This document shows positions 1-64,000 of a stretch of 64,000 nt of DNA, in pieces (position 1 is the first letter of the stretch; every line of letters begins with the position of its first letter). Position numbers and translations under genes: made by a program. Origin of the DNA: Tritonibacter scottomollicae (GTDB taxonomy: Bacteria; Pseudomonadota; Alphaproteobacteria; Rhodobacterales; Rhodobacteraceae); the NCBI RefSeq assembly GCF_003003215.1, contig NZ_PVUF01000001.1, positions 310,001 through 374,000 of the forward strand, in the 5' to 3' direction. Below the pieces are notes generated by a model that was not told where the DNA came from, searched no databases, and saw only the letters and a program-made list of their open reading frames with translations.

Positions 1-476
1 GCCTGATCCTGCGGGATCGGCGGGCTGCAAAGCGGAGCGCGTCCCCCCAAAGGGGCCGCGCGCAGTTTTCGTAGTTTGGAAAGCCGCCAGGCGACGCTTT
101 GGTCGCGTATGAAGGGCCGTGTTGCGGTGACGCTAGATATCAGCGTGCGCAGGCTTGGCTACGCCCACAAAAAGTATCAGACATGCTGCCGCATTGTTTC
201 GCGTGCGAAACATTGGGGCAGTCAGATTGACCTGTCTTGGGTGTTGCGTCTCGGCGCAGAGGGAGCACTCCCGCCCCTTTATGGTTGAGGCAGAGCCTCC
301 CCCAAAAGCGTTGGGCCGAGCGGGGGCCGCGCCTGCGGCGCGGCCCCCGCTCGGCCGCGATTTGCAAAGCAAAGCGCAAAACCTGAGAGCCGCGTCAGCG
401 GCTCTCCTTTGAGGTTGAAAGTGGGTGAGTTCGAAAATAGGCGAGTGCGAAGGTGGGCTTCGAAGGGCCGGTGCGT
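1..476. other. Intergenic region, no gene recognised
   Basis: No reading frame in this 476-base stretch has a recognisable protein family, a good ribosome-binding site or family-like composition. It lies downstream of the minus-strand methyltransferase gene. The visible structure is a set of GC-rich inverted repeats, the largest at 314-356. The window edge cuts whatever lies to the left. Confidence 0.5.
314..356. repeat. Perfect 20-bp-arm GC palindrome
   Basis: Two perfectly complementary 20-base arms (314-333 and 337-356) flank a TGC loop. The inner core GCCGCGCC-TGC-GGCGCGGC recurs at about 36598-36616. No U-tract follows on either strand, so it is not a classical intrinsic terminator. It belongs with the other long intergenic palindromes of this window. 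Confidence 0.8.
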
Positions 477-956
477 TTAGCCGGCGCAATAGAACATGTA
501 GCGGCCTTCGGGAATGTCCGCCGGTCCGTCGACCTCGGTGAAGCCCACCAGCGGCTGGCCGGAGATGATCAGCCCGCCCGGCGCCATGACCTGAGAAAGC
601 GCTGGCGACAGTTTCGCCGCCTCCGCCACGTCCTTCTCCTTGACGCCAAAGCCCAGATCGTAATGCGCCAGCGCCAGACGGTGTCCGCCCTCGGCCAGTC
701 GGGCCAGCATCGGCTCCGCTTCGCCTTGCAGGAAATTCTCCTCCGGCGGCACGCAGGACGGATGGCATTGCAGCACCCGGTCGATGACCCAGATGCGCCG
801 TTCGGACAGAACCTCGCGCAGGTGGTCATAGGTGCGCCCGTTGCCTAGTCCGAGGTCGAGCACATCACCGGCAACGTCGGAAATCGCCTCCGCAGCCCAA
901 TTGAGCCCGTCGCGTTGGGCGGTGAGGCGGCGCAGCATGCTGTCCAGTCGGCTCAT
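477..956 (-). CDS. Class I SAM-dependent methyltransferase
   Basis: A 159-residue protein. Residues 32-42 (VLDLGLGNGRT) form the glycine-rich SAM-binding motif I, and IWVIDR at 55-60 fits the second beta strand that ends in an acidic residue, so a compact Rossmann methyltransferase fold is supported. The methyl acceptor cannot be read from the sequence. It is the last gene of the seven-gene glycosyltransferase operon: its ATG at 956 lies one base after the stop of the deacetylase gene, which implies translational coupling and suggests it methylates a product or intermediate of that pathway. It is short for the superfamily, with no additional substrate domain visible. Confidence 0.85.
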   Translation of the reverse strand: MSRLDSMLRRLTAQRDGLNWAAEAISDVAGDVLDLGLGNGRTYDHLREVLSERRIWVIDRVLQCHPSCVPPEENFLQGEAEPMLARLAEGGHRLALAHYDLGFGVKEKDVAEAAKLSPALSQVMAPGGLIISGQPLVGFTEVDGPADIPEGRYMFYCAG

Positions 957-957
957 C

Positions 958-1716
958 TCAGCTGATCCTTTCGTTGAAGCGCCAGGGATGCGCGGGACCG
1001 GCCAGCAGGCGGGTCAGGAGGGTTTCGCAGAACTCCCACACCTGATCGTCATGCACAAGGTGATGTGTCAGCAGGCCCAGCGGCTCTGCGCGATCCTGCG
1101 CACCGGCGCGCCGGGCCTCAAGGTTTGCCACCAGCCGCGCGAGGATCTCATCTTCGGCGGCCAGACCCCGGCTGCCCTTCCAGTCGATCGGGTCCACATG
1201 AGTGTTGATCTGCATCAGCCCCGGCGCAGCCTGCACCCGCTTGCGCGGCCCATAGGTGGAGAGCGCGGCAAAGCCGAGGCCCGCCAGCCAGGGCAGCATC
1301 GCGGGCGAGATCCGGTTCCAGGGCGGCACGAACATCGGCTGCAGGGAGGCTCCGAACAGCTGTTTCAGTCGCTCCATGCCGTCTTCGGCATCCGCAAGCG
1401 CCTGATCCACTGGCCGGGTGCTCGGAAATTCGCATTTCTTCTTATCGGCACCGGCGTGGTTTTGATGGGCCCAGCCATGCACCACCGGCACCAGATGGCT
1501 CGATTGCTGCACGGATGTCGCAAGATCCGCCACCGCGCCTTCGGGGATCACCGCAAGATGCACTGGCAGATCAAGCTGCGTGGCCAGGGCCTCCAGCCGG
1601 ACCAGCGCGTCGCTGGGGGCAATCGCATCGTCATCCCGCCACCAGAGCGGCAGGCGCAAATCCTGCGCGGTCCAGTGTTCCAGCTCCGCGTCCAGCGCGT
1701 TCCAGCCGTGTGTCAT
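958..1716 (-). CDS. Polysaccharide deacetylase family protein
   Basis: A 252-residue protein of the NodB/polysaccharide-deacetylase (CE4-like) superfamily. The motif WRDDDA (26-31) supplies the catalytic/metal Asp pair, HGWAHQNH (80-87) matches the HxxxH metal motif, and FVPPWNR (129-135) matches the conserved RxPW/PPW motif. There is no signal peptide, so it probably acts in the cytoplasm on an intermediate rather than on finished polymer. The frame is open upstream to a TTG at 1740, but the ATG at 1716 is preceded by GGGGGAGA and is preferred. It sits inside the glycosyltransferase operon, 20 bases after the upstream stop. It likely deacetylates an N-acetylated sugar made by the neighbouring enzymes; the true substrate is unknown. 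Confidence 0.85.
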   Translation of the reverse strand: MTHGWNALDAELEHWTAQDLRLPLWWRDDDAIAPSDALVRLEALATQLDLPVHLAVIPEGAVADLATSVQQSSHLVPVVHGWAHQNHAGADKKKCEFPSTRPVDQALADAEDGMERLKQLFGASLQPMFVPPWNRISPAMLPWLAGLGFAALSTYGPRKRVQAAPGLMQINTHVDPIDWKGSRGLAAEDEILARLVANLEARRAGAQDRAEPLGLLTHHLVHDDQVWEFCETLLTRLLAGPAHPWRFNERIS

Positions 1717-1736
1717 CCGATCTCCCCCGTTTGCGC

Positions 1737-2876
1737 TCAAGCGCGCTGCCTCCCCAGCAGCGATGCCGCAATCTCCACGCTGCGGCGCGCCCCGTCAAAT
1801 TCAAACCCGTCAAGGCTGCGTTGCGTGTCCTGCATGACTTGGTGCAGGGCGGCGCAGAGGCGATCCGGGGTGAGGGTGGAGGTGGGTTCGACCGCAAAGC
1901 CGGGCAGGGGAGCGAGGCTTCGGGCGCGCAGGGATTGCTCCACCTCCTTGCCCGCATCAAAGGGCACCAGCACCGCAGGGGTGCCCGATTGCAGCAGGTC
2001 GAGGGCGGTGTTGTACCCGCACATGCTGACCGAGGCCGCCGCATGGGGCAGCATGGCGCGGAAATCGGGGCGGGCCGGTTCCAGAAGAGCCGGCGAGGTC
2101 GGGTCCGAGAGCTGAGTGATGCGTGCCGCTGCATCTGATCCGCCGACCAGAATGCGCCAGATATGGTCCGGCATCGCCTTGGCCGCCTGCACCGCGCAGG
2201 CATAGAGCGCATCCCCCACGCCGCCGCCACCGGCGCTGACGAGAATCTCTCCCTTGCCGGCGCCCTCCGGATGGGGCCTGGCAGCCGGGGGCGCGACATA
2301 GCCGGTGTAGTGCAACTTGCCCGCCAGCAGGTCGGAAACCGGCCAGCTGGTGTCCAGCGTGGTGGCCTTCGGATCCGAATGCACCAGCACGCCGTCGTAG
2401 AATTCCGCGATCATGGCGTCTGCGTCCTCGGCCTTTTTCGGCTTTGAGGGCGGGGCAAGGATGTCGCGGATCGAGGACAGCACCAGGGGTCGGCGGGGCA
2501 GGTCCTTGGCGGCCTCCAGCAGGGCGCGGAATTCAGCGCGCAGGGAGCGGCGGCCGAAGGGATAGAGTTCGGTGATCAGCACATCCGGCTGCAACGATTG
2601 CAGCAGGGTATTCAGGTGATTGCGGCGAGCGCTGTGGTAGGCGTCATCGGCAACGGCGCCGTCCTTGTCCAGCAGGCGGGCGAAGTCCACGCCGTCAGAG
2701 CGCAGCGGCGGCAATTGTTCGAAGGCAAGCCCGTGGGTGGGGAGCTGCGGTGCAGGAAAGCCGCCAGAGGCGATGGTGACGTGATGGCCAGCCTCGACAA
2801 AGGCGCGCCCCAGCGTCAGCGCGCGGGACAGATGGCCGGTGCCCAACAGATGCGTGACAACGATCAGGACATTCAT
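1737..2876 (-). CDS. MurG-like (GT28-type) glycosyltransferase
   Basis: A 379-residue GT-B glycosyltransferase. The N-terminal GTGHLSRA loop (12-19) is the glycine-rich acceptor-domain motif of MurG/GT28 proteins. The C-terminal half has an SAGGGG loop and CGYNTALDLL...GTPAVLVPF, the nucleotide-sugar binding region. No transmembrane segment is visible. Its ATG at 2876 overlaps the stop of the phosphatase gene in ATGA, so the start at 2876 is preferred over longer readings. It is related in architecture to the first gene of the operon (5795-7015). It probably adds one sugar in an unknown glycan or glycolipid route; donor and acceptor are not deducible. Confidence 0.85.
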   Translation of the reverse strand: MNVLIVVTHLLGTGHLSRALTLGRAFVEAGHHVTIASGGFPAPQLPTHGLAFEQLPPLRSDGVDFARLLDKDGAVADDAYHSARRNHLNTLLQSLQPDVLITELYPFGRRSLRAEFRALLEAAKDLPRRPLVLSSIRDILAPPSKPKKAEDADAMIAEFYDGVLVHSDPKATTLDTSWPVSDLLAGKLHYTGYVAPPAARPHPEGAGKGEILVSAGGGGVGDALYACAVQAAKAMPDHIWRILVGGSDAAARITQLSDPTSPALLEPARPDFRAMLPHAAASVSMCGYNTALDLLQSGTPAVLVPFDAGKEVEQSLRARSLAPLPGFAVEPTSTLTPDRLCAALHQVMQDTQRSLDGFEFDGARRSVEIAASLLGRQRA

Positions 2877-3457
2877 GGCGTGCGTTTTTCCAACCTGACA
2901 GGCTCGTGCCAAGGGGTCAGGGTGGCCCCGTCGACCTCGACCACAAACAACCGGTTGCGTTTGACCTGAAACGGCGCCGGGCCGTCGAAATTCCAGCTAT
3001 GGGCGCGGGCGAGGATCATACGCATGATGCCGATATGACAGACCGCGACGCTGTCGCGCTCCAGGCTGTCGATCCAGGGGCGCAGACGGTCCCAGACCTC
3101 CGCCGGGGTTTCGCCGCCGGGGGGGCGATAGTCCCAGCCCCAGTGTTCGATGTCGCGAAAGCCGCTGCCTGGGTCGGCGCGCAGGCGGGTTCCGTGCTGG
3201 CCCTCCCAGTCGCCCCAGTTCATCTCGATCAGGGCGGGAGAGGTGCGCGGCGCACGGCCCGTGACCAGACATGCGGTCTCGTCCGCGCGCTGCAGCGGGC
3301 TGGACCAGAGGTCGGCCTCTTGCCAGTCCTCGGGCAGGGCCTGGGCGGCGAGTTCCGCGCGGGCAGTGTCATCCAGCGCGATGTCGCTGCGGCCCTGGAT
3401 GCGCCCTGCGCGATTCCAGGCGGTATGGCCATGGCGCAGGAGGGCGAGTCGGATCAT
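2873..3457 (-). CDS. Histidine phosphatase family protein
   Basis: A 194-residue histidine phosphatase (phosphoglycerate-mutase/CobC superfamily). LLRHGHTAWN (6-15) contains the RHG catalytic motif with the phospho-accepting His9. SSPLQRADETA supplies the second arginine region, and the late CHIGIMR supplies the second catalytic histidine context. The start at 3457 overlaps the upstream stop in ATGA. Within a glycosyltransferase operon, a phosphatase of this type would fit removal of phosphate from a sugar-phosphate or glycosyl-glycerate intermediate. That role is inference from context; family members range from metabolic mutases to signalling phosphatases. Confidence 0.85.
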   Translation of the reverse strand: MIRLALLRHGHTAWNRAGRIQGRSDIALDDTARAELAAQALPEDWQEADLWSSPLQRADETACLVTGRAPRTSPALIEMNWGDWEGQHGTRLRADPGSGFRDIEHWGWDYRPPGGETPAEVWDRLRPWIDSLERDSVAVCHIGIMRMILARAHSWNFDGPAPFQVKRNRLFVVEVDGATLTPWHEPVRLEKRTP

Positions 3458-4557
3458 GCCGGATGATCCAGCAGCGGAGTCAGCGCTGACCATAGCGTGT
3501 CGCGTGCGGCGGGTCTGAGGTGGCGCGTGGCGATATGATCCCGCGCCCGCCGCCCCAGATCGGCGCGTTCTGCTGCGCTGTCGAGAAGGCGCGCAACCTC
3601 CTCCGCCAGCGCTGCCGCACCGGCGTGCGGGGCGGGGTAGGCGCCGGGCAGCAGCACATCGCGCAGGCCGGGGCGGTCTTGCGCGACCACCGGCAGCCCA
3701 TGCGATTGCGCTTCGAGATAGACCATGCCGTAGGCCTCGTTGACACCGGGCCAGAGGAACAGCGAAGCGCTACTGTAGGCCTCTGCCATGGACGCGCCAT
3801 CAAGCTGACCGAGGAAGCGCACGCGATCGCCAAAGGGGGCGACAAGCGCCTCGACCTCGGCGCGCGCGGGGCCGTCGCCCGCAATTTGGAGTTGCCAGTC
3901 GACCGCGCGCCCTGTTGATGCCTTGGAATCAAGTTGGCGCAGGGTCTCGGCGATAAGCGCATAAGAGGCCAGCTTGTCCCCCTGTCGCATCATCCCCGCC
4001 GCCAGCATCGGCCCGTCCAGCGTGCCGGGGGCCGGCAGATCGCTGCGGGACAGGAAGGGGCGCAGATGCACCAGCTGCTGATCCCCGGCGCGATCCCGTT
4101 CCAGCGTTTCGCGGTCCTGATCGGTCAGGTAGAAAATCACCGCCGCCTGATCCGCGGCCGCATGGGCGGCTTGGGCAAATTCCGCCCACGGCCCGATCAG
4201 CCGTTTGGCTGCGCGGGTGCTTTCGATCTGGACGTAAGGGATATCGCGGGCGGCGGCCACGGCGGGGCCGATCAGGTCGGGCGCCTTGTAGTAATTGTGA
4301 TAGGTGACCCAGAGGTCGATCGGGGGCAGTTCCTCGACCAGGCGGCCCACCTCATCGGCGGCGCGCTGTTGCAGAATCTGCTGGTGGACCGGGTCGCCAA
4401 GCTTGTCGTGCAGGCGCAGGTCAGAGGCCAGCACGACCTCCGCGCCGCCCTCCTGCAGCAGCCCCATCAGGCTGCGGCCCATGGCCCGATCACCGGAGGG
4501 CGTGGCGTGGCTGGGGGCCTTCATCGGCGCGTAGAAGGCAACGCGGGGCTGTGTCAT
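3454..4557 (-). CDS. Glycosyltransferase family 4 protein
   Basis: A 367-residue GT-B enzyme of family 4 type. The C-terminal domain has the expected donor-binding stretch FLWPGVNEAYGMVYLEA followed by HGLPVVAQDRPGLRDV, with the E-x7-E-like acidic pair of GT4 enzymes (EAYGMVYLE). The N-terminal domain carries the YHNYYKAPD and HLRPFL segments. No membrane helix is seen. Start and stop both sit in four-base ATGA overlaps with the neighbouring genes, so this is a coupled operon member. Donor sugar and acceptor are unknown. Confidence 0.85.
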   Translation of the reverse strand: MTQPRVAFYAPMKAPSHATPSGDRAMGRSLMGLLQEGGAEVVLASDLRLHDKLGDPVHQQILQQRAADEVGRLVEELPPIDLWVTYHNYYKAPDLIGPAVAAARDIPYVQIESTRAAKRLIGPWAEFAQAAHAAADQAAVIFYLTDQDRETLERDRAGDQQLVHLRPFLSRSDLPAPGTLDGPMLAAGMMRQGDKLASYALIAETLRQLDSKASTGRAVDWQLQIAGDGPARAEVEALVAPFGDRVRFLGQLDGASMAEAYSSASLFLWPGVNEAYGMVYLEAQSHGLPVVAQDRPGLRDVLLPGAYPAPHAGAAALAEEVARLLDSAAERADLGRRARDHIATRHLRPAARDTLWSALTPLLDHPA

Positions 4558-5798
4558 TCTGCGGTCCCGAGCATGGCCGACAGGCGCGTGTTCAGCTGCG
4601 CGATGCCGGGGGGCATGGTGAACTCTGCACGCAGGCGCGCCAATGCGGCATCCGCCATGCGGGTTGCCTCTTCCGGGGCGTGGGCAAAGCGCAGCATGGC
4701 ATCGGCAAGGGCGGCGGGCGCGTCATCGGACAACAGCCCATGGGTGCCGCTTTCGATGAACTCCGGGATGGCGGAGACCGGGGTGGAGAGGATCGCCAGC
4801 CCCTGCGAGGCGGCCTCCATCAGCACGTTCGGCAGCCCGTCGCGGTCGCCATCGGCAGCCACGCGAGAGGGCAGCACAAAGAGATCGGCGGCGCGCATGG
4901 CGGCGATCACCTCGGGCTGGTCGCAGGCACCGCGCCAGGTGATGCGGTCCGCAACACCTGCATCCTCGGCCATGCCCTGCAACAGATCCCTCAGGCCGCC
5001 GCCACCGATATGGGTCCACTGCCAGTCCAGGTCTGCGGGCAGCAGCGCCAGCGCGGCGATCAGCCGGTCAAAGCCCTTTTTCTCCACCAGTCGGCCCACC
5101 GACATCATGTGAAACGGGGCGTCGGGCGTGCGCGGGATACGCTGCGGCGGCGCGGGAAAGCGGGACAGGTCGAGGCCGTGATAGATCAGATCCACCGGGG
5201 TGCCGTCGGAGAGGTCCTGCAGGTGTTTTGCACCAAACCCGGTGCAGGTGGCACCAAAGGCTGCGCCATGGGTCTCGGTCTTGAGCTTTTCGCGCAGCTC
5301 CCATTCGGGCGAGGTCCAGATGTCCTTGGCATGCGCGGCAAAGCTCCACGGCAGGCCGCGCATGATGGCGGCGTAGCGCGCCACGGAGGACGGCGTGTGC
5401 AGGAAATGCGCGTAAAGACCACGGACCTCGGCGGGCAGTTCGCAAGCCAGCACGCAGGCCTGACCAAAGCGGCGGATGCGGTTATGGCTGGGATCGCGCC
5501 TCAAATCCGCGCGCCAGACCGCGTAGGCGGTCGCATAGCCGGGCAGGGTGCGCGCAGTCTCGCGCGCGCGGGCGACGCGGGCGGGGTCATCGTGCAGATA
5601 TTCCGGCAGGTAGTGTACCGGCGCCTGCAGGCGGTCGTGCAGCGGATGGGTCTTGGTGTCGGTGGGATGGCGCAACGACCAGATTTCAAAGGGTTGGCCA
5701 GCCTCTTCGAGCGCCACCAGCTCCTGGGCGATGAACGTCTCGGACAGGCGCGGCCAGCCCTTGACCAGCACGGCAAGCGCCGGGCGATGTGATGTCAT
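4554..5798 (-). CDS. Glycosyltransferase family 4 protein
   Basis: A 414-residue GT4-type glycosyltransferase. LSETFIAQEL near the N terminus is typical of the GT4 group that acts in exopolysaccharide and glycolipid synthesis. MSVGRLVEKKGFDRLI marks the start of the donor domain, and DGLPNVLMEAASQGLAILST gives the conserved nucleotide-binding acidic pair. It overlaps both neighbours by ATGA. Together with the other three glycosyltransferases it implies sequential assembly of at least a short oligosaccharide. No polymerase, flippase or export gene is present nearby, which points to a small glycan or glycolipid rather than a large exported polysaccharide. Confidence 0.87.
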   Translation of the reverse strand: MTSHRPALAVLVKGWPRLSETFIAQELVALEEAGQPFEIWSLRHPTDTKTHPLHDRLQAPVHYLPEYLHDDPARVARARETARTLPGYATAYAVWRADLRRDPSHNRIRRFGQACVLACELPAEVRGLYAHFLHTPSSVARYAAIMRGLPWSFAAHAKDIWTSPEWELREKLKTETHGAAFGATCTGFGAKHLQDLSDGTPVDLIYHGLDLSRFPAPPQRIPRTPDAPFHMMSVGRLVEKKGFDRLIAALALLPADLDWQWTHIGGGGLRDLLQGMAEDAGVADRITWRGACDQPEVIAAMRAADLFVLPSRVAADGDRDGLPNVLMEAASQGLAILSTPVSAIPEFIESGTHGLLSDDAPAALADAMLRFAHAPEEATRMADAALARLRAEFTMPPGIAQLNTRLSAMLGTAE

Positions 5799-7015
5799 TC
5801 TGCGGCCTCACGCGGCAATTGGTGCAAGAGAGTGTCGACGCGCCCGGTCACGTAGTCGAGCCCGTCCAGAAGCCCGTCGGAGATCGCCTGCGACGGGCGG
5901 GGTTGCCGCTCCAGCGCACGAATGGCACCGATCATGGCCTGCGGCGTCCAGCCGTCGCGGGTTTCGTCAAGCATGGTGACAAGTCCCAGTTCCTCGGCGC
6001 GGCTGGCGCGGATCCATTGTTCGAGACGCGGCGTTGTGCGCGGCACGATCACCGCCGGTTTGTCGAAGGACAGAACCTCGCAAAAGGTATTGTAGCCCCC
6101 CATGCAGATCACCCCCTGCGCACCGGCGAAGAGCGTTTCGATCTCGCTCTCGAAGCCGACGGCGGTGACGCGCCCGTCCAGTGCGGCCACACGATCCTCG
6201 AAGGCCGCGCGCGTCTCGCCGGACAGGAACGGCCCGTAGACCAGCACCGCGCGCGGCATCAGATCGGGGTCACGTTCGTAGGCGGAAATCGCAAGGTCCA
6301 CCATCATGGCGCCATCGCCACCGCCGCCCGGAGTGATCAGGACATAAGGTCGCTCGGGCGGTTCGCCTACAGTGCCAAGATCGCGGCGCAGGTATCCGGT
6401 CCAGTGCATCCGCGCCTGAGCCGCCGCGCTCAGATCAAGCCCGGCGGTGGGGTCGTAGACATCGCGCAGCCCATACACCCAGATTTCATCGTAGAATTGT
6501 TCCGCCGCCGCCAGTGCGCCCTTGCGATCCCATTCGGCGCGGAGCACTTCGGGTTCGTCCAGCACGTCGCGCAGGCCGAGCACCAGCTTGGCCTTGCCCT
6601 GCTGTTGCAGCAGTTCAAGCGTGGGCAACAGCTCGCCGCGAAAGCCGCAGGGTTCCTTGTCCACGACAAGGATGTCCGGGGCAAACTGTTCGGCGGTGGA
6701 GCGGATCAGCCCGGCACGCAGTTCGGTGGTTTCCTCGATATTCATGCCCATGGTGCGGCTGGCGTAGGACCCATCGGAGCGTTTGATGACGCCGGGCAGA
6801 CGCATGTGATCGACCCGGTTCGGGAAAGCAAAGCGCCCCGCCACCGGCGAGCCGGTCAGGATCATCGCAGAGGCGGTGCGATCCGCAGAGGTGATCGCGG
6901 CGGCCAGGGCACGAGAGCGGCGCAGATGTCCCAGCCCGAAGGTGTCGTGGCTGTAGAACAGGATGCGCGGTCCGCGTCCCGAGGGGCCCAAACGGGCGGG
7001 GGTGCTGGCGCTCAT
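5795..7015 (-). CDS. MurG-like glycosyltransferase, first gene of operon
   Basis: A 406-residue GT-B protein. FYSHDTFGLGHLRRSRALA carries the glycine-rich GLGHLRR acceptor loop. VLITPGGGGDG and CMGGYNTFCEVLSFDKPAVIVPR are the donor-binding loop and the E/N sugar-binding region of GT28-like enzymes. The frame is open to an ATG at 7189, but family-like sequence begins at the ATG at 7015. No strong Shine-Dalgarno is visible at 7015, so the start is less certain than others. It is the promoter-proximal gene; the promoter should lie in 7016-7430, divergent from the mechanosensitive channel gene. Confidence 0.83.
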   Translation of the reverse strand: MSASTPARLGPSGRGPRILFYSHDTFGLGHLRRSRALAAAITSADRTASAMILTGSPVAGRFAFPNRVDHMRLPGVIKRSDGSYASRTMGMNIEETTELRAGLIRSTAEQFAPDILVVDKEPCGFRGELLPTLELLQQQGKAKLVLGLRDVLDEPEVLRAEWDRKGALAAAEQFYDEIWVYGLRDVYDPTAGLDLSAAAQARMHWTGYLRRDLGTVGEPPERPYVLITPGGGGDGAMMVDLAISAYERDPDLMPRAVLVYGPFLSGETRAAFEDRVAALDGRVTAVGFESEIETLFAGAQGVICMGGYNTFCEVLSFDKPAVIVPRTTPRLEQWIRASRAEELGLVTMLDETRDGWTPQAMIGAIRALERQPRPSQAISDGLLDGLDYVTGRVDTLLHQLPREAAE

Positions 7016-7430
7016 AGGGGGACTCGCTTGCAAGTGGGGGTCGGGCGTGGTGACGGGCGGTGTCCTCCTGCGGAGGTGGTCCCATGCCACGAGGCGGCGT
7101 GGCGCCGCGTCGGGAGGGATGTGCAGCACCCGGATTGGGTGATGCAGTGCGTCTTGGCCATATTCCGCCCCAACGTCATGCGGGCGCACTCCTGATCAGC
7201 GGCGGAGCGCGGCCGGATTTCCCATGCCTCTGCGCCGGGTCTGCTATGGCGCGGTGAACACGCAGCGCCGACAACCCGAGCAATTAAACACGGGTGATAT
7301 AGCTTGGCTGGCGCGCTCATGCAATCAAACCAATGAGATCCGGGCGCCATCCGATACGCAAAAGCGATACTTGCCGCCCGTTTTTGCCTAATGTGGTGAG
7401 AAAATCACCCAAGGAAAGGGGACGCGACGC
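7016..7430. other. Divergent intergenic region
   Basis: About 415 bases separate the glycosyltransferase operon (minus) from the mscS-type gene (plus). It should hold both promoters. AAGGAAAGGGG at about 7413-7423 is the ribosome-binding site of the channel gene. I could not pick out a confident -35/-10 pair and see no small gene. Confidence 0.4.
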
Positions 7431-9767
7431 ATGCCAAGCCTGATGATTGTTCTACGCGCGTGGCTGTTGACGGCCATGATGAGTCTGCTTGTCGTCGGGG
7501 CGGCGCAGGCGCAGGACAGTGTTGCCGTCGAGGGGGATGGACTGGCAGAGGCCATCCGCCAAGCCTCCGAGGCCGGGGTTGGTGTGGTGATCCTGGACGG
7601 TCGCGGGCGTCCGCTGAGCGAAGCCGCTGCGCGCGCGGACGCCGAAGCGGAGATGGCAACGGAGCCTGGCGTCATGGGCGGCGCATCGACGATGATGAAG
7701 GCCCAGACCGAAGTGCGTGATTTCCGGGCCAAGCTCAACGAGCGTCTGGCAGCGCTGCCCAATTCCTACAATGAGATGGCCTATATCCTGCGTGCCACCA
7801 GCCCCGACGGGCGCATCATGACCTTTGTCGAGGTGGTGATTGTTACCACGGTGCTGCTGCTGATCGGGCGCTGGCTGTCGACTGAAATCTACGGCAAGCG
7901 GCTGATCAAGCGCTTCGTGGTCAGCCGGATCGAAGACGCGCCAGAAGGCTACGCTGGCAAGATGCCCTTCCTGCTGATCCGCTTTGGCGCCGGTCTGGGC
8001 GCGACGCTGTTCGCGATGATCTTCGCGCTGCTGGTGACGCTGCTGGTCTTTGGAGCATCCGGTGATGTTTCGGTCGAGTTCACCTCGCTTGCGGTCTATC
8101 TGACCTTCTTTGCCGCGCGCACCCTCTCTGATCTGTGGCGCATGGTGCTGTCGCCTTATCTCAGCCAGTACCGTATCCCGTCGCTGGGGGACCGGGAGGC
8201 GCGGCGGCTTTATTTCTGGCTGTCGGGGTTGGCGACCTTTGATTTTGCCGCGGTCATGGTTGCAACCTGGGTGCAGGACTTCGGCCTCAACTACAACATT
8301 TACGCGCTGACCTATGCCATTCTGATGCTGGCGTCCTCGGTGCTGGCGATCCTGCTGGTGCTGTTCAATGCCCGGGCCATCTCCGGCGCGATCATGGGCT
8401 CCGGCCCGCGTGCTGCCGTGGCCTGGCCGATCCGCCTGTTGTGCTGGATCTGGGCGCCGCTGGTGATCCTGTATGTTGCCTTCGGCTGGCTGGCTCTGAC
8501 CTTTGATCTGGTCCTGGAGAACCCAAGTCCTGTGCCGCCCACGATGGGGCTGTTCGCGGTGATGACCTCGATCTTGGTGGTCTATGGGCTCACCAATTAT
8601 GTGATCGAGCAGTTCGGCACGCACCGTCGGGTTCTTGTAGCGGAGACGGCCTCCGATGACTGGGATGATCGCGTTGACGAGGGCGAGGCCGCTGCGCATG
8701 AACGACCAAAGCACCCGATCGCAACCTTTCGGGATCTTGCCCGCCGGGCGGCTGGCATATTGGCGTTTCTCGTCGGTGCGGTGTCGCTGATCTATGTCTG
8801 GGATCCCGAGTTCTCGCTGCAGGATGCTCCGCGGCTGGACCGGGTGATCGACGTGCTAGTGATCCTGTTCATCGGCTATCTGGTGTTCCATGTCGCGCGC
8901 ATCTGGATCGACAGCAAGATCGAAGAGGAGACGCAGGATCAGCCGGAAGGGGAGCTGGGGGATGAAGGCGGTGGCAGCAGCGCCAGTCGGCTGGCGACCC
9001 TCTTGCCGCTGTTCCGTGGGGCTATCCTGGCCGTGGTGGTGGTGACCATCATCCTGATCGTGCTGATGGAGATCGGCATCAATGTCAGCCCGTTGTTCGC
9101 CGGCGCCGGTGTGGTGGGTCTGGCAGTTGGCTTTGGCTCGCAGACCCTGGTGCGCGATATCTTCTCGGGCGCTTTCTTCCTGATCGACGATGCCTTCCGG
9201 CGCGGCGAATACATCGACATCGGCAGCGTCAAGGGCACGGTGGAGAAGATTTCCGTGCGCTCGTTCCAGTTGCGCCATCACTTGGGCGCCCTGCACACCA
9301 TCCCGTTTGGCGAGATCCAGGTGCTGACGAATTACTCCCGCGACTGGGTGATCATGAAGCTGCCGCTGCGGGTGACCTATGACACCGATGTGGAGAAGGT
9401 GCGCAAGCTGATCAAGACTCTCGGCAAGGAGCTGTTGCAGGATGAGGTGATCGGCCACAACTTCATCCAACCGCTGAAGTCGCAGGGCGTGATCGAGATG
9501 CAGGATTCGGCGATGATCATCCGGGTGAAGTTCATGACCAAACCGGGCGATCAGTGGCTGGTGCGCAAGAAGGTGTTCCAGGAGATCCGTGACCTGTTCG
9601 AGCGCGAAGGCATCAAGTTCGCGCACCGCGAGGTCACCGTGCGGGTGGTCGACGACAGTGGCGAGAAGGTCGCCCCGGCCAAGCGCGATGCAGCGCTTGG
9701 GGCGGCGCAGGCGGCGATCGAGGATGATCTGATGGATGCCAATGATGGCGGCGGCGACGACCGCTGA
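7431..9767 (+). CDS. Mechanosensitive ion channel, large MscS family
   Basis: A 778-residue inner-membrane protein. Residues 1-28 look like a signal peptide (cleavage near AQAQ), followed by a short periplasmic region with a possible coiled segment, then about ten hydrophobic segments. The pore-lining TM3 and beta domain occur late: GVVGLAVGFGSQ...VRDIFSGAFFLIDD is the hallmark MscS signature, followed by the cytoplasmic alpha/beta domain, ending in a charged tail. The length and N-terminal extension resemble MscK/YbdG-type large members rather than the 286-residue E. coli MscS. It would open on hypo-osmotic shock, relevant for a marine organism. A good AAGGAAAGGGG ribosome-binding site supports the ATG at 7431. 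It is monocistronic. Confidence 0.93.
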   Translation: MPSLMIVLRAWLLTAMMSLLVVGAAQAQDSVAVEGDGLAEAIRQASEAGVGVVILDGRGRPLSEAAARADAEAEMATEPGVMGGASTMMKAQTEVRDFRAKLNERLAALPNSYNEMAYILRATSPDGRIMTFVEVVIVTTVLLLIGRWLSTEIYGKRLIKRFVVSRIEDAPEGYAGKMPFLLIRFGAGLGATLFAMIFALLVTLLVFGASGDVSVEFTSLAVYLTFFAARTLSDLWRMVLSPYLSQYRIPSLGDREARRLYFWLSGLATFDFAAVMVATWVQDFGLNYNIYALTYAILMLASSVLAILLVLFNARAISGAIMGSGPRAAVAWPIRLLCWIWAPLVILYVAFGWLALTFDLVLENPSPVPPTMGLFAVMTSILVVYGLTNYVIEQFGTHRRVLVAETASDDWDDRVDEGEAAAHERPKHPIATFRDLARRAAGILAFLVGAVSLIYVWDPEFSLQDAPRLDRVIDVLVILFIGYLVFHVARIWIDSKIEEETQDQPEGELGDEGGGSSASRLATLLPLFRGAILAVVVVTIILIVLMEIGINVSPLFAGAGVVGLAVGFGSQTLVRDIFSGAFFLIDDAFRRGEYIDIGSVKGTVEKISVRSFQLRHHLGALHTIPFGEIQVLTNYSRDWVIMKLPLRVTYDTDVEKVRKLIKTLGKELLQDEVIGHNFIQPLKSQGVIEMQDSAMIIRVKFMTKPGDQWLVRKKVFQEIRDLFEREGIKFAHREVTVRVVDDSGEKVAPAKRDAALGAAQAAIEDDLMDANDGGGDDR

Positions 9768-9852
9768 CGCTGGCGCAGAAGGCATGCGGGGGCGCTCCCG
9801 CCTGCCATGCTGAATGCGCAGGTGCCCTGCGCCTCGCTGGCAGTTGGGCCAA

Positions 9853-9916
9853 GCGCCGCGCGCGCCCCGAATGGGGCGCGCGCGGCGCGGGTCGCTTCGG
9901 GCAAAGCCCGAAGCGA
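9853..9916. repeat. Tandem long GC palindromes between convergent genes
   Basis: Arms 9853-9868 and 9873-9888 are perfectly complementary (16 bp, loop GAAT). A second perfect 11-bp hairpin follows at 9892-9902/9906-9916 (loop AAA). They lie between the convergent channel and CoA-transferase genes and could stop or slow transcription from both sides, though no U-tract is present. The same two-hairpin layout occurs at 30376-30437. Confidence 0.8.
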
Positions 9917-9951
9917 AACATCGCTTGATCCTTTGGGAAAGGTCGGAAGGC

Positions 9952-11304
9952 TCAGAAGTGGGGTGCGGGCCAGTCGGCGGCGTGGGTGCCGCTCGGGGTG
10001 GCGGGCAAGCTCCAACCCATGTGGCAGCCCGCGAGCGACAGCGGCGCGCGCAGGCGGCGGGCAGGCCCCCAGCCGCTGTCCTCATGATCGCCGTAATCAG
10101 CCTCATCGGCCGCCGCGATTTCCACCCCGGCCAGCGATTTGGGCAGGGTGACCAGTTCCTCGGCCATGCGGGCCAACGACAGGCGGGCCACGGCGGTCTC
10201 GGCGCCGCTGGCAGCTTGTCTGAGCGCAGTCAGTACAGCCGCTGCCATCATATATCCGGTGGCGTGGTCGAGGGCCTGCACCGGCAGTGGTGTGGGCTTG
10301 TCGGCTCCGGCCCAGACACGGCCCGCATCGGCAAGGCCCGAACTCATCTGCACCAGGCTGTCAAATCCGCGCCGTCCCGCCCAGGGGCCGGTCCAGCCAT
10401 AAGCGTTCAGCGTCACCTCCACCCGGTTGGGGGCGATCGCGTCGCGGGTGGCGATGTCCAACCCCAGCGCATCCAGCGCACCGGGGCGGTAGCCATGCAC
10501 CAGCACATCGGCGCTGGCCAGCAGCTCCTTCAGCCGTTCGCGGCCTGACGTCCCGCGCAGGTTCAGCTGTGCCATATGCTTGCCCAGGGTGATGTCCTGC
10601 AAGACGCCCGGCTCGTCCCAGCCCGGCGGGTCGATCCGCAGCACATCGGCGCCGAACCCGGCCAGCGTGCGGGTGCTGACCGGACCGGCCAGCACGCGCG
10701 TCAGATCGAGCACCCGCAGCCCTGCCAGCGGCCGGGCGAGACAGGCGGCGGGGCGGTCGCGCAGCACCACGCGGCGGGGTTTGATCCAATCCACCAGCGG
10801 CTCCTGCGCCACCGCCTTGCCTTGCGGATGCGCCATCCAGTCGGCGCGGCTGCGCATGGCAGCGGCGACACCGCCTGCCTCGACGACCGCGCGCTCCAGT
10901 GCATCGCCGTCCCAGCGTGCCACCGCAGCGGTCACCGCATCGCGATCCTCGGTGCAGCCCAGCACCGAGAGGGCGGCTGCGCGGTGGTGCGGCAGGTTGG
11001 TGTGCAGGCGGATCCAGCCATTGGCACAGGCATAATCCCCGGCGATCGGGTCCCAGAGCGCGGGCATCTCCCAGCCCTCGGGGCGAAAGGAATAGCCGAA
11101 CCACAGTGACGCCAACCGCTGGTCCACCGTGACCTCCGGCGCTGTCGGCGCGAGGTTCAGCGCGGCGATCAGATCGGCCAGCGCCAGACCCACCGCGCCA
11201 AGCGCGGCATTGGCCAGTTCCGAGACCGCATAGACACTGGGGCGGTGGCCGGTGCCGGTGATGTGGTAGCGATCAGCAGCCGGGAGAGAGCTGAGAAACA
11301 TCAT
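9952..11304 (-). CDS. CaiB/BaiF-type CoA-transferase, permuted domain order
   Basis: A 450-residue class III (formyl-CoA transferase family) protein. The characteristic Rossmann start LAGLRVLDLTRVLAGP, normally near residue 5, is at about residue 195, and continues through GADVLRIDPP and DVLVHGYRPGALDALG. The first 190 residues instead resemble the small domain that normally follows (CANGWIRLH..., DWMAHPQGKAV). The order therefore looks circularly permuted or derived from a tandem duplication. The ATG overlaps the upstream permease stop in ATGA, making it the last gene of the importer operon. It may activate the imported acid as a CoA thioester; the substrate is unknown. Confidence 0.82.
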   Translation of the reverse strand: MMFLSSLPAADRYHITGTGHRPSVYAVSELANAALGAVGLALADLIAALNLAPTAPEVTVDQRLASLWFGYSFRPEGWEMPALWDPIAGDYACANGWIRLHTNLPHHRAAALSVLGCTEDRDAVTAAVARWDGDALERAVVEAGGVAAAMRSRADWMAHPQGKAVAQEPLVDWIKPRRVVLRDRPAACLARPLAGLRVLDLTRVLAGPVSTRTLAGFGADVLRIDPPGWDEPGVLQDITLGKHMAQLNLRGTSGRERLKELLASADVLVHGYRPGALDALGLDIATRDAIAPNRVEVTLNAYGWTGPWAGRRGFDSLVQMSSGLADAGRVWAGADKPTPLPVQALDHATGYMMAAAVLTALRQAASGAETAVARLSLARMAEELVTLPKSLAGVEIAAADEADYGDHEDSGWGPARRLRAPLSLAGCHMGWSLPATPSGTHAADWPAPHF

Positions 11305-12458
11305 TGCTGATAGGGATCCAGGCTGTCGCGCAAGCCGTCGCCGAGGAAGTTGAAGGCCAGCACCACCACGATGATCGGTAGCATCGGGATCGCGGTCCAG
11401 GGGTAGATCTCGATATTGGCGAGGTTCTGCGCGTCATTGAGCATCACGCCCCAGCTCACGGCGGGCGCGCGCAGTCCAAGCCCGAGAAACGACAGAGCCG
11501 TCTCGCCCAGGATCATAGCCGGGATCGACAGGGTGGCCGACGCGATGAGGTGGCTCATGAAGTTGGGCAACAGGTGCTTCTTGATCACCCGGCCGGATGA
11601 GGCCCCCATCATCTCGGCGGCGCGGACGTATTCCTCTTCACGCAAGCTGAGGAATTTGGCCCGTACCGAGCGCGCCAGCCCCGGCCAGTCCAATATGCCG
11701 AGGATGATCGAGATGATGAAGAACACTGCCACTGGCGACCATGTGGAGGGCACCGCGGCGGAAAGCGCCAGCCAGAGCGGCAGCTCCGGCAGGCTGCGCA
11801 GGATCTCGATCACCCGGTTGATGACCCAGTCGATCTTGCCGCCGAAATAGCCCGCAACCGAGCCGAAGAAAATGCCCAGCACAAAGGACACGGTGATGCC
11901 GATCAGACCCACCGTCAGCGACAGTTGCGCGCCAAACAGGATGCGGCTGAAGATGTCGCGGCCCAGCCGGTCAGAGCCCCAGAGGAACAGCGTAGCGCCC
12001 TCGGGGGCGCAGAACAGATGGGTATCGGCGCGGATCAGCCCGGCGAGGCGGTATTCAGCTCCCTCGCAGAAAAACTCGATCTGCCGGGGATTGTCATAAT
12101 CGGGCTTCACCACCCATTGAAAGGTCTCAAGATCCGCCTCCGAGGTCAGCGGATAGATGAACGGGCCGAGGAATTCCCCCTCGTGAAACAGGTTCACCGA
12201 TTGCGGCGGCGAATAGAGGTGTTCGGCATCGCGTTCGTTTGGTCCGTAGGGGGCGATGAAGCCGACAAAGGGCAGCATCACATAACAGAACAACAGGAAG
12301 ACACCGGAGATCAGGCCCAGACGGTGAGTCTTGAACTTACGCCAGATCAGCACCCAGTTGGGGGCGTCGAGATCCTTGCGTTCCAGCTCGCGGATCGAGG
12401 CGTTTGCATCATAGGGCGCATCGTCGACGTAACGGCCATCGGGGTATTCCTGGCTCAT
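11301..12458 (-). CDS. ABC transporter permease, YejE/OppC type
   Basis: A 385-residue inner-membrane permease of the oligopeptide/nickel ABC family, second permease of the system. An extended cytoplasmic N terminus is followed by a first TM near residue 50, a large periplasmic loop, and a C-terminal block with the EAA-type motif (RAAEMMGASSGRVIKKHLLPNF) that docks to the ATPase. It is longer than OppC because of the inserted periplasmic region, as in YejE. It overlaps both flanking genes. Together with the neighbouring permease it forms the translocation pore. Confidence 0.93.
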   Translation of the reverse strand: MSQEYPDGRYVDDAPYDANASIRELERKDLDAPNWVLIWRKFKTHRLGLISGVFLLFCYVMLPFVGFIAPYGPNERDAEHLYSPPQSVNLFHEGEFLGPFIYPLTSEADLETFQWVVKPDYDNPRQIEFFCEGAEYRLAGLIRADTHLFCAPEGATLFLWGSDRLGRDIFSRILFGAQLSLTVGLIGITVSFVLGIFFGSVAGYFGGKIDWVINRVIEILRSLPELPLWLALSAAVPSTWSPVAVFFIISIILGILDWPGLARSVRAKFLSLREEEYVRAAEMMGASSGRVIKKHLLPNFMSHLIASATLSIPAMILGETALSFLGLGLRAPAVSWGVMLNDAQNLANIEIYPWTAIPMLPIIVVVLAFNFLGDGLRDSLDPYQQ

Positions 12459-13483
12459 GAATCGCGGCCCTCATAGCGGATGCGCGGATCCAGAAGAACC
12501 AGCAACACGTCGGAGATCATGGTACCGATCAAGGTTAGCAGCGCCACGAACATCAGCACAAAGCCCGACAGGAACATGTCCTGCGATTTCAGCGCCTGCA
12601 GCAAGACCGGGCCGATGGTCTGCAGACCCAGCACCACCGAGACCAGAACCGAGCCTGAGACCATTGCGGGCAGCAGGTTGCCGATATCGGCCACAAAGGG
12701 GTTGAAGGCCACCCGCAGCGGATATTTCGCCAGCATCCGCGAGGGGCGCATGCCCTTGGCCACGGCGGTCTCCACGTAAGGTTTGCCCAGCTCGTCGAGC
12801 ATGTTGGCGCGCAGGCGTTGCATCATGGCCGAGGCCCCGGAGGTGCCGATCACGAAGGTCGGCACGATCAGGTGGATCAGGATCGATTTGACCTTGTCCC
12901 AACTCATCGGTTCACCCTCGAATTCCGGTGCCATCAGCCCACCGATGGGAAGGTCGAGGTATTGATGCCCGTAGTAGAACAGGATCAGCGCCAGCAGAAA
13001 ATTCGGGGTGGCCAGACCGAGATAGCCGATGAAGGCAGCGGTATAGTCGATCATGGTGCGGGACTTGGCGGCCGCCAGCACGCCGAGCGGCAGCGCCACC
13101 ATATAGACAAACAGCACCGCCGCGAGGTTCACCAGCACGGTGAGCCAGAGGCTGTCGCCCACGATCTCGGACACCGGGCGGTCGAATTCGAACGACCAGC
13201 CAAAGTTGCCCTGCAGCATGCCGGAAAACCCGTGCGGGCCGGGCAGCATGCCCATCCAGATGAAGTACTGCTGCCACAGCGGTTTATCCAAGGCGTATTC
13301 GCGGCGCAGGAATTCGGCCTTGGCGACGCCCGCCTCCTGACCGGTGGCGCGCAGCTCCGCGATCTGGTTCGACAGGAAATCCCCCGGTGGCAGGTTGATG
13401 ATGAAGAACACCAGGACCGAAACCAGCAGCAGGGTCAGCAGCATGGTGCCGAACCGGTAGATCGCGTAGCGGAGGATTTGCAT
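12455..13483 (-). CDS. ABC transporter permease, YejB/OppB type
   Basis: A 342-residue permease with the N-terminal TM (YRFGTMLLTLLLVSVLVFFIINLPPG) and the conserved family segment just after it. Five further hydrophobic segments follow, and the ATPase-docking motif is ETAVAKGMRPSRML. The insert around FIWMGMLPGPHGFSGML is typical of the microcin C/YejB branch. The ATG at 13483 shares one base with the stop of the binding-protein gene (TGATG), and its own end overlaps the next permease in ATGA. It pairs with the YejE-like permease. Confidence 0.93.
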   Translation of the reverse strand: MQILRYAIYRFGTMLLTLLLVSVLVFFIINLPPGDFLSNQIAELRATGQEAGVAKAEFLRREYALDKPLWQQYFIWMGMLPGPHGFSGMLQGNFGWSFEFDRPVSEIVGDSLWLTVLVNLAAVLFVYMVALPLGVLAAAKSRTMIDYTAAFIGYLGLATPNFLLALILFYYGHQYLDLPIGGLMAPEFEGEPMSWDKVKSILIHLIVPTFVIGTSGASAMMQRLRANMLDELGKPYVETAVAKGMRPSRMLAKYPLRVAFNPFVADIGNLLPAMVSGSVLVSVVLGLQTIGPVLLQALKSQDMFLSGFVLMFVALLTLIGTMISDVLLVLLDPRIRYEGRDS

Positions 13484-15405
13484 CAGCCTTCGCCATCCTC
13501 AAAGAAAAACTCATCCATCCGGTGCACGCCGAAATGCGCCCCCGGATCCCAGGCCCAGATCGCGGTCTTGGGCACGTTGCGCAACCGGTCGGAGACCACC
13601 ACGGGCTGCGGCGCACCTGCGACCAGACCGATAGCAAAGACATTGTCAGCGTGAAGCTGCAGCATCTCGCGCCAGACCTCGGCGCGTTTGGTGGCATCCG
13701 TGGCGAGGTTCCAGTCGTGCAGCAGCTCCATCAGGCGCTCACCGGCGGGCAGATCGGGGGCTTCACCAACGGAGCCGCCCGTCTGGTAGAACTGACCCCA
13801 TTTCGGCCAGGACAGGAACACCTGATCGGTGGGCGCGAGATAGGCGGGCGAGGTATAGCTTTGCGGCAGCCCGTTGTCCCAGCCGTACCAGACCGAGGCC
13901 ATGGTGGTACCGGAAAACACCCGGTTGCGCAGGATGTCGCGGTCCAAGGGCCGCATCACCAGTTTCACGCCTACGTCGCGCCAATCATCGGTGATGATCT
14001 GTAGCGCGTTCTCCACCTCCTGGCGTTCGCCAGCGGTCTCGATCACCAGCTCCATCGGGCGGCCATCGGGCAGGCGGCGGATGCCGTAGCCGTCCCGTTC
14101 GACCAGCCCGGCCTCGTCCAGCAGCGTATTTGCCAGATCCGGGTCATATTGCGCCCAGGCATCGCGCAGGCTCTGGTCGAAGAATGGGCTTTGCTCCAGC
14201 ACCGTCATGGCGCCGGGCTTGGCCAGTTTGAAATAGAGCGACTTGTTGATCGCGGCGCGGTTTATGGCCAACGACAAGGCCCGGCGCACGCGCACGTCGC
14301 GCAGGGTCTGGCGCCAGACCTCATCGCCGGAGTTGAGGTTGGGGTAGATGGCGATCTGCGAGGCGGTGCCGGAGGACCAGAGCTCGGTGCGATAGCCGCC
14401 ATTGGCCTCGCCTTTGCGCAGGATCGGGATGTCACGGAAATCTAGGCCCCGCGCCTGCAGGTCGGCCTCGCCAGCGTTGGATTTGGCCGCAACCAGCCCG
14501 CCGGAGACGATCTCCATCTCGACGGTGTCGATATAGGGCAGCTGCAAACCGTTCTCGTCGATGCGGTGGTAATAGGGGTTGCGCACGAACTGATGGCGGA
14601 TCTTTTTGCCGGCGGTGGCGTTGAGCCAGGGCTGCAGAGTGGGCAGGTCCGGGTTGTCAAACTTGTCCATATTGTCGCGCTTGTTGTGCAGTGCGGCCCA
14701 GCTCTTGACGCGCGCGTAGTCGATTTCCTCCTGCAGCGCTTCTGGCTCGGCAAAATCCTTGTGGAACTGCTTCAGATAGGCGGAGGGGCGATAGATGAAG
14801 GGCGGCGCGGCCTGCGCCAGAACCTGAAGAAAGCTGGGGTTCGGCCGGCTCCATTCCAAGACAACCGTGGAGGCGTCCGGGAATGTCACCTCTGGCAGCT
14901 CGTCTTCGACGCGGACGAAATCCGGCGGGCCGGTGGGGTTCAGCTCGGCGTTGTTGGCGATGTGTTTCCACCAGTATTCGAAATCGGCCGAGGTGAATGG
15001 ATCGCCGGAGGACCACTTGTGCCCCTCACGCAGGTTCAGGGTGAAGATACGGTTGTTTTCGTTCTCGAAGCTTTCGAGGATGTCGGGCACCAGGTCATAG
15101 GCCTCATTGTAGCCCACCAGCCGGGCATAGCCGTAGACCACCATCTGGCGGATGTCTTTGGAGCGGGTGACCATGGTGTTGAGCGTGCCGCCCTGAACGC
15201 CGGGCGTGCGCCCCTTGGCGGCGACGTTCACCACCAGTGGTTCTGACGGGACACGCTCTGCCACGGGGGGCAGGTCACCGGCCTCGACTTCATGGCTCCA
15301 AAAGGCGCTTTCCTGCAGGGCGGGCTGGGCAAGGGCGGCAAGCGGCAGCGCCACGGCAAAGGCCAGCGCGGAGGTGAGGAAGAGCGGGGTTCGGGCGTTA
15401 AACAT
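13483..15405 (-). CDS. Periplasmic substrate-binding protein, YejA/SBP family 5
   Basis: A 640-residue extracellular solute-binding protein (family 5) with a clear signal peptide (TSALAFAVALPLAALAQP). The order of segments matches the dipeptide/microcin C binding family: GTLNTMV near the start, LREGHKWSSGDPFTSADFEYWW, then RVRRALSLAINRAAINKSLYF about two thirds along. The length agrees with YejA (about 600) and exceeds DppA (about 535). Its start lies inside the end of the ATPase gene (8-base overlap). Substrate is not predictable: family members bind peptides, peptide antibiotics, opines or modified sugars. Confidence 0.92.
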   Translation of the reverse strand: MFNARTPLFLTSALAFAVALPLAALAQPALQESAFWSHEVEAGDLPPVAERVPSEPLVVNVAAKGRTPGVQGGTLNTMVTRSKDIRQMVVYGYARLVGYNEAYDLVPDILESFENENNRIFTLNLREGHKWSSGDPFTSADFEYWWKHIANNAELNPTGPPDFVRVEDELPEVTFPDASTVVLEWSRPNPSFLQVLAQAAPPFIYRPSAYLKQFHKDFAEPEALQEEIDYARVKSWAALHNKRDNMDKFDNPDLPTLQPWLNATAGKKIRHQFVRNPYYHRIDENGLQLPYIDTVEMEIVSGGLVAAKSNAGEADLQARGLDFRDIPILRKGEANGGYRTELWSSGTASQIAIYPNLNSGDEVWRQTLRDVRVRRALSLAINRAAINKSLYFKLAKPGAMTVLEQSPFFDQSLRDAWAQYDPDLANTLLDEAGLVERDGYGIRRLPDGRPMELVIETAGERQEVENALQIITDDWRDVGVKLVMRPLDRDILRNRVFSGTTMASVWYGWDNGLPQSYTSPAYLAPTDQVFLSWPKWGQFYQTGGSVGEAPDLPAGERLMELLHDWNLATDATKRAEVWREMLQLHADNVFAIGLVAGAPQPVVVSDRLRNVPKTAIWAWDPGAHFGVHRMDEFFFEDGEG

Positions 15406-17170
15406 GGCAGCGCACCTTATGTCCGGGGTCCAGTGGCATCAGCGGCGGCGCGTCCTGTCCGACAAAGCGGAAGGCCTCCGGCCAGCTTTCGGGCGCACCG
15501 GCGCCCTGAGCCACGAGTTTGAGGTTGATGGGCCGGTCCACGTCCGGAACCGGCTGAGCGGCGATCAACGCCTTGGTGTAGGGGTGTTTGGGGTCATGAA
15601 ACAGCACTTCCGGCGGGGCTTGCTCGACGATCAAACCCCGGCGCATCACTGCGACCTCGTCTGCGATGCGGGCGACCACGGCGAGGTCGTGACTGATGAA
15701 GAGATAGGACAGCTGGCGGGCGTCGCGGATGTCTTCCAGCAGGGTCAGGATCTGCTCCTGCACCGAGACATCCAGCGCCGAGGTCGGCTCGTCGCAGACC
15801 AGCAGCTTCGGGTCGAGCATCAGCGCCCGGGCGATCGACAGGCGCTGGCGCTGGCCGCCGGAAAACGCATGCGGAAAGCGTGTCAGCATATCCACGGGCA
15901 GGCCGACAAGACGCAGCATCTCGGCGGCGCGGGCCTTGTGCTCGGCGCGGTTGCCGATGCCGTGGATCTCCAGCGGTTCGGCCAGCGTGTCGAGGATACG
16001 CTGGCGGGGACTGAGCGAAGAATACGGGTCCTGAAACACCATCTGCGCCTGTTTCTGAAACAGGCCGCGGCGGGCGCGATCCATGTCATGGACCTTCAGC
16101 GGTGCAGCACCGGGCGCATTGCGAAACAGGATCTCGCCGCCGGGGTCCACCGTCTCGGCGCCAAGCGCGATGCGGGCGGCGGTGGTTTTGCCGGAGCCGC
16201 TTTCGCCGACGATGGCCAACGTCTTGCCGCGCGGCAGGGTCAGGTCCACGTTCTCGCAGGCGCGCACCAGCGTCGGTTTGCTCCAGCTCTTGCCGGATCG
16301 CATGGTGAAGGTTTTGGTGACGTTGCGCATCTCCAAGATCAGATCCTCGGTGCCGTCGCGCAGGGGGCAGATTGCCTCGGGGATCTTGGGGGCGGCGTTG
16401 AACAGATGCTGGGTGTAGGGATGGGCGGGCGCGCGCAGGATCGGCTCGGCGGGGCCGGCCTCCATCACGCGGCCCTTGTGCATCACCACCACCTGTTCGG
16501 CCATATTGGCCACCACGCCGAGATCATGGGTCACCAGAATCATCGCCATGCCGGTTTCCTGCTGCAGCTCCTTCATCAGCCCCAGAACCTGCGCCTGAGT
16601 GGTCACGTCGAGCGCGGTTGTCGGCTCGTCGGCGATCAGCAGGTCAGGCTTGGCGACCATGGCCATGGCGATCATCGCGCGCTGGCGCATGCCGCCCGAG
16701 AGTTCAAACGGATAGGAGCGCCAGGTGCGCTCCGGGTCGGGAAAGCCGACGCGCTCGAAGCACTCCAGCACCTCGCGCTTGGCGTCGGCCTCGGAGGTGG
16801 AGCGATGCAGGTGGATCACCTCCACCACCTGATTGCCGATCCGGTGCAGTGGCGACAGCGAACGCATCGGTTCCTGAAAGATCATCGCGATGCGGTTGCC
16901 GCGCACGTCGCGGCGCATCTGCCGTTCGCTGATACGCGCCAGATCAAGATCGCCGTCGCTGCCGCTCAAGATCATGCGGCCCGAGTGCAGGCGCGCGGTG
17001 CGCGGCAGAATGCGCAGCACGGCGCGACAGCTGATGGTCTTGCCAGAGCCGCTCTCGCCGACAAGCGCCAGCGTTTCGCCTGGGTTCACCGCGAAATTCA
17101 CATTCCGGACAACCGGTGTGTCCTTCCCGAACCCAATGCTGAGATCTTCAACCGACAGAAGGGGGCGCAT
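15398..17170 (-). CDS. ABC transporter ATP-binding protein with two NBDs, YejF type
   Basis: A 590-residue tandem ATPase. Two Walker A motifs (GESGSGKT, first near residue 37 and again near residue 325), two signature motifs (LSGGM and FSGGQ) and two Walker B/D-loops ([12 protein letters not shown] and [12 protein letters not shown]) are visible, so both halves should bind ATP. The first half's signature LSGGM differs slightly from LSGGQ. It is the first gene of the five-gene importer operon, which runs ATPase, binding protein, permease, permease, CoA-transferase. The fused arrangement is the YejF/GsiA type rather than separate OppD and OppF. Confidence 0.94.
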
Positions 17171-17562
17171 TCAGGTGCTCCCGTCATGCGGCCGCTGCGC
17201 AGGACTTGTGATGAGTGTTCTCCCTAGTTTTTCGCCATACCTTCGCGCGGGCAGGCCCTTGTAGTCAAATGTCATTTGCCCAACGGCCACCGTCTCAGAG
17301 TGAAATGTGACACTGCGGCCCATTCCCGCGGCGCAGCGGGGCGACGACACGGCTGATAGGGCGCGGTTGCAACACTAACGCGACAAACCGCGTGCCGGTT
17401 CCGCCGCGTCTGGCGCCCGGCGTGGGGCGCGACATGCGGTGTGGGCGCGGCGCCATGCCCGTTTTGCGCAGGCCCGTTTGGCTGGACGTGACGTTTCTTC
17501 TCTCCGACGGTGCTCATCCTGTAGCCTGTGGTCAGACTCAAACATATCAGCAGGAGATCCGC
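17171..17562. other. Divergent intergenic region, importer operon versus GST
   Basis: About 390 bases between the importer operon (minus) and the GST gene (plus). CAGGAG at about 17551-17556 is the ribosome-binding site of the GST gene. Both promoters must be here, but no clear consensus pair or operator palindrome stood out. Reading frames within it lack family similarity. Confidence 0.4.
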
Positions 17563-18192
17563 ATGATCTTTTTCGATTGCTCCACCGCTCCCAATCCGCG
17601 TCGGGCGCGGATGGTGCTTGCCGAAAAGGGTCTCACCCCGGAGGTGCGTGAGATTTCCATCGCCAAGGGCGAACAGCTGAGTGCTGAGTTTCGCGCCATC
17701 AACCCGCAAGGCATGGTGCCAGCACTTGAGCTGGACGACGGCACGCTGTTGACCGAGAACCTCGGGATTGCGGCCTATGTGGAGGCGCTACAGCCAGAGC
17801 CGCCGCTGCTGGGCTGCGACGCGCGGGAAAAGGGCCTGGTGATGATGTGGAACGCCATTGTCGAGCAGCAGGGCGGCCTGCCCATCGCCGAGGCACTGCG
17901 CAACAGCCATCCGGCGTTTGAGAACCGCGCGGTGCCAGGCCCTGTGGACTGCCCTCAGATCCCGGCGCTGGCGGAGCGGGGCCGGGCGCGAGCAGAGGCG
18001 TTTTTGGGTTTATTGGAGGCGCGCTTGCAGCAGGTGCCCTATCTGGCGGGCGAGAGCTTCAGCTTTGCCGATATCACCGCCTTTGTCTTTGTCGATTTTG
18101 CTCGCGTTATCAAAATGCCGGTGCCGCAGTCGCATGAGGCGACGCTGGATTGGCGGGCCCGTATTGCGGCACGGCCCAGTGCGGCGCTTTGA
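17563..18192 (+). CDS. Glutathione S-transferase family protein
   Basis: A 209-residue GST. The thioredoxin-like N domain has CSTAPNPRRARMVLAEKG at the glutathione-activating position (Cys/Ser region) and NPQGMVPALELDDG with the cis-proline, followed by LTENLGIAAYVE. The helical C domain includes YLAGESFSFADITAFV, the conserved N-capping/hydrophobic-staple motif. The frame extends upstream to 17392, but the ATG at 17563 has AGGAG seven bases ahead and starts exactly at the fold. The substrate is unknown. The TetR-type gene 94 bases downstream on the same strand may regulate or accompany it. Confidence 0.9.
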   Translation: MIFFDCSTAPNPRRARMVLAEKGLTPEVREISIAKGEQLSAEFRAINPQGMVPALELDDGTLLTENLGIAAYVEALQPEPPLLGCDAREKGLVMMWNAIVEQQGGLPIAEALRNSHPAFENRAVPGPVDCPQIPALAERGRARAEAFLGLLEARLQQVPYLAGESFSFADITAFVFVDFARVIKMPVPQSHEATLDWRARIAARPSAAL

Positions 18193-18285
18193 GTGCCGGC
18201 GGCGGGCGGCGTGGCTTGCGCCGACGGACGGGGCGGGGCACTGTGCCTGCGCGCCGGACGTGCGCCTGATTGACCCGAGGGCCTG

Positions 18286-18960
18286 ATGACACCGAAACCG
18301 CTGCTGCACCGTGATGATCCCGAGGCCGCGCCCCTGGTGGGCAATATCAAGGTCACCCGTGACGACTGGCTCAACATCGGTCTGGACGTGCTGATCCGCG
18401 ACGGGGAGGAGCGGGTGAAGGTGCTGGCGCTGGCCGAGGCGATGGGGGTCTCGCGGTCGTCCTTCTATTGGTATTTCAAATCACGGCAGGACTTGCTGGA
18501 TGCGCTGCTGACCCGCTGGGAAGAGACCAATACCGCCGGTCTGATCGCCCAGGCGGCGGTGCCAGCAGAGCGGATTACCGGCGCGGTTCTGAACATCTTT
18601 CGCTGTATCGCCAACCCGGCGCTGTTCAACACGGCGCTGGATTTTGCGGTGCGCGACTGGGCCCGCCGCTCGGATGCGGTACTGGCCCGGATGCGGGACG
18701 GGGATGCGGCGCGGGTGGCGGCGCTGACGGAGATGTTTGCCCGCTACGGCTGCGGCGAGCGGGAGGCGGTGACCCGGGCCAAGGTACTCTATTACATGCA
18801 GTTGGGCTATGACATGGCGGAACCGGAGGAGAGCCATGATTATCGTCTGGAGATGACGCCGGAGTATCTCAAGGTGTTCACCGGACAGGCCCCGACCGTA
18901 GATGAGTTGGCCGAGTTTTCCGACTACAGCCGACAGTTCTGGCAGGATCTGTCGCGCTGA
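18286..18960 (+). CDS. TetR/AcrR family transcriptional regulator
   Basis: A 224-residue regulator. Residues about 22-70 form the TetR helix-turn-helix: VKVLALAEAMGVSRSSFYWYFKSRQDLLDAL is a near-ideal recognition-helix region (SRSSFYWYFKSRQDL). The remaining residues are an alpha-helical ligand domain without an assignable effector. The ribosome-binding site (GAGGG) is modest. It follows the GST gene on the same strand and is convergent with the indolepyruvate oxidoreductase gene. Targets are unknown; autoregulation and control of the GST are reasonable guesses. Confidence 0.9.
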   Translation: MTPKPLLHRDDPEAAPLVGNIKVTRDDWLNIGLDVLIRDGEERVKVLALAEAMGVSRSSFYWYFKSRQDLLDALLTRWEETNTAGLIAQAAVPAERITGAVLNIFRCIANPALFNTALDFAVRDWARRSDAVLARMRDGDAARVAALTEMFARYGCGEREAVTRAKVLYYMQLGYDMAEPEESHDYRLEMTPEYLKVFTGQAPTVDELAEFSDYSRQFWQDLSR

Positions 18961-19005
18961 GTGTCAACGTTGCCCAGTGGGCGCGCTGACGCGCGGCAGG
19001 TTTGA

Positions 19006-19073
19006 GCCTTGCCCCCTTTGGGGGGGGGCAAGGCGGTGGCCTCCGGCGGGAGGTATTTTCAAAAAAGGTGAAG
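19006..19073 (+). repeat. Dispersed hairpin-plus-core repeat, copy A
   Basis: An 11-bp GC hairpin (19006-19016 with 19024-19034) is followed by CCTCCGGCGGGAGG and the core AGGTATTTTC...AAGGTGAAG ending near 19073. The same core recurs at about 44572-44595, 49546-49574 and, inverted, 58070-58098. It sits at the convergent junction between the TetR gene and the oxidoreductase gene. Confidence 0.65.
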
Positions 19074-19077
19074 GAGG

Positions 19078-22000
19078 TCAGCCGCGCAGGGCTTCGACCT
19101 CTGCCTTGACGGTTCGGGCGGCCTCTTCGCGCACCGGGCCGTAGCCGCGGATGTCCATCGGGGCGGCGAGGATTTGCGCCATTACGTCGGGGGCTTGGGC
19201 CGTCGGATGGGCGGCGATATCTTCGATGATGTCCATGAACCAGTCGCGCAGGTTGCGGTGCATCCGGGCCTCGCCGTGGTAGGCGAAGGGGTTGAGCGGT
19301 GTCTGCCGCAGGCTCTTTCCCTTGGCCAGCAGGGTCAGCAGTGGTGACATCCATGCCCCCAGCGCGCGTTTGGCGGGGCGGCCGCGCGCGTCGGTTTTGA
19401 AGTTCAGCAGCGGCGGCGCCATGTGGTATTTCACTGTGAAATCGCCGTCAAATTCGCGCTCCAGTTCGGCCTTGAAACTGTCGGTGCTCATCAGGCGGGC
19501 GACCTCGAATTCATCCTTGTAGGCCATCAGTTTGAACAGGCTGCGCGCCGCATGGGTCGTCAGGCTGTCGGCCTGATCGCGGGGCAGGGCGGCGTGCAGG
19601 CGAGCCAGCTGGTCGCGATAGTCCTGCGCGTAGGCGGCGTCCTGATACTGGGTGAGGAAGGCGGCGCGGCGGTCGATCAGCTGTTGCAGGGTTTCTTCTT
19701 CGGGCGTGTCCTCGGAGTATTGTGCGGCGAGCCGGTCCGGTGCGGCGGCCAGGGTGCGGCCGATGGCAAAGGCGAGCTGGTTTTTCTCGATGGCGACGCC
19801 GTTTAGCACGATGGCCTGCTGCAGCGCGCTGAGGCTGACGGGCACCAGTCCCTGCTGCCAGGAGAAGCCCAACATGATGACATTGGCCAACACCGCATCG
19901 CCCAGCAGCGTCTCGGCCACCGCATTGGCGTTGAGCGCGGCGACGTTCTCGGCCCCCACCACCGAGGCCACGGCGCGGGCGCGGGCGGGGATGTCGAGGC
20001 TGGCGTCGCGGCGCAGGACGATGTCGCCGGTTGGCATTTCGGCGAGGTTCAGGGCCACTTGAGCACCGGCGCGATAATGCGCCGAGGCCTTGGGCGCGGA
20101 GGACACCACCGCGTCACAGGCGATGACCGCATCCGCGGAGCCCTGATCGGTGCGCACCTGGTGCACGTCTTCGGGGGTCTTTGCCAGGCGGATGTAGCTG
20201 AGAACCGTGCCGAATTTCTGCGCAAAGCCGGTAAAGTCGAGCACCGAGGAGCCTTTGCCCTCCAGATGCGCAGCCATGGTGATCAGCGCGCCGACGGTGA
20301 CAACCCCGGTGCCGCCCACCCCTGTGACCAGCAGGTCGAAGGGCTGTGCAAGTGTGGGCAGGTCGGGAGACGGTAGATCGGCTGTCAGGCGCTGGGCGTC
20401 CAGATCGGCGATCAGTTTCTTGCGGCGCGTGGCGCCTTCGACGGTTACGAAGCTGGGGCAGAAGCCATTGAGGCAGGAGAAATCCTTGTTGCAGCTGGAG
20501 AGGTTGATCTTGCGCTTGCGCCCGAAGGGGGTCTCCTTCGGCTCGACACTGAGGCAGTTGGATTCGACCGAACAGTCGCCGCAGCCCTCGCAGACCAGAT
20601 CGTTGATCCAGGCAAAGCGCTTGGGGTCTTCCATGGTGCCGCGCTTGCGGCGGCGGCGTTTTTCGGTGGCGCAGGTTTGTTCATAGATCAAGAGGGTGAC
20701 GCCCTTGACCTCGCGCAGCTCGCGCTGAACCAGATCGAGGTCTGCGCGATCATGGAACGAGGTGCCGGCGGGAAAGTCACTGCGGGTGAATTTGTCGATG
20801 TCATCCGAGATTAGCGCGATGCGGTCCACCCCTTCGGCGCGGCTGGTCTGGGCGATACCCGCAACCGAGACCGGACCGTCCACCGGCTGACCACCCGTCA
20901 TGGCAACCGCGTCGTTATACAGCACCTTGAAGGTGATATTGGCCCCTGCCGCCACCGCCTGCCGGATGGCGAGCGAGCCGGAGTGATACCAGGTGCCTTC
21001 GCCCAGGTTCTGGAACACATGTTTGCCGCCGTTGTATTTCGACGCCACCAGATGCGGCACGCCCTCGCCGCCCATCTGGGCATAGCCTGCGGTGTCGCGG
21101 CCCATCCAAGAGGCCATGACGTGGCAGCCGATGCCGGAGTTGGCGGTGGAGCCGTCGGGGATCTTGGTCGAGGTGTTGTGCGGACAGCCCGAGCAGAAAT
21201 AGGGCGTGCGGGTGGCGCCAGTGATGTTCAGCAGGTTCGGGGGCGTGTCGGTCAGGGCGCGGGCCTTGTCCAGCAGCTTCAGCTCGGGGAAGAACCGGTC
21301 CAGACGCTCTGCCACAAGGGGCACCAGCATCAGGGGGCTCAGCTCGCCGACCCAAGGGATCAGCGGTTCGCCCGCGGCGTGGTATTTGCCGACCATCTTC
21401 TTGGGCTTGTCGCCGGGCCAGTCGTAGAAATACTCCTTGAACTGGCTTTCTATGATGCCGCGTTTTTCCTCGACCACCAGCACCTCTTCCTTGCCGTTCA
21501 CGAAACGCAGCGCCTCGGCGCGGGCCAGCGGCCAGACCATGCCGACCTTGTAGATGTCGATGCCAAGGTCGCGGCAGGTGGCCTCGTCCAGATCCAGCAG
21601 ACGCAGGGCTTCCATCAGGTCGAGATGGCCCTTGCCGGTGGTGACAATGCCAAAGCGAGCCTCTGGCAGATCATAGATGCGACGGTCGATCGGATTCGCT
21701 TCGGTAAAGGCACGCACGGCCTGCAGTTTGGCGCGGATGCGGGTCTCGATCTCGGGCGAGGGCAGATCGGAGGAGCGAATGTGCAGCCCGCCGGGATAGT
21801 CAGGCAGGTCGGGCAGGGTGAACTGGCGGTCCTTTGGCAGCTCGACTGAGCGGCCACTTTCCACCGTTTCCGACACCGCCTTGAAGCCAACCCAGGTGCC
21901 GGAGTAGCGCGACAGTGCAAGGCCATATTCGCCAAACGTCAGGTATTCGCCCACATCCGCCGGGTTCAGCACCGGCATGAACCACGACATGAAGGCGACG

Positions 22001-22494
22001 TCTGACTGATGCGGCATCGAGGACGACACGCAGCCGTGGTCGTCACCTGCCACCACCAGCACGCCGCCCTTGGGCGCGGAACCGTAGGCGTTGCCGTGTT
22101 TCAGCGCGTCGCCAGAGCGGTCGACGCCGGGTCCCTTGCCGTACCACATGGAATAAACGCCCTCGACCTCGCAATCGGGGTCAAGAATGGCCTGCTGCGC
22201 GCCAAGCACGGCGGTGGCGCCAAGATCCTCGTTCACCGCGGGCATGAAGTCGATGCCGGCGTCCTTCATCCGGTCGCGGGCGCGCCAGAATTCCAGATCG
22301 ACGCCGCCCAGGGGCGAACCACGATAGCCGGAGACAAATCCGGCGGTGTTGAGCCCGGCGGCGCGGTCGCGACGGGACTGGTCCAGCATGATCCGGGCCA
22401 GCGCCTGGGTGCCGGTGAGGAACACGCGGCCTTCGGTGCGGGCATAGCGGTCCTCCAGCTGGTAAGTCTGAAACGCATGGGACAGCTCGGTCAT
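19078..22494 (-). CDS. Indolepyruvate ferredoxin oxidoreductase family protein (fused subunits)
   Basis: A 1138-residue single-chain 2-oxoacid:ferredoxin oxidoreductase. The N-terminal part carries the pyrimidine-binding domain (FVSGYRGSPLGGVD, GDDHGCVSSSMPHQSD). The middle is the TPP domain (CSGCPHNTSTKIP, then NDAVAMTGGQP as the TPP-Mg motif). A cysteine-rich Fe-S region follows (CEGCGDCSVESNC and later CNKDFSCLNGFCP), then the gamma domain beginning VTGVGGTGVVTVGALI. It oxidatively decarboxylates aryl-pyruvates from aromatic amino-acid transamination to acyl-CoA, reducing ferredoxin. The divergent Lrp-type regulator at 22652 is probably its controller. Confidence 0.94.
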   Translation of the reverse strand: MTELSHAFQTYQLEDRYARTEGRVFLTGTQALARIMLDQSRRDRAAGLNTAGFVSGYRGSPLGGVDLEFWRARDRMKDAGIDFMPAVNEDLGATAVLGAQQAILDPDCEVEGVYSMWYGKGPGVDRSGDALKHGNAYGSAPKGGVLVVAGDDHGCVSSSMPHQSDVAFMSWFMPVLNPADVGEYLTFGEYGLALSRYSGTWVGFKAVSETVESGRSVELPKDRQFTLPDLPDYPGGLHIRSSDLPSPEIETRIRAKLQAVRAFTEANPIDRRIYDLPEARFGIVTTGKGHLDLMEALRLLDLDEATCRDLGIDIYKVGMVWPLARAEALRFVNGKEEVLVVEEKRGIIESQFKEYFYDWPGDKPKKMVGKYHAAGEPLIPWVGELSPLMLVPLVAERLDRFFPELKLLDKARALTDTPPNLLNITGATRTPYFCSGCPHNTSTKIPDGSTANSGIGCHVMASWMGRDTAGYAQMGGEGVPHLVASKYNGGKHVFQNLGEGTWYHSGSLAIRQAVAAGANITFKVLYNDAVAMTGGQPVDGPVSVAGIAQTSRAEGVDRIALISDDIDKFTRSDFPAGTSFHDRADLDLVQRELREVKGVTLLIYEQTCATEKRRRRKRGTMEDPKRFAWINDLVCEGCGDCSVESNCLSVEPKETPFGRKRKINLSSCNKDFSCLNGFCPSFVTVEGATRRKKLIADLDAQRLTADLPSPDLPTLAQPFDLLVTGVGGTGVVTVGALITMAAHLEGKGSSVLDFTGFAQKFGTVLSYIRLAKTPEDVHQVRTDQGSADAVIACDAVVSSAPKASAHYRAGAQVALNLAEMPTGDIVLRRDASLDIPARARAVASVVGAENVAALNANAVAETLLGDAVLANVIMLGFSWQQGLVPVSLSALQQAIVLNGVAIEKNQLAFAIGRTLAAAPDRLAAQYSEDTPEEETLQQLIDRRAAFLTQYQDAAYAQDYRDQLARLHAALPRDQADSLTTHAARSLFKLMAYKDEFEVARLMSTDSFKAELEREFDGDFTVKYHMAPPLLNFKTDARGRPAKRALGAWMSPLLTLLAKGKSLRQTPLNPFAYHGEARMHRNLRDWFMDIIEDIAAHPTAQAPDVMAQILAAPMDIRGYGPVREEAARTVKAEVEALRG

Positions 22495-22651
22495 GATGGC
22501 TCCTTAAAGTGGCTATCGGTTGGGGAAATGGATGAAGTGGCTGAAAGTGTAATTCGAAAGATGTGAAAAATCTTGCCAGAGCATGCGAGAATTGGCAGTT
22601 ATTCGGAAAACTGAACCAGATATTCCGGATTTTGAGGAGCGAGATTTCGAC

Positions 22652-23113
22652 ATGATGCAGTTGGATGAACGTGATCGCCGCATTCTGAAGCTGCTGCAGG
22701 AAGACTGTCGCATGTCCAACGCAGATCTCGCGGACGCCGTCAGCATGTCTGCATCGGCGTTGTGGCGCAGAGTGCGCGCGCTCGAGGAGGCTGGTGTCAT
22801 CTCTCGCTACGGGGCCCGCGTGGTGCCAAAGGCCATGGGACTGAAGTTCGAGGCGCTGGTACAGGTCAACCTGACGCGTCACGCGCCCGAACACCTGACG
22901 GAATTCATCCGTGCGGTGGAGACCAATCCCCATGTTGTGGAATGTTATGCCACCACGGGGCAGGCGGATTATCATCTTCGTGTGCTCGCGCCGGATCTAG
23001 AAGCCTATAATCAGTTTCTCGAGGGTTTCCTGTTCCAGTTGGCGGGTGTTGCAAGTGCGCAGACCCATGTGATCCTGAAGACGGTGAAACGGGACACGCC
23101 GGTGGTGCCCTGA
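22652..23113 (+). CDS. Lrp/AsnC family transcriptional regulator
   Basis: A 153-residue feast/famine regulator. DERDRRILKLLQEDCRMSNADLADAVSMSASALWRRVRALEEAGVI is the AsnC-type winged helix-turn-helix. The C-terminal RAM ligand domain includes VVECYATTGQADYHLRV. The frame begins at 22583, but the fold starts at the double ATG at 22652/22655, downstream of a GGAG-like site, so 22652 is preferred. It is divergent from the indolepyruvate oxidoreductase gene with about 157 bases between starts, a classic arrangement for amino-acid-responsive control of that gene and of itself. The effector is probably an aromatic or branched amino acid, which is inference. Confidence 0.92.
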   Translation: MMQLDERDRRILKLLQEDCRMSNADLADAVSMSASALWRRVRALEEAGVISRYGARVVPKAMGLKFEALVQVNLTRHAPEHLTEFIRAVETNPHVVECYATTGQADYHLRVLAPDLEAYNQFLEGFLFQLAGVASAQTHVILKTVKRDTPVVP

Positions 23114-23224
23114 GCGGCTGCGCGGCCGCGATGGATTTTTGTCAGATCGGTGGAATTCTCGGTTGTTCGACTCGCGCGTTCACTTTATGTTCTTGCTTGA
23201 GTGGCGGCGAAGGAGAGGGGTGAC

Positions 23225-23815
23225 ATGACCAAAGTGGCGGTGCTGCTGACGCAGGGGTTTGCGGATTGGGAATACGGGGTGCTGTGTGGCCTCGGACAGG
23301 GTTATTTCGGGCTGGAGATCCGCTTTGTCACACCAGTGCCGGGCGAGGTGACCTCGATGGGTGGTCTGGTGGCGCGGGTGGTTGACGGGCTTGACCTGCT
23401 GGAGGCCTGGGCGCCGGATGCGCTGGTGGTGATCGGCGGCACGATCTGGGAACGCCCCGAAGCGCCGGATGTCGTCGATGTCCTGCGGGCAGCGCATCAG
23501 CGTGGTGCAGTTGTGGCGGGCATCTGTGGCGGCACCCTTGCGTTGGCCCGGGCCGGTCTGTTGAACGCGGTGCGGCATACCTCGAACGATGCGGCCTTCC
23601 TCGGCACCCATGCGGACAGCTATGCGGGCTCAGCAACGTATCTGGAGCAGCCTACGGCAGTCTCTGATGGACGCGTGGTGACGGCGGCGGGCACTGCGCC
23701 CGTCAGCTTTGCCGCCGAGGTCATGGCTGCGCTGGATGTACCGGCCGAAACGGTGCATCAGCTGAAATCAATGCTGGGTGGTGAGCATCGCGTCCCGCGC
23801 AGCGCTGCGGCCTAG
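23225..23815 (+). CDS. DJ-1/PfpI family protein
   Basis: A 196-residue class I glutamine-amidotransferase-like protein. The fold starts VAVLLTQGFADWEYG, and the nucleophile elbow is GICGGTLALARAG with the reactive cysteine. Family members include proteases, glyoxalases or deglycases and stress chaperones, and this one cannot be placed precisely. The start at 23225 is preceded by GGAGAGGGG and is preferred over an in-frame ATG at 23201. It appears monocistronic, about 110 bases after the Lrp gene; a role with that regulator is not established. Confidence 0.88.
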   Translation: MTKVAVLLTQGFADWEYGVLCGLGQGYFGLEIRFVTPVPGEVTSMGGLVARVVDGLDLLEAWAPDALVVIGGTIWERPEAPDVVDVLRAAHQRGAVVAGICGGTLALARAGLLNAVRHTSNDAAFLGTHADSYAGSATYLEQPTAVSDGRVVTAAGTAPVSFAAEVMAALDVPAETVHQLKSMLGGEHRVPRSAAA

Positions 23816-23933
23816 CGCCCCCGCCGCGCGTCAGCGCGGCGCTGGGCCCAACGGGGGAGGGGGCATTTCAATGCAACCGACACGGGCGGGAGCCTCCCCG
23901 CCGCGGCGCTTTGGCAGACCGGCACGGTATGGA

Positions 23934-24323
23934 TCAGAGAGAGACCATCGCCCAGGCGGCAGTCATGCCGATGTATGTCAGATGATGCAGCAGCTGATCG
24001 GTGCCCATGGCACGCCAGAACGCGCCCTGGGTCGGGTCCAGCTTGTTACACTCGGTATGATGCGCCTTCCAGTAGTCGATGTTGAAATGGATCAGCCATT
24101 CCGCGGCGCAGATCACCGCAATGAACCAGGGCGGGCTGCCGACGATGAACAGGACCACCACCGAGGCCATCGCATGCACGCCTGCATGCTGGGCGCGACC
24201 GGGATGAAAATACTGACAGCGGCCTGATAGCATCTTTTTGGTCTGCAGGTAGAAGTCGGCAAACATATGCTTGACCTCGAACAGGCAGATCAGCAGCAGG
24301 ACGATACCGACATTCTCTGGCAA
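23934..24323 (-). CDS. DUF3307 family membrane protein
   Basis: A 129-residue integral membrane protein matching the DUF3307 pattern: a first TM (VGIVLLLICLFEVKHMFADFYLQT), a helix with conserved histidines (HAGVHAMASVVVLFI), then AEWLIHFNIDYWK and a final FWRAMGTDQLLHHLTYIGM segment. The histidines and HxxxD-like residues inside the membrane suggest metal or proton chemistry, but function is unknown. The proposed start is TTG at 24323 with AGAGGAA ten bases ahead; the frame runs open to 24368. It is divergent from the large ABC-like gene across a region that holds a CRP-type palindrome. Confidence 0.78.
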   Translation of the reverse strand: MPENVGIVLLLICLFEVKHMFADFYLQTKKMLSGRCQYFHPGRAQHAGVHAMASVVVLFIVGSPPWFIAVICAAEWLIHFNIDYWKAHHTECNKLDPTQGAFWRAMGTDQLLHHLTYIGMTAAWAMVSL

Positions 24324-24417
24324 AACAGATGTTCCTCTTGCAGTTGCAACGTGCGGCGGGCAGGTCACTCGCGGACCTTACGGTGTTTTCTCTATATCGC
24401 AAATATCGCATTGGATT

Positions 24418-24439
24418 GTCTGTGACATAGCTCACAGAC
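24418..24439. promoter_or_regulatory. CRP-type operator palindrome
   Basis: GTCTGTGA (24418-24425) and TCACAGAC (24432-24439) are perfect 8-bp inverted half-sites around a 6-base spacer. This matches the E. coli CRP consensus core TGTGA-N6-TCACA. It lies in the divergent promoter region between the DUF3307 gene and the cNMP-domain ABC gene. Just upstream are two direct TATCGCA repeats (24395-24401 and 24404-24410), a 9-bp period. Confidence 0.7.
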
Positions 24440-24558
24440 GTAACAGGGCCAGCTTTCTAGGCTGCGCCCACGTCATGTCTGCGTCATTGCCTGAGAAGGG
24501 CAAACCGCGCTAATCATGGGGAAATCACGTCAATTTCCTTGTTAAACCACGCGGGCCG

Positions 24559-27500
24559 GTGCCCAGCCGCAAGATCTTCGGAGTCCTTCCCATAGAACGC
24601 ACGCTTTTCCAATTCATCTGGAAGTACTCCAAGCGTGACCAGCTGATTCTCCTGCTGGTCACCGCCTGCCTGTTTCCGCTGCTCTATCTGACGCTGGAGC
24701 TGCCCAAGCGCATCATCAATGACGCCATCGGTGCTCAGTCCTCCACCGTCGAGGTTTGGGGGCAGCAGTTCGACCAGCTCACCTATCTGTGGATCCTATG
24801 CGGCGCCTTCCTGCTGGCGGTGCTGGCGCATGGCCTGACCAAGATGCGCATCAATACCATGAAGGGCGTGCTGGCCGAGCGCATGTTGCGCCGTTTCCGC
24901 TACAGCCTGATCGCCCGTGTCCTGCGATTCCCGCAGCCCTATTTCGAGCGCACCAGCCAGGGCGAGCTTGTCTCGATGATCACCTCCGAATCCGAGCCCA
25001 TGGGCGGGTTGATGGGGGATGCGGTCAGCCAACCGGTGCTGCAGGCGGGTCAGATGCTGACCATCCTCTATTTCTTGTTTGTCCAAAACCTGTGGTTCGG
25101 GCTGGCGGCGGTGGCGCTGATCCCGCTGCAGGGCTGGCTGATCCCAATGCTGCAGCGGCGCATCAACCTGCTCAACAAAAAGCGCATCCAGCAAGTGCGT
25201 GCATTGGCCTCCGAGATTGGCGAAAGCGCGGCGGGGGCATCGACCCTGCGCGTCAACGGCGGCTGGCGCTACCGCATGGCGCGGGTGACGGATCGGCTGG
25301 GGCATCTCTACGAGATCCGCTTCGACATCTACCAGAAGAAATTCTTCATGAAGTTCCTCAACAACTTCATCACCCAGCTGACGCCGTTCTTCTTCTATGC
25401 GGTGGGCGGTTATCTGGTGCTGGAGGGCAAGGTCTCGCTCGGCGCACTGGTGGCGGCGCTGGCGGCCTACAAAGATCTGGCCTCGCCTTGGAAGGAACTG
25501 CTGACCTATTACAACCAGACCCAGGACATGGGGCTGCGCTGGGAGGTGATCCTGGAGCGGTTCGCGCCGCCGGACATGGTGGACGAACGCCTGATGCAGG
25601 GCGAGCCGGAGGAGCTGCCGCATCTGGCCGGCGACATCGTACTGGACGGGGTCAGCGTGCGCGACGCCGACGGCAATCTGGTGCTGGAAGAATTGTCCGC
25701 GACCTTCCCCAAGGGCGAGCTGATCGGCATTGCCGCCCCGTCGGAAGAGGACCGCCGCGCCCTGGCCGAGGTGCTGACCCGCGAGGTGCTGCCCGCCTCC
25801 GGCACGGTGACACTGGCGGGCTACGGCATTCGTGACCTGCACCAGATGGTGCTTGCCACTCGCATCGGGCATGCGACTTCGCGCCCGGCGCTGTTTCAGG
25901 GGTCTTTCGGGGAAAACGTATTGATGCCGCTGCGCATCCGGCCGCTGGAAGATCCCACCGATCCACGGGCGCAGCGCGACGCGATCCGGGCGGGCAACAG
26001 CGCCGATCCGTTTGGGGTGAACTGGGTCGATCCGACGATCGCCGGTTTTGAAAAGTCGGACGAACTGCGCGAGTGGTGGCTGCGCATCGTCGAGGGCATT
26101 GGTTCGGACACCGCGCTTCTGCGGCGCGGCATGGATCAGGTTTTTGTGAGCAGTGAGCATCCACAACTGGCCAATGCGCTGGTCAAACTGCGCCCACAGG
26201 TGCAGCAGGCCCTGATGGACGCCGGGCTGGATGCCTTTGCCCATTTCAACAACCGTGAATATTACAACCCGACGCTGCCGGTGGTGGAAAACCTGCTTTA
26301 TGCGACGCGCTCTGTGCCCATCACCTTTGAACTGCTGCGCGAACAGCATGACTTTTTGCAGACCGTGCGCCGCATTGGACTCGACACCGATCTGGTCAAT
26401 CTGGCGCAGGACGTGCTGGAGATGCTCCGGCAGATCTTCGGCATGGATGGTACGGTGCATCCTCTCTTCCGCAAGCTGGGGCTGGAAGCATCGGATTATG
26501 AGGCGGCATTGCAGCTGTTGCAGAAGGTGAAATCCAAGGGCGCGGAGGCGCTGGACCCGGAAGAGCTGGCGCAGATGATGATCGTGCCTTTCTCGATCTC
26601 TGCCGAGGCGCTGGGACCGGCCTTCAGCACCGAGATCGAGGATCGCATCCTGTCCTTGCGTGACAGTCATGGGCGTGAATTGCTGGACACGCTTGATGAC
26701 ATCTTCGTGCCGCTCAGCAAGAGCGAATTTGCCCCCGGTTTCACGGTGTTGGAGAATGCCATCTTCGGCAAGATTTCCGACAGCGCCGGGGCGCGCGTCG
26801 AGGATCTGCGGCGCGCAGTCGCCGAGGTGATCGACAAGGCAGGCGTGCGCGAAATGGTGGTGGAGCTGATTTTCGAGCTGCCGGTCTCCGTTGGCGGCCA
26901 GGGGTTGGGGCAGAGCTTTGCCGAGCCGCTGGCCTTCTGCCGGGCCTCAATCAAACGCCCGGACATCCTGATCCTCGACAGTGCCTTGGCCAGCTTTGAT
27001 CGCGACACCCGCCGGGCGATGCAGGACAACCTGCGGGACCTGCTGCCGGACACCACGCTGATTTTCCTCGAGCCTGCCTTTCGCGACCCCGACCGGTTCG
27101 ATCACTACTTCGAGATGCGCCAGGGCCGCCTGAAGGACGAACGTGCCGATGTGCGTGAGGCTGTCGATGAGGACAGCGCCGCGGCGGCGGACCTGTCGCG
27201 CAAGCTGCGCGCCTTGGAGAGCACCGAACTTTTCTCCGGTCTCAATCGTCGTCAGCTGCGCCTGCTGGCCTTTGGGGCGCGTTGGTTCGAGGCCACGCCG
27301 GGCACGGCAGTGTTCCACAAGGATGATGCGGCCACCGACGGCGCTTATATGATCATCGAAGGGGAGGCGGGGCTCTACCTGCCCGCCGAAGACGAGGGCG
27401 CGGAGGGGCAACTGATTGCCAAGGTCGGCCCCGGCCGCCTGGTGGGCGAGTTGGGCCTGATCCGCAAGGAACCCCGTGCCCTGTCGATGATCGCCGAAAG

Positions 27501-27612
27501 CGACCTCACCTGCCTGCGGATCGGTGAGGAGGAATTCCTCGCAGTGGTGGAGAACGACGCCAACACGGCCTTCAAGCTGCTGCAGGTGGTTGCGGGCTAC
27601 GTTTCCAGTTAG
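24559..27612 (+). CDS. ABC-exporter-like protein with degenerate NBD and cNMP-binding domain
   Basis: A 1017-residue protein. Residues about 20-330 are an ABC type-1 exporter membrane domain (six hydrophobic segments, with PQPYFERTSQGELVSMI as the coupling-helix region). The NBD begins near 365, but Walker A reads GIAAPSEEDRRAL (about 389), without GK[ST]. The signature (about 776) reads VGGQGLGQS. Walker B is ILILDS with Ser in place of the catalytic Glu, and the H-loop is FLEP. About 390 residues separate Walker A from the signature, so a roughly 250-residue insertion is present. Residues about 890-1017 are a CRP-like cyclic-nucleotide-binding fold. The start is GTG at 24559 without a strong ribosome-binding site. 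It is likely a sensor or scaffold rather than an ATP-driven pump. Confidence 0.85.
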   Translation: MPSRKIFGVLPIERTLFQFIWKYSKRDQLILLLVTACLFPLLYLTLELPKRIINDAIGAQSSTVEVWGQQFDQLTYLWILCGAFLLAVLAHGLTKMRINTMKGVLAERMLRRFRYSLIARVLRFPQPYFERTSQGELVSMITSESEPMGGLMGDAVSQPVLQAGQMLTILYFLFVQNLWFGLAAVALIPLQGWLIPMLQRRINLLNKKRIQQVRALASEIGESAAGASTLRVNGGWRYRMARVTDRLGHLYEIRFDIYQKKFFMKFLNNFITQLTPFFFYAVGGYLVLEGKVSLGALVAALAAYKDLASPWKELLTYYNQTQDMGLRWEVILERFAPPDMVDERLMQGEPEELPHLAGDIVLDGVSVRDADGNLVLEELSATFPKGELIGIAAPSEEDRRALAEVLTREVLPASGTVTLAGYGIRDLHQMVLATRIGHATSRPALFQGSFGENVLMPLRIRPLEDPTDPRAQRDAIRAGNSADPFGVNWVDPTIAGFEKSDELREWWLRIVEGIGSDTALLRRGMDQVFVSSEHPQLANALVKLRPQVQQALMDAGLDAFAHFNNREYYNPTLPVVENLLYATRSVPITFELLREQHDFLQTVRRIGLDTDLVNLAQDVLEMLRQIFGMDGTVHPLFRKLGLEASDYEAALQLLQKVKSKGAEALDPEELAQMMIVPFSISAEALGPAFSTEIEDRILSLRDSHGRELLDTLDDIFVPLSKSEFAPGFTVLENAIFGKISDSAGARVEDLRRAVAEVIDKAGVREMVVELIFELPVSVGGQGLGQSFAEPLAFCRASIKRPDILILDSALASFDRDTRRAMQDNLRDLLPDTTLIFLEPAFRDPDRFDHYFEMRQGRLKDERADVREAVDEDSAAAADLSRKLRALESTELFSGLNRRQLRLLAFGARWFEATPGTAVFHKDDAATDGAYMIIEGEAGLYLPAEDEGAEGQLIAKVGPGRLVGELGLIRKEPRALSMIAESDLTCLRIGEEEFLAVVENDANTAFKLLQVVAGYVSS

Positions 27613-27691
27613 CCTGCCGGCAGGTGATCTGCCGATCCGACCGCGCCCGATGGTGCGGCGGATCGGCGCGATATTTTCAGGGAGAGAGCAT

Positions 27692-28540
27692 ATGAAATTG
27701 TTTCGGTACCGCACGGCGGACGGGGTGAAGCCGGGTCTGATGGATGAGTCGGGCGTGGCGCGGGATCTGTCGATCCACGTGGGGGATGTGACGCCGGAGA
27801 CGCTGAACCCGTCGGTGTTGGCCGGGATCCGGGCGCTGGATGCCAGCGCCTTGCCGGAGCTGTCGGGCGAAATTGACTACGCCCCCTGCATCGGTTCGGT
27901 GGGCAAGTTCCTCTGCATTGGACTCAACTATTCCGATCATGCGGAAGAGGTGGGTGCAACCGCCCCCGAACACCCCATTCTTTTCATGAAAGCAAATTCA
28001 TGCATCGTCGGGCCGAATGACGAGATCCGCATTCCAAGGGGGGCGACCAAGACAGACTGGGAAGTCGAGCTGGGCGTTGTGATCGGAACTGCGGCGAAAT
28101 ACGTCACTGTGGAAAGCGCGCTCGATCATGTTGCGGGGTACTGCGTCGTCAATGATGTCTCAGAACGGGATTTTCAGATGCAGCTGACCGGACAATGGAC
28201 CAAGGGCAAGAGCTGCGACACCTTTGGCCCGATCGGGCCGTGGCTGGTGACGGCCGATGAGGTGGCTGATCCGCACGCGTTGGCTCTGTCCTGTGACGTG
28301 AATGGACAGCGGATGCAGACCGGAAACACCGACAAGATGATATTTTCGGTGGCCGAGGTCATCAGCCACCTGAGCCAGCTGATGACGCTGCACCCGGGCG
28401 ATGTGATCGCAACAGGCACGCCTCCGGGTGTCGGGATGGGGCAAAAGCCCAATGCCATCTTCCTGCGTGATGGTGACGTGATAGAACTTGAAATTCAAGG
28501 GCTTGGGCGTCAGCGACAGCCTGTGCGCGCGGACGGCTGA
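27692..28540 (+). CDS. Fumarylacetoacetate hydrolase (FAH) family protein
   Basis: A 282-residue protein of the FAH/HpcE superfamily. GLNYSDHAEEVG, KTDWEVELGVVIG and NDVSERDFQMQ carry the metal-binding acidic residues, and IATGTPPGVGMGQKP is the C-terminal signature. Members cleave C-C bonds of acylpyruvates, isomerise hydroxyheptadienedioate or decarboxylate oxaloacetate; some are named ureidoglycolate lyase. The ATG at 27692 follows GGGAGAGAG and starts exactly at the family N terminus (MKLFRYR), although the frame is open from 27524. It opens a cluster of catabolic genes, and its closest functional partners are likely the enolase-superfamily and dehydrogenase genes downstream. Confidence 0.92.
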   Translation: MKLFRYRTADGVKPGLMDESGVARDLSIHVGDVTPETLNPSVLAGIRALDASALPELSGEIDYAPCIGSVGKFLCIGLNYSDHAEEVGATAPEHPILFMKANSCIVGPNDEIRIPRGATKTDWEVELGVVIGTAAKYVTVESALDHVAGYCVVNDVSERDFQMQLTGQWTKGKSCDTFGPIGPWLVTADEVADPHALALSCDVNGQRMQTGNTDKMIFSVAEVISHLSQLMTLHPGDVIATGTPPGVGMGQKPNAIFLRDGDVIELEIQGLGRQRQPVRADG

Positions 28541-28580
28541 TCGCAGGAAAAGGCGAGGCCCGGTCGGTGTTTGCCGGGTC

Positions 28581-28898
28581 TCAGCGGCAATAGATCTCGT
28601 GAAGGCTCTCGAGGATTTTGGTCGCCGGTCCGTCGGCCAGCGAATAATAAACTGTCTTTCCAGAACGGCGTGCCACCACCAGGCGATCTTCGCGCAGGCG
28701 TGACAACAACTGGCTCACGGCGGCCTGCCGTTTGTCCAGCAGCTCTTCGAGGGCGCCGACCGAGAGTTCCTTTTCCCCGGCCAGATAGCACAGGATCATC
28801 AACCTCCCCTCATGCGCCAGGGCTTTCAGCAGTGCTGAGGCTTCCGATGCGTTATCCGCCATGGAGGCTACAGGCATGTCCAGTGTGTCAGTCATCAT
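28581..28898 (-). CDS. ArsR family regulator, SqrR/BigR-like dithiol type
   Basis: A 105-residue winged-helix repressor. ALAHEGRLMILCYLAGEKELSV is followed by KRQAAVSQLLSRLREDRLVVARRSGKTVYYSL, the ArsR recognition helix and wing. Cys37 (ILCYL) and Cys104 (EIYCR, second-last residue) match the cysteine pair of SqrR/BigR/YgaV, which sense persulfide or oxidation, and the metal-site ELCVCDL motif of classical ArsR/SmtB is absent. The start at the double ATG at 28898 is preferred over 28964. It stands alone on the minus strand, convergent with the FAH gene; no sulfide oxidation gene is adjacent. Targets beyond its own promoter are unknown. Confidence 0.88.
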   Translation of the reverse strand: MMTDTLDMPVASMADNASEASALLKALAHEGRLMILCYLAGEKELSVGALEELLDKRQAAVSQLLSRLREDRLVVARRSGKTVYYSLADGPATKILESLHEIYCR

Positions 28899-29035
28899 AT
28901 AGGGTCTTCTTTCGCAGCCGTCTGGATTCCTGGGGAGCAGGAAGGAATGCATCAGAACAATCACTGACGCTTAATAGAGTAAGGCCACGGATCTCCGTGG
29001 CCTCGCAAGAGTTTCGATAAAAATTTATTCTTTTT

Positions 29036-29049
29036 AGCAAACCTTTGCT
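29036..29049. promoter_or_regulatory. Inverted repeat upstream of the arsR-type gene
   Basis: AGCAAA (29036-29041) and TTTGCT (29044-29049) form a 14-base inverted repeat with a two-base spacer, in an AT-rich stretch upstream of the minus-strand ArsR gene. It is a candidate operator. A separate 10-bp stem at 28982-29103 region (arms 28982-28991 and 28994-29003) lies closer to the gene. Confidence 0.35.
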
Positions 29050-29100
29050 TACGCTTTTCTTCTCGCCCTCACTTTATATAGGGAGGCGGTTGGTGTGTTT

Positions 29101-30333
29101 TCAACCCTTGGCAGGTGGTGCGCCGCCCTCAAATGCATTGCCGTTCGCGTAATCACAGGGCGCTTCCTGCATGTTCAGATGCAGGTCATCCCCCGTGAAG
29201 GGGTGGGCGCGGGCCAGGTCCTCGTCGACGTCAATACCCAGGCCCGGCGCGTTGGGTGGGGTGATATAGCCATCCTCGACCGTGATGCTGCTCTTGATGA
29301 GCGCGCTGTGGAATGGGGTCTCGATACATTCGGCCATGAGGATGTTGGGGATCGAGGCGGCGAACTGGATGTTGGCGGCCCATTCCACCGGTCCGGCGTA
29401 AAGATGGGGCGCCATCTGCGCGTTGAAGACCTCTGCCATGGCGGCGACCTTCTTCATCTCCCAGATGCCACCGGCCCGGCCCAAGGCGGGTTGCAGGATC
29501 TCCGCGGCACCCGCGCGCAGGATGGCGCCAAATTCCGCCTTCGTCGCGAGCCGCTCTCCGGTGGCCACCGGGATGCGCACGCCACGGGCGACACGGGCCA
29601 TGTCCTCGACCATGTCGGGAGGCGTGGGCTCTTCGAACCACAGGGGGCTGTAGGGCTCCAGCGCCTGGCCGAGGCGGATGGCACCGGCGGTGTTGAACTG
29701 GCCGTGGGTGCCAAACAGCAGGTCGGCGCGGTCTCCGACTGCCGCGCGGATGGCCTTGCAGAAGGCAACCGACTGGGAGATGTCGGACATTGCGGGCATA
29801 TGGCCGCCGCGGATGGTATAGGGACCGGCGGGGTCGAATTTCACTGCCGTATAGCCGCGCGCGACCGCATCGGCGGCGGACTCCGCAGCCATTTCAGGCG
29901 AGGTCCAAAAGGCGCTGATGTCATGCTCGGGCAGCGGGTAGAGGTAGGTATAGGCGCGGATGCGATCGTTCATGCGGCCGCCGAGGAGCGCATGCACCGG
30001 GCGGTCCCGCTGCTTGCCGAGGATGTCCCAGCAGGCGATTTCCAGCCCCGAGAACGCGCCTATGACGGTGGGGTCGGGGCGCTGGGTGAAGCCTGAGGAA
30101 TAGGCGCGGCGGAACATCAGCTCGATGTTTTCCGGGTTTTCACCCTGCATGTGGCGGCCAAAGACATCTTCGATCACGGCGGTCATGGCCTTGGGGCCGA
30201 TGGTGGACGCGTAGCATTCGCCCCAGCCGGTGATGCCGGTGTCGGTGGTGACTTTGACGAGGATCCAGTAGCGCCCGCCCCAGCCGGGGGCCGGGGGCGC
30301 GGTGATGATGATGTCGAGGTCCTGGAGTTTCAT
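29101..30333 (-). CDS. Mandelate racemase/muconate lactonizing enzyme family protein
   Basis: A 410-residue enolase-superfamily enzyme. The capping domain starts MKLQDLDIIITAP and contains GWGECYAST. The barrel has AVKFDPAG (catalytic-lysine strand region), DLLFGTHGQF, WFEEPTPPDM (metal-binding Glu) and PVATGERL (third metal Glu). This layout matches sugar-acid dehydratases (galactonate/gluconate-type) better than muconate cycloisomerases, but substrate is not assignable. The ATG at 30333 with a GGA-type ribosome-binding site is preferred over the open frame to 30423. It follows the alcohol dehydrogenase gene on the same strand, separated by paired palindromes. Confidence 0.9.
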   Translation of the reverse strand: MKLQDLDIIITAPPAPGWGGRYWILVKVTTDTGITGWGECYASTIGPKAMTAVIEDVFGRHMQGENPENIELMFRRAYSSGFTQRPDPTVIGAFSGLEIACWDILGKQRDRPVHALLGGRMNDRIRAYTYLYPLPEHDISAFWTSPEMAAESAADAVARGYTAVKFDPAGPYTIRGGHMPAMSDISQSVAFCKAIRAAVGDRADLLFGTHGQFNTAGAIRLGQALEPYSPLWFEEPTPPDMVEDMARVARGVRIPVATGERLATKAEFGAILRAGAAEILQPALGRAGGIWEMKKVAAMAEVFNAQMAPHLYAGPVEWAANIQFAASIPNILMAECIETPFHSALIKSSITVEDGYITPPNAPGLGIDVDEDLARAHPFTGDDLHLNMQEAPCDYANGNAFEGGAPPAKG

Positions 30334-30375
30334 GTCTCTCGGTCCTTTGAGGCTTGGCAATCGGGTGGAGGGGGA

Positions 30376-30437
30376 GCGCGCGCCGGGGCCATCGAGGCCC
30401 CGGCGCGCGCGGGTCCGGGCCAATGGGCCCGGATCCC
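30376..30437. repeat. Tandem long GC palindromes
   Basis: Arms 30376-30390 and 30396-30410 are perfectly complementary (15 bp, loop ATCGA). An 11-bp stem with a one-base bulge follows (30411-30421 with about 30126+300 to 30437, that is 30126 omitted; arms lie at 30411-30421 and 30126-free segment 30426-30437). It sits between the dehydrogenase stop and the racemase-family start, and could attenuate or stabilise the shared transcript. Confidence 0.65.
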
Positions 30438-30455
30438 GGCGTTTTGGGGCTGGTC

Positions 30456-31547
30456 TCAGCGGTTGAACAGGATCACATTGCGTTTGGCGCTGCCGGTCTT
30501 GGTGTCGGCGATGGCCTCGTTGATCTCCGCCAGCGACCAGCGGCCGGAGATCAGCTCGTCAAGCTTGAGGCGGCCCTGCTGGTAGAGGTCGACGATCCAG
30601 GGCACATCGCGCTGGATCACCACATCGCCCATCTTGGAGCCCTGCAGTCCCTGACCAAGGGCGGCCATGACCACAGGTTCATACTGCGCGGTCTGTCCGG
30701 AATGCGGCATGCCGATCATCACCGCGCGTCCACCAGGGCCAAGGTAGCGCGGCGCCTGGTCATAGGCGGGGATGGCGCCGACGGTGATCAGCACCACATC
30801 GGCGCCCTTGCCGCCAAGCGCCTTGTATGCGCCGCGCCAGGGTTTGGCCTCGGTCGCCAGCACCCCGTGGGTGGCGCCAAATTCGCGCGCAATTTCAAGC
30901 TTCTCCGGGCTCATGTCCACGGCCACAATGCGGCGGGCACCTGCGATGCGCGCGCCCTGAATGGCGTTGAGACCAACACCGCCGGCACCAATCACCACCA
31001 CGTCCTCGCCGGCGCGCAGCTTGGCGGCGTTCACCGCGCCGCCGATGCCGGTGATGACGCCGCAGGAGATCAGCGCTGCCACCTCCTTGGGCAAATCGGC
31101 AGGGATCTTGACGATCTGGCGGGCGCTGACCACCACCTTTTCGGCAAAGGCGCCGCATGCCATGGCCTGAAGCAGGGGCTGGCCCGCTGCGGTGGACAGC
31201 GGCCCATCCAGGCCATCATAGGGCGTGGTGCAACTCACTGGCTGGCCACCGGCGCAGGTGGGGCAGCTGCCGCAGGCGCGGATCAGCGTGACGATGACGT
31301 CATCGCCGTGGTCGAACCCTTCCACTCCAGCGCCGATAGCGGAGATGCGCCCGGCGGCCTCGTGCCCGTAGACGGCAGGCAGGTGGCCACCCCAGGCGCC
31401 TTCGGCAAAGGAGATATCGCTGTGGCAGATGGCCACCGCATCCAGGGTGACTTCGACCTCGCCCTGTCCGGGAGGCGCGATCTGAATGTCATCGAGTGTC
31501 AGTGGTGCACCAAATGTGTGGCACACGGCGGCTTTGATGGTTTTCAT
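30456..31547 (-). CDS. Zinc-dependent alcohol dehydrogenase (MDR family)
   Basis: A 363-residue medium-chain dehydrogenase. The catalytic zinc site is built from the AICHSD cysteine and the GHEAAG histidine/glutamate. The structural zinc lobe has the four-cysteine pattern CGSCPTC...SC, and the Rossmann motif is VIGAGGVGLNAIQGA followed by IVAVDMSPEKLE (Asp end, which favours NAD). The overall pattern resembles class III-like dehydrogenases (S-hydroxymethyl-glutathione or aryl-alcohol type). It is probably cytoplasmic and oxidises an alcohol intermediate of the surrounding catabolic cluster. It is followed in the same direction by the enolase-superfamily gene. Confidence 0.93.
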   Translation of the reverse strand: MKTIKAAVCHTFGAPLTLDDIQIAPPGQGEVEVTLDAVAICHSDISFAEGAWGGHLPAVYGHEAAGRISAIGAGVEGFDHGDDVIVTLIRACGSCPTCAGGQPVSCTTPYDGLDGPLSTAAGQPLLQAMACGAFAEKVVVSARQIVKIPADLPKEVAALISCGVITGIGGAVNAAKLRAGEDVVVIGAGGVGLNAIQGARIAGARRIVAVDMSPEKLEIAREFGATHGVLATEAKPWRGAYKALGGKGADVVLITVGAIPAYDQAPRYLGPGGRAVMIGMPHSGQTAQYEPVVMAALGQGLQGSKMGDVVIQRDVPWIVDLYQQGRLKLDELISGRWSLAEINEAIADTKTGSAKRNVILFNR

Positions 31548-31740
31548 GGTCGGTCTCCCCGTCGTTCTTGTTCAGGGTGACGTTGCCCACTGGGCACTGC
31601 AATGCGGAAAGCGGCGCGGATCTGTCGGTTTTACGCCACGGCATGTCAGGAGAGTGCAGCGGTGATGCATCGGGATTGCCGCTTTGGACACTCCGCCGGC
31701 TGTCTGTTGGGTGCCGGTTGCGGGGTGTGGCGTGACGGCG

Positions 31741-32451
31741 CTATCGGGTGAACTGAAGGGCAATTTGGTCGACCAGTTCTGCCAGTGGACCGGGCTGCGA
31801 CAGGAATGGCGAATGCGAACTTTCGAGCATATGTACATCCTTCTGCGGCCAGTCGGCGCACATGCTGCTCTGATATTCCGGCGGGATGGTGCGGTCCTGA
31901 GTACAGCGGATATAGGCCTTGGGCAGCTCCGCCCAGGCCGACGGCACGGTAAGCGGCGTGGCCTGTGGCGGGATCGGCTGCGGGCAGAGGTGTTCCAGCG
32001 CGAAGGAGACCGCTTCGGGCGGGCAGTCATGATAGAACAGCTCCGGCGCGGCGTCCGGGCGGATCGTGTAGCTGTGGCCGTCGTCCGATTTCACCGCCGC
32101 ATCGCCGATGGTCTGGCGTGGACCCGCCTTGCGCATGTCGATCAGGGAGAGGCCGGAGACTGGCACATAGGCGCAGAGGTAAATCAGGGCGCGCGGACGT
32201 GCGTATGCCACCGCGCCGGTGATTGGAAAGCCGGCCCAGGAATGGCCGAGGACAATGGTCTCGGGCGTGATGTGATCTGCGACGGCCCGGCAGGTCTCAT
32301 CAAGCGTCACGGTTTCAGGCGCGCGGTCATCGCGGTGGCCGGGGAGGTCTATGGCGCGCACAAAATGACCACGGGCGGCCAGCGCCGGGGTCAGGTCGCG
32401 CCAACACCATGCTCCGTGACAGGAGCCGTGAACGAGAAGGATATCAGCCAA
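31741..32451 (-). CDS. Alpha/beta hydrolase
   Basis: A 236-residue alpha/beta-fold hydrolase. HGSCHGAWCW is the oxyanion-hole region, VLGHSWAG the nucleophile elbow (GHSWAG, Ser), and SSHSPFLSQP carries the catalytic histidine. It resembles the salicylate-esterase/hydroxynitrile-lyase branch (HGSCHGAWCWRDL), which suggests an ester or amide substrate, although this is only similarity of motif. The fold starts at a TTG at 32451, with AAGAGG nine bases upstream, inside the end of the preceding gene (8-base overlap); no in-frame ATG fits. It is translationally coupled to the enol-lactonase-like gene. Confidence 0.88.
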   Translation of the reverse strand: MADILLVHGSCHGAWCWRDLTPALAARGHFVRAIDLPGHRDDRAPETVTLDETCRAVADHITPETIVLGHSWAGFPITGAVAYARPRALIYLCAYVPVSGLSLIDMRKAGPRQTIGDAAVKSDDGHSYTIRPDAAPELFYHDCPPEAVSFALEHLCPQPIPPQATPLTVPSAWAELPKAYIRCTQDRTIPPEYQSSMCADWPQKDVHMLESSHSPFLSQPGPLAELVDQIALQFTR

Positions 32452-33235
32452 TGTGTCCAACCTCTTGCAGGAATTGAGTGAGCCGCGCGCCGTAGGCTTC
32501 GGGCTGGTCGATGGGGGGCACGTGGCCGCTGCGCCGCAGCAGCGCAAACTGCGCGCCGGGGATCAGGTCGATGGTTTCACGCACCAGATCGGGCGGGGTG
32601 GAGCCATCCTCTGACCCGGCGATGCCAAGCGTGGGCAGGCGCAGGCCGGAGGTGGGCGTGTAGAAATCGGTGCCCGCCACCGCGGCGCAGCAGCCAAGGT
32701 AGCCTTCGACGCTGGTGCCTTCGACGATCGCCTGCGTCGGGGCATGGGCGCCGGACTTCAGATAGGCGCGGGGGAACCAGCGCTGCATGGTTTCGGCCCC
32801 GATGGCGGCGAGGCCATCGGCGCGGATCGCCGCCATCCGGCGCTGCCAGATCTCCGGCGTGCCGATCTTGGCGGCGGTGTTGGACAACACCAGCGCGCGG
32901 ATCAGATCGAGCCGTTTCACCGCCAACCCCTGCGCGATCATGCCGCCGATGGACAGGCCGACAAACAGGCTGTCGCGGATCTCGCAGAACTCCATCAGCC
33001 GTTCCGCGTCGCGCACCAAAGCGCCCATCGAATAGGGGCCATCGGGCACCGAAGACCCGCCATGGCCGCGCAGGTCGAACGTCAGAATACGCAGGCGGTC
33101 GGGCAGCGTCGGGATCACCCGGTCCCAGATGCGCTGGTCGGTGCCAAGCGCATGCACAAGGACCACGGGCGGCGCCTTGGCCGGGCCATGCAGGGTGTAG
33201 TTCAACTGGACATCGCCAAGGTCTGCGAGGGGCAT
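32444..33235 (-). CDS. Alpha/beta hydrolase, 3-oxoadipate enol-lactonase-like
   Basis: A 263-residue hydrolase similar to PcaD. VLVHALGTDQRIWD, FDLRGHGGSS, GLSIGGMIAQGLA (nucleophile Ser) and RRSGHVPPIDQPEAY (catalytic His) appear in the expected order and spacing. PcaD opens 3-oxoadipate enol-lactone in the beta-ketoadipate path, but no other pca gene is nearby, so the substrate may be another lactone or ester. The ATG at 33235 begins at the family N terminus; the frame is open well upstream without homology. It is coupled to the following hydrolase and sits about 125 bases after the dehydratase gene. Confidence 0.85.
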   Translation of the reverse strand: MPLADLGDVQLNYTLHGPAKAPPVVLVHALGTDQRIWDRVIPTLPDRLRILTFDLRGHGGSSVPDGPYSMGALVRDAERLMEFCEIRDSLFVGLSIGGMIAQGLAVKRLDLIRALVLSNTAAKIGTPEIWQRRMAAIRADGLAAIGAETMQRWFPRAYLKSGAHAPTQAIVEGTSVEGYLGCCAAVAGTDFYTPTSGLRLPTLGIAGSEDGSTPPDLVRETIDLIPGAQFALLRRSGHVPPIDQPEAYGARLTQFLQEVGHIG

Positions 33236-33360
33236 GGGCGGGCTCTTGCTATCTGTTGCCGCGCGACCATAAACAGATGCGTCGCGAGAGGCCAGCGATG
33301 GGCGAGGCGAAGGGGGCTTGCCCTTCGCGCTCGCCGGAATGTTGCCGGTTGAAGGACCAC

Positions 33361-34338
33361 TCAGGAGAAGCGGCTGAGTGCCTCGACAAAGGTATCCCGG
33401 TCCACATTGCCGCCGGTGGCAACAGCGATCACCGCATCGCCTTCGATCTGGTCGCCATGGAACAGCGCGGCGGCGAGGGCGGCAGCACCACCGGGTTCCA
33501 GCACGATCTTCAGCCGTTGGAAGGCAAGCGCCATGGCGTGCTGGGCTTCGGTGTCGGTGATGGTGAGGCCGGGCCCGCAAAGGCGCGACAGGATCGGCCA
33601 GGTGATCTCGCCCGGGGCCGGGGTCAGGATGGCGTCGCAGATGGAGCCAGTGGGGGTGGCGTTACTCTCGATCCGGCCCGAGGCCTGCGAACGTGCCACA
33701 TCGTCGAAGCCTTCTGGCTCTGCCGGGCGCACACGCAGCCCCGGCGCACGGTCCTGCAAGGTCAGCGCGATGCCCGAGGTCAGTCCGCCACCGCCGCAGC
33801 AGACCAGCACATCGCCTTGGGTGACGCCCTGTTCGGCGGCCTGTTCGGCGATCTCCAGCCCGGTGGTGCCCTGGCCCGCGATCACCTCGGGTTCGTCATA
33901 GGGTTTGATGAGGGTGAGGCCGCGGCTCTCGACCAGCGGCGCGGCGGCGGCTTCGCGGCTTTCTCCAGCTGCGCGATCATAGAGCACCACTTCGGCACCC
34001 AGGGCGCGGGTGTTGTCGATCTTGAGCCGGGGCGCATCAGCGGGCATCACGATCACCGCAGGCGCGCCATGGGCCTTGGCCGCCGCGGCGACACCCTGCG
34101 CGTGGTTGCCCGAGGAATAGGCGATGACACCGCGCTTGCGCAGGTCGGGGTCCAGAGCCGACAGCGCCGCCCAGCCGCCGCGGAACTTGAACGATCCGGT
34201 GTGCTGCAGGCATTCGGCCTTCACGAAGAGGCGCCGACCAGCGATCTCGTCAAGGAAGGGCGAGGAGAGGAGCGGCGTGCGGCGGGCGTGGCCCTTGAGG
34301 CGCGCGGCGGCGGCCTCGATCATGGCGAGCGTGGTCAT
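33361..34338 (-). CDS. PLP-dependent threonine/serine dehydratase-like protein
   Basis: A 325-residue fold-type II PLP enzyme. CLQHTGSFKFRGG has the PLP lysine (SFKFRG), SSGNHAQGVA is the asparagine loop, and CCGGGGLTSGIA is the phosphate-binding glycine loop. The length and lack of a C-terminal regulatory ACT domain match catabolic threonine dehydratase, serine racemase or hydroxyaspartate ammonia-lyase types. Its ATG shares a base with the stop of the preceding hydrolase gene (TAATG), so the two are co-translated. It may deaminate a hydroxy amino acid released by its neighbours. Confidence 0.9.
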   Translation of the reverse strand: MTTLAMIEAAAARLKGHARRTPLLSSPFLDEIAGRRLFVKAECLQHTGSFKFRGGWAALSALDPDLRKRGVIAYSSGNHAQGVAAAAKAHGAPAVIVMPADAPRLKIDNTRALGAEVVLYDRAAGESREAAAAPLVESRGLTLIKPYDEPEVIAGQGTTGLEIAEQAAEQGVTQGDVLVCCGGGGLTSGIALTLQDRAPGLRVRPAEPEGFDDVARSQASGRIESNATPTGSICDAILTPAPGEITWPILSRLCGPGLTITDTEAQHAMALAFQRLKIVLEPGGAAALAAALFHGDQIEGDAVIAVATGGNVDRDTFVEALSRFS

Positions 34339-35183
34339 TAGGCGTCTTTCAATACATCGTGGATGAGGGCGAGGGCGGCGGGTTCGTCAAGGAAGGGGAT
34401 ATGGCCGCGATCCGGCAGTTCCACGGCGCGCAGGGCGGGCAGGCGGCGCTGCATCTCGGCATAGGTCTCTGCCGACAGGATATCGGAGTGCGCGCCTCGG
34501 ATGACCCCGGCGGGCAGCCCGTCGAGGGCGGCAAACCACGGCCAGAGGCTGGGCTTCTCCTCCATCTCGGCCAGGGCAGCGACCTGGGCCAGCATGGCAT
34601 CGCGCAGGCGGGCGTCATAGCGTAGCTCCAGCCCGTCCGGCGTCTCTTTGTAGAAGGTCTGCGCCTCCTCCAGCCAGCGTTGCGACGGAACGCCGGGGAA
34701 GGCTGGCGCCATCACGGCCTCCAGCGTCTGGGCGGCCTCGGCATGGGTGTTCGCGGAAGGGCGGCGACCGAGGTAGTCGAAGATCCGGCCCAGACCCTCC
34801 TCGGCGATATCGGGGCCAACGTCGTTGAGGATCACCGCCGACAACCGGTCGCGGGCGGTGCCGGCGATCGCCATCGCCACCAGCCCGCCGCGCGAGGTGC
34901 CAAGCAGGGCCGCGCGAGCCAGCCCGAGGTGGTCCATCAAGGCGATCACATCCCCGGCCTCGGTCAGGATGTTGTAGCTGGACGGGTCTTCGGCATAATC
35001 CGACCGCCCGCGCCCGCGCAGATCCAGCGGGATGACGTGATAGGCAGAGAGATGCGGCAGCGCATAGCGGAAATCCTGCCCGTCGCGGGTCAGGCCGGGC
35101 AGGCAGATCAGCGGCAGCCCGTCGCGATTGCCGTGGGTCTCATAGTAGAGCGACAGCCCGTCTGGGGTGGTGAAACGGCTCAT
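34338..35183 (-). CDS. Alpha/beta hydrolase
   Basis: A 281-residue hydrolase. LICLPGLTRDGQDF, PLDLRGRGRSDYAED, ALLGTSRGGLVAMAIAG (Ser nucleophile in GTSRGG) and LPDRGHIPFLDEPAAL (His) define the fold and triad. The cap region is large and helical. Similar proteins are annotated as esterases, epoxide or lactone hydrolases; the substrate is open. It starts about 37 bases after the haloacid-dehalogenase gene and overlaps the dehydratase gene, which supports one operon 35910 to 33361. Confidence 0.88.
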   Translation of the reverse strand: MSRFTTPDGLSLYYETHGNRDGLPLICLPGLTRDGQDFRYALPHLSAYHVIPLDLRGRGRSDYAEDPSSYNILTEAGDVIALMDHLGLARAALLGTSRGGLVAMAIAGTARDRLSAVILNDVGPDIAEEGLGRIFDYLGRRPSANTHAEAAQTLEAVMAPAFPGVPSQRWLEEAQTFYKETPDGLELRYDARLRDAMLAQVAALAEMEEKPSLWPWFAALDGLPAGVIRGAHSDILSAETYAEMQRRLPALRAVELPDRGHIPFLDEPAALALIHDVLKDA

Positions 35184-35220
35184 GAAGATGTCTTTCTCAG
35201 GTGGTGTAGCGGGCAGTGGT

Positions 35221-35910
35221 TCAGGCGGTGGCGGCGATGTCGGGGATCGGGGTCAGGTCGCTCAGGACATGCGCCGGGCGCCAAGGCAGGCGGTCCACCG
35301 GCTCATCCGCGCGATTGACCCATGCGGTGGTGAAGCCATAGCCGGTGGCGCAGCCCGCGTCCCAGCCGTTGGAGGAGACAAACAGCACCTCGGGCCGTTC
35401 ATCGCCAAACCGTTGGCCGACCAGATCATAGACAGCCGCGGCGGGTTTGAAGATACCGACGCTTTCGACCGAGAGCACATCATCGAGCACGTCGCCAAGC
35501 CCGGCGGAGTCCACAGCCCCGGCCAGCATCTGCGGCGACCCGTTCGACAGGATGGCGGTCTGATAGCCCGCGTCCTTGAGCGCGCGCAGCATCGCGGGCA
35601 CCTCCGGGTAGGCGGCCAGTTCCCAGTAAAGGTCCAGCAGCCGTTGGCGCAGGGCGGGCTGAGCATCAAGACCGGCGGCCTCCAGCGCCCAGTCAAGGCC
35701 GTCCTGCGTGACCTGCCAGAAATCCGTATGCGCCTCGGTGACGGCGCGCAGCCAGGTATATTGCAGCTGTTTCAGCCGCCAGGTTTGCGCCAGTGTCGCC
35801 CAATTGTCCGAAAGCTGCGGGAATTCCGGCTCTGCTGCGGCCTGTCGGGCGGCGGCGGCGACGTCGAACAGCGTGCCATAGGCGTCGAAAATGCAGGTCT
35901 TGATCGTCAT
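35221..35910 (-). CDS. Haloacid dehalogenase, type II (L-2-haloacid dehalogenase-like)
   Basis: A 229-residue HAD-superfamily enzyme. The nucleophile aspartate is in CIFDAYGTLFD (residues about 6-16), motif II is AILSNGSPQML, motif III has IFKP (Lys), and the type II signature SSNGWDAGCATGYGF follows. These match L-2-haloacid dehalogenases, which hydrolyse 2-haloalkanoates to D-2-hydroxyacids and are plausible in a marine organism exposed to haloacetates. It is the first gene of the operon with the hydrolase and dehydratase genes. Some relatives are azetidine or general phosphatases, so dehalogenation is likely but not certain. Confidence 0.9.
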   Translation of the reverse strand: MTIKTCIFDAYGTLFDVAAAARQAAAEPEFPQLSDNWATLAQTWRLKQLQYTWLRAVTEAHTDFWQVTQDGLDWALEAAGLDAQPALRQRLLDLYWELAAYPEVPAMLRALKDAGYQTAILSNGSPQMLAGAVDSAGLGDVLDDVLSVESVGIFKPAAAVYDLVGQRFGDERPEVLFVSSNGWDAGCATGYGFTTAWVNRADEPVDRLPWRPAHVLSDLTPIPDIAATA

Positions 35911-36077
35911 TTGGAAGGCCTCCGTGTTGGCAGCGAAACTGCCACAAGCGGGGCCGGGCTCAATGGGCTAAATTGTGTTGGTACGGGTTTACTCTGCTGC
36001 CATGAGCGTTAGGGTGGCCTCTTATCATTCGGGCCCTCGGCCCAAAAACACACCTGAGAACCCGAAAGGGGGTCATC

Positions 36078-36506
36078 ATGACCGCGGTAAAAAATGGCGA
36101 CACGGTTCGCATCCACTACACCGGAAAGCTGACAGACGGCACCGTCTTTGACAGTTCCGAAGGGCGTGATCCGCTCGAATTCACTGTTGGCGCCGGCCAT
36201 GTCATCAAGGGCATGGATGATGGCATGCTGGAGATGGCAGAGGGCGATTCAAAGACGCTGGAGATCGCTTGCGAGGACGCCTACGGGCCGATCAACCCCT
36301 CAGCCCGTCAGGCCGTGCCGCGCGAGGGTATTCCGGAGGACATTCCGCTGGAAATCGGCACCATGCTGCAGATGCAGACCCCCGAGGGTCAGGTGCTGCC
36401 GGTGACCGTGGTCGAAGTGGACGAGACCAATGTGACGCTTGATGCCAACCACCGTCTGGCGGGCCAGGATCTGGTCTTTGACGTGGAGCTGGTGGCGATC
36501 GCCTGA
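36078..36506 (+). CDS. FKBP-type peptidyl-prolyl isomerase, SlyD-like
   Basis: A 142-residue FKBP. VRIHYTGKLTDGTVFDSSEGRDPLEF and GAGHVIKGMDDGMLEMAEGDS form the isomerase core with active-site aromatics. The middle segment (EDAYGPINPSARQAVPREG...) is the insert-in-flap domain of SlyD proteins. The His/Cys-rich metal-binding tail of E. coli SlyD is absent. No signal peptide is seen, so it works in the cytoplasm as a folding helper. AAAGGGGG lies a proper distance upstream of the ATG. It is monocistronic. Confidence 0.93.
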   Translation: MTAVKNGDTVRIHYTGKLTDGTVFDSSEGRDPLEFTVGAGHVIKGMDDGMLEMAEGDSKTLEIACEDAYGPINPSARQAVPREGIPEDIPLEIGTMLQMQTPEGQVLPVTVVEVDETNVTLDANHRLAGQDLVFDVELVAIA

Positions 36507-36832
36507 GGGCGGACCACGGCTGAAAACGCGGGCCGGCGGGGGAGATCTCCCGCCCGCTCGCAGACGCGAATACGCGTCCCTCCCGGTTGGGCCGGGCGCC
36601 GCGCCTGCGGCGCGGCGCGGTCCGTTGCGCCAGTGTTGGGGCCATTAGGGGGCCAAACTGTCATGTGATCGGGGCATCAAAACCACCCAAAACTTGTCTA
36701 AATTGCGCGACGCATTTTCGGGGCGACCTGAGGCGTCTTCATCTGGTGTTCATTTCTCCCGGCGACGTTTGCGCCAGCCCTGCTGCATCTTTGGGGCGGT
36801 GGGTGGAAAAGTTAAAACCGGAGTTTTGAAAT
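36507..36832. other. Intergenic region with palindromes, upstream of the binding-protein gene
   Basis: A 326-base gap. It holds a GGAGATCTCC-centred inverted repeat near 36541-36550 and a perfect 10-bp stem with TGC loop at 36596-36618. The promoter of the solute-binding-protein gene should be in the more AT-rich right half, but no convincing consensus pair was found. No small gene is supported. Confidence 0.45.
36596..36618. repeat. GC palindrome, 10-bp arms
   Basis: Arms 36596-36605 and 36609-36618 are perfect complements around a TGC loop. The core and loop are the same as in the 43-base palindrome at 314-356, which indicates a repeated element rather than chance. Confidence 0.7.
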
Positions 36833-37906
36833 ATGCGTAATCTGCTTCTCAGCACTGTTCTGACCATGGGTGCCACCATGGCGCAAGCTACTGAATATTT
36901 GAATATTTTTACTTGGGATGGGTATGTTCAGCCGGATGAGGTTGCCGCGGTCAACGACATCCTTGCGTCCGAAGGCTATGATATTGAGGTCCGCGTGCTG
37001 GACACTCTGGCCGAAGGTCCGGAGCAGATGTTTGACGTGATCCGTTCAGGCGATGTGGATGTCTCTTTCCTGACGCTGAACTACATCAATATGGAAGGCT
37101 TTCCGTTCTCCAACCTGCTGCAGCCGATCGACACGTCCTCGCCCCGTCTGAGCAATGCCGAGGCACTTCTGCCGGAGCTGAGTGCGATCCCGATGGGCAT
37201 GTCCGACGCCGGTCCGCTGTACCTGCCGTTTGGCGGTGGCTCCTACGGGATCTGGGCCAATGACGACGTGGTTGCAGAGCATCCGACCTCGGTTGCTGAC
37301 CTGCTGAAGCCCGAGTGGAAGGGGCAGATCTCGCTGACCTCAGGCCAGGTGCAGCCGAATGTGGCATTGGCGTTGATGTCCATGGGGCAGTCGCCCTTTG
37401 CGGTGCAGGATGCCTCTGGTGACCGCAAGAAAATGGCGGCGCTACAGAAAGCAGATGGTGAGTTGCAGCAAACGATGAACGCGCTGCACGATCAGGTCGG
37501 CTTCTTCTGGAGTGCAGGCCCGGAATTCCGCGGCGACCTGGCCTTTGTGGCCTCCTACGGTCCCGGCGCAGCGGCTCATGTGGCCTCCGGTGGGAACTGG
37601 AGCATCGTGAACTTCGACGAGGGCAACACCGTCTGGCTCGACACCATCAACTTCTCGAAAAAGCTGAAGGGCAAAAAGCTGGAAGCGGCCGAGATCTTTG
37701 CCAACTACTTCATCGGCAAGGACGTGCAGGAGCGCATCGTGAACGGTCTTGGCATGGTGGCGGCGACCACGCAGGTGGATGCGAATCCGATGCTGGATGA
37801 CAACCCGGAGTTCTTTGCTGAAGAGCTGTTCTGGCCGCCTTATACCAAGCTGGCCAACAACGTGATGAACATGTTGTCCAAGCGGGCGTCGGAAGCGGGT
37901 AGCTGA
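36833..37906 (+). CDS. Extracellular solute-binding protein, polyamine (PotD/PotF) type
   Basis: A 357-residue periplasmic binding protein. The signal peptide is MRNLLLSTVLTMGATMAQA, followed by EYLNIFTWDGYVQPDEV, the standard start of PotD/PotF mature proteins, and GDVDVSFLTLNYI plus PFGGGSYGIWAND in the first lobe. It would bind spermidine, putrescine or a related cation. No permease or ATPase gene is adjacent, so it is an orphan that must serve a distant transporter or act as a sensor. A hairpin at 37939-37961 ends the transcript. The gene is monocistronic. Confidence 0.88.
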   Translation: MRNLLLSTVLTMGATMAQATEYLNIFTWDGYVQPDEVAAVNDILASEGYDIEVRVLDTLAEGPEQMFDVIRSGDVDVSFLTLNYINMEGFPFSNLLQPIDTSSPRLSNAEALLPELSAIPMGMSDAGPLYLPFGGGSYGIWANDDVVAEHPTSVADLLKPEWKGQISLTSGQVQPNVALALMSMGQSPFAVQDASGDRKKMAALQKADGELQQTMNALHDQVGFFWSAGPEFRGDLAFVASYGPGAAAHVASGGNWSIVNFDEGNTVWLDTINFSKKLKGKKLEAAEIFANYFIGKDVQERIVNGLGMVAATTQVDANPMLDDNPEFFAEELFWPPYTKLANNVMNMLSKRASEAGS

Positions 37907-37938
37907 CTGAAACCGCCAGTGTGAAAGCTAGAAGAGAG

Positions 37939-37961
37939 AGGGGCGCTGCGGCGCCCCTTTG
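37939..37961 (+). terminator. Probable intrinsic terminator after the binding-protein gene
   Basis: An 8-bp stem AGGGGCGC/GCGCCCCT (37939-37946 with 37951-37958) with a TGCG loop ends in TTTG. The U-run is short. It lies 33 bases after the stop of the solute-binding-protein gene. Confidence 0.6.
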
Positions 37962-38046
37962 TCGTGGTTGTGGACAGGGAGGCGAAACGCTGTCGCTGGC
38001 AACGTCGTCTGCACGGCCCGGAATGCGGCGGGAAATGCGCCGACCG

Positions 38047-38667
38047 TCAGCGCTGCAGCAGCAGTGAGATACTGCGGGCCGCGCGTTGCGCAAAACGGCT
38101 TAGATCCGCGGGATCTGTGCCCGCCCGCACCCGCAGGCCCAGCGAATGCAGTGTGGCAGCGGCCAGTTCAGCTGCGGCCTGACGGGTGTCCTCCGCCGTG
38201 TCCGGAGCCAGGTGGTTAAGCAGGCGACGGAACTGAGCGTCGGTCTGCGTGACCCGCTGCATCAGCCGGCTGCGGATCTCCGGATGCAGAGGGGCGGCGG
38301 CAACGGCGGTGGAGAACACGAGGCAACCACGCGCCTGCTCAAGGGGCTCGTCACGATAGATTGCAAGCATGGCCATATAGACGGCCCTTAGCGCCTCCTC
38401 CGGCGTGGCATCGCGCGGGATCTGCTGCGCCAGATCGCCCTGCACGCGGATGACAAAATCATCCATCGCGCGCAGGAACATCGCTTCCTTATTTCCAAAG
38501 GCGGCATAGAGGCTGGGGCGCACGAGGCCGGTGGCCTTAGAAAGGTCATCCAGCGAGGTCGCCGCATAGCCCTTCTGCCAGAAGGTCTCCATGATCGTCT
38601 GGCGCACCGCACGTTCATCGAACTTACGCGGGCGGCCCCGACCGCGTGTCTGCCCCGCCTTGCTCAT
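38047..38667 (-). CDS. TetR/AcrR family transcriptional regulator
   Basis: A 206-residue repressor. The N terminus RGRGRPRKFDE is the basic arm of the AcrR subgroup, then TSLDDLSKATGLVRPSLYAAFGNKEAMFLRAM is the helix-turn-helix. The C-terminal domain fits the TetR_C class with the conserved RGCLVFS segment. Its ATG overlaps the stop of the HD-domain gene (ATGA), so the two are co-transcribed and the regulator probably controls that gene in response to a small toxic compound. The ligand is unknown. Confidence 0.92.
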   Translation of the reverse strand: MSKAGQTRGRGRPRKFDERAVRQTIMETFWQKGYAATSLDDLSKATGLVRPSLYAAFGNKEAMFLRAMDDFVIRVQGDLAQQIPRDATPEEALRAVYMAMLAIYRDEPLEQARGCLVFSTAVAAAPLHPEIRSRLMQRVTQTDAQFRRLLNHLAPDTAEDTRQAAAELAAATLHSLGLRVRAGTDPADLSRFAQRAARSISLLLQR

Positions 38668-39296
38668 TCGGGGAAGTCCGCCCCGTGTAGCACATCGCAG
38701 AAATGTGGCTGGTGAAAGCCGGGCACATGGCGATGGGCCACGTCTGCGCCAAAATTATGCATCGCGGTCATGGGCTTGGCTTTGTAGATCCGGGTGAGCG
38801 CTTGTTCCATTGCCTTTTTGAAGCCCAGACGGGGGTAGGCGTCAAGCACCTGTTCCATCACCTCCGGGGTGATCTGATCATGCGGGATGACGCCCACATC
38901 CAGACCGGCGCCGATCTGCACCAGCGCGGCCTCGGGTGATTTTTTCTGCGGGATCGAAAATGTGGTGTGCAGCGCAATCGCGTCCCAGACCCGGTCGATG
39001 CGCGATTGCTCGACGTTTTGCGCCGTTAGGAAGGTGGCGGCGGCTTCGGCAGCGTCCACCTCAAACCGGTCATCCGCCATATATTGCTCGGTCAGGCCGA
39101 GGTCATGCAGCATGGCAGCGATGTAAAACAGCTCCGGATCATATTGCATGCCTGTTGCCCGAGCGGTGAGGGCGCCAAAGACAAATGACCGGCTGACGTG
39201 GTTGTAGAGAAACGGATCGCTGGCCATTCGCGCCATTTCCTCGGCGGCGGTGCAGGGCGCGGTGTCGGGCGGGGGCACAAGGTCGGTGAGAAGCAT
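38664..39296 (-). CDS. HD domain protein, cyanamide hydratase-like
   Basis: A 210-residue metal-dependent hydrolase. HVSRSFVFGALTA supplies the first histidine, AAMLHDLGLTEQY is the HD dyad, RFEVDAAEAAATFL and DAIALHTTFSIP supply further metal ligands. This order of motifs matches the cyanamide hydratase/DDI2-like branch of HD proteins rather than the nucleotide-signalling phosphodiesterases. The start at 39296 has AGGA nine bases ahead. It is linked by a 4-base overlap to a TetR repressor, which suggests an inducible detoxification or small-nitrile function; that is inference from context. Confidence 0.82.
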   Translation of the reverse strand: MLLTDLVPPPDTAPCTAAEEMARMASDPFLYNHVSRSFVFGALTARATGMQYDPELFYIAAMLHDLGLTEQYMADDRFEVDAAEAAATFLTAQNVEQSRIDRVWDAIALHTTFSIPQKKSPEAALVQIGAGLDVGVIPHDQITPEVMEQVLDAYPRLGFKKAMEQALTRIYKAKPMTAMHNFGADVAHRHVPGFHQPHFCDVLHGADFPE

Positions 39297-39382
39297 CTGA
39301 GATATCCTGATTAAGACGGCTTCTCTTTTATTGTGCGATTCGGTATAAAATAAAAGCACCCAGGCTCAAAATGACCTGAGGC

Positions 39383-39412
39383 AAAAAGAAAAGGCGCCCC
39401 GAAGGGCGCCTT
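39383..39412 (-). terminator. Intrinsic terminator of the fabA-fabB-fabI operon
   Basis: Read on the minus strand, a 9-bp stem AAGGCGCCC/GGGCGCCTT closes on a TTCG tetraloop and is followed by TTCTTTTT. It begins 25 bases after the fabI stop. This is a strong, classical terminator. Confidence 0.9.
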
Positions 39413-39436
39413 AACTGACTGATATGTAATATTAAA

Positions 39437-40231
39437 TCAGAGGTGATCTTGCTGCGGCATGCCCAAGATATGAAAGCCGCCATCGACGCGGATGATCTCG
39501 CCGGTGGTGTAGGCGCCGGCGTCCGAAGCCAGATAGACCGCTGTGCCACCAACCGCTTCCAGCGTCGCATTGGACCGCAAGGGGGCGTTCTGCTCGGTGT
39601 GCTTATAGGTCTTGCGCGCGCCGCCGATGGCAGCACCGGCCAGCGTTTTCATCGGGCCTGGGGAGATCGCATTGACGCGGATGCCATCGGGGCCGAGGTC
39701 GTTGGCCAGATAGCGCGTGGTGCTTTCCAGCGCGGCCTTGGCCACGCCCATCACATTGTAGTTCGGGGTCACCCGGTTCGAGCCGCCATAGGTCAGCGTC
39801 AGCATGGTGCCACCGCCGTTTTCCTGCATCATCGGATAGGCACGACGGGCCACCTCGATGAAGGAATAGGCTGAGATATCCATCGAGTTCTTGAAGTTGG
39901 CGCGGCTGGTGTTGATGAACCGGCCGGTCAGCTCCGTTTTGTCGGAATAGGCGATGGCGTGGACGATGAAATCGATCGTCGGCCAGCGCGCGCCCAGCTG
40001 TTCGAACGCGGTGTCGAGCGACGCATCGTCGGTGACATCCACATCCACCATGAAATCGCTGTCGACTGAGGCCGCCAGCGGTTCCAGACGTTTGCCGAAG
40101 GCCTCGCCTTGATAGGTGAAGGCCAGCTCGGCCCCGGCCTCATGCATCGCCTTGGCGATCCCCCAGGCGATGGAGCGGTCATTTGCCACCCCCATGATCA
40201 GGCCCCGTTTGCCGGCCAATACTCCTGTCAC
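39437..40231 (-). CDS. fabI: Enoyl-[acyl-carrier-protein] reductase (NADH)
   Basis: A 264-residue SDR-fold enoyl-ACP reductase, last step of each fatty-acid elongation cycle. GLIMGVANDRSIAWGIA is the FabI-type nucleotide loop, and the catalytic Tyr and Lys are in YNVMGVAKAALE (Y-x6-K). The C terminus has YLASDAGAYTTGEIIRVDGG. The start is GTG at 40231 (MTGVLAGKRG), using AAGGA located at the end of fabB; the gap to fabB is only four bases, which indicates coupling. Downstream is a strong terminator. The enzyme is triclosan-target type. Confidence 0.95.
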   Translation of the reverse strand: MTGVLAGKRGLIMGVANDRSIAWGIAKAMHEAGAELAFTYQGEAFGKRLEPLAASVDSDFMVDVDVTDDASLDTAFEQLGARWPTIDFIVHAIAYSDKTELTGRFINTSRANFKNSMDISAYSFIEVARRAYPMMQENGGGTMLTLTYGGSNRVTPNYNVMGVAKAALESTTRYLANDLGPDGIRVNAISPGPMKTLAGAAIGGARKTYKHTEQNAPLRSNATLEAVGGTAVYLASDAGAYTTGEIIRVDGGFHILGMPQQDHL

Positions 40232-40235
40232 GTTG

Positions 40236-41465
40236 TCAATCCTTGTACTTGCTGAGAACCATGGACCCATTGGTGCCGCCAAAGCCGAAGCTGTTGGTCA
40301 TGACACTGTCGAGCCCTGCGTTTTCAACATATTGGGTCGCCACTTCGCCGTCCTCGATACCCTCTGCGAGGGTTTCGACGTTGATCGAAGGGGTGATGAA
40401 ATCATTGTCCAGCATCAGGAGGCTGAAGATCGCCTCCAGCGCGCCTGCCGCACCCTGCGCGTGGCCGGTCATCGATTTGGTGGAGGAGATCGGCGGCACC
40501 TGACCGGCGCCAAAGACGCGGCGGGCGGCTTCGACCTCGCCCACGTCCCCAACCGGTGTCGAGGTGCCATGCGCGTTGATGTAGGAGACCTTGCGACCTT
40601 CGGGCAGGGTCTGCAGGGCCAGACGCATCGCGCGCTCGCCGCCCTCGCCGGAGGGGGCCACCATGTCGTGTCCGTCGGAGGTGGCGGCAAAGCCGGTCAC
40701 TTCGGCATAGATCTTGGCACCACGCGCCAGCGCATGCTCCAGATCTTCCAGCACCACGATGCCGCCGCCGCCGGAGATCACAAAACCATCGCGGTCCTGA
40801 TCGAAGGCGCGGGAGGCTTTTTCCGGTGTGTCGTTATACTTCGAGGACATCGCGCCCATGGCGTCAAACAGACAGGACAGGGTCCAGTCCAGTTCCTCGC
40901 CGCCACCGGCGAACATCACGTCCTGCTTGCCCATCATGATCTGCTCTGCGGCATTGCCGATGCAGTGCAGCGAGGTGGAGCAGGCAGAGGTGATCGAATA
41001 GTTGATGCCCTTGATCTTGAACGCGGTCGCCAGGTTGGCGGAGATCGTCGAGGACATGCATTTCGGCACCGCGAAGGGGCCGATGCGCTTGGTGGCGCCG
41101 GTCTTCAGCACGGTCTGATGCGCGGTCAGCATCGAGGAGGTGGACGGCCCGCCGGAGCCTGCGATCAGGCCGGTGCGTTCGTTCACTACCTGATCCTCGC
41201 CCAGGCCGGAATCGGTGATCGCCTGTTGCATGGCGATATGCGCATAGGCGGCGCCGGGGCCCATGAAGCGCAGGGTGCGCTTGTCCACGTGCTCGGCGGG
41301 GTTGATTTTCAGCGTGCCTGCAATCTGGCTGCGGAACCCGTGTTCCGCCATCTCTTCGCTGGCGGTGATGCCGGACTTGCCGGCCTTCAAGGAGGCAATG
41401 ACCTCTTCGGCAGTGTTCCCGATGGAAGAGACGACTCCCAGACCGGTGACGACGACGCGACGCAT
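40236..41465 (-). CDS. fabB: Beta-ketoacyl-ACP synthase I
   Basis: A 409-residue condensing enzyme. The nucleophile cysteine lies in SACSTSLHC, the two histidines in NAHGTSTPVGD and KSMTGHAQGAAG, and the C terminus has NSFGFGGTN. FabB elongates unsaturated intermediates made by FabA, and the fabA-fabB pairing supports FabB rather than FabF identity. It sits between fabA and fabI. The ATG starts MRRVVVTGLGVVSSIG, the standard family N terminus. Confidence 0.95.
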   Translation of the reverse strand: MRRVVVTGLGVVSSIGNTAEEVIASLKAGKSGITASEEMAEHGFRSQIAGTLKINPAEHVDKRTLRFMGPGAAYAHIAMQQAITDSGLGEDQVVNERTGLIAGSGGPSTSSMLTAHQTVLKTGATKRIGPFAVPKCMSSTISANLATAFKIKGINYSITSACSTSLHCIGNAAEQIMMGKQDVMFAGGGEELDWTLSCLFDAMGAMSSKYNDTPEKASRAFDQDRDGFVISGGGGIVVLEDLEHALARGAKIYAEVTGFAATSDGHDMVAPSGEGGERAMRLALQTLPEGRKVSYINAHGTSTPVGDVGEVEAARRVFGAGQVPPISSTKSMTGHAQGAAGALEAIFSLLMLDNDFITPSINVETLAEGIEDGEVATQYVENAGLDSVMTNSFGFGGTNGSMVLSKYKD

Positions 41466-41550
41466 GATGCGTACTCCTGTGTACTCGTGTGAAAGGGGGC
41501 TGGCCCCGTTCCTGTGCCCGTGTTCCTGTCGTGGCGACCCGCGGTGCGGA

Positions 41551-42060
41551 TCAGCTCTCGGAGAGGGCCACTTTCATGTCCTTGACCTGATAGATCACCT
41601 CACCATCCGCTTCCACGATCCCGTCTGCGACGCCCATGGTCAAGCGGCGGGTTTGCAGGGCTTTGGTGAAATTGATGCGATAGGTCAGCATTTTACGCTC
41701 CGGGCGCACCATGCCGGTCAGTTTGACCTCACCAACGCCAAGCGCATAGCCGCGCCCCTGCCAGCCGCGCCAGCCGAGGTTGAAACCGGTGAGCTGCCAC
41801 AGGCCATCAAGGCCGAGGCAACCGGGCATGATCGGGTTGCCGGGGAAATGGCACTCGAAGAACCACAGGTCCGGGGTGATGTCGAATTCCGCGATGATAT
41901 GGCCTTTGCCATGCTCACCGCCGTCGCTGCTCACCTCGGTGATGCGGTCCATCATCAGCATCGGGGGCGCCGGCAACTGTGCATTGCCGGGTCCAAACAG
42001 CTCGCCTCTTGCGCATTTGAGCAGGTCTTCCTTGTCAAAGCTGCTGGGATATTGGGCCAT
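41551..42060 (-). CDS. fabA: 3-hydroxydecanoyl-ACP dehydratase/isomerase
   Basis: A 169-residue hot-dog-fold dehydratase that also isomerises trans-2- to cis-3-decenoyl-ACP, the branch point of anaerobic unsaturated fatty-acid synthesis. The catalytic His is in [22 protein letters not shown], which also contains the Asp. The length agrees with E. coli FabA (172). It is the first gene of the operon, with a CAGGAG ribosome-binding site, and divergent from irr. No FabR-like regulator is nearby. Confidence 0.96.
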
Positions 42061-42241
42061 GTGCGGGGCAACTCCTGCCTGTGGGTCTCAAAATAGGTTC
42101 AACGACCCCATTAGCATCGCGTTTACATGTCCTGCAAGGGCAGCGCGATGCTGCATGTGCGAGGGTGAGGTGAGGTTTTATCAGGTCTGTGCCGGAAGAA
42201 CGGGCGGCTGTCTTTGCAAATCGGATTGAAAACGGGCAGTA

Positions 42242-42256
42242 TTCTGCCATATAGAA
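42242..42256. promoter_or_regulatory. Possible iron-responsive inverted repeat upstream of irr
   Basis: TTCT (42242-42245) and AGAA (42253-42256) form a short inverted repeat separated by 7 bases in the fabA/irr divergent region, about 33 bases before the irr start. It has TAGAA elements reminiscent of Irr/iron-control boxes, but the order of half-sites differs from the usual consensus, so confidence is low. Confidence 0.25.
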
Positions 42257-42288
42257 CGCCAGTGGATGTGAACAGTAGGAAGGTGATC

Positions 42289-42705
42289 ATGACGCCGACC
42301 CATGAAGAGAACGCCAACAAGTGGCTGATGGAGGCGGGCCTGCGCCCGACCCGCCAGCGCGTGACGCTGGCCTCTCTGCTGGTGGGCGATGGCCAGCACC
42401 GTCACGTCACCGCCGAGAGCCTGTTTGATGCCGCCAAGGACGATGGCGCCGCCGTGTCGCTGGCGACGGTCTACAACACGCTACGTGCCTTTTGCGAGGC
42501 GGGCGTGCTGCAGGAGATCACGGTTGATGGCTCCAAGAGCTATTTCGACACCAATGTGCATGACCATCCGCATTATTACTGGGAAGGCGAGGGCCGCGTC
42601 AGTGATGCCCCGTCCGAGGAGTTGGTGATCCAGTCCGTGCCGCAGCCGCCCGAGGGGATGGAGATCGCCTCGGTCGATGTGGTCATCCGTCTGCGTAAGA
42701 AGTAA
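42289..42705 (+). CDS. irr: Fur-family iron response regulator Irr
   Basis: A 138-residue Fur-superfamily regulator. GLRPTRQRVTLASLL starts the winged helix, AVSLATVYNTLRAFCEAGVL is the recognition helix, and FDTNVHDHPHYYWEGEG carries the histidine-rich metal/heme region typical of Irr. The C-terminal Cys pairs of Fur/Zur are absent. Irr senses heme status and in Rhodobacterales controls iron genes. The ATG at 42289 is preceded by AGGAAGG. It is divergent from fabA and convergent, five bases apart, with the LysR gene. Confidence 0.92.
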   Translation: MTPTHEENANKWLMEAGLRPTRQRVTLASLLVGDGQHRHVTAESLFDAAKDDGAAVSLATVYNTLRAFCEAGVLQEITVDGSKSYFDTNVHDHPHYYWEGEGRVSDAPSEELVIQSVPQPPEGMEIASVDVVIRLRKK

Positions 42706-42710
42706 GCGCC

Positions 42711-43619
42711 TCAACTTTCTGAAGAATTTCCTGTCAGCGCCGAGGTGAGCGCCGTCATGGCCTGTGCGGTGGGCGACCCGTCCGCCGGTGTCGCATGGCA
42801 GGTCAGCACCACTGGTTCCCGGGCATGGGCATCGCGGATCGGACGCGCGACGAGCGGCATGCCGTCGTAGGTGAGGTCGCCGGGCGGAAGGCTGTAGGCC
42901 AGTCCGATCCCTTCGCCTCGGGCCGCCAGACTGCGCAGCAGCTCCAGCGATGCGGCCCGATGCGCCACCTCCGGCACCAGTCCCAGAGTTTTGAACAGCC
43001 GCATCATATGGGCGATCGACAGGCCCTCACGCGACAGGATCAGCGGCGCCCGGGCCAGTTCGGCAAGGCTGATGTCTTTTTGCGCCGCCAGCGGGTGATC
43101 TGGCGGCATCAGCGCCATAGGTGTGATGTGGTGCAGGTCCTGCCGGGTGAAACTCGAATCAAGTCCGAGGTCATAGGTCAGCGCGAGATCGCAGCTGCCC
43201 GCCCTGAGGGCCGTGATCAGATCCTCAAAGTGACCCTCAATGATATCGAGCCGGACCTGCGGCAGAGTGGCGCGCAGGGTGGCGAGGGCGCGTGGCAGCA
43301 GGAAGGGCGCGAGATCACTGAAACAGCCGATGGTCAGGTGCTGTGCGGCCTGCACGGCGGTGCCTGCGCGCTCCAGCTGGGTCGCCTGCACCAGCAGCGC
43401 CTCCGCCCCCGTGACAAAATCGCGCCCCTGCGGTGTCAGTTCCAGCGGCGCGCCCTTGCGACGCAGGAACAGCACCCGGCCCAGATGGGCTTCGATCCGC
43501 GACAGCGCCGCCGACAGTGCCGGCTGGCTGACATTCAGAGCGGTCGCCGCGCCCGACAGACTGCCGTGATGGGCAATGGCGGTGACATATTCGTAGTGGC
43601 GTAGTGTCAGGTATAACAT
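42711..43619 (-). CDS. LysR family transcriptional regulator
   Basis: A 302-residue LTTR. The N-terminal helix-turn-helix HHGSLSGAATALNVSQPALSAALSRIE is nearly canonical, followed by LGRVLFLRRKGAPLELTPQG. The periplasmic-binding-protein-like effector domain follows. It is divergent from the PhyH-type dioxygenase gene, with 94 bases between starts and a palindrome at 43631-43645, the standard LysR layout for regulation of a neighbouring metabolic gene. The ligand is unknown. Confidence 0.93.
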   Translation of the reverse strand: MLYLTLRHYEYVTAIAHHGSLSGAATALNVSQPALSAALSRIEAHLGRVLFLRRKGAPLELTPQGRDFVTGAEALLVQATQLERAGTAVQAAQHLTIGCFSDLAPFLLPRALATLRATLPQVRLDIIEGHFEDLITALRAGSCDLALTYDLGLDSSFTRQDLHHITPMALMPPDHPLAAQKDISLAELARAPLILSREGLSIAHMMRLFKTLGLVPEVAHRAASLELLRSLAARGEGIGLAYSLPPGDLTYDGMPLVARPIRDAHAREPVVLTCHATPADGSPTAQAMTALTSALTGNSSES

Positions 43620-43630
43620 CAGCTGAAGGC

Positions 43631-43645
43631 TATCTTAGAAAGATA
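43631..43645. promoter_or_regulatory. LysR-type operator candidate
   Basis: TATCTT (43631-43636) and AAGATA (43640-43645) are perfect inverted repeats with a 3-base spacer, placed between the divergent LysR and PhyH genes. Dyads of this size with T...A ends are the usual LysR recognition sites. Confidence 0.55.
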
Positions 43646-43713
43646 TGATTTGAAACTATGCGCGCCGCCTGAGACGGTCAGAAGAACAGATAGTCAGAGG
43701 GAGTAGGGACATC

Positions 43714-44511
43714 ATGGTACATCCGTTGCTGAGCGAAGATCAGGTCGAGGCCTACCAACGCGACGGCGTGGTGATGATCAAGGGGCTGTTTCGCGATCAG
43801 GTGGAGCTGCTGCGCAAGGGGGTGGCGGCCAATATGGCGGAACCCGGTCCCTATGCCTCCAATAACGACAGGCAGGGCGAAAGCGGCCGTTTCTTCGATG
43901 ACTATTGCAACTGGACCCGAATCCCGGAGTTTGCCGCCGCAATTGAGGCCTCACCGGTGGCGGAGGTGGCCGCGGATCTGATGGGTTCGGATTTGGTCCA
44001 GATGTTTCACGACCATGTGCTGGTCAAGGAGCCGGGCACCTCGATGGCGACCCCCTGGCATCAGGACGGACCCTATTATTTTGTCGAGGGTCAGCAGACC
44101 GTCAGCTTCTGGTCGCCGCTCGACCCGGTGCGGGAGGCGAGCCTGCGCTGCGTGGCCGGATCTCATCGCTGGGAGAAGGAAGTGCTGCCCACCCGCTGGG
44201 TCTCGCAAGAGGGGTTCTTTGCCGATGAAGGGCAGTACATGGCGGTGCCGGACCCGGACGCGGAGGGCATGCGGGTGATGGAGTGGGAGATGGAGCCCGG
44301 CGATGCGGTGGCGTTCCACTTTCGCACTCTGCATGGCGCGCGCGGCAATACCTCTGACATGCGCCGCCGGGCGTTCTCGTTGCGGCTGGTGGGGCAGGAT
44401 GCGCGGTATGTGGAGCGTCCGGGTCCGACCTCGCCGCCGTTTCCGGGCCATGACATGACCCCGGGCCAGCGTCTGCGCGAGGATTGGTTTCCGTTGTTGT
44501 TGCAACGCTAG
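43714..44511 (+). CDS. Phytanoyl-CoA dioxygenase (PhyH) family protein
   Basis: A 265-residue non-heme Fe(II)/2-oxoglutarate oxygenase. The iron ligands are in TPWHQDGPYY (HxD) and LHGARGN (distal His), and the following RRRAFSLRL supplies the 2-oxoglutarate arginine. Family members hydroxylate ectoine, phytanoyl-CoA or other small molecules. It is divergent from a LysR gene, which is probably its regulator, and stands alone otherwise. The substrate is unknown. Confidence 0.9.
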   Translation: MVHPLLSEDQVEAYQRDGVVMIKGLFRDQVELLRKGVAANMAEPGPYASNNDRQGESGRFFDDYCNWTRIPEFAAAIEASPVAEVAADLMGSDLVQMFHDHVLVKEPGTSMATPWHQDGPYYFVEGQQTVSFWSPLDPVREASLRCVAGSHRWEKEVLPTRWVSQEGFFADEGQYMAVPDPDAEGMRVMEWEMEPGDAVAFHFRTLHGARGNTSDMRRRAFSLRLVGQDARYVERPGPTSPPFPGHDMTPGQRLREDWFPLLLQR

Positions 44512-44530
44512 GGCGGGTCAGGGAGCGGGG

Positions 44531-44602
44531 CAGGGGGCTCTGCCCCCTCGGCGCCAGGGCGCCTCACCCCCGAGGTATTTGGGGAAAAGATGAAATTGAC
44601 AG
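44531..44602 (+). repeat. Dispersed hairpin-plus-core repeat, copy B
   Basis: Two small GC hairpins (44533-44547 GGGGGC/GCCCCC and 44550-44563 GGCGCC/GGCGCC) precede CACCCCCGAGGTATTT and GGGGAAAAGATGAAA. Copy D (58069-58132, inverted) has the same order of parts: GGGGGC hairpin, GGCGC hairpin, CACCCCCGAG core and AAAAGATGAAA. The element lies between the convergent PhyH and glycosyltransferase-like genes. Confidence 0.75.
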
Positions 44603-44667
44603 GCGCAGGGCCTGCATCGTTTTGTTCATAGCTCTGCCAGAGGTCATGTTTCGCGGGTGCGGGGCGT

Positions 44668-45537
44668 TCAGAACCACTGGCCGGGCTCCATCAGGCCGAG
44701 GTCGAGGAGCTGGCGCGAGTGCCATTCAAACGGCGTGGAGTTGTGCCATTTGAAGCTCCGGATTTCGAATGTGGAACCGGGGTTGCGCTTGAGCGCCTTG
44801 GCGGCGCGGAAGGAGCAGATCGCTGCGGTCAGGTTGTGGTGCCATGGGCAGGCGTAGGTATTGTATTCCTGTTCGTTGAACGTGTGATCTGCGCGCAACT
44901 GCAAGCCTTTCCTGGCGCGAAACAATGCGATGCGGTCGATCTTGCGGCTGGCGTCGGGGATGTGTTCCTCGTGTCGCCAGCGGATGCCACCGAAGAAATC
45001 CAGCTGCCGGTCGCGCGGATCACCGGTAATGGGGTCCTTGCGTCCCTGTGCGTAATAGCCGGAGCGATCAAGGCAGGCGCCCTCGATCGAGACCGCGTTG
45101 GGATAGGTCTCCAGATCGCCGGCATAGAGGTCGATCACATAGGTCAGCATCGCATCGCGCCGTTCCTCCGCGTGGAAGGTCAGCATCTCGGTTACTGTGC
45201 GCGACTCGCAAAACGGGTAGAAGAGGTATTCGGCGTTGTAGCAGTAATAGAGCCAGCAGCCCGGGCTGGCCGCCGCGATCACCCTGTTGACGCCTTCCAC
45301 CACCGCCTCAGCCGGGCCGCAGTCAAAGGGCACGCGATGCACCCTTTCCGCCACGTCGCTGGGCAGGTCGAAAGCATCGGGCATCAACGCCACCACCGCC
45401 TTGAAGCCGCAGTCCAGGTGATGACGCAAGCTGGTGCCGATCTCCACCTCATCCTCGACGAAGATCAGCGCCACCGGTCCTTTGGCGAGCACCGATTTGC
45501 CGGTCTGCAGGAAATCCTCCAGCGAGGCATAGATCAT
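44668..45537 (-). CDS. Glycosyltransferase family 2-like protein
   Basis: A 289-residue protein. The segment GCWLYYCYNAEYLFYPFCES resembles the donor-binding region of the GT2_4/glycosyltransferase 2-like family, where a DADEFL-type acidic motif is expected, but here it reads YNAEYLFYP, lacking the usual DxD. Later segments (ACLDRSGYYAQGR, GGIRWRHEEH, HNLTAAICSFRAAKALKRNP) fit that family's C-terminal part. It may be an active enzyme with a variant metal site or a degenerate member. The ATG at 45537 has AAGGA upstream. It is divergent from miaB. Confidence 0.6.
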   Translation of the reverse strand: MIYASLEDFLQTGKSVLAKGPVALIFVEDEVEIGTSLRHHLDCGFKAVVALMPDAFDLPSDVAERVHRVPFDCGPAEAVVEGVNRVIAAASPGCWLYYCYNAEYLFYPFCESRTVTEMLTFHAEERRDAMLTYVIDLYAGDLETYPNAVSIEGACLDRSGYYAQGRKDPITGDPRDRQLDFFGGIRWRHEEHIPDASRKIDRIALFRARKGLQLRADHTFNEQEYNTYACPWHHNLTAAICSFRAAKALKRNPGSTFEIRSFKWHNSTPFEWHSRQLLDLGLMEPGQWF

Positions 45538-45700
45538 CGGGCCTGTCCTTCTGCTCCGCCCCGGTTGTGCCCCGGTGCCTTGTCTGGTGTTCGCGGTTAA
45601 AATCGGGTAATTGCCTTGCCATTGCAAGCGGCCACAATTCGCGCTATGCGCTGCCGCTGTTCTTTCGCCTTGCTCCCCGTCGCTAGAAGGTAGCCCCGCC

Positions 45701-47023
45701 ATGACCGCGCCCAAGAAGCTCTATATCAAGACCTACGGCTGTCAGATGAACGTCTATGACAGCGAACGCATGTCGGAGGCGCTGGGCGGTCAGGGCTATG
45801 TGGAAACGCAATCCCCCGACGACGCGGACATGATCCTGCTGAATACATGCCACATTCGCGAAAAGGCGGCCGAGAAGGTCTATTCCGAGCTGGGCCGCTT
45901 CAAGGGGCTGAAGGCTGATAAGCCGGATCTGAAGATTGGCGTGGCGGGCTGTGTCGCCCAAGCCGAGGGCGAGGAGATCATGCGCCGCCAGCCGCTGGTG
46001 GATCTGGTGGTTGGTCCGCAGAGCTATCACCGTCTGCCGGAAATGGAAGCCAAGGCGGGTGCGGGTGAAAAGGTGCTCGACACCGATTTCCCCGAGGAAG
46101 ACAAGTTCGAGCAGCTGAAACGCCGCCCCAAGGCAAAGCGTGGCCCCACCGCATTTCTGACTGTGCAGGAGGGGTGTGACAAATTCTGTGCCTTCTGCGT
46201 GGTTCCTTATACCCGCGGGGCCGAGGTGTCCCGCCCGGCTGACCGCATCCTGCGCGAGGCGGAAGATCTGGTGGAACGCGGCGTGCGCGAGATCACCCTG
46301 CTTGGGCAGAACGTCAACGCCTATCACGGCGCGGGTGCCGACGGTGACACGACGCTGGCGCAGCTGATCTGGCAGCTCGACAAGATCGACGGGCTGGAGC
46401 GCATCCGCTTCACCACCTCGCACCCCAACGACATGATGGATGATCTGATCGAGGCGCATGGCACCTGTGCCAAGCTGATGCCCTATCTGCATCTGCCGGT
46501 GCAGGCGGGGTCGGACAAGATCCTGAAGCGGATGAACCGGGCTCATACCGCCGAGAGCTATTTGCGCCTGATCGAGCGCATTCGGGCCGCGCGGCCCGAT
46601 ATCTTGATTTCCGGCGATTTCATCGTCGGCTTTCCGGAAGAGACCGAAGCGGATTTCCAGGCAACGCTCGATCTGGTGGAAGAGGTGAAATACGGCACCG
46701 CCTATTCGTTCAAATACTCCACCCGTCCGGGCACACCGGCTGCAGAACGTGCGCAGGTGGACCCGAAGGAAGCCGACGACCGGTTGCAGCGGCTGCAGGC
46801 CCTGCTGACCCGCCAGCAGCGCGAGGTGCAGGACAGCATGGTGGGCCGCGAGGTTGGCGTGCTGTTCGAAAAGCCCGGGCGCTTTGCAGGCCAGATGGTG
46901 GGCAAGTCCGATTATCTGCACGCGGTTCATGTGGCTGACTGCGATGCCGCCGTGGGCGACCTGCGCCGGGTGCGGATCCTGTCCTCCGGGACCAACTCGC
47001 TGGCTGGCGAGCTGATCGGCTGA
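45701..47023 (+). CDS. miaB: tRNA-2-methylthio-N6-dimethylallyladenosine synthase
   Basis: A 440-residue radical-SAM methylthiotransferase that modifies A37 of tRNAs. The N-terminal UPF0004 domain has cysteines in [17 protein letters not shown] and [10 protein letters not shown] (auxiliary cluster). The radical-SAM cluster is CDKFCAFC, and a C-terminal TRAM domain follows ([14 protein letters not shown]). The start at 45701 follows AGAAGG and is preferred over 45611. It heads the miaB...phoH-ybeY-corC-lnt block, a gene order conserved across alphaproteobacteria. Confidence 0.96.
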
Positions 47024-47361
47024 GCGCGATAGCGGCTGCGTCGGCGGACTAGGCGTCTGTTCGATGTGCAGCCACGCGCACAATTCAGGTGTTGAAGGCT
47101 GCGACCGCCAGAGCGCTGTGCGACTCGGTGGTGGCGGCTGGGCAGAGCTTACTTTCACATTCTGAAGGGCTGGCGGCCTCATTGATCGCGGTGCGTCAGC
47201 AATAAGTCGCCAAGTGCGGAACTGTTTCGCATGCGCGCTGTGAACGCCGCGAAATTCCCCATGGAGTGGCCTCATGTTCAGGGAAAATTAGTGTAAATTA
47301 GGGACATACATAAGACACGGAAGGTTCAGAAAGGATCATTCCCAAGTGGGCCAATTGAAGG
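47024..47361. other. Intergenic region upstream of the OmpA-like gene
   Basis: 338 bases with no supported gene. The right end becomes AT-rich with a direct repeat (AAATTAG at about 47286-47300) and TACATA at about 47307-47312, which may be the -10 region of the OmpA/lipoprotein operon. No RNA structure stood out. Confidence 0.4.
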
Positions 47362-47949
47362 ATGCCTGTTGTGTTTAATCAAATATTAAGCAAAGCCTGT
47401 GCGCCTCTTGCCTGCGCCGCGACCGTCGTTTCGCTCGCTCTGGCCGCACCCATTGCCGCGCAAGAGACTGCCCCGCTGCGTGGCGAACGATATGTACCAA
47501 CCATCTGGGTTGATCCAGACGGGTGTGAGCACTGGGTCATGGATGATGGTGCCGAGGGCTACATGACCACGCATATGACGCCGGACGGTAAACCTGTTTG
47601 CCGCCGAGGTCAGCTCTGCGGCATGATGCCGACCGATCAGTTCTTTGCCACCGACGGCAGCGCCATTAATGCCGCAGGGCGCAAGCGCCTTCAGGAGTGG
47701 TTTAAGTCCACGATGCCGGGGACCCGTTACTTTGTCGTCGCCGGTCATACCGACAGCCGTGCCTCGGATGAATACAATATGGCCCTCTCCAAGCGTCGCG
47801 CCGACGCGGTGGCGCAGGTTGGTCGTTCGGTCGGGGCGCGTATCAGGGACATCCGGGCCTATGGCGAACGCAGTCCGCGCGTGCCTAATCGTGGGGCTGC
47901 CAACAGGGCGCAGAATCGCCGAGTCGAAATTTACTGCGTAAGCCGCTGA
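47362..47949 (+). CDS. OmpA family protein with an N-terminal two-Cys motif
   Basis: A 195-residue exported protein. A signal peptide (about 1-33, cleavage after PIAAQ) is followed by a motif IWVDPDGCEHW (48-58), DDGAEGY and MTPDGKPVC (72-80) that recurs in the next gene with identical cysteine spacing (Cys55 and Cys80). The C-terminal OmpA domain (about 90-195) includes VVAGHTDSRASDEYN and LSKRRADAV, the peptidoglycan-binding residues. It is probably periplasmic or an outer-membrane anchor to peptidoglycan. It is co-transcribed with the lipoprotein gene, 12 bases downstream. Confidence 0.88.
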   Translation: MPVVFNQILSKACAPLACAATVVSLALAAPIAAQETAPLRGERYVPTIWVDPDGCEHWVMDDGAEGYMTTHMTPDGKPVCRRGQLCGMMPTDQFFATDGSAINAAGRKRLQEWFKSTMPGTRYFVVAGHTDSRASDEYNMALSKRRADAVAQVGRSVGARIRDIRAYGERSPRVPNRGAANRAQNRRVEIYCVSR

Positions 47950-47961
47950 GGGAGCTGGAGT

Positions 47962-48267
47962 ATGAAGATTATCAAAGGGGTCTCAGTGATCACGCTCGGA
48001 CTTGTGCTTGCGGCATGTGGCGATGTGTCTGACAAGACCCGCGATCAGAACTTTTTTGACGGTGGTGATGGCGACCTTGCCGGTCTGACTGCCGGCATAT
48101 GGGTTGACCCGCAGGGGTGCGAACACTGGATCGTCGATGATGGAGTCGAGGGCTATCTGGATCCGCGTATGACCCCGGACGGCAAGCCGGTCTGCAACAG
48201 TGAGCTGCCGCGCAATGTTGCGGTCGGCCCCTTCAAGAGCGGGTCGTTGTTCACCGACCCGATTTGA
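47962..48267 (+). CDS. Small lipoprotein sharing the two-Cys motif
   Basis: A 101-residue lipoprotein. The lipobox LAAC places the lipidated Cys at residue 19, followed by G-D, so partial inner-membrane retention by an Asp at +2 is possible though here Gly is +1 and Asp +2. Residues 46-78 repeat the motif of the upstream OmpA protein: IWVDPQGCEHW, DDGVEGY and MTPDGKPVC, with Cys53 and Cys78 spaced as there. The protein is essentially lipobox plus motif plus a short tail. A terminator follows at 48291. Confidence 0.82.
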   Translation: MKIIKGVSVITLGLVLAACGDVSDKTRDQNFFDGGDGDLAGLTAGIWVDPQGCEHWIVDDGVEGYLDPRMTPDGKPVCNSELPRNVAVGPFKSGSLFTDPI

Positions 48268-48290
48268 TCCGATTGCTTTGGCAGATGTCC

Positions 48291-48318
48291 AGGCGGTGCC
48301 TCACGGCGCCGCCTTTTT
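48291..48318 (+). terminator. Intrinsic terminator of the OmpA/lipoprotein operon
   Basis: A 9-bp stem GGCGGTGCC/GGCGCCGCC (one G-U pair; 48292-48300 with 48305-48313) closes on TCAC and is followed by TTTTT. It lies 24 bases after the lipoprotein stop. Confidence 0.85.
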
Positions 48319-48462
48319 CGCGCTGGGCGGGTCTTTTGCGCGGTGCCTTGCCGGTCCAATGTAGCAGTTGCGTGAAATCCGGCGTTTCCCAGCGGGCTAG
48401 CCCTTGCGCGGGCGCGCGCGGAGATGCAGACTGAAGAGGCAATTTGACAACAGGAGAGCCGT

Positions 48463-49482
48463 TTGGCCACTAGTGTTCTGCCCCCGTCCTCCGAGCACGC
48501 CCCAGCACCCGAAGTGCTGCTGGAATTTCCTGACAACCGACTTCTGATTGAGCTGTGCGGCGAGTTTGACCGTCACCTCGCCGAGATCGAGCAACGCCTG
48601 GGCGTGCAGATCATCCGGCGCGGCAACCAGCTGATCGTGCATGGCGATCCCGAGCTGTGTCAGAAGGCTGCGGAGTTGCTGTCTTTGCTTTATGAACGCC
48701 TGGAAAGCGGGCGTCCGGTTGAGCGGGAAGACATTGATCGCGAGCTGCGTCTGGATCGCTCGGATGAGGAGGCTGCGGCCTCTGGTCCAGACAGCCAGAT
48801 GGAGATGTTCACCGGTGGCAAGGTGGAGATCAAGACCCGCAAGAAACTGGTCGAGCCACGCACCGACGCGCAGAAGGCCTATGTGAAGAACCTCTATGAA
48901 AACGAGATGGCATTCGGCATCGGGCCCGCGGGCACCGGCAAGACCTATCTGGCAGTGGCCGTGGGCGTGTCGATGTTCATCCAGGGCCATGTGGACAAGA
49001 TCATCCTCTGTCGGCCTGCTGTTGAGGCGGGCGAGCGGCTGGGCTTTTTGCCCGGTACGCAGGAGGAAAAGGTCGATCCCTACATGCAGCCGCTTTACGA
49101 CGCGCTGAATGATTTTCTGCCGGGCAAGCAGCTTGCCAAGCTGAAGGAAGAAAAGACCATTGAGATCGCGCCGCTGGCCTTCATGCGCGGGCGCACGCTG
49201 TCGAATGCCTATGTGGTACTTGATGAAGCGCAGAACGCCACCACCATGCAGATGAAGATGTTCCTGACCCGTCTGGGTGAGGGCTCTCGCATGGTGATCA
49301 CCGGCGACCGGACCCAGGTCGATCTGCCGCGTGGCGTGCAATCCGGGCTGCAGGATGCCGAGCGTTTGCTGGCGCCGATCCCGAAGATATCGTTCAATTA
49401 TTTCACCGCCAAGGATGTGGTCCGCCACCCGCTCGTGGCCGCGATCATCGAGGCCTATGACAAGGACGAAATGACGGGGTGA
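48463..49482 (+). CDS. phoH: PhoH family ATPase
   Basis: A 339-residue PhoH-like protein. An N-terminal KH-like region (RLGVQIIRRGNQLIVHG) is followed by the NTPase domain: Walker A GPAGTGKTYLA, Walker B YVVLDEAQNAT, and TGDRTQVDLPRG as the sensor region. PhoH proteins act in RNA metabolism with YbeY, which is encoded downstream as usual. The start is TTG at 48463, with CAGGAGA six bases ahead; an in-frame ATG is not available close by. Confidence 0.93.
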   Translation: MATSVLPPSSEHAPAPEVLLEFPDNRLLIELCGEFDRHLAEIEQRLGVQIIRRGNQLIVHGDPELCQKAAELLSLLYERLESGRPVEREDIDRELRLDRSDEEAAASGPDSQMEMFTGGKVEIKTRKKLVEPRTDAQKAYVKNLYENEMAFGIGPAGTGKTYLAVAVGVSMFIQGHVDKIILCRPAVEAGERLGFLPGTQEEKVDPYMQPLYDALNDFLPGKQLAKLKEEKTIEIAPLAFMRGRTLSNAYVVLDEAQNATTMQMKMFLTRLGEGSRMVITGDRTQVDLPRGVQSGLQDAERLLAPIPKISFNYFTAKDVVRHPLVAAIIEAYDKDEMTG

Positions 49483-49858
49483 TCTGCCTGGTCTGACACT
49501 CGTCCTGTCGCCGGATTGGGTGGTAGGGGCCGACGCAGGAGCCTCCGGCGGAGGTATTTATGGAAAAGCTGAAGTTGGGCCAACGCGTAAGGTCGAGCGG
49601 CAGGGCAGTGCTTTCGGCATGCTGTGCTGCGCCGTCCAGTGGTCTTTGTTCAACGCCCCCCGGCGCACTTCGCGCCAGAGCAACCGCCCCTAGCACCGGC
49701 GGGACGGCGGATGTTCGCCGCCTGCGCTGCGCTTGCTCGTCACTGACTGCGGAATCGGTCAGGCGCAGCGGGCGGATGACGGTGCTGGCGGGATCTGTCA
49801 GTGCGGTGTCGCATCTTCGGTGCTTTCGTTCCGATTGAGGTCGAGGTAAGGCGGGGTG
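49483..49858. other. Intergenic gap between phoH and ybeY
   Basis: 376 bases in a place where alphaproteobacteria usually have adjacent genes. It contains copy C of the dispersed repeat (49541-49575) and a stretch rich in GC inverted repeats. Short reading frames here have no family likeness. The AAGG at about 49847-49850 is the ybeY ribosome-binding site. Confidence 0.5.
49541..49575 (+). repeat. Dispersed repeat, copy C
   Basis: CCTCCG-G-CGGAGG is followed by TATTTATGGAAAAGCTGAAG. The core matches copies A (19040-19073) and B (44565-44595). The leading GC hairpin is shorter here. It lies between phoH and ybeY. Confidence 0.7.
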
Positions 49859-50371
49859 ATGATACTGGATGTTGTGATCGAAGATGGCCGCTGGGAAACA
49901 GTGGGGCTGGAAAAACAGGCGGAGGTCGCGATCGCGGCCACGCTGAACTGTCTGGGTCTCGGGGACGAGGACTGGGAGGTCTCCATTCTCGGTTGTGATG
50001 ACCCGCGCATCGCCGAGCTGAACGCGGACTTTCGTCAGAAGTCCAAAGCCACCAATGTCCTTAGCTGGCCGGCGCAAGAGCTGGCCGCCGAGGAGGCGGG
50101 CGCGACGCCGCGAGAGCCGGAGATGGATTTCATGGGAGATGCGGCGTTGGGCGACATCGCGATCTCATATGACACCTGCATGGCCGAGGCGGCCGCAGCG
50201 GGCAAAGATCCGCTGCATCATGTGCAACATTTGCTCGTTCACGGAACGTTGCATTTATTGGGCTATGATCACATTCGTGACAGCGACGCCACGGTCATGG
50301 AAACATTGGAGGTCAGGATACTTGGCAAACTGGGTATTCCTGACCCATATATCTTGGAGGACGGGCCGTGA
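49859..50371 (+). CDS. ybeY: Endoribonuclease YbeY (rRNA maturation)
   Basis: A 170-residue metal-dependent RNase for 16S rRNA 3' processing and quality control. The zinc motif HLLVHGTLHLLGYDH (HxxxHxxxxxH) is intact, and the upstream ATNVLSWPAQ segment is the family's N-terminal block (usually TNVLSFP). A GTG three bases earlier is possible; the ATG at 49859 has AAGG at good spacing. It follows phoH and is 22 bases ahead of corC. Confidence 0.95.
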   Translation: MILDVVIEDGRWETVGLEKQAEVAIAATLNCLGLGDEDWEVSILGCDDPRIAELNADFRQKSKATNVLSWPAQELAAEEAGATPREPEMDFMGDAALGDIAISYDTCMAEAAAAGKDPLHHVQHLLVHGTLHLLGYDHIRDSDATVMETLEVRILGKLGIPDPYILEDGP

Positions 50372-50393
50372 GCGGCCACTTTGGAATGGAACA

Positions 50394-51296
50394 ATGGGCG
50401 ATATAGAAGGCAGTTCTAACGCAGCGCAGAGCGCGCTGCAGGACATTGAAGCGATGGAACCAACGTTGAACGGGGCGGAGACGCCCGGGTTCCTGAGTAA
50501 GATTTTCGGGAGTTTTTCCCAAACCACCGAGGATGACGCGCCGGAGCAAGATGGCGGTGAAATCCTCGCGGACCCTCCACCGGGCATGATGAACCTCCGC
50601 CGGCTGCGGGTCGAGGATGTCGCAATTCCGACCGCCGAGATTGATGCCGTGCCCGTGACGATCGCACGCGAAGAGCTGGTGCAGATGTTTCGTGACACTG
50701 GTTTCACCCGCGTTCCGGTCTACGAAGGCACACTCGACACGCCACTGGGATTTGTGCACCTCAAGGATTTTGCCCTGACCTATGGCTTCGATTGTGAGCG
50801 CGAAGGGTTTGATCTTGCCAATATGTTGCGGCCGCTGCTCTTCGTGCCGCCGTCCATGCCGATTGGTGTCTTGCTGACAAAGATGCAAGCCGAGCGCCGC
50901 CATATGGCACTGGTGATCGACGAATATGGTGGCGTCGACGGCCTGCTGACGATCGAAGACCTGATCGAGCAGGTGGTCGGCGAAATCGAGGATGAGCACG
51001 ACAGCGGAGAGGATCAGACCTGGGTGCAGGAAAAGCCCGGCTGTTATGTTGCGCAGGCCCGTACACCGCTGGTCGAGTTCGAGAGTGAGATCGGCATTCC
51101 GTTGACCCGTCACGAAGATGTGGATGGCGAGGAAATCGATACCCTCGGCGGTCTGGTCTTCATGCTCTCGGGACGCGTGCCCGCGCGCGGCGAGGTGATC
51201 CAGCATCCAGAAGGTCCGGAGTTCGAGGTGGTCGACGCTGATCCCCGCCGGATCAAGCGCCTGCGTGTGCGCCTGCCCGGTATCGTCGCGGAATGA
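50394..51296 (+). CDS. Hemolysin-family/CorC-type CBS domain protein
   Basis: A 300-residue cytoplasmic protein with two CBS domains (VAIPTAEIDAVPVTIAREEL and PPSMPIGVLLTKMQAERRHMALVIDEYGGVDGLLTIEDLIEQVVGEI) and a C-terminal CorC_HlyC transporter-associated domain. No TM domain is present, so it is the CorC/TlyC type thought to regulate magnesium or divalent cation transport. It overlaps lnt by ATGA. The start at 50394 follows GGAA. It is a standard member of the miaB-lnt block. Confidence 0.93.
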   Translation: MGDIEGSSNAAQSALQDIEAMEPTLNGAETPGFLSKIFGSFSQTTEDDAPEQDGGEILADPPPGMMNLRRLRVEDVAIPTAEIDAVPVTIAREELVQMFRDTGFTRVPVYEGTLDTPLGFVHLKDFALTYGFDCEREGFDLANMLRPLLFVPPSMPIGVLLTKMQAERRHMALVIDEYGGVDGLLTIEDLIEQVVGEIEDEHDSGEDQTWVQEKPGCYVAQARTPLVEFESEIGIPLTRHEDVDGEEIDTLGGLVFMLSGRVPARGEVIQHPEGPEFEVVDADPRRIKRLRVRLPGIVAE

Positions 51297-52819
51297 GTTT
51301 GCTGCCCGCGCTTGGTCGGTTTGGCCCCTATGGGCTGGCCTTTGGTGCGGGTGCGCTGATGGCGCAGGGATTGGCGCCTGTGTCTGCGGTCTGGACGACG
51401 CCGGTGGCATTGCTGATCGTTGCGCTCTTGTTTTTGCGCTCGGACCAGCCAAGTCGCGCAGGCGGGATAGGCTGGCTGTTTGGCTGCGGCTACTTCGGTT
51501 TTGGTCTCAGCTGGATCATGGAGCCGTTTCAGATTGACGCGGCCACATTTGGCTGGATGGCGCCCTTTGCGTTGGTGCTGATGGCGGCAGGTTTGGCATT
51601 GTTCTGGGCACTCGCCTTCTGGGCTGGCGCAAGGATGTCTCGCGGTGACTGGCGGGTGTTTGCGTTGGTGGCCACATGGAGTTTGGCAGAGCTGGCCCGT
51701 GCCTATGTTTTGACGGGCTTCCCGTGGGCGGGTTTTGCGCAGCTGGCATTTCCACGCGATCTGGTCTTGCGGGCGGTGCCCTGGGTTGGATCGCATGGGT
51801 TTGCGGTGCTGCTTTTGCTGGCGGTGCTGCCTTGCGTGCTGCTGGCGCGGCGTCCCCTGTTTGCAGTGCTGCCCACCGGCTTGATGGTGATTGCGTCAGG
51901 CTGGCTGCCCGATGGACGTCCGTTTGGTGGCAATCTGCCGCTGACCAGCCAGACCGTGCGTCTGGTGCAGCCCAATGCGCCACAGGCTGAAAAATGGCTG
52001 CCCGAGAAACGCTGGATGTTCGTGCAGCGGATGCTCGATTTTACCGCCGCCGCTCCGGCCCAAGCCGGAAGCGGACGTCCGGATCTGGTGATCTGGCCAG
52101 AGACGGCGATCCCCACCTTGCAAAACTACATCGACGAGGTGCGCCCGGCATTGGTCGAGGCCGCGCGAGGGGCAGAGGTGATCTATGGCATCCAGCGCGA
52201 GGAAAACGGGCGCTACATGAATTCTGCCGTGGTGATGAGCGCGGAAGGTGAGGCGCTCGACATCTATGACAAGGTGCATCTCGTGCCCTTCGGCGAATAC
52301 ATGCCGCTCCCGAAGCTATGGGAGAGGTTCGGCGTCTTCGGCCTCGCCTCCCGCGCTGCCGGTGGCTATGCGCCCGGGACGCAACGGCGGCTGCTGGACA
52401 CGATCGCAGGCCGGGCGCTGCCGCTGATCTGCTACGAGGGCGTGTTTGCGCAGGATGTGAATGCCACGCCTTCTCGGCCGGATTATCTGGTTCTGATCAC
52501 CAATGATGCGTGGTTCGGCAACTACTCTGGCCCTTATCAGCATCTCGTTCAGGCACAGTTGCGCGCCGCCGAGCAGGGTTTGCCGATGCTGCGGGCTGCA
52601 AATACCGGCGTCTCGGCGGTCATCGATCCCTATGGTCATGTCCGGGACAGTCTTGCGCTCAATACTGCAGGCTACCTTGACGCACGCTTGCCCCGCCCCT
52701 TGCCGCCGACGCTCTACAGTCGCAGTGGCGATTGGCCGGCGCTGTTCGTTTCCCTGCTGCTGCTTTGTGTCGTCAGTCTGCCACGGCTTGGCATGAACCG
52801 GCGGCGAACACTTGCTTAA
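51293..52819 (+). CDS. lnt: Apolipoprotein N-acyltransferase
   Basis: A 508-residue inner-membrane enzyme that adds the third acyl chain to lipoproteins. An N-terminal membrane region of about six TMs precedes the nitrilase domain. The triad is visible: Glu in VIWPETAIPT, Lys in YDKVHLVPFGEY and Cys in LICYEGVF. A C-terminal TM (WPALFVSLLLLCVVSL) closes the protein. It starts within the corC stop. Its function fits the lipoprotein gene at 47962. Confidence 0.96.
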   Translation: MSLLPALGRFGPYGLAFGAGALMAQGLAPVSAVWTTPVALLIVALLFLRSDQPSRAGGIGWLFGCGYFGFGLSWIMEPFQIDAATFGWMAPFALVLMAAGLALFWALAFWAGARMSRGDWRVFALVATWSLAELARAYVLTGFPWAGFAQLAFPRDLVLRAVPWVGSHGFAVLLLLAVLPCVLLARRPLFAVLPTGLMVIASGWLPDGRPFGGNLPLTSQTVRLVQPNAPQAEKWLPEKRWMFVQRMLDFTAAAPAQAGSGRPDLVIWPETAIPTLQNYIDEVRPALVEAARGAEVIYGIQREENGRYMNSAVVMSAEGEALDIYDKVHLVPFGEYMPLPKLWERFGVFGLASRAAGGYAPGTQRRLLDTIAGRALPLICYEGVFAQDVNATPSRPDYLVLITNDAWFGNYSGPYQHLVQAQLRAAEQGLPMLRAANTGVSAVIDPYGHVRDSLALNTAGYLDARLPRPLPPTLYSRSGDWPALFVSLLLLCVVSLPRLGMNRRRTLA

Positions 52820-52874
52820 TCTGTTGAAGCTATAGATTGACCCAAGGAGTGAGCGCGCCTACTGCGTTCTACAT

Positions 52875-52925
52875 CGCCGCCACAACGGCTTCCTGACGTG
52901 GCGGACTTCATTTAGCGGAGCACAT
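52875..52925 (+). promoter_or_regulatory. SAM/SAH riboswitch upstream of metK
   Basis: A 7-bp stem CCGCCAC/GTGGCGG (52877-52883 with 52898-52904) encloses AACGGCTTCCTGAC, matching the conserved loop of the SAM/SAH class (Rfam RF01727), which is reported upstream of metK in Rhodobacterales. GGCTTC (52887-52892) can pair with GGAGC (52917-52921), which is the metK Shine-Dalgarno, ten bases before the ATG. Ligand binding would hide the ribosome-binding site and lower MetK translation. Confidence 0.85.
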
Positions 52926-52930
52926 CTCTT

Positions 52931-54112
52931 ATGAGCCGAAACAATTACACCTTCACCTCGGAGTCCGTATCCGAGGGTCACCCGGATAAGGTCTGCGACC
53001 GGATTTCCGATGCCGTCCTCGACGCGCTGATCGCCGAAGAGCCGGAGGCGCGCGTTGCCGCGGAGACCTTCGCCACCACCAATCGTGTGGTGATCGGGGG
53101 TGAGGTTGGCCTGGCGGACCAGGACAAGCTGAAGGACTACATGGGCAAGATCGACGAGATCACCCGCGCCTGCATCAAGGACATCGGCTACGAGCAGGAC
53201 AAGTTTCACCACGAAACGGTTGAGATCACCAATCTGCTGCACGAGCAATCCGCCCATATCGCACAGGGTGTCGACGCGGCTGGCGACAAGGACGAGGGGG
53301 CGGGCGACCAGGGCATCATGTTCGGCTTTGCCACCGATGAAACCGATGCGCTGATGCCTGCGCCGATCCAGTTCTCGCATGCAATTCTGCGTCGCCTTGC
53401 CGAAGTGCGCAAGAACGGCACCGAGCCGGCACTTGGTCCGGACGCCAAATCGCAGATCTCCGTGCGCTATGAAAACGGCCAACCGGTCGAGGTGTCGTCG
53501 CTGGTGCTGTCGACACAGCATCTGGACGAGACACTGACCTCTGCCGACATCCGTGCCATGGTAGAGCCGTATATTCGCGAGTCGCTGCCCGAGGGCTGGC
53601 TGACCAACAACACCGTCTGGCACGTGAACCCGACCGGAAAATTCGTGATCGGCGGTCCCGATGGTGATGCGGGCCTGACCGGGCGCAAGATCATCGTGGA
53701 CACCTATGGTGGCGCCGCACCGCATGGCGGCGGCGCGTTCTCCGGCAAAGACCCGACCAAGGTGGACCGCTCTGCAGCCTATGCCGCGCGCTACCTGGCC
53801 AAGAACATTGTGGCTGCCGGTCTTGCGCATAAATGCACGCTGCAGCTTTCGTATGCGATTGGCGTGGCTGCGCCACTGTCGATCTATGTGAACACTCATG
53901 AGACCGGTGTCGTGCCGGACGAACAGATCGAGTTTGCCGTGCGCAAATGCATGGACCTGACACCGCGCGGCATCCGCACGCATCTGGGTCTCAATAAGCC
54001 GATCTATCAGCGCACCGCCGCATACGGCCACTTTGGTCGTGCACCGGAGGACGATGGTGGCTTCTCATGGGAGCGCACTGACCTGACCGGCGCGCTGAAG
54101 GGCGCGGTCTGA
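52931..54112 (+). CDS. metK: S-adenosylmethionine synthetase
   Basis: A 393-residue methionine adenosyltransferase. [24 protein letters not shown] and [19 protein letters not shown] are the family signatures with the ATP/Mg and methionine ligands. The size matches E. coli MetK (384). It is controlled by the SAM/SAH riboswitch just upstream and ends with a good terminator. SAM made here serves MiaB, TrmB and the methyltransferase of the glycan operon, among others. Confidence 0.97.
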
Positions 54113-54441
54113 AGTCGGCGCTTCAATCACGTCACGCAGAATCACGGGCGGGGGAAACCCTCGCCCGTTTTTGTATCGGCCATCTGGAGCAGATCTCGCG
54201 CAGGTCCGCCGGACTGGCCAATGCAACTGACAGGTATTGCCTGCCGTTGCGCGAGGGCAGCCCGCGCTGTCTATGACAGGGAGGCCGCGCGAGCGGGGCC
54301 GCTCATATGCTCATCGTTGCCGGCGTGGTCTCGCAGGGCCTTTCTGTTGATCTCTTTTTCTTGAACTGCAGAACGGGTTTGCTCCCTATACCCTTCGCCC
54401 GCTATTCAAGGGGGCAAAGCAGATCGGGCAAGGGGGCCAAT
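54113..54441. other. Intergenic region after metK
   Basis: 329 bases. Its left part is the metK terminator (54144-54172). The remainder has no supported gene; AAGGGGG at about 54431-54437 is the ribosome-binding site of the next gene. An upstream in-frame ATG at 54307 is not preferred because it lacks a signal peptide in register. Confidence 0.5.
54144..54172 (+). terminator. Intrinsic terminator of metK
   Basis: ACGGGCG (54144-54150) pairs with CGCCCGT (54162-54168), extended by G/C pairs around an AAA loop, followed by TTTTTG. It lies 32 bases after the metK stop. Confidence 0.88.
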
Positions 54442-55113
54442 ATGGCGATACTGGGATGCAAAACGGGGCCAGTCAGGGCGTTGCTGAGCCTCGCGGCCTT
54501 GATCTGGGCCGCGCCGGCATCGGCACTGGACGACGGGGCGGGCCGTCTGTTCGTGGATGGCAGCACGCTGTCCTTTGATACCGAGGCGGTTGCGGACGAC
54601 CAACCCGGCGAGATCGTGATTTCCGATATCGACCTGTTCCGCAGCCTTCTGCAGGAACATCCGGACGTCAGCACGCTGCAGCTTAACTCCAGCGGTGGCA
54701 GCATTTACGCCAGTTCTGAAATCGCGTGGATCGTATCGGATTATGGTCTGAACACGCAGGTGGATGGTGAATGCGTCAGTGCCTGTGTCGACGTGTTCCT
54801 CGCAGGCGCGCGTCGCGAAATGACGCTGGGCTCGAAGATTGGATTTCATCGCCGTTCCTGGTCGCCGCAGGCGGTAGAAGGCTACTATGAAGATCTGCGC
54901 GAAAGCCGTGGCTGGGCCACACCGTTCGTCTTTGGATCCTGGATCTACACCGACACGCAGCGCGAAATGTTTGAATACCTCAGCTACATGGTCGACAACG
55001 GTGTAGAGCCGGGGTTTGCGATCCAGACGTTGCAGGTAGACTCGGGTGACGAATGGTATCCCACCCGCATGCAGCTGATCGAGGCAGGGGTGTTGCGTGA
55101 CGAAGCGCCCTGA
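54442..55113 (+). CDS. Periplasmic ClpP-fold (COG3904-like) protein
   Basis: A 223-residue exported protein. A signal peptide (LLSLAALIWAAPASA) is followed by a ClpP/crotonase-like core: LQLNSSGGSIYASSEIAWIV (oxyanion-hole glycine pair), CVSACVDVFLAGARR (Ser in the nucleophile position, flanked by cysteines) and LGSKIGFHRRSW (His). This is the layout of predicted periplasmic ClpP-like proteins. The cysteines could form a disulphide. The start at 54442 has AAGGGGG upstream. Substrate and role are unknown; it sits between metK and trmB. Confidence 0.75.
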   Translation: MAILGCKTGPVRALLSLAALIWAAPASALDDGAGRLFVDGSTLSFDTEAVADDQPGEIVISDIDLFRSLLQEHPDVSTLQLNSSGGSIYASSEIAWIVSDYGLNTQVDGECVSACVDVFLAGARREMTLGSKIGFHRRSWSPQAVEGYYEDLRESRGWATPFVFGSWIYTDTQREMFEYLSYMVDNGVEPGFAIQTLQVDSGDEWYPTRMQLIEAGVLRDEAP

Positions 55114-55175
55114 GCGCACCGATCGGGGCCATCTGCGCTGCCAGCCGCAGGCGGGGCAGGGGGGAGGCTATCGCA

Positions 55176-55553
55176 ATGTATGAACAACGGCATGTGCCGC
55201 CGCTCTCGCGCCCTCGCTTTCTGCGCCGCCTGTGGTGGCATGTCCTGACTGCGGTCATGCTGCTGGCCGTTTCGGTCTTTGCAGGTGCCGTGGCGCTGAT
55301 GCATCTTGAGACGCTGCCCTTGTCCGAGGCGGTCCTGCATGCAAGCACGCTGATCAGTGGGTTGGGACTGGCCGAGATGCCCCGGACGGGAGCGGGGCGT
55401 CTCTTCACCAGTCTGTTCGCGCTCTACAGCGGGTTCGTGGCTTTGGCTGTGTCCGGGATCATGATTGCGCCGGTGGCGCATCGTATGCTGCATTGTTTTC
55501 ATTGGGACGGCGAGGATACCATGGGATCACGCCGCACCGGGCCGTCCGACTGA
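55176..55553 (+). CDS. Small two-TM membrane protein resembling a degenerate K+ channel pore
   Basis: A 125-residue membrane protein. TM1 is WWHVLTAVMLLAVSVFAGAV, then LSEAVLHASTLISGLGLAEMP reads like a pore helix and filter with ISGLGLAE where TVGYGD is expected, then GRLFTSLFALYSGFVALAVSG is TM2. The positions of the GRLF motif after the filter and of TM2 match 2TM potassium channels. With a non-canonical filter the ion selectivity is doubtful. It could be a distant or inactive member. It follows the ClpP-like gene by 62 bases. Confidence 0.6.
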   Translation: MYEQRHVPPLSRPRFLRRLWWHVLTAVMLLAVSVFAGAVALMHLETLPLSEAVLHASTLISGLGLAEMPRTGAGRLFTSLFALYSGFVALAVSGIMIAPVAHRMLHCFHWDGEDTMGSRRTGPSD

Positions 55554-55669
55554 GCGTCGCCGGTGTCGCGCCGCTTGACCTTCGCGGCTTACTGCGGCAG
55601 AGGGGGGCGCCTTGCGTGGCCGTCGATGGCGCGTATTTCAGTGAGTTTACCAGAGGAAACCCGCCCCAG

Positions 55670-56437
55670 ATGTCCGATGACAACGCCCGCACTGCTTTCA
55701 CAGAGGTTGGAACCGGCCTTGATGCTGAGGGCAAACATGCCTCTGGTGCGCCTTGGCGGAACTTCTATGGCCGCTTCAAGGGCAAGCAGCTGAAGCCAAA
55801 TCAGGTGCGCGACCTTGATGAGATGCTGCCCGGTCTGAGCCCGGGTGCGGTGGGGTGGGATGAAAACCCCGACCGGCTTCCGCTCGGTCTTGAGGCGCTG
55901 TTTGGCGGGCGTGACGTCTGGCTTGAGGTTGGCTTTGGCGGTGGCGAGCATCTGGTGCATCAGGCCACGGCAAATCCGGACGTGGGCATCATTGGCGCGG
56001 AGCCCTATGTGAACGGCATCGCCATGCTTCTGGGCAAGCTGCGCAAGTCATCGGTCGAAAATGTGCGTGTTCACCCGGGCGACGCGCGGGATCTGATGGA
56101 TGTATTGCCCGCGCAGAGCCTGTCGCGTGCCTTCCTGCTCTATCCGGACCCTTGGCCAAAGGCGCGTCACCACCGGCGCCGGTTTGTGACCCAAGAGCAT
56201 TTGGCGCCGCTGGCCCGTGCTCTGAAGCCCGGCGCGATCTTCCGCGTGGCGACGGATATTCCCGACTATGTGCGCCAGACGCTGGAAGAGGTGCCGCAGG
56301 CCGGATTCGAATGGCTGGCTGAGGGGCCGACCGACTGGCGCCAGCCATGGCAGGACTGGATTTCGACCCGCTACGAACAAAAGGCCCTGCGTGAGGGGCG
56401 CACGCCGCACTACCTCACCTTCCGCCGCACGGGGTGA
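55670..56437 (+). CDS. trmB: tRNA (guanine-N7-)-methyltransferase
   Basis: A 255-residue SAM-dependent enzyme that makes m7G46 in tRNA. WLEVGFGGGEHLVHQA is motif I, GAEPYVNGIA the second strand, and LLYPDPWPKARHHRRRFV the TrmB-specific catalytic PDPWPK region. The C-terminal TRYE segment (ISTRYEQKA) is the family end. The start at 55670 begins at the family N terminus, with AGAGGAA thirteen bases ahead. It shares the miaB-metK neighbourhood as in other alphaproteobacteria. Confidence 0.95.
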   Translation: MSDDNARTAFTEVGTGLDAEGKHASGAPWRNFYGRFKGKQLKPNQVRDLDEMLPGLSPGAVGWDENPDRLPLGLEALFGGRDVWLEVGFGGGEHLVHQATANPDVGIIGAEPYVNGIAMLLGKLRKSSVENVRVHPGDARDLMDVLPAQSLSRAFLLYPDPWPKARHHRRRFVTQEHLAPLARALKPGAIFRVATDIPDYVRQTLEEVPQAGFEWLAEGPTDWRQPWQDWISTRYEQKALREGRTPHYLTFRRTG

Positions 56438-56552
56438 GTGCGCGCCGTTCGAAACCGTTCGGCCATCGCCAACGGGAGAGCTGTGCCGCAAAGAGGGGAG
56501 CTTCCCGCACGTCTAATCTGCATTGGAAATGCAGCCTGGCCCCTTGGGCCCG

Positions 56553-56579
56553 GCAGGCCGCGCCAGAGGCGCGGCCTGC
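56553..56579. repeat. Perfect GC palindrome, 12-bp arms
   Basis: Arms 56553-56564 and 56568-56579 are complementary with an AGA loop. It lies in the 275-base gap between trmB and aroA. No U-tract follows. It belongs to the long GC palindromes of the window. Confidence 0.7.
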
Positions 56580-56712
56580 GTCACCGCACTCTACAAGGGC
56601 GCGTGCGCCCCTCAAGAGGCGGCCAGACGGTCGGGCAAGGCGCGCTTGGTGATGGACGACAGCGCCGTCTTGCGCTAACAGCCTTGCGACCGACTGAGAA
56701 GAGGAACCGCCC

Positions 56713-58065
56713 ATGTCCGGACACGGCACGCCCATTCCGATGACCTCCCGCCGCGCCAGCCCGCTCAAGGGCGAGGCCCATGTGCCCGGCGACAAGTCGA
56801 TCTCGCACCGTTCGTTGATCCTTGGTGCCATGGCCGTGGGCGAGACAAGAATTTCAGGCCTGCTCGAAGGCGAGGACGTGCTGGATACCGCCAAGGCGAT
56901 GCAGGCCTTTGGTGCCGAGGTCACCAACCACGGCGGCGGCGAATGGTCCGTTTTCGGGGTTGGTGTCGGCGGCTTTGCCGAGCCGGAGAATGTCATCGAC
57001 TGCGGCAACTCCGGCACCGGCGTGCGGCTGATCATGGGCGCCATGGCAACCTCGCCGATCACCGTGACCTTCACCGGCGATGCCTCGCTGAACAAGCGTC
57101 CTATGGCGCGAGTGACCGATCCGCTGGCGCTGTTCGGAACCCAATCCGTAGGCCGCGAAGGGGGTCGCCTGCCGATGACCATCGTCGGCGCCGCAGAGCC
57201 GGTGCCGGTGCGCTACGAGGTACCGGTGCCCTCGGCGCAGGTGAAATCGGCGGTGCTGCTCGCCGGGCTGAATGCACCGGGCAAGACCGTGGTGATCGAA
57301 CGCGAGGCCACCCGCGATCACTCCGAACGTATGCTGGCGGGCTTTGGTGCCGAGATCACCACCGAGGACACCGACGAAGGTCGCGTCATCACCCTCACCG
57401 GTCAGCCCGAATTGCAGCCGCAGGTGATCGCTGTGCCGCGCGACCCCTCTTCCGCCGCCTTCCCGGTTTGCGCCGCGCTGGTCACCCCCGGCTCGGACGT
57501 GCTGGTGCCGGGCATCGGCCTCAACCCCACCCGCGCGGGCCTGTTTTACACGCTGCAGGATATGGGAGCGGATCTCACCTTCGAGAACCCACGTGAAGAA
57601 GGCGGCGAGCCGGTGGCCGATCTGCGGGCCAAATACTCCCCCGACATGACAGGCATCGACGTGCCGCCCGAGCGCGCGGCCTCGATGATCGACGAATATC
57701 CGGTGCTCTCCGTCGTGGCCTCTTTCGCAACCGGCACCACCATGATGGCGGGGGTGAAGGAATTGCGCGTCAAGGAAAGCGACCGCATCGACGCCATGGC
57801 CCGCGGGTTGCGCGCCAATGGCGTCACCGTCGAGGAGGGCGCGGACTGGTGGAGTGTCGAGGGCTGTGGCCCGGATGGCGTCAAGGGCGGCGCCACCTGC
57901 GAGAGCTTCCTCGACCACCGGATCGCCATGTCGTTCATGGTGATGGGCATGGGCGCGCAGGCGCCGGTCTCGGTGGACGATGGTGGCCCGATCGCCACAT
58001 CCTTCCCGATCTTCGAACGCCTGATGGGCGATCTTGGCGCCCACATCAGCCGCGACAACACCTGA
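56713..58065 (+). CDS. aroA: 3-phosphoshikimate 1-carboxyvinyltransferase (EPSP synthase)
   Basis: A 450-residue EPSP synthase, sixth step of the shikimate pathway. [34 protein letters not shown] and [14 protein letters not shown] are the conserved substrate-binding blocks. The variant pattern at GNSGTGVRL (the Ala-to-Gly position relevant to glyphosate binding reads NSGTG rather than NAGTA) is typical of class II enzymes. GAAGAGGA lies nine bases before the ATG. cmk follows after 96 bases. Confidence 0.96.
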
Positions 58066-58068
58066 GCC

Positions 58069-58132
58069 CTTTCATCTTTTCAGAAATATCTCGGGGGTGA
58101 GCGCCTTTGGCGCGAGGGGGCAGCGCCCCCTG
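58069..58132 (-). repeat. Dispersed hairpin-plus-core repeat, copy D (inverted)
   Basis: On the minus strand this reads GGGGGC hairpin, GGCGC hairpin, CACCCCCGAGATATTT and GAAAAGATGAAA, the same order as copy B (44531-44602). It occupies most of the aroA-cmk gap. Confidence 0.75.
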
Positions 58133-58161
58133 TGACCAGACCAGCCACAAGGAGAGACACC

Positions 58162-58773
58162 ATGGCCTTTACCATTGCGATCGACGGTCCCGCGGCGGCG
58201 GGCAAGGGCACCATTTCCAAGGCGGTGTCGGATCATTTCGGCTATGGGCATCTGGACACCGGTCTGCTGTACCGCGTGGTCGGCGCGCGTATGCTGGACG
58301 GAGCGGAGCCGGTCGCGGCTGCCGAAGCTCTTGAGGTCGTGGATCTGGAGCGCGACGACCTGCGCACCGCCGAGGTGGCGCAAGCCGCATCCAAGGTGGC
58401 GGTGATCGCCGGGGTGCGTGCCGCTCTGGTGGACTTTCAGCGTGCCTTTGCCCGTCGCTCCGGCGGCGCGGTCATGGACGGGCGCGACATCGGCACGGTG
58501 ATCTGCCCGGAGGCGGAGGTGAAGCTCTTCGTGACCGCCAGCGCCGAGGTGCGCGCCACGCGGCGGTTCCTGGAACTGACCGGCAAGGGCAGCATCATCA
58601 CGCTCGAGGAGGTGCTGGCGGATGTCCGCGCCCGTGACGAGCGTGACATGAACCGCGCCGAGGCGCCCTTGAAGCCGGCAGAGGATGCCGTGACCATCGA
58701 CACCAGCAGCCTGAGCATTGAAGAGGCCATCGGCCAGGCCGTTGCGGTTGTCGAAGCCCGTCAAAAAGGCTGA
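58162..58773 (+). CDS. cmk: (d)CMP kinase
   Basis: A 203-residue cytidylate kinase. [17 protein letters not shown] is the P-loop, [12 protein letters not shown] the CMP-binding region, and [15 protein letters not shown] the next conserved block. The start at 58162 is preceded by AAGGAGA; an earlier ATG at 58132 lacks a fold. In many bacteria rpsA follows directly, but here three other genes intervene. A terminator lies at 58804. Confidence 0.95.
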
Positions 58774-58803
58774 TGTCCCGTAACGAATGGCATGAGGCCT
58801 GAG

Positions 58804-58834
58804 CGGCGTCCCAGGCGGGGCGCCGTTGTTTTTT
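58804..58834 (+). terminator. Intrinsic terminator of cmk
   Basis: A 9-bp stem CGGCGTCCC/GGGGCGCCG (58804-58812 with 58817-58825, one G-U pair) with loop AGGC is followed by TTGTTTTTT. It begins 30 bases after the cmk stop. Confidence 0.85.
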
Positions 58835-58886
58835 CACGATCTGTAGGGGCAGGGGTTGCAGTCGTAGGCTTCGATGTCTACCTAAG

Positions 58887-58926
58887 TCTCGACGTCGAGA
58901 TAAAATAACTTGAACGATCCGGTTCA
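58887..58926 (+). promoter_or_regulatory. Two palindromes upstream of the nitroreductase gene
   Basis: TCTCGACGTCGAGA (58887-58900) is a perfect 14-base palindrome of the kind bound by MarR-type regulators. Just downstream, TGAAC (58911-58915) and GTTCA (58922-58926) form a second inverted repeat around GATCCG, extended outward by ATAAC.../GTTAT. Both lie 46-85 bases before the ATG, a promoter-proximal position. Confidence 0.55.
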
Positions 58927-58971
58927 GTTATTAAATGACTGCATGCGAGACACACTGAAAGGACCTTCCCG

Positions 58972-59601
58972 ATGTTTCTGGATAAGCTGAACTGGCGCTA
59001 TGCTGCCAAGAAGATGGACCCTGCCAAACCCGTGCCGGAAGACAAGGTCGCCCGGATCGTCGAGGCGATCCGCATGGCTCCCACCTCCAGCGGCGTGCAG
59101 CCGTTCGAGCTCTTCGTGATCCGCAACACCGCTCTGCGCGAGGCGATTCGGCCCGTGGCCTGGGATCAGGCGCAGATCACCGACGGCTCGCATCTGTTGG
59201 TCTTTGCCGCCTGGGACAATTACACCGAGGCGCGCATCGATGCGGTGGTCGAGCAGATGGTGGCAGAACGTGGCGATTCCGACATGCTGCAGGGCTATTT
59301 CGCCAACCTCAAGGAGATGCTGTTGCCGCGCTCGGCAGAGGTGAACCACGCCCATGCCTCCCATCAGGCCTATATCGCCTTGGGTTTCGCCCTGGCCGCA
59401 GCGGCGGAGCTTGGCGTCGACAGCACTCCGATGGAGGGGTTTGACCCCGACCAAGTGGACGAGATCCTCGACCTGAAAGCCAAGGGTCTGCGGTCCAAGG
59501 TTTTGCTGCCGCTGGGCACCCGCTCCGAAGACGGCGACTGGCTCTTGCCGATGCCGAAGGTCCGCAAATCCAAGGCGGCTCTGGTCACCGAGATCGACTG
59601 A
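58972..59601 (+). CDS. Nitroreductase family protein (NfsB-like)
   Basis: A 209-residue FMN-dependent oxidoreductase. LNWRYAAKKMD carries the N-terminal RxxxR-like FMN phosphate-binding residues, RMAPTSSGVQPFELFVI the next conserved block, and VLLPLGTRSEDGDWLLPMPKVRKSK the C-terminal FMN-contact region. Substrates may be nitroaromatics, quinones or flavins. The AAAGGACC ribosome-binding site is well placed. Two palindromes in the promoter imply regulation by a MarR- or HxlR-type protein encoded elsewhere. Confidence 0.92.
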   Translation: MFLDKLNWRYAAKKMDPAKPVPEDKVARIVEAIRMAPTSSGVQPFELFVIRNTALREAIRPVAWDQAQITDGSHLLVFAAWDNYTEARIDAVVEQMVAERGDSDMLQGYFANLKEMLLPRSAEVNHAHASHQAYIALGFALAAAAELGVDSTPMEGFDPDQVDEILDLKAKGLRSKVLLPLGTRSEDGDWLLPMPKVRKSKAALVTEID

Positions 59602-59628
59602 TCTGCGCAGTCAACGCGCGCTGATCTC

Positions 59629-59659
59629 AGGGCGGAGCCGAAAGGCTCCGCCCTTTCTT
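59629..59659 (+). terminator. Intrinsic terminator of the nitroreductase gene
   Basis: An 11-bp perfect stem AGGGCGGAGCC/GGCTCCGCCCT (59629-59639 with 59644-59654) with a GAAA tetraloop, followed by TTCTTG. It lies 28 bases after the stop, between convergent genes. Confidence 0.88.
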
Positions 59660-59689
59660 GTGGCTGGCAGTCTGTCACGCGACTTGCGT

Positions 59690-60310
59690 TCAACCGGCCT
59701 TGTTCTGGTCGAGTTGCTTTGTGTCGAACTCTGCCGAGCGCTGCGCCGAAGGGCGCGCTTCGCAGCGTTCGATCCAGGCCTTGATGGTGGGATGATCGGC
59801 GGCCTCATGACGGAACCAGATGAAGGGCGACACCATCAACAGATCGGCGCCGCTGAACGTGTCTCCCACAAGAAAGGGGGATTGCTCCAGCGCATTGACC
59901 AGACGGCTGGTCATATCCGGCACCCCCCGGAATGTGGCCTCCAGCACCGGATGCGACAACTCTGCAGCGCCGCAGACGAGGACCGGTTCGACCACATTGC
60001 CGTACCAGGCCAGCCAGCTGATATACCGCCCGCGCTGCGGATCGCCAGGGGCCGGCCCCATTCCGCCAGCGGGAAACAGGTCGGTGAGATAGAGGATGAT
60101 CGCATTCGACTCCCAGATCTCGACTCCGTCATGGACAAGCAACGGCACCTTGCCTTCGGGATGCGGGTTCGCAGGGTCTTGCCCGCCCGACCCGTCCAGC
60201 CGTGCCACATCGACGATGCGAATGTCGATCTGGGACCAGATGTCCAACTCGTCGATCAGCCGGACAATGCGCGACGACCGCGAGCGGGGCGAGTGATAGA
60301 GGGTCAGCAT
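59690..60310 (-). CDS. Glutathione S-transferase family protein
   Basis: A 206-residue GST. MLTLYHSPRSRSSRIVRLIDEL is the thioredoxin-fold start with Ser residues in the active-site position, HPEGKVPLLVHDG contains the cis-Pro, and WESNAIILYLTDLF the gamma-glutamyl-binding Glu-Ser. The C domain has FLVGDTFSGADLLM. It is divergent from the WYL-domain regulator gene, with 77 bases between starts, a pairing typical of a regulator and its target. The substrate is unknown. Confidence 0.92.
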   Translation of the reverse strand: MLTLYHSPRSRSSRIVRLIDELDIWSQIDIRIVDVARLDGSGGQDPANPHPEGKVPLLVHDGVEIWESNAIILYLTDLFPAGGMGPAPGDPQRGRYISWLAWYGNVVEPVLVCGAAELSHPVLEATFRGVPDMTSRLVNALEQSPFLVGDTFSGADLLMVSPFIWFRHEAADHPTIKAWIERCEARPSAQRSAEFDTKQLDQNKAG

Positions 60311-60366
60311 GGTGGCGACTTCCTTGTTTGGTTTGAATCGGAAGTTCGATATACAAGCAACATACT

Positions 60367-60381
60367 GTCAGTTTCCGTCAG
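60367..60381. promoter_or_regulatory. Direct GTCAG repeats in the GST/WYL divergent region
   Basis: GTCAG occurs at 60367-60371 and 60377-60381, one helical turn (10 bases) apart, just before the WYL-regulator start. Such direct repeats on one helical face are a candidate site for the regulator itself. Confidence 0.4.
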
Positions 60382-60387
60382 GAAGTC

Positions 60388-61098
60388 ATGAGCCGACCCG
60401 AACGTCTTTTCCGCTTGATGAATGCCTTGCGCGTTTTGCCCAAACCTGTGACCGCAGCCCGGCTGGCACTTGAAACCGAAGTGTCGGAACGCACCCTCTA
60501 TCGTGATATCGACAGCCTTCGGGCGAGTGGGGCCCTGATTGATGGCGCGCCGGGGCTTGGCTATACGCTGACCGAAGATCCGGCCTTGCCGCCGCAGACG
60601 TTTGACCGGATCGAGATGGAAGCGCTGGTGGTGGGCTTAAGCGACGTGCGCCAGCGCGGTGATGCGCAGCTGGCACAGGCAGCAGAATCCGCGCTTGCCA
60701 AGATCGCCGCGACCATGCCGGAGCGCTTGCAGCGTCAAATCGTTCACGCAACACATATGGTCTATCGCTATCAGGCGCCGACCACCGTGGCGCCGGATAT
60801 GTCCCGGATAAGGACGGCATGCTGGGACGAATGCGCGCTCGACATTTGTTACCAAGATGCAGCTGGCGCGATCACGCATCGGCGGGTCTATCCGCTGGCG
60901 ATCGTGTACATTGATCGGGGTGCCGCGCTACTGGCGTGGTGTTGTTTGCGGCAGGAGTTTCGAAAGTTCATGATGTGGCGGATGGAAACTGCCGAGCCGA
61001 CCGACGAGAGCTTTCGGCCAAACCGGGTCAGGTTGTTGCGTGATTATATCTCCCAGATGTCGAAGGCATACTCCGAAGATGCGCCGCGCAAAGCGTGA
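60388..61098 (+). CDS. HTH/WYL-domain (YafY-type) transcriptional regulator
   Basis: A 236-residue regulator. SRPERLFRLMNALRVLPKPVTAARLALETEVSERTLYRDIDSLR is the DeoR-like HTH_11 domain; the C-terminal WYL region is represented by HRRVYPLAIVYIDRGAALLAWCCLRQEFRKF. WYL domains bind nucleic acid or small ligands. The start at 60388 is preceded by AGGAAG. It is divergent from the GST gene and is probably its regulator. Confidence 0.92.
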   Translation: MSRPERLFRLMNALRVLPKPVTAARLALETEVSERTLYRDIDSLRASGALIDGAPGLGYTLTEDPALPPQTFDRIEMEALVVGLSDVRQRGDAQLAQAAESALAKIAATMPERLQRQIVHATHMVYRYQAPTTVAPDMSRIRTACWDECALDICYQDAAGAITHRRVYPLAIVYIDRGAALLAWCCLRQEFRKFMMWRMETAEPTDESFRPNRVRLLRDYISQMSKAYSEDAPRKA

Positions 61099-61168
61099 CA
61101 CTGTTCGAGCGTGGAGAAATGCATTCGGGGTGCTTTGCCGCCCTGCACGATGCCGGGCACGAGCCCCC

Positions 61169-61197
61169 TTGCCAGCAAGGCCAAAACCGCCTATAAA
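61169..61197 (+). promoter_or_regulatory. Sigma-70-type promoter of rpsA
   Basis: TTGCCA (61169-61174) and TATAAA (61192-61197) are 17 bases apart, an optimal spacing with near-consensus hexamers. Predicted transcription starts at about 61204, giving a leader of about 185 bases before the rpsA ATG. Confidence 0.75.
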
Positions 61198-61243
61198 CCG
61201 CCCTGTCAACAGAGATGCGTAAACGCACCAGGACAGTCGGAGC

Positions 61244-61282
61244 AGGGTCGGGGCATACCTCGGCCCTTTGTGTTTGTTTGTT
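61244..61282 (+). terminator. Terminator-like hairpin in the rpsA leader
   Basis: A 10-bp stem with two G-U pairs (61244-61253 with 61258-61267, loop CATA) is followed by TTTGTGTTTGTTTGTT. It lies 40 bases downstream of the predicted rpsA start site, so it is placed to attenuate rpsA transcription. It could instead end the WYL-regulator transcript. Confidence 0.55.
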
Positions 61283-61388
61283 GCTCCCGCACTGTCAGCG
61301 ATTCGCGTCCTGAACCGACCAACCCTGTTCAGACCGGTGGAGACAACCACACGGCCAGCAAAACTCTGTAAAGGAAACCTGAGACCAC

Positions 61389-63065
61389 ATGGCTCAAACA
61401 ACATCGATGGAGGAATTCGAAGCCCTCCTGCAAGAAAGCTTCGAAATGGACACCCCCGAAGAGGGTTCCGTAGTCAAAGGCAAGATCATTGCCATTGAGG
61501 CCGGTCAGGCCATCATCGACGTCGGCTACAAGATGGAAGGTCGCGTCGAACTCAAAGAATTCGCAAATCCCGGCGAAGCGGCTGAAGTCACCGTTGGCGA
61601 CGAAGTCGAAGTCTACCTGCGCGCGGCTGAAAACGCCCGTGGCGAAGCTGTCATCTCCCGCGAGATGGCGCGCCGCGAAGAAGCATGGGACCGCCTGGAA
61701 AAAGCATACGCAGACGATCAGCGCGTCGAAGGCGCGATCTTCGGCCGCGTCAAAGGCGGCTTCACTGTCGACCTCGGCGGCGCCGTGGCCTTCCTGCCCG
61801 GTTCGCAAGTCGACGTCCGCCCCGTGCGCGACGCAGGCCCGCTGATGGGTCTGAAGCAGCCGTTCCAGATCCTGAAAATGGACCGTCGTCGTGGCAACAT
61901 CGTTGTGTCCCGTCGCGCAATCCTCGAAGAGTCCCGCGCCGAGCAGCGTGCCGAAGTCATCGGCAACCTGTCCGAAGGCCAGGCGGTCGAGGGTGTGGTC
62001 AAGAACATCACCGAATACGGTGCGTTCGTTGACCTCGGCGGTGTTGACGGGCTGCTGCACGTCACCGACATGGCATGGCGCCGTGTGAACCACCCCTCCG
62101 AGATCCTCGCCATCGGCGAGACCGTCAAGGTTCAGGTGATCAAGATCAACAAAGAGACCCACCGTATCTCCCTCGGCATGAAGCAGCTGCAGGACGATCC
62201 GTGGGATCTGGTTGGCGCCAAGTACCCGCTGGCCTCCGTGCACAAGGGTCGCGTCACCAACATCACCGATTACGGTGCATTTGTTGAGCTGGAGCCTGGT
62301 GTCGAAGGTCTGGTCCACGTCTCCGAGATGTCCTGGACCAAGAAGAACGTGCACCCCGGCAAGATCGTTTCCACCTCGCAGGAAGTGGACGTCATGGTGC
62401 TGGAAATCGACGGCGCCAAGCGTCGCGTTTCCCTTGGTCTCAAGCAGACCATGCGTAACCCGTGGGAAGTCTTCTCCGAGACCCACCCCGAGGGCACCGA
62501 AGTCGAAGGCGAAGTCAAGAACATCACCGAATTCGGTCTGTTCATCGGCCTCGAAGGCGACATCGACGGCATGGTTCACCTCTCCGACCTGTCCTGGGAC
62601 GAGCGCGGCGAAGAAGCCATCCAGAACTACCGCAAAGGCGACATGGTTTCGGCCGTTGTCTCCGAAGTGGATGTCGAGAAGGAGCGCATCTCGCTCTCCA
62701 TCAAGGCACTGGGCGGTGACAAGTTCGCAGACGCCATCGGCGGCGTGAAGCGTGGCTCCATCGTGACCGTGGAAGTGACCGCGATCGAAGACGGTGGCAT
62801 CGAAGTGGAATATGAGGGCATGAAGTCCTTCATCCGCCGCTCCGACCTGTCCCGTGACCGTGCGGACCAGCGCCCCGAGCGCTTCTCCGTTGCGGACAAG
62901 ATCGACGTGCGCGTCACCAACATCGACTCCAAGACCCGTCGTCTGGGTCTGTCGATCAAGGCACGCGAGATCGCAGAAGAGAAAGAGGCCGTCGAACAGT
63001 ATGGTTCCTCCGACTCCGGCGCGTCCCTCGGCGATATCCTTGGCGCGGCACTGAAGAGCGAGTAA
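61389..63065 (+). CDS. rpsA: 30S ribosomal protein S1
   Basis: A 558-residue ribosomal protein S1 with six S1 RNA-binding repeats. Repeats are visible by the recurrent patterns EGSVVKGKIIAIE, EGAIFGRVKGGFTVDLGG, EGVVKNITEYGAFVDLGGVDGLLHV, KGRVTNITDYGAFVELEPGVEGLVHV, EGEVKNITEFGLFIGLEGDIDGMVHL and a final one near RGSIVTVEVTAIEDGGIEVEY. It guides mRNA onto the 30S subunit. Codon use is strongly biased to C-ending codons compared with neighbours, as expected of a highly expressed gene. It has its own promoter, leader and terminator. Confidence 0.97.
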   Translation: MAQTTSMEEFEALLQESFEMDTPEEGSVVKGKIIAIEAGQAIIDVGYKMEGRVELKEFANPGEAAEVTVGDEVEVYLRAAENARGEAVISREMARREEAWDRLEKAYADDQRVEGAIFGRVKGGFTVDLGGAVAFLPGSQVDVRPVRDAGPLMGLKQPFQILKMDRRRGNIVVSRRAILEESRAEQRAEVIGNLSEGQAVEGVVKNITEYGAFVDLGGVDGLLHVTDMAWRRVNHPSEILAIGETVKVQVIKINKETHRISLGMKQLQDDPWDLVGAKYPLASVHKGRVTNITDYGAFVELEPGVEGLVHVSEMSWTKKNVHPGKIVSTSQEVDVMVLEIDGAKRRVSLGLKQTMRNPWEVFSETHPEGTEVEGEVKNITEFGLFIGLEGDIDGMVHLSDLSWDERGEEAIQNYRKGDMVSAVVSEVDVEKERISLSIKALGGDKFADAIGGVKRGSIVTVEVTAIEDGGIEVEYEGMKSFIRRSDLSRDRADQRPERFSVADKIDVRVTNIDSKTRRLGLSIKAREIAEEKEAVEQYGSSDSGASLGDILGAALKSE

Positions 63066-63089
63066 TCTCTCTTTAGATCGACATTAAGA

Positions 63090-63123
63090 AGCCCCGCAGG
63101 AGCAATCCTGCGGGGCTTTTTTT
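63090..63123 (+). terminator. Intrinsic terminator of rpsA
   Basis: A 12-bp perfect stem AGCCCCGCAGGA/TCCTGCGGGGCT (63090-63101 with 63106-63117) with a GCAA tetraloop, followed by T7. It begins 24 bases after the rpsA stop. The strongest terminator of the window. Confidence 0.95.
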
Positions 63124-63158
63124 GCGTTCGATGCCTTGGGTCGAGGGAGGTTCGAGGT

Positions 63159-63183
63159 GTGGCGCCTCGACCGGAGGCGCCAC
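63159..63183 (-). repeat. GC palindrome downstream of zinT
   Basis: Perfect 10-bp arms (63159-63168 and 63174-63183) around GACCG. It lies 19 bases past the zinT stop on the minus strand and may end or stabilise the zinT transcript; a U-tract is not present. Confidence 0.6.
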
Positions 63184-63202
63184 CAGGAGGTCCTAGGACG
63201 TC

Positions 63203-63856
63203 TTAGTGCGCCAGCATCTCGTGCAGGATGTCCTCGCCGCTGAGGTCGGCGGGGTAGTAGGTCGGCCAGTTGGTCAGCTCTTCCAGGACCTTGGCGCGGT
63301 CGTCACCCCAGTAAAGATGGTAGTGACCGACGGTTTCCGGCGCGATGTGGTGATCGCTGAACTGGATGAAGTCGGGGGCCGCATCATCGCCGCTGTCTTT
63401 CTTGAAGATATAGCGCACGCCACGGTTGCCCTTTTTGTAGTTCAGGATCTCGTAACCGTCGGACACATATTCGCCGCCATAGCTCTCGCCATTAGCGGTG
63501 AAGGTCACGGTCTGACCGTCAAAGCTGATCGCGTCCACATCGGTGGCGTAGCCGGTATTGTAGTAGGCGCGATATTCTTCAGCCGTCTTGTCGCCATGCT
63601 CGGCCTTATGCGCCATCACCGGATCCAGCGTGCCATCCGCAAGATAGGGGTAGACCGATTGCCAGTCGCCCTGCCAGTCGGCGAGGGTGCGGGGCTGGAT
63701 CTGTGCGTCGTCGAAATAGCCCTTGTAGACCTGCTCGTCATGTTTGTGTGCGTGGTCATGATCGTGGTCGTGGTTGCTGCCAGCGGAAGCCGGGGCGGCG
63801 AGGCACAGGGTGGCGGAGGTCAAAAGCGCCAGCGCGCTGCGGGACAGGGATGTCAT
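63203..63856 (-). CDS. zinT: Periplasmic zinc-binding protein ZinT
   Basis: A 217-residue exported metal-binding protein. A signal peptide (cleavage near APASAG) is followed by a His/Asp-rich stretch NHDHDHDHAHKHDE, then the ZinT domain: DWQGDWQSVYPYLADGTLD, YNTGYATDVDAI, GVRYIFKK and DHHIAPETVGHYHLYWG with the zinc-ligand histidines. ZinT is induced in zinc shortage and hands zinc to the ZnuABC importer. AAAGGACC is the ribosome-binding site. A candidate Zur box lies 25-45 bases upstream. Confidence 0.94.
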   Translation of the reverse strand: MTSLSRSALALLTSATLCLAAPASAGSNHDHDHDHAHKHDEQVYKGYFDDAQIQPRTLADWQGDWQSVYPYLADGTLDPVMAHKAEHGDKTAEEYRAYYNTGYATDVDAISFDGQTVTFTANGESYGGEYVSDGYEILNYKKGNRGVRYIFKKDSGDDAAPDFIQFSDHHIAPETVGHYHLYWGDDRAKVLEELTNWPTYYPADLSGEDILHEMLAH

Positions 63857-63880
63857 CTGAAAGGTCCTTTGATTCGGTAT

Positions 63881-63900
63881 GTAATAACGTAACAGTTATT
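63881..63900 (-). promoter_or_regulatory. Candidate Zur box upstream of zinT
   Basis: AATAAC (63883-63888) and GTTATT (63895-63900) form a perfect inverted repeat with a 6-base spacer, and the inner bases TGTTACGTTATTACA (minus strand) resemble the GTTATA...TATAAC Zur consensus. It overlaps the expected zinT promoter, 25 bases ahead of the start. Confidence 0.5.
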
Positions 63901-63955
63901 GAAGGTGGTGACGCGCCGCAAGAGGGGGCGGGCAGGCGGGCGGGTTCTCCGGCAG

Positions 63956-64000
63956 TTAGCCGAAGACCGACCAGCCGGTGGCTTGGGCAAACCGCTCCAC
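63956..64000 (-). CDS. C-terminal end of an unidentified gene, cut by the window edge
   Basis: Fourteen codons and a TAA stop (63956-63958) are readable on the minus strand, ending RFAQATGWSVFG. The segment is too short for family assignment. It is included because the reading frame runs open to the window edge and the codon composition is gene-like; it could be a chance frame. It lies upstream of zinT on the same strand, separated by about 99 bases containing the candidate Zur box. Confidence 0.35.
   Translation of the reverse strand: MERFAQATGWSVFG

Follow-up and report, generated by a model that had tools for sequence, protein, structure and literature searches.

An exporter-fold ABC-like protein with a degenerate ATPase and a cyclic-nucleotide-binding domain, possibly serving a surface-glycan pathway in Alphaproteobacteria

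The window, a 64,000-nt stretch of the Tritonibacter scottomollicae genome, carried a real ORF encoding an ABC-like protein, together with a glycan cluster standing 17.6 kb away (Table 1). The start of the ORF, GTG at nt 24559, is uncertain; no clear ribosome-binding site was visible by eye, the family consensus began at about residue 11-12, and residues 1-10 had a mean pLDDT of 41 in the predicted model, in which the first membrane helix began at residue 16. Pfam search returned ABC_membrane (residues 51-301, E = 2.3e-19) and cNMP_binding (PF00027, residues 913-1000, E = 1.1e-14), whereas ABC_tran remained sub-threshold (residues 376-468, E = 0.012, 16.7 bits versus a cut-off of 25). Neither an N-terminal C39 peptidase nor a helix-turn-helix DNA-binding domain was detected by Pfam. 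The AF2 model resembled ABC exporters in Foldseek and contained the exporter membrane domain. A preliminary description, made from the sequence alone, had proposed an intact membrane domain and a CRP-like sensor closing the chain, and both were borne out.

Table 1. Features of the ABC-like gene and of the linked glycan cluster in the window
Feature	Coordinates (nt)	Strand	Size or basis
Whole ABC-like gene, encoding a membrane domain of exporter fold, a degenerate NBD interrupted by an insert, and a cNMP domain	24559..27612	+	1017 aa
Type IV (ABC-exporter) transmembrane domain, residues 12-345	24592..25593	+	Pfam ABC_membrane 51-301; AF2 helices; Foldseek to ABC exporters
NBD, N-terminal half, residues 352-456	25612..25926	+	Sub-threshold ABC_tran; phmmer to PCAT1; alignment
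Degenerate Walker A APSEEDRR, residues 393-400	25735..25758	+	Alignment with five same-genome canonical exporters
NBD insert plus remnant of normal helical subdomain, residues 458-776	25930..26886	+	Length versus controls; own model
Duplicated module copy A, residues about 545-619	26191..26415	+	hhalign A versus B, probability 98.6, P 1.4e-15
Duplicated module copy B, residues about 701-774	26659..26880	+	hhalign A versus B, same result
NBD, C-terminal half, residues 777-865	26887..27153	+	phmmer to PCAT1, second match, 772-859
Degenerate signature LGQSF, residues 783-787	26905..26919	+	Same-genome exporter alignment
Walker B LILDS, residues 804-808, with Ser at the catalytic Glu position	26968..26982	+	Same-genome exporter alignment
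cNMP domain, residues 913-1000, phosphate-binding-cassette-like VGELGLIRKEPRALSM	27295..27558	+	Pfam; cassette pattern
Methyltransf_17	477..956	-	Pfam 2.5e-73; same family beside cNMP gene in L164
Polysaccharide-deacetylase-family protein	958..1740	-	Name from TM1040 annotation; no Pfam match at 0.001
GT28-type glycosyltransferase a	1737..2912	-	Linked glycan cluster
Histidine phosphatase	2873..3493	-	Linked glycan cluster
GT4 glycosyltransferase a	3454..4557	-	Linked glycan cluster
GT4 glycosyltransferase b	4554..5798	-	Linked glycan cluster
GT28-type glycosyltransferase b (GT28b)	5795..7189	-	Linked glycan cluster

Motif columns of the NBD were set by aligning the window protein with five canonical exporters from the same genome. 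The canonical Walker A GPSGAGKT aligned to APSEEDRR, in which the Lys and all three glycines are gone, confirming the reported lack of GK[ST]; no intact Walker A was found at another place in the 390-residue segment before the signature, since the aligned column was degenerate and residues 469-912 gave no ABC_tran match. The signature is degenerate as had been stated, but the motif aligning to LSGGQ is LGQSF rather than VGGQG. The Walker B Asp is kept as D807 and the catalytic Glu position is S808, the substitution given before. The H-loop His is likewise lost, its replacement being E or P in an alignment ambiguous by one residue, so that the Glu named previously is one of two candidates. As judged from these alignments, the NBD of the window protein is without a usable Walker A, signature, catalytic Glu or H-loop.

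The survey of catalytic residues covered 177 aligned rows (90 of them closely related to the window protein, and a few truncated at locus ends), grouped into 59 clusters at 60% identity, with 32 partial ORFs left out. All five catalytic residues (K, S/T, D, E and H, the H column being uncertain by one residue) occurred together in none of the 177 rows, which supports the earlier proposal of a probably dead ATPase. As to the earlier question whether all homologues lack Walker A, the K[ST] pair was present in only two rows (L138 and L152), both cut-outs of a single protein of genome G493 counted twice; that protein retains K-S and D-E but not the H-loop His. The Lys by itself was retained in 31 of the 59 cluster representatives, the catalytic Glu in 25 and the D-loop Asp in 52; the Mg-coordinating Ser/Thr was replaced by Asp or Glu in 39. 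Given the kept Lys and Glu residues, nucleotide binding may survive in some members, and the protein of locus L164 still matched ABC_tran at E = 1.1e-19. Both family members of the Tritonibacter genome, the window protein and a second copy, were degenerate, as were Walker A (GGTSGGGEAL) and Walker B (FNQ) of the Sinorhizobium meliloti homologue.

The stretch corresponding to residues 456-776 measured 304-403 aa (median 320) in the 177 rows versus 34-39 aa in the five controls, giving about 280 extra residues within the NBD; the extra length had been recognized previously but put at 250. Modelled by itself, the insert had a pLDDT of 92.7 and a pTM of 0.86 and is thus predicted to fold on its own, which bears on the earlier question of whether it is a separate domain. 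It had no match to PDB folds at E ≤ 0.001 or to PDB sequences below E = 0.5, and residues 469-912 had no Pfam match of any kind; these negatives ruled out a foreign known domain. Among 37 non-overlapping segment pairs compared, a strong signal of duplication was obtained for copy A with copy B only. From its position, copy B appears to run into the normal helical subdomain of the NBD ahead of the signature. Six residues after the membrane domain are invariant, five lying in the duplicated modules (R545, N578, R701, N733 and G737) and the sixth being G415.

The cNMP domain was found in all 161 members with enough flanking DNA, fused in 103 and encoded by the next gene downstream in 58, while 16 of the 177 had too little DNA. 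The nucleotide-sensor domain proposed earlier is thereby supported as a trait of the family. Cassettes like VGEIAILCDVPRTATV were observed in 45 of the 57 rows listed as separate; of the remaining 12, 11 had no pattern or had it in the wrong place and one (L099) was half of a broken fused copy. In fused rows, whose cassette matches include some in wrong places, the pattern was missing in 7 of 106, including the second own-genome copy (L002). The separate protein of L164 (151 aa) also lacked a Pfam match to a helix-turn-helix domain. Of 55 listed gene spacings, 52 were ≤102 nt, values that lean towards the short side because spacings of -300 to 1500 nt only were kept and the nearest possible start codon was used. 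In the tree, fusion appears twice, and would still do so with L138, labelled separate solely on account of an early locus end, relabelled as fused and pairing with L119. Internal stop codons in some distant homologues had been considered as readthrough; this was ruled out, as in the cases examined the ABC-like ORF ends and a separate cNMP ORF follows downstream.

A relative of the window protein (E ≤ 1e-40) was present in 78 of 240 sampled Alphaproteobacteria genomes, a few of the matches being partial, cut by contig ends (G163, G202 and G220). The dN/dS ratios in six pairs ranged from 0.014 to 0.257, well below 1 in every domain, and, although rough because dS exceeded 1 in many comparisons, they indicate that the gene is under purifying selection. 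Together with the 177 distinct full-length copies, they ruled out a pseudogene or sequencing artefact. The membrane domain, with 15 invariant residues, had the lowest dN in four of the six pairs and ranked fourth of five domains in pair L015; the insert was the fastest-evolving part in all six, which counts against the reading preferred below. Copies consisting of the membrane domain only occur in other loci, and the tree placed this group outside the NBD-bearing family and not within it, a placement made unsure by long branches. Some of these membrane-domain-only relatives sit in loci resembling copper resistance.

GT28b was present in 74 of the 78 genomes with a family match, absent in four, and found without a family match in three genomes of the 240 sampled (Fisher's p = 7e-53, ignoring shared ancestry). 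In 50 of the 74 genomes holding both, it lay within 2 kb of the ABC-like gene, divergently in 48; linkage to GT28/GT4 genes was looser in the window and in TM1040. Glycosyltransferases were nearby in 15 and absent nearby in five of 20 loci hand-picked from the matches of the 240-genome search. No other polysaccharide exporter was recognized among ten L164 cluster genes and eight window genes, of which two and one, respectively, had no family name. An MscS channel and an Opp importer were also near the glycan cluster and were counted against the preferred reading; in the S. meliloti and TM1040 neighbourhoods the importer is annotated as a complete set.

By gene order and product names, the S. 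meliloti homologue was placed in the locus smb21252-smb21271 for PPP (phazolicin-protecting polysaccharide), an uncharacterised envelope polysaccharide proposed to shield rhizobia against an antimicrobial peptide (PMC10128002). Insertions in PPP genes were reported to reduce fitness with phazolicin; in the same screen cyaA was depleted, and insertions in relA went the other way and were enriched (PMC10128002). A link between PPP and cAMP was reported, and the MIC change of a cyaA mutant was small (PMC10128002). The cited part of that account counts nine genes between smb21252 and smb21271, is silent on the ABC-like gene being among them, and covers the locus and phenotype but not the degenerate ATPase or sensor of the homologue. 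The ABC-like gene is frame-shifted in the records of strains 1021 and ml66 and open in those of 2011 and ml46. Identity with S. meliloti msbA2 was considered and dropped, as msbA2 is smb21191, the first gene of its operon lying at about 938 kb versus 842 kb for the homologue.

These observations suggest, with a probability we put at about 0.45, a broad alphaproteobacterial family of exporter fold that no longer hydrolyses ATP and works in a conserved surface-glycan (PPP) pathway, independently of ATP and under nucleotide gating, as a flippase or as a factor that licenses export. For this family we infer transport, a dimer, the ligand, the substrate, and the direction and energy source of movement as follows. 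Two copies would form a type IV exporter-like dimer, in which the former motor would neither bind nor hydrolyse Mg-ATP, and the NBD, enlarged by the duplicated helical modules, would provide rigid coupling as a cytosolic platform. On this platform the cNMP domain, which is fused in the window protein and encoded by the next gene in many lineages, would dock and, on binding cAMP or another nucleotide, let through the glycan, lipid-linked or free, that the GT28/GT4 enzymes produce. Either the proton motive force or the gradient of the glycan itself would power translocation. The narrower version, an exporter turned second-messenger-gated, ATP-independent glycan flippase, its motor silenced, its helical subdomain duplicated into a regulatory platform and a cyclic-nucleotide receptor in control, and kept across many Alphaproteobacteria, is put forward as a tentative proposal that may well be wrong.

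A protein that does not transport is considered less likely because GT28b accompanies the family in 74 of 78 genomes, no other polysaccharide exporter was recognized in the two clusters scanned, and membrane-domain-only copies exist. The leading alternative of this kind, which we hold to be unlikely though deserving serious consideration, is a scaffold or licensing switch that tethers the GT28/GT4 enzymes to the membrane and, through its nucleotide-bound state, turns synthesis on or off. The universal incompleteness of the catalytic set, the separate cNMP gene in 58 of 161 members, and the concentration of invariant residues in the duplicated modules, as expected of a binding platform, would suit it; the constraint on the membrane domain, the lack of another recognized polysaccharide exporter in the two scanned clusters and the retention of membrane-domain-only relatives, including those in copper-resistance-like loci, argue against it. 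It is improbable to a greater degree that the NBD binds nucleotide in an unusual way (no Mg, or another base) and, jointly with the cNMP domain, acts as a sensor of energy charge; the Lys, Glu and D-loop Asp frequencies among the representatives and the L164 match to ABC_tran are in its favour, but the window protein has lost the Lys, the three Walker A glycines and the signature, and an acid adjoining the Lys should repel phosphates.

Poorer still are the prospects of a heterodimer, in which, in the manner of TmrAB or TAP, the protein would contribute the degenerate site to a canonical half-exporter encoded elsewhere. Type I ABC exporters commonly pair a degenerate with an active site (PMC7756269), and five canonical exporters were retrieved from the same genome. 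Against this, no canonical half-exporter above 60 bits was found beside the gene in the fetched loci, many of which were short; both own-genome members are degenerate; and the window protein combines its motif losses with a large insert in the helical subdomain. Family pieces and the five own-genome control loci aside, the ABC-type ORFs listed above 60 bits matched the family profile from position 349 on only, and are therefore without a membrane domain. The preliminary suggestion of a partner for a functional ABC protein thus found no support in these loci or in the importer, whose annotated set is complete. A decaying transporter with a vestigial NBD, on its way to the membrane-domain-only form, would fit the existence of such relatives and the loss in the window branch of residues that many other representatives keep; with a dN/dS that stays far under 1 for the insert and for each NBD half, and with the membrane-only group outside the family in the tree, though unsurely so, we regard it as highly improbable.

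ABC proteins with one dead site are already known. If the preferred reading is correct and a glycan is moved, an exporter fold could work or be gated without ATP, and a cyclic-nucleotide receptor could take over control from the motor. PPP would gain a candidate exporter and a candidate direct second-messenger input, and the reported cAMP link therefore becomes testable.

In comparison with known systems, the window protein resembles the type IV exporters MsbA and PCAT1 in sequence in the membrane domain and the residual NBD halves, and its fold matches ABC exporters. It differs from these and from proteins like the glycan flippase PglK in lacking a functional Walker A, signature, catalytic Glu and H-loop, whereas its family adds the insert of about 280 residues with a duplicated module and a C-terminal or separate cNMP domain. 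The membrane fold of the SbmA/BacA-like peptide transporters (SLiPT) is akin to that of ABC exporters; they are not known to possess an NBD-like region or a cNMP domain, whereas the window protein has NBD halves. They are driven by protons and not by ATP (PMC10128002), an ATP-independent energy source like that proposed here, but they import peptides. HetC of Nostoc is likewise an ABC exporter with a cNMP domain, needed for its function; unlike in the window protein, that domain is N-terminal, and a C39 peptidase and an ATPase with an essential catalytic residue are present (PMC10986499). The cNMP domain of HetC was reported to bind ppGpp, with no signal for cAMP (PMC10986499), which counts against taking cAMP for granted as the ligand in the present family. 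CRP/FNR regulators share the cNMP-binding domain but have the helix-turn-helix missing here. A broadly kept family with a strongly constrained membrane domain and the complete catalytic set in no examined member was not found described in searches of open-licence PMC papers. In TAP, CFTR, BSEP and Pdr5, one site has the Walker B Glu, Walker A Lys, signature and His replaced (PMC7756269); such degenerate-site transporters keep one competent site, whereas the rows of the present family, own-genome copies included, are never complete.

The window's organism is close to Tritonibacter mobilis and Ruegeria sp. TM1040, with a protein identity of about 92-93%. The NBD of the window's ABC-like protein gave only a below-threshold match in Pfam. 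In a phmmer search of PDB chains, the ABC exporter PCAT1 aligned with residues 71-456 and, as a separate stretch, with residues 772-859; thus, both NBD halves are present with something in between. A second full-length copy, sharing 49% identity over residues 12-1017, was encoded in the same genome (G000:C9:43220-46219; loci L002 and L210).

Features of the window and of its ABC-like protein
Feature	Position	Strand	Basis	Remark
Window	bases 310001-374000 of contig 1			genome of 4.68 Mb
Glycan cluster	477-7189			separated from the ABC-like gene by 17.6 kb
MscS-type mechanosensitive channel	7431-9767	+		adjoins the glycan cluster
ABC-like ORF	24559-27612	+	ORF call	1017 residues
Exporter membrane domain	residues 51-301		Pfam	
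C-terminal cNMP domain	residues 913-1000		Pfam	
SAM/SAH riboswitch	52874-52922	+	Rfam RF01727, 60.4 bits	distant from the ABC-like gene

The state of the ATPase motor was read from an alignment in which 177 distinct full-length family rows, forming 59 clusters at 60% identity, were joined by five canonical exporters from the window's own genome; these positive controls all possessed GK[ST], LSGGQ, DE and H (5/5). At the Walker A Lys position, the family had K in 44 and R in 119 of the 177 rows, the Ser/Thr following it was kept in 6 (Asp or Glu replaced it in 39 of the 59 cluster representatives), and Walker B D and E occurred together in 4. No row had all five catalytic residues and three had four, with the H-loop column uncertain by one residue; K-S and D-E were combined in one protein only, from genome G493 (two cut-outs), which had no His in the H-loop column. 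Judging from these residues, the motor appears dead throughout the family. Since the Lys was kept in 31 and the catalytic Glu in 25 of the 59 representatives, motor erosion is graded, with the window's branch on the more eroded side. In six pairs with near relatives, dN/dS was 0.014-0.257 for each domain, the two NBD halves and the insert among them (rough values, dS often being >1), and the insert was the fastest-evolving part in all six. By this measure the ABC-like gene is kept up by selection and is not decaying. In one MAG (L099), a stop at about residue 550 divides the family gene in two.

The length between residues 456 and 776 was 304-403 (median 320) in the aligned family, whereas it was 34-39 in the five controls. 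AlphaFold2 models had a mean pLDDT of 89.6 and pTM of 0.80 for the whole chain (67 family sequences), and 92.7 and 0.86 for residues 458-776 modelled alone (63 sequences). Profile-profile comparison revealed an internal duplication between residues about 545-619 (copy A) and 701-774 (copy B), with a probability of 98.6 and P of 1.4e-15 over 74 columns; among 37 non-overlapping segment pairs, the runners-up (P 3e-5 and 5e-5) involved an ENLL-like segment by the Q-loop, and the pairs after these dropped to 3e-4. In the family consensus, both copies carried an ENLLFG/DNILFG segment resembling the one after the Q-loop (ENLLYA and ENAIFG in the window protein), and R545 and N578 (copy A) and R701 and N733 (copy B) were invariant in the family alignment. 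Searches of the PDB with the insert gave no fold match at E<=0.001 and no sequence match below E 0.5. We infer that the NBD's helical subdomain underwent duplication and was rebuilt as a platform.

A cNMP domain was located in the same chain in 103 of the 177 members and in a downstream gene in 58, while 16 had too little DNA; no member with 700 nt or more of DNA downstream lacked it. For the 59 representatives, the corresponding numbers were 12 fused, 39 downstream, 0 without and 8 with too little DNA. The fused form occurred in Rhodobacteraceae and in a few lineages besides, and the tree showed two changes. Cassettes like VGEIAILCDVPRTATV were found in 45 of 57 rows of separate cNMP proteins, and that of the window, VGELGLIRKEPRALSM, retained Glu and Arg; the pattern was not found in 7 of 106 fused rows (L002, which is the second own-genome copy, L108, L149, L150, L178, L184 and L199).

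Family matches (E<=1e-40) were present in 78 of 240 Alphaproteobacteria genomes and, in a phylum-wide sample, in 17 of 249, of which 16 belonged to the same class and the remaining one matched in the membrane domain only. A family gene 71% identical occurred in a record titled Nocardioides marinus (L037), which is probably mislabelled or contaminated. The glycosyltransferase gene GT28b was found in 77 of the 240 genomes, 74 of them also having the ABC-like family; four had the family without GT28b, three the reverse, and 159 neither. Both genes lay on one contig in 58 genomes and within 2 kb in 50, of which 48 had them divergent. When 20 picked loci and three plasmid loci were compared, a cluster recurred, mostly in divergent orientation, that encoded GT28b, GT4b, GT4a, a histidine phosphatase, GT28a, a polysaccharide-deacetylase-like protein, a small protein with no Pfam family and an OppDF-type ATPase; a Methyltransf_17 gene followed the cNMP gene in many of the loci, and glycosyltransferases were missing nearby in 5 of the 20. 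Between the cluster and the ABC-like gene of the window are the MscS channel and then CoA transferase and ABC importer ORFs (named from the TM1040 annotation). TM1040 has the same arrangement (RefSeq names), and the annotations of the TM1040 and Sinorhizobium meliloti loci likewise include an MscS channel. No glycan-cluster match was seen in the 19 kb read near the second own-genome copy.

The S. meliloti homologue is located at pSymB 841.7-844.9 kb in strain 1021. It is frame-shifted in the records of 1021 (L222, pSymB 815000-852000) and ml66 (L174), through either sequencing error or real variation, and is a single open frame in 2011 and ml46. The order in an annotated strain, with some genes omitted, is nodP2/nodQ2-like, sulfotransferases, PIG-L deacetylase, aminotransferase, sulfotransferase, glycosyltransferase, MscS channel, GT4, polysaccharide deacetylase, MBL-fold, DUF3095, nucleotide-sugar dehydrogenase, adenylate/guanylate cyclase, polysaccharide lyase, ABC importer, GT4, glycosyltransferase family protein, SAM methyltransferase, the ABC-like gene, a Crp/Fnr-like cNMP gene and FkbM methyltransferase. 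In the published text available, smb21247 is a deacetylase, smb21248 an aminotransferase or a 'pilin glycosylation protein' depending on the paper, smb21249 a sulfotransferase, smb21250 a glycosyltransferase and smb21257 a truncated adenylate cyclase (PMC5498481, PMC12542648). These products fit the annotated order; therefore, by gene order and product names, the homologue should fall within smb21252-smb21271. In the portion available of PMC10128002, nine genes of this locus are required for an uncharacterised polysaccharide, the phazolicin-protecting polysaccharide (PPP); insertions in PPP genes reduced fitness with phazolicin, and cyaA was likewise depleted, and the MIC of the cyaA mutant changed only slightly. 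The PPP region also contains an adenylate/guanylate cyclase-domain gene and a DUF3095 gene (CP140944.1 904494-905843 and 907618-908820), possibly a local source of nucleotide signal.

The family unites an exporter fold, a degenerate motor, a duplicated insert, a conserved sensor and linkage to glycan genes. The protein would be dimeric and serve as a nucleotide-controlled flippase or export gate for the glycan, independent of ATP. Transport is favoured over scaffolding because the cluster genes scanned (a few without a family name) included no further recognisable polysaccharide exporter and because membrane-domain-only relatives are retained elsewhere. Nine such loci encoding about 330-440 aa were fetched (L200-L205 and L207-L209; L206, cut by a contig end, was excluded), and Pfam detected no NBD in the four scanned (L200, L202, L203 and L205). 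Clustered neighbours were common to L201, L202, L205 and L209; by eye we take these to be multicopper oxidase, CopB-like, PCu(A)C-like and cytochrome proteins, presumably for copper resistance. The presence of an exporter domain without an NBD in such a setting is itself unusual.

No published description of the window protein was found in open-licence PMC papers. Proton-driven transport is established for the SLiPTs (BacA/SbmA), as stated in the text available of PMC10128002. Compared with an ABC exporter, the window protein has a qualifying membrane domain but lacks a defining feature, a competent NBD. HetC is a cNMP-regulated exporter whose cNMP domain binds ppGpp, not cAMP, according to the portion available of PMC10986499. 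In its working, the window protein would come closest to a degenerate-site ABC exporter crossed with a cNMP-regulated one like HetC, minus the motor.
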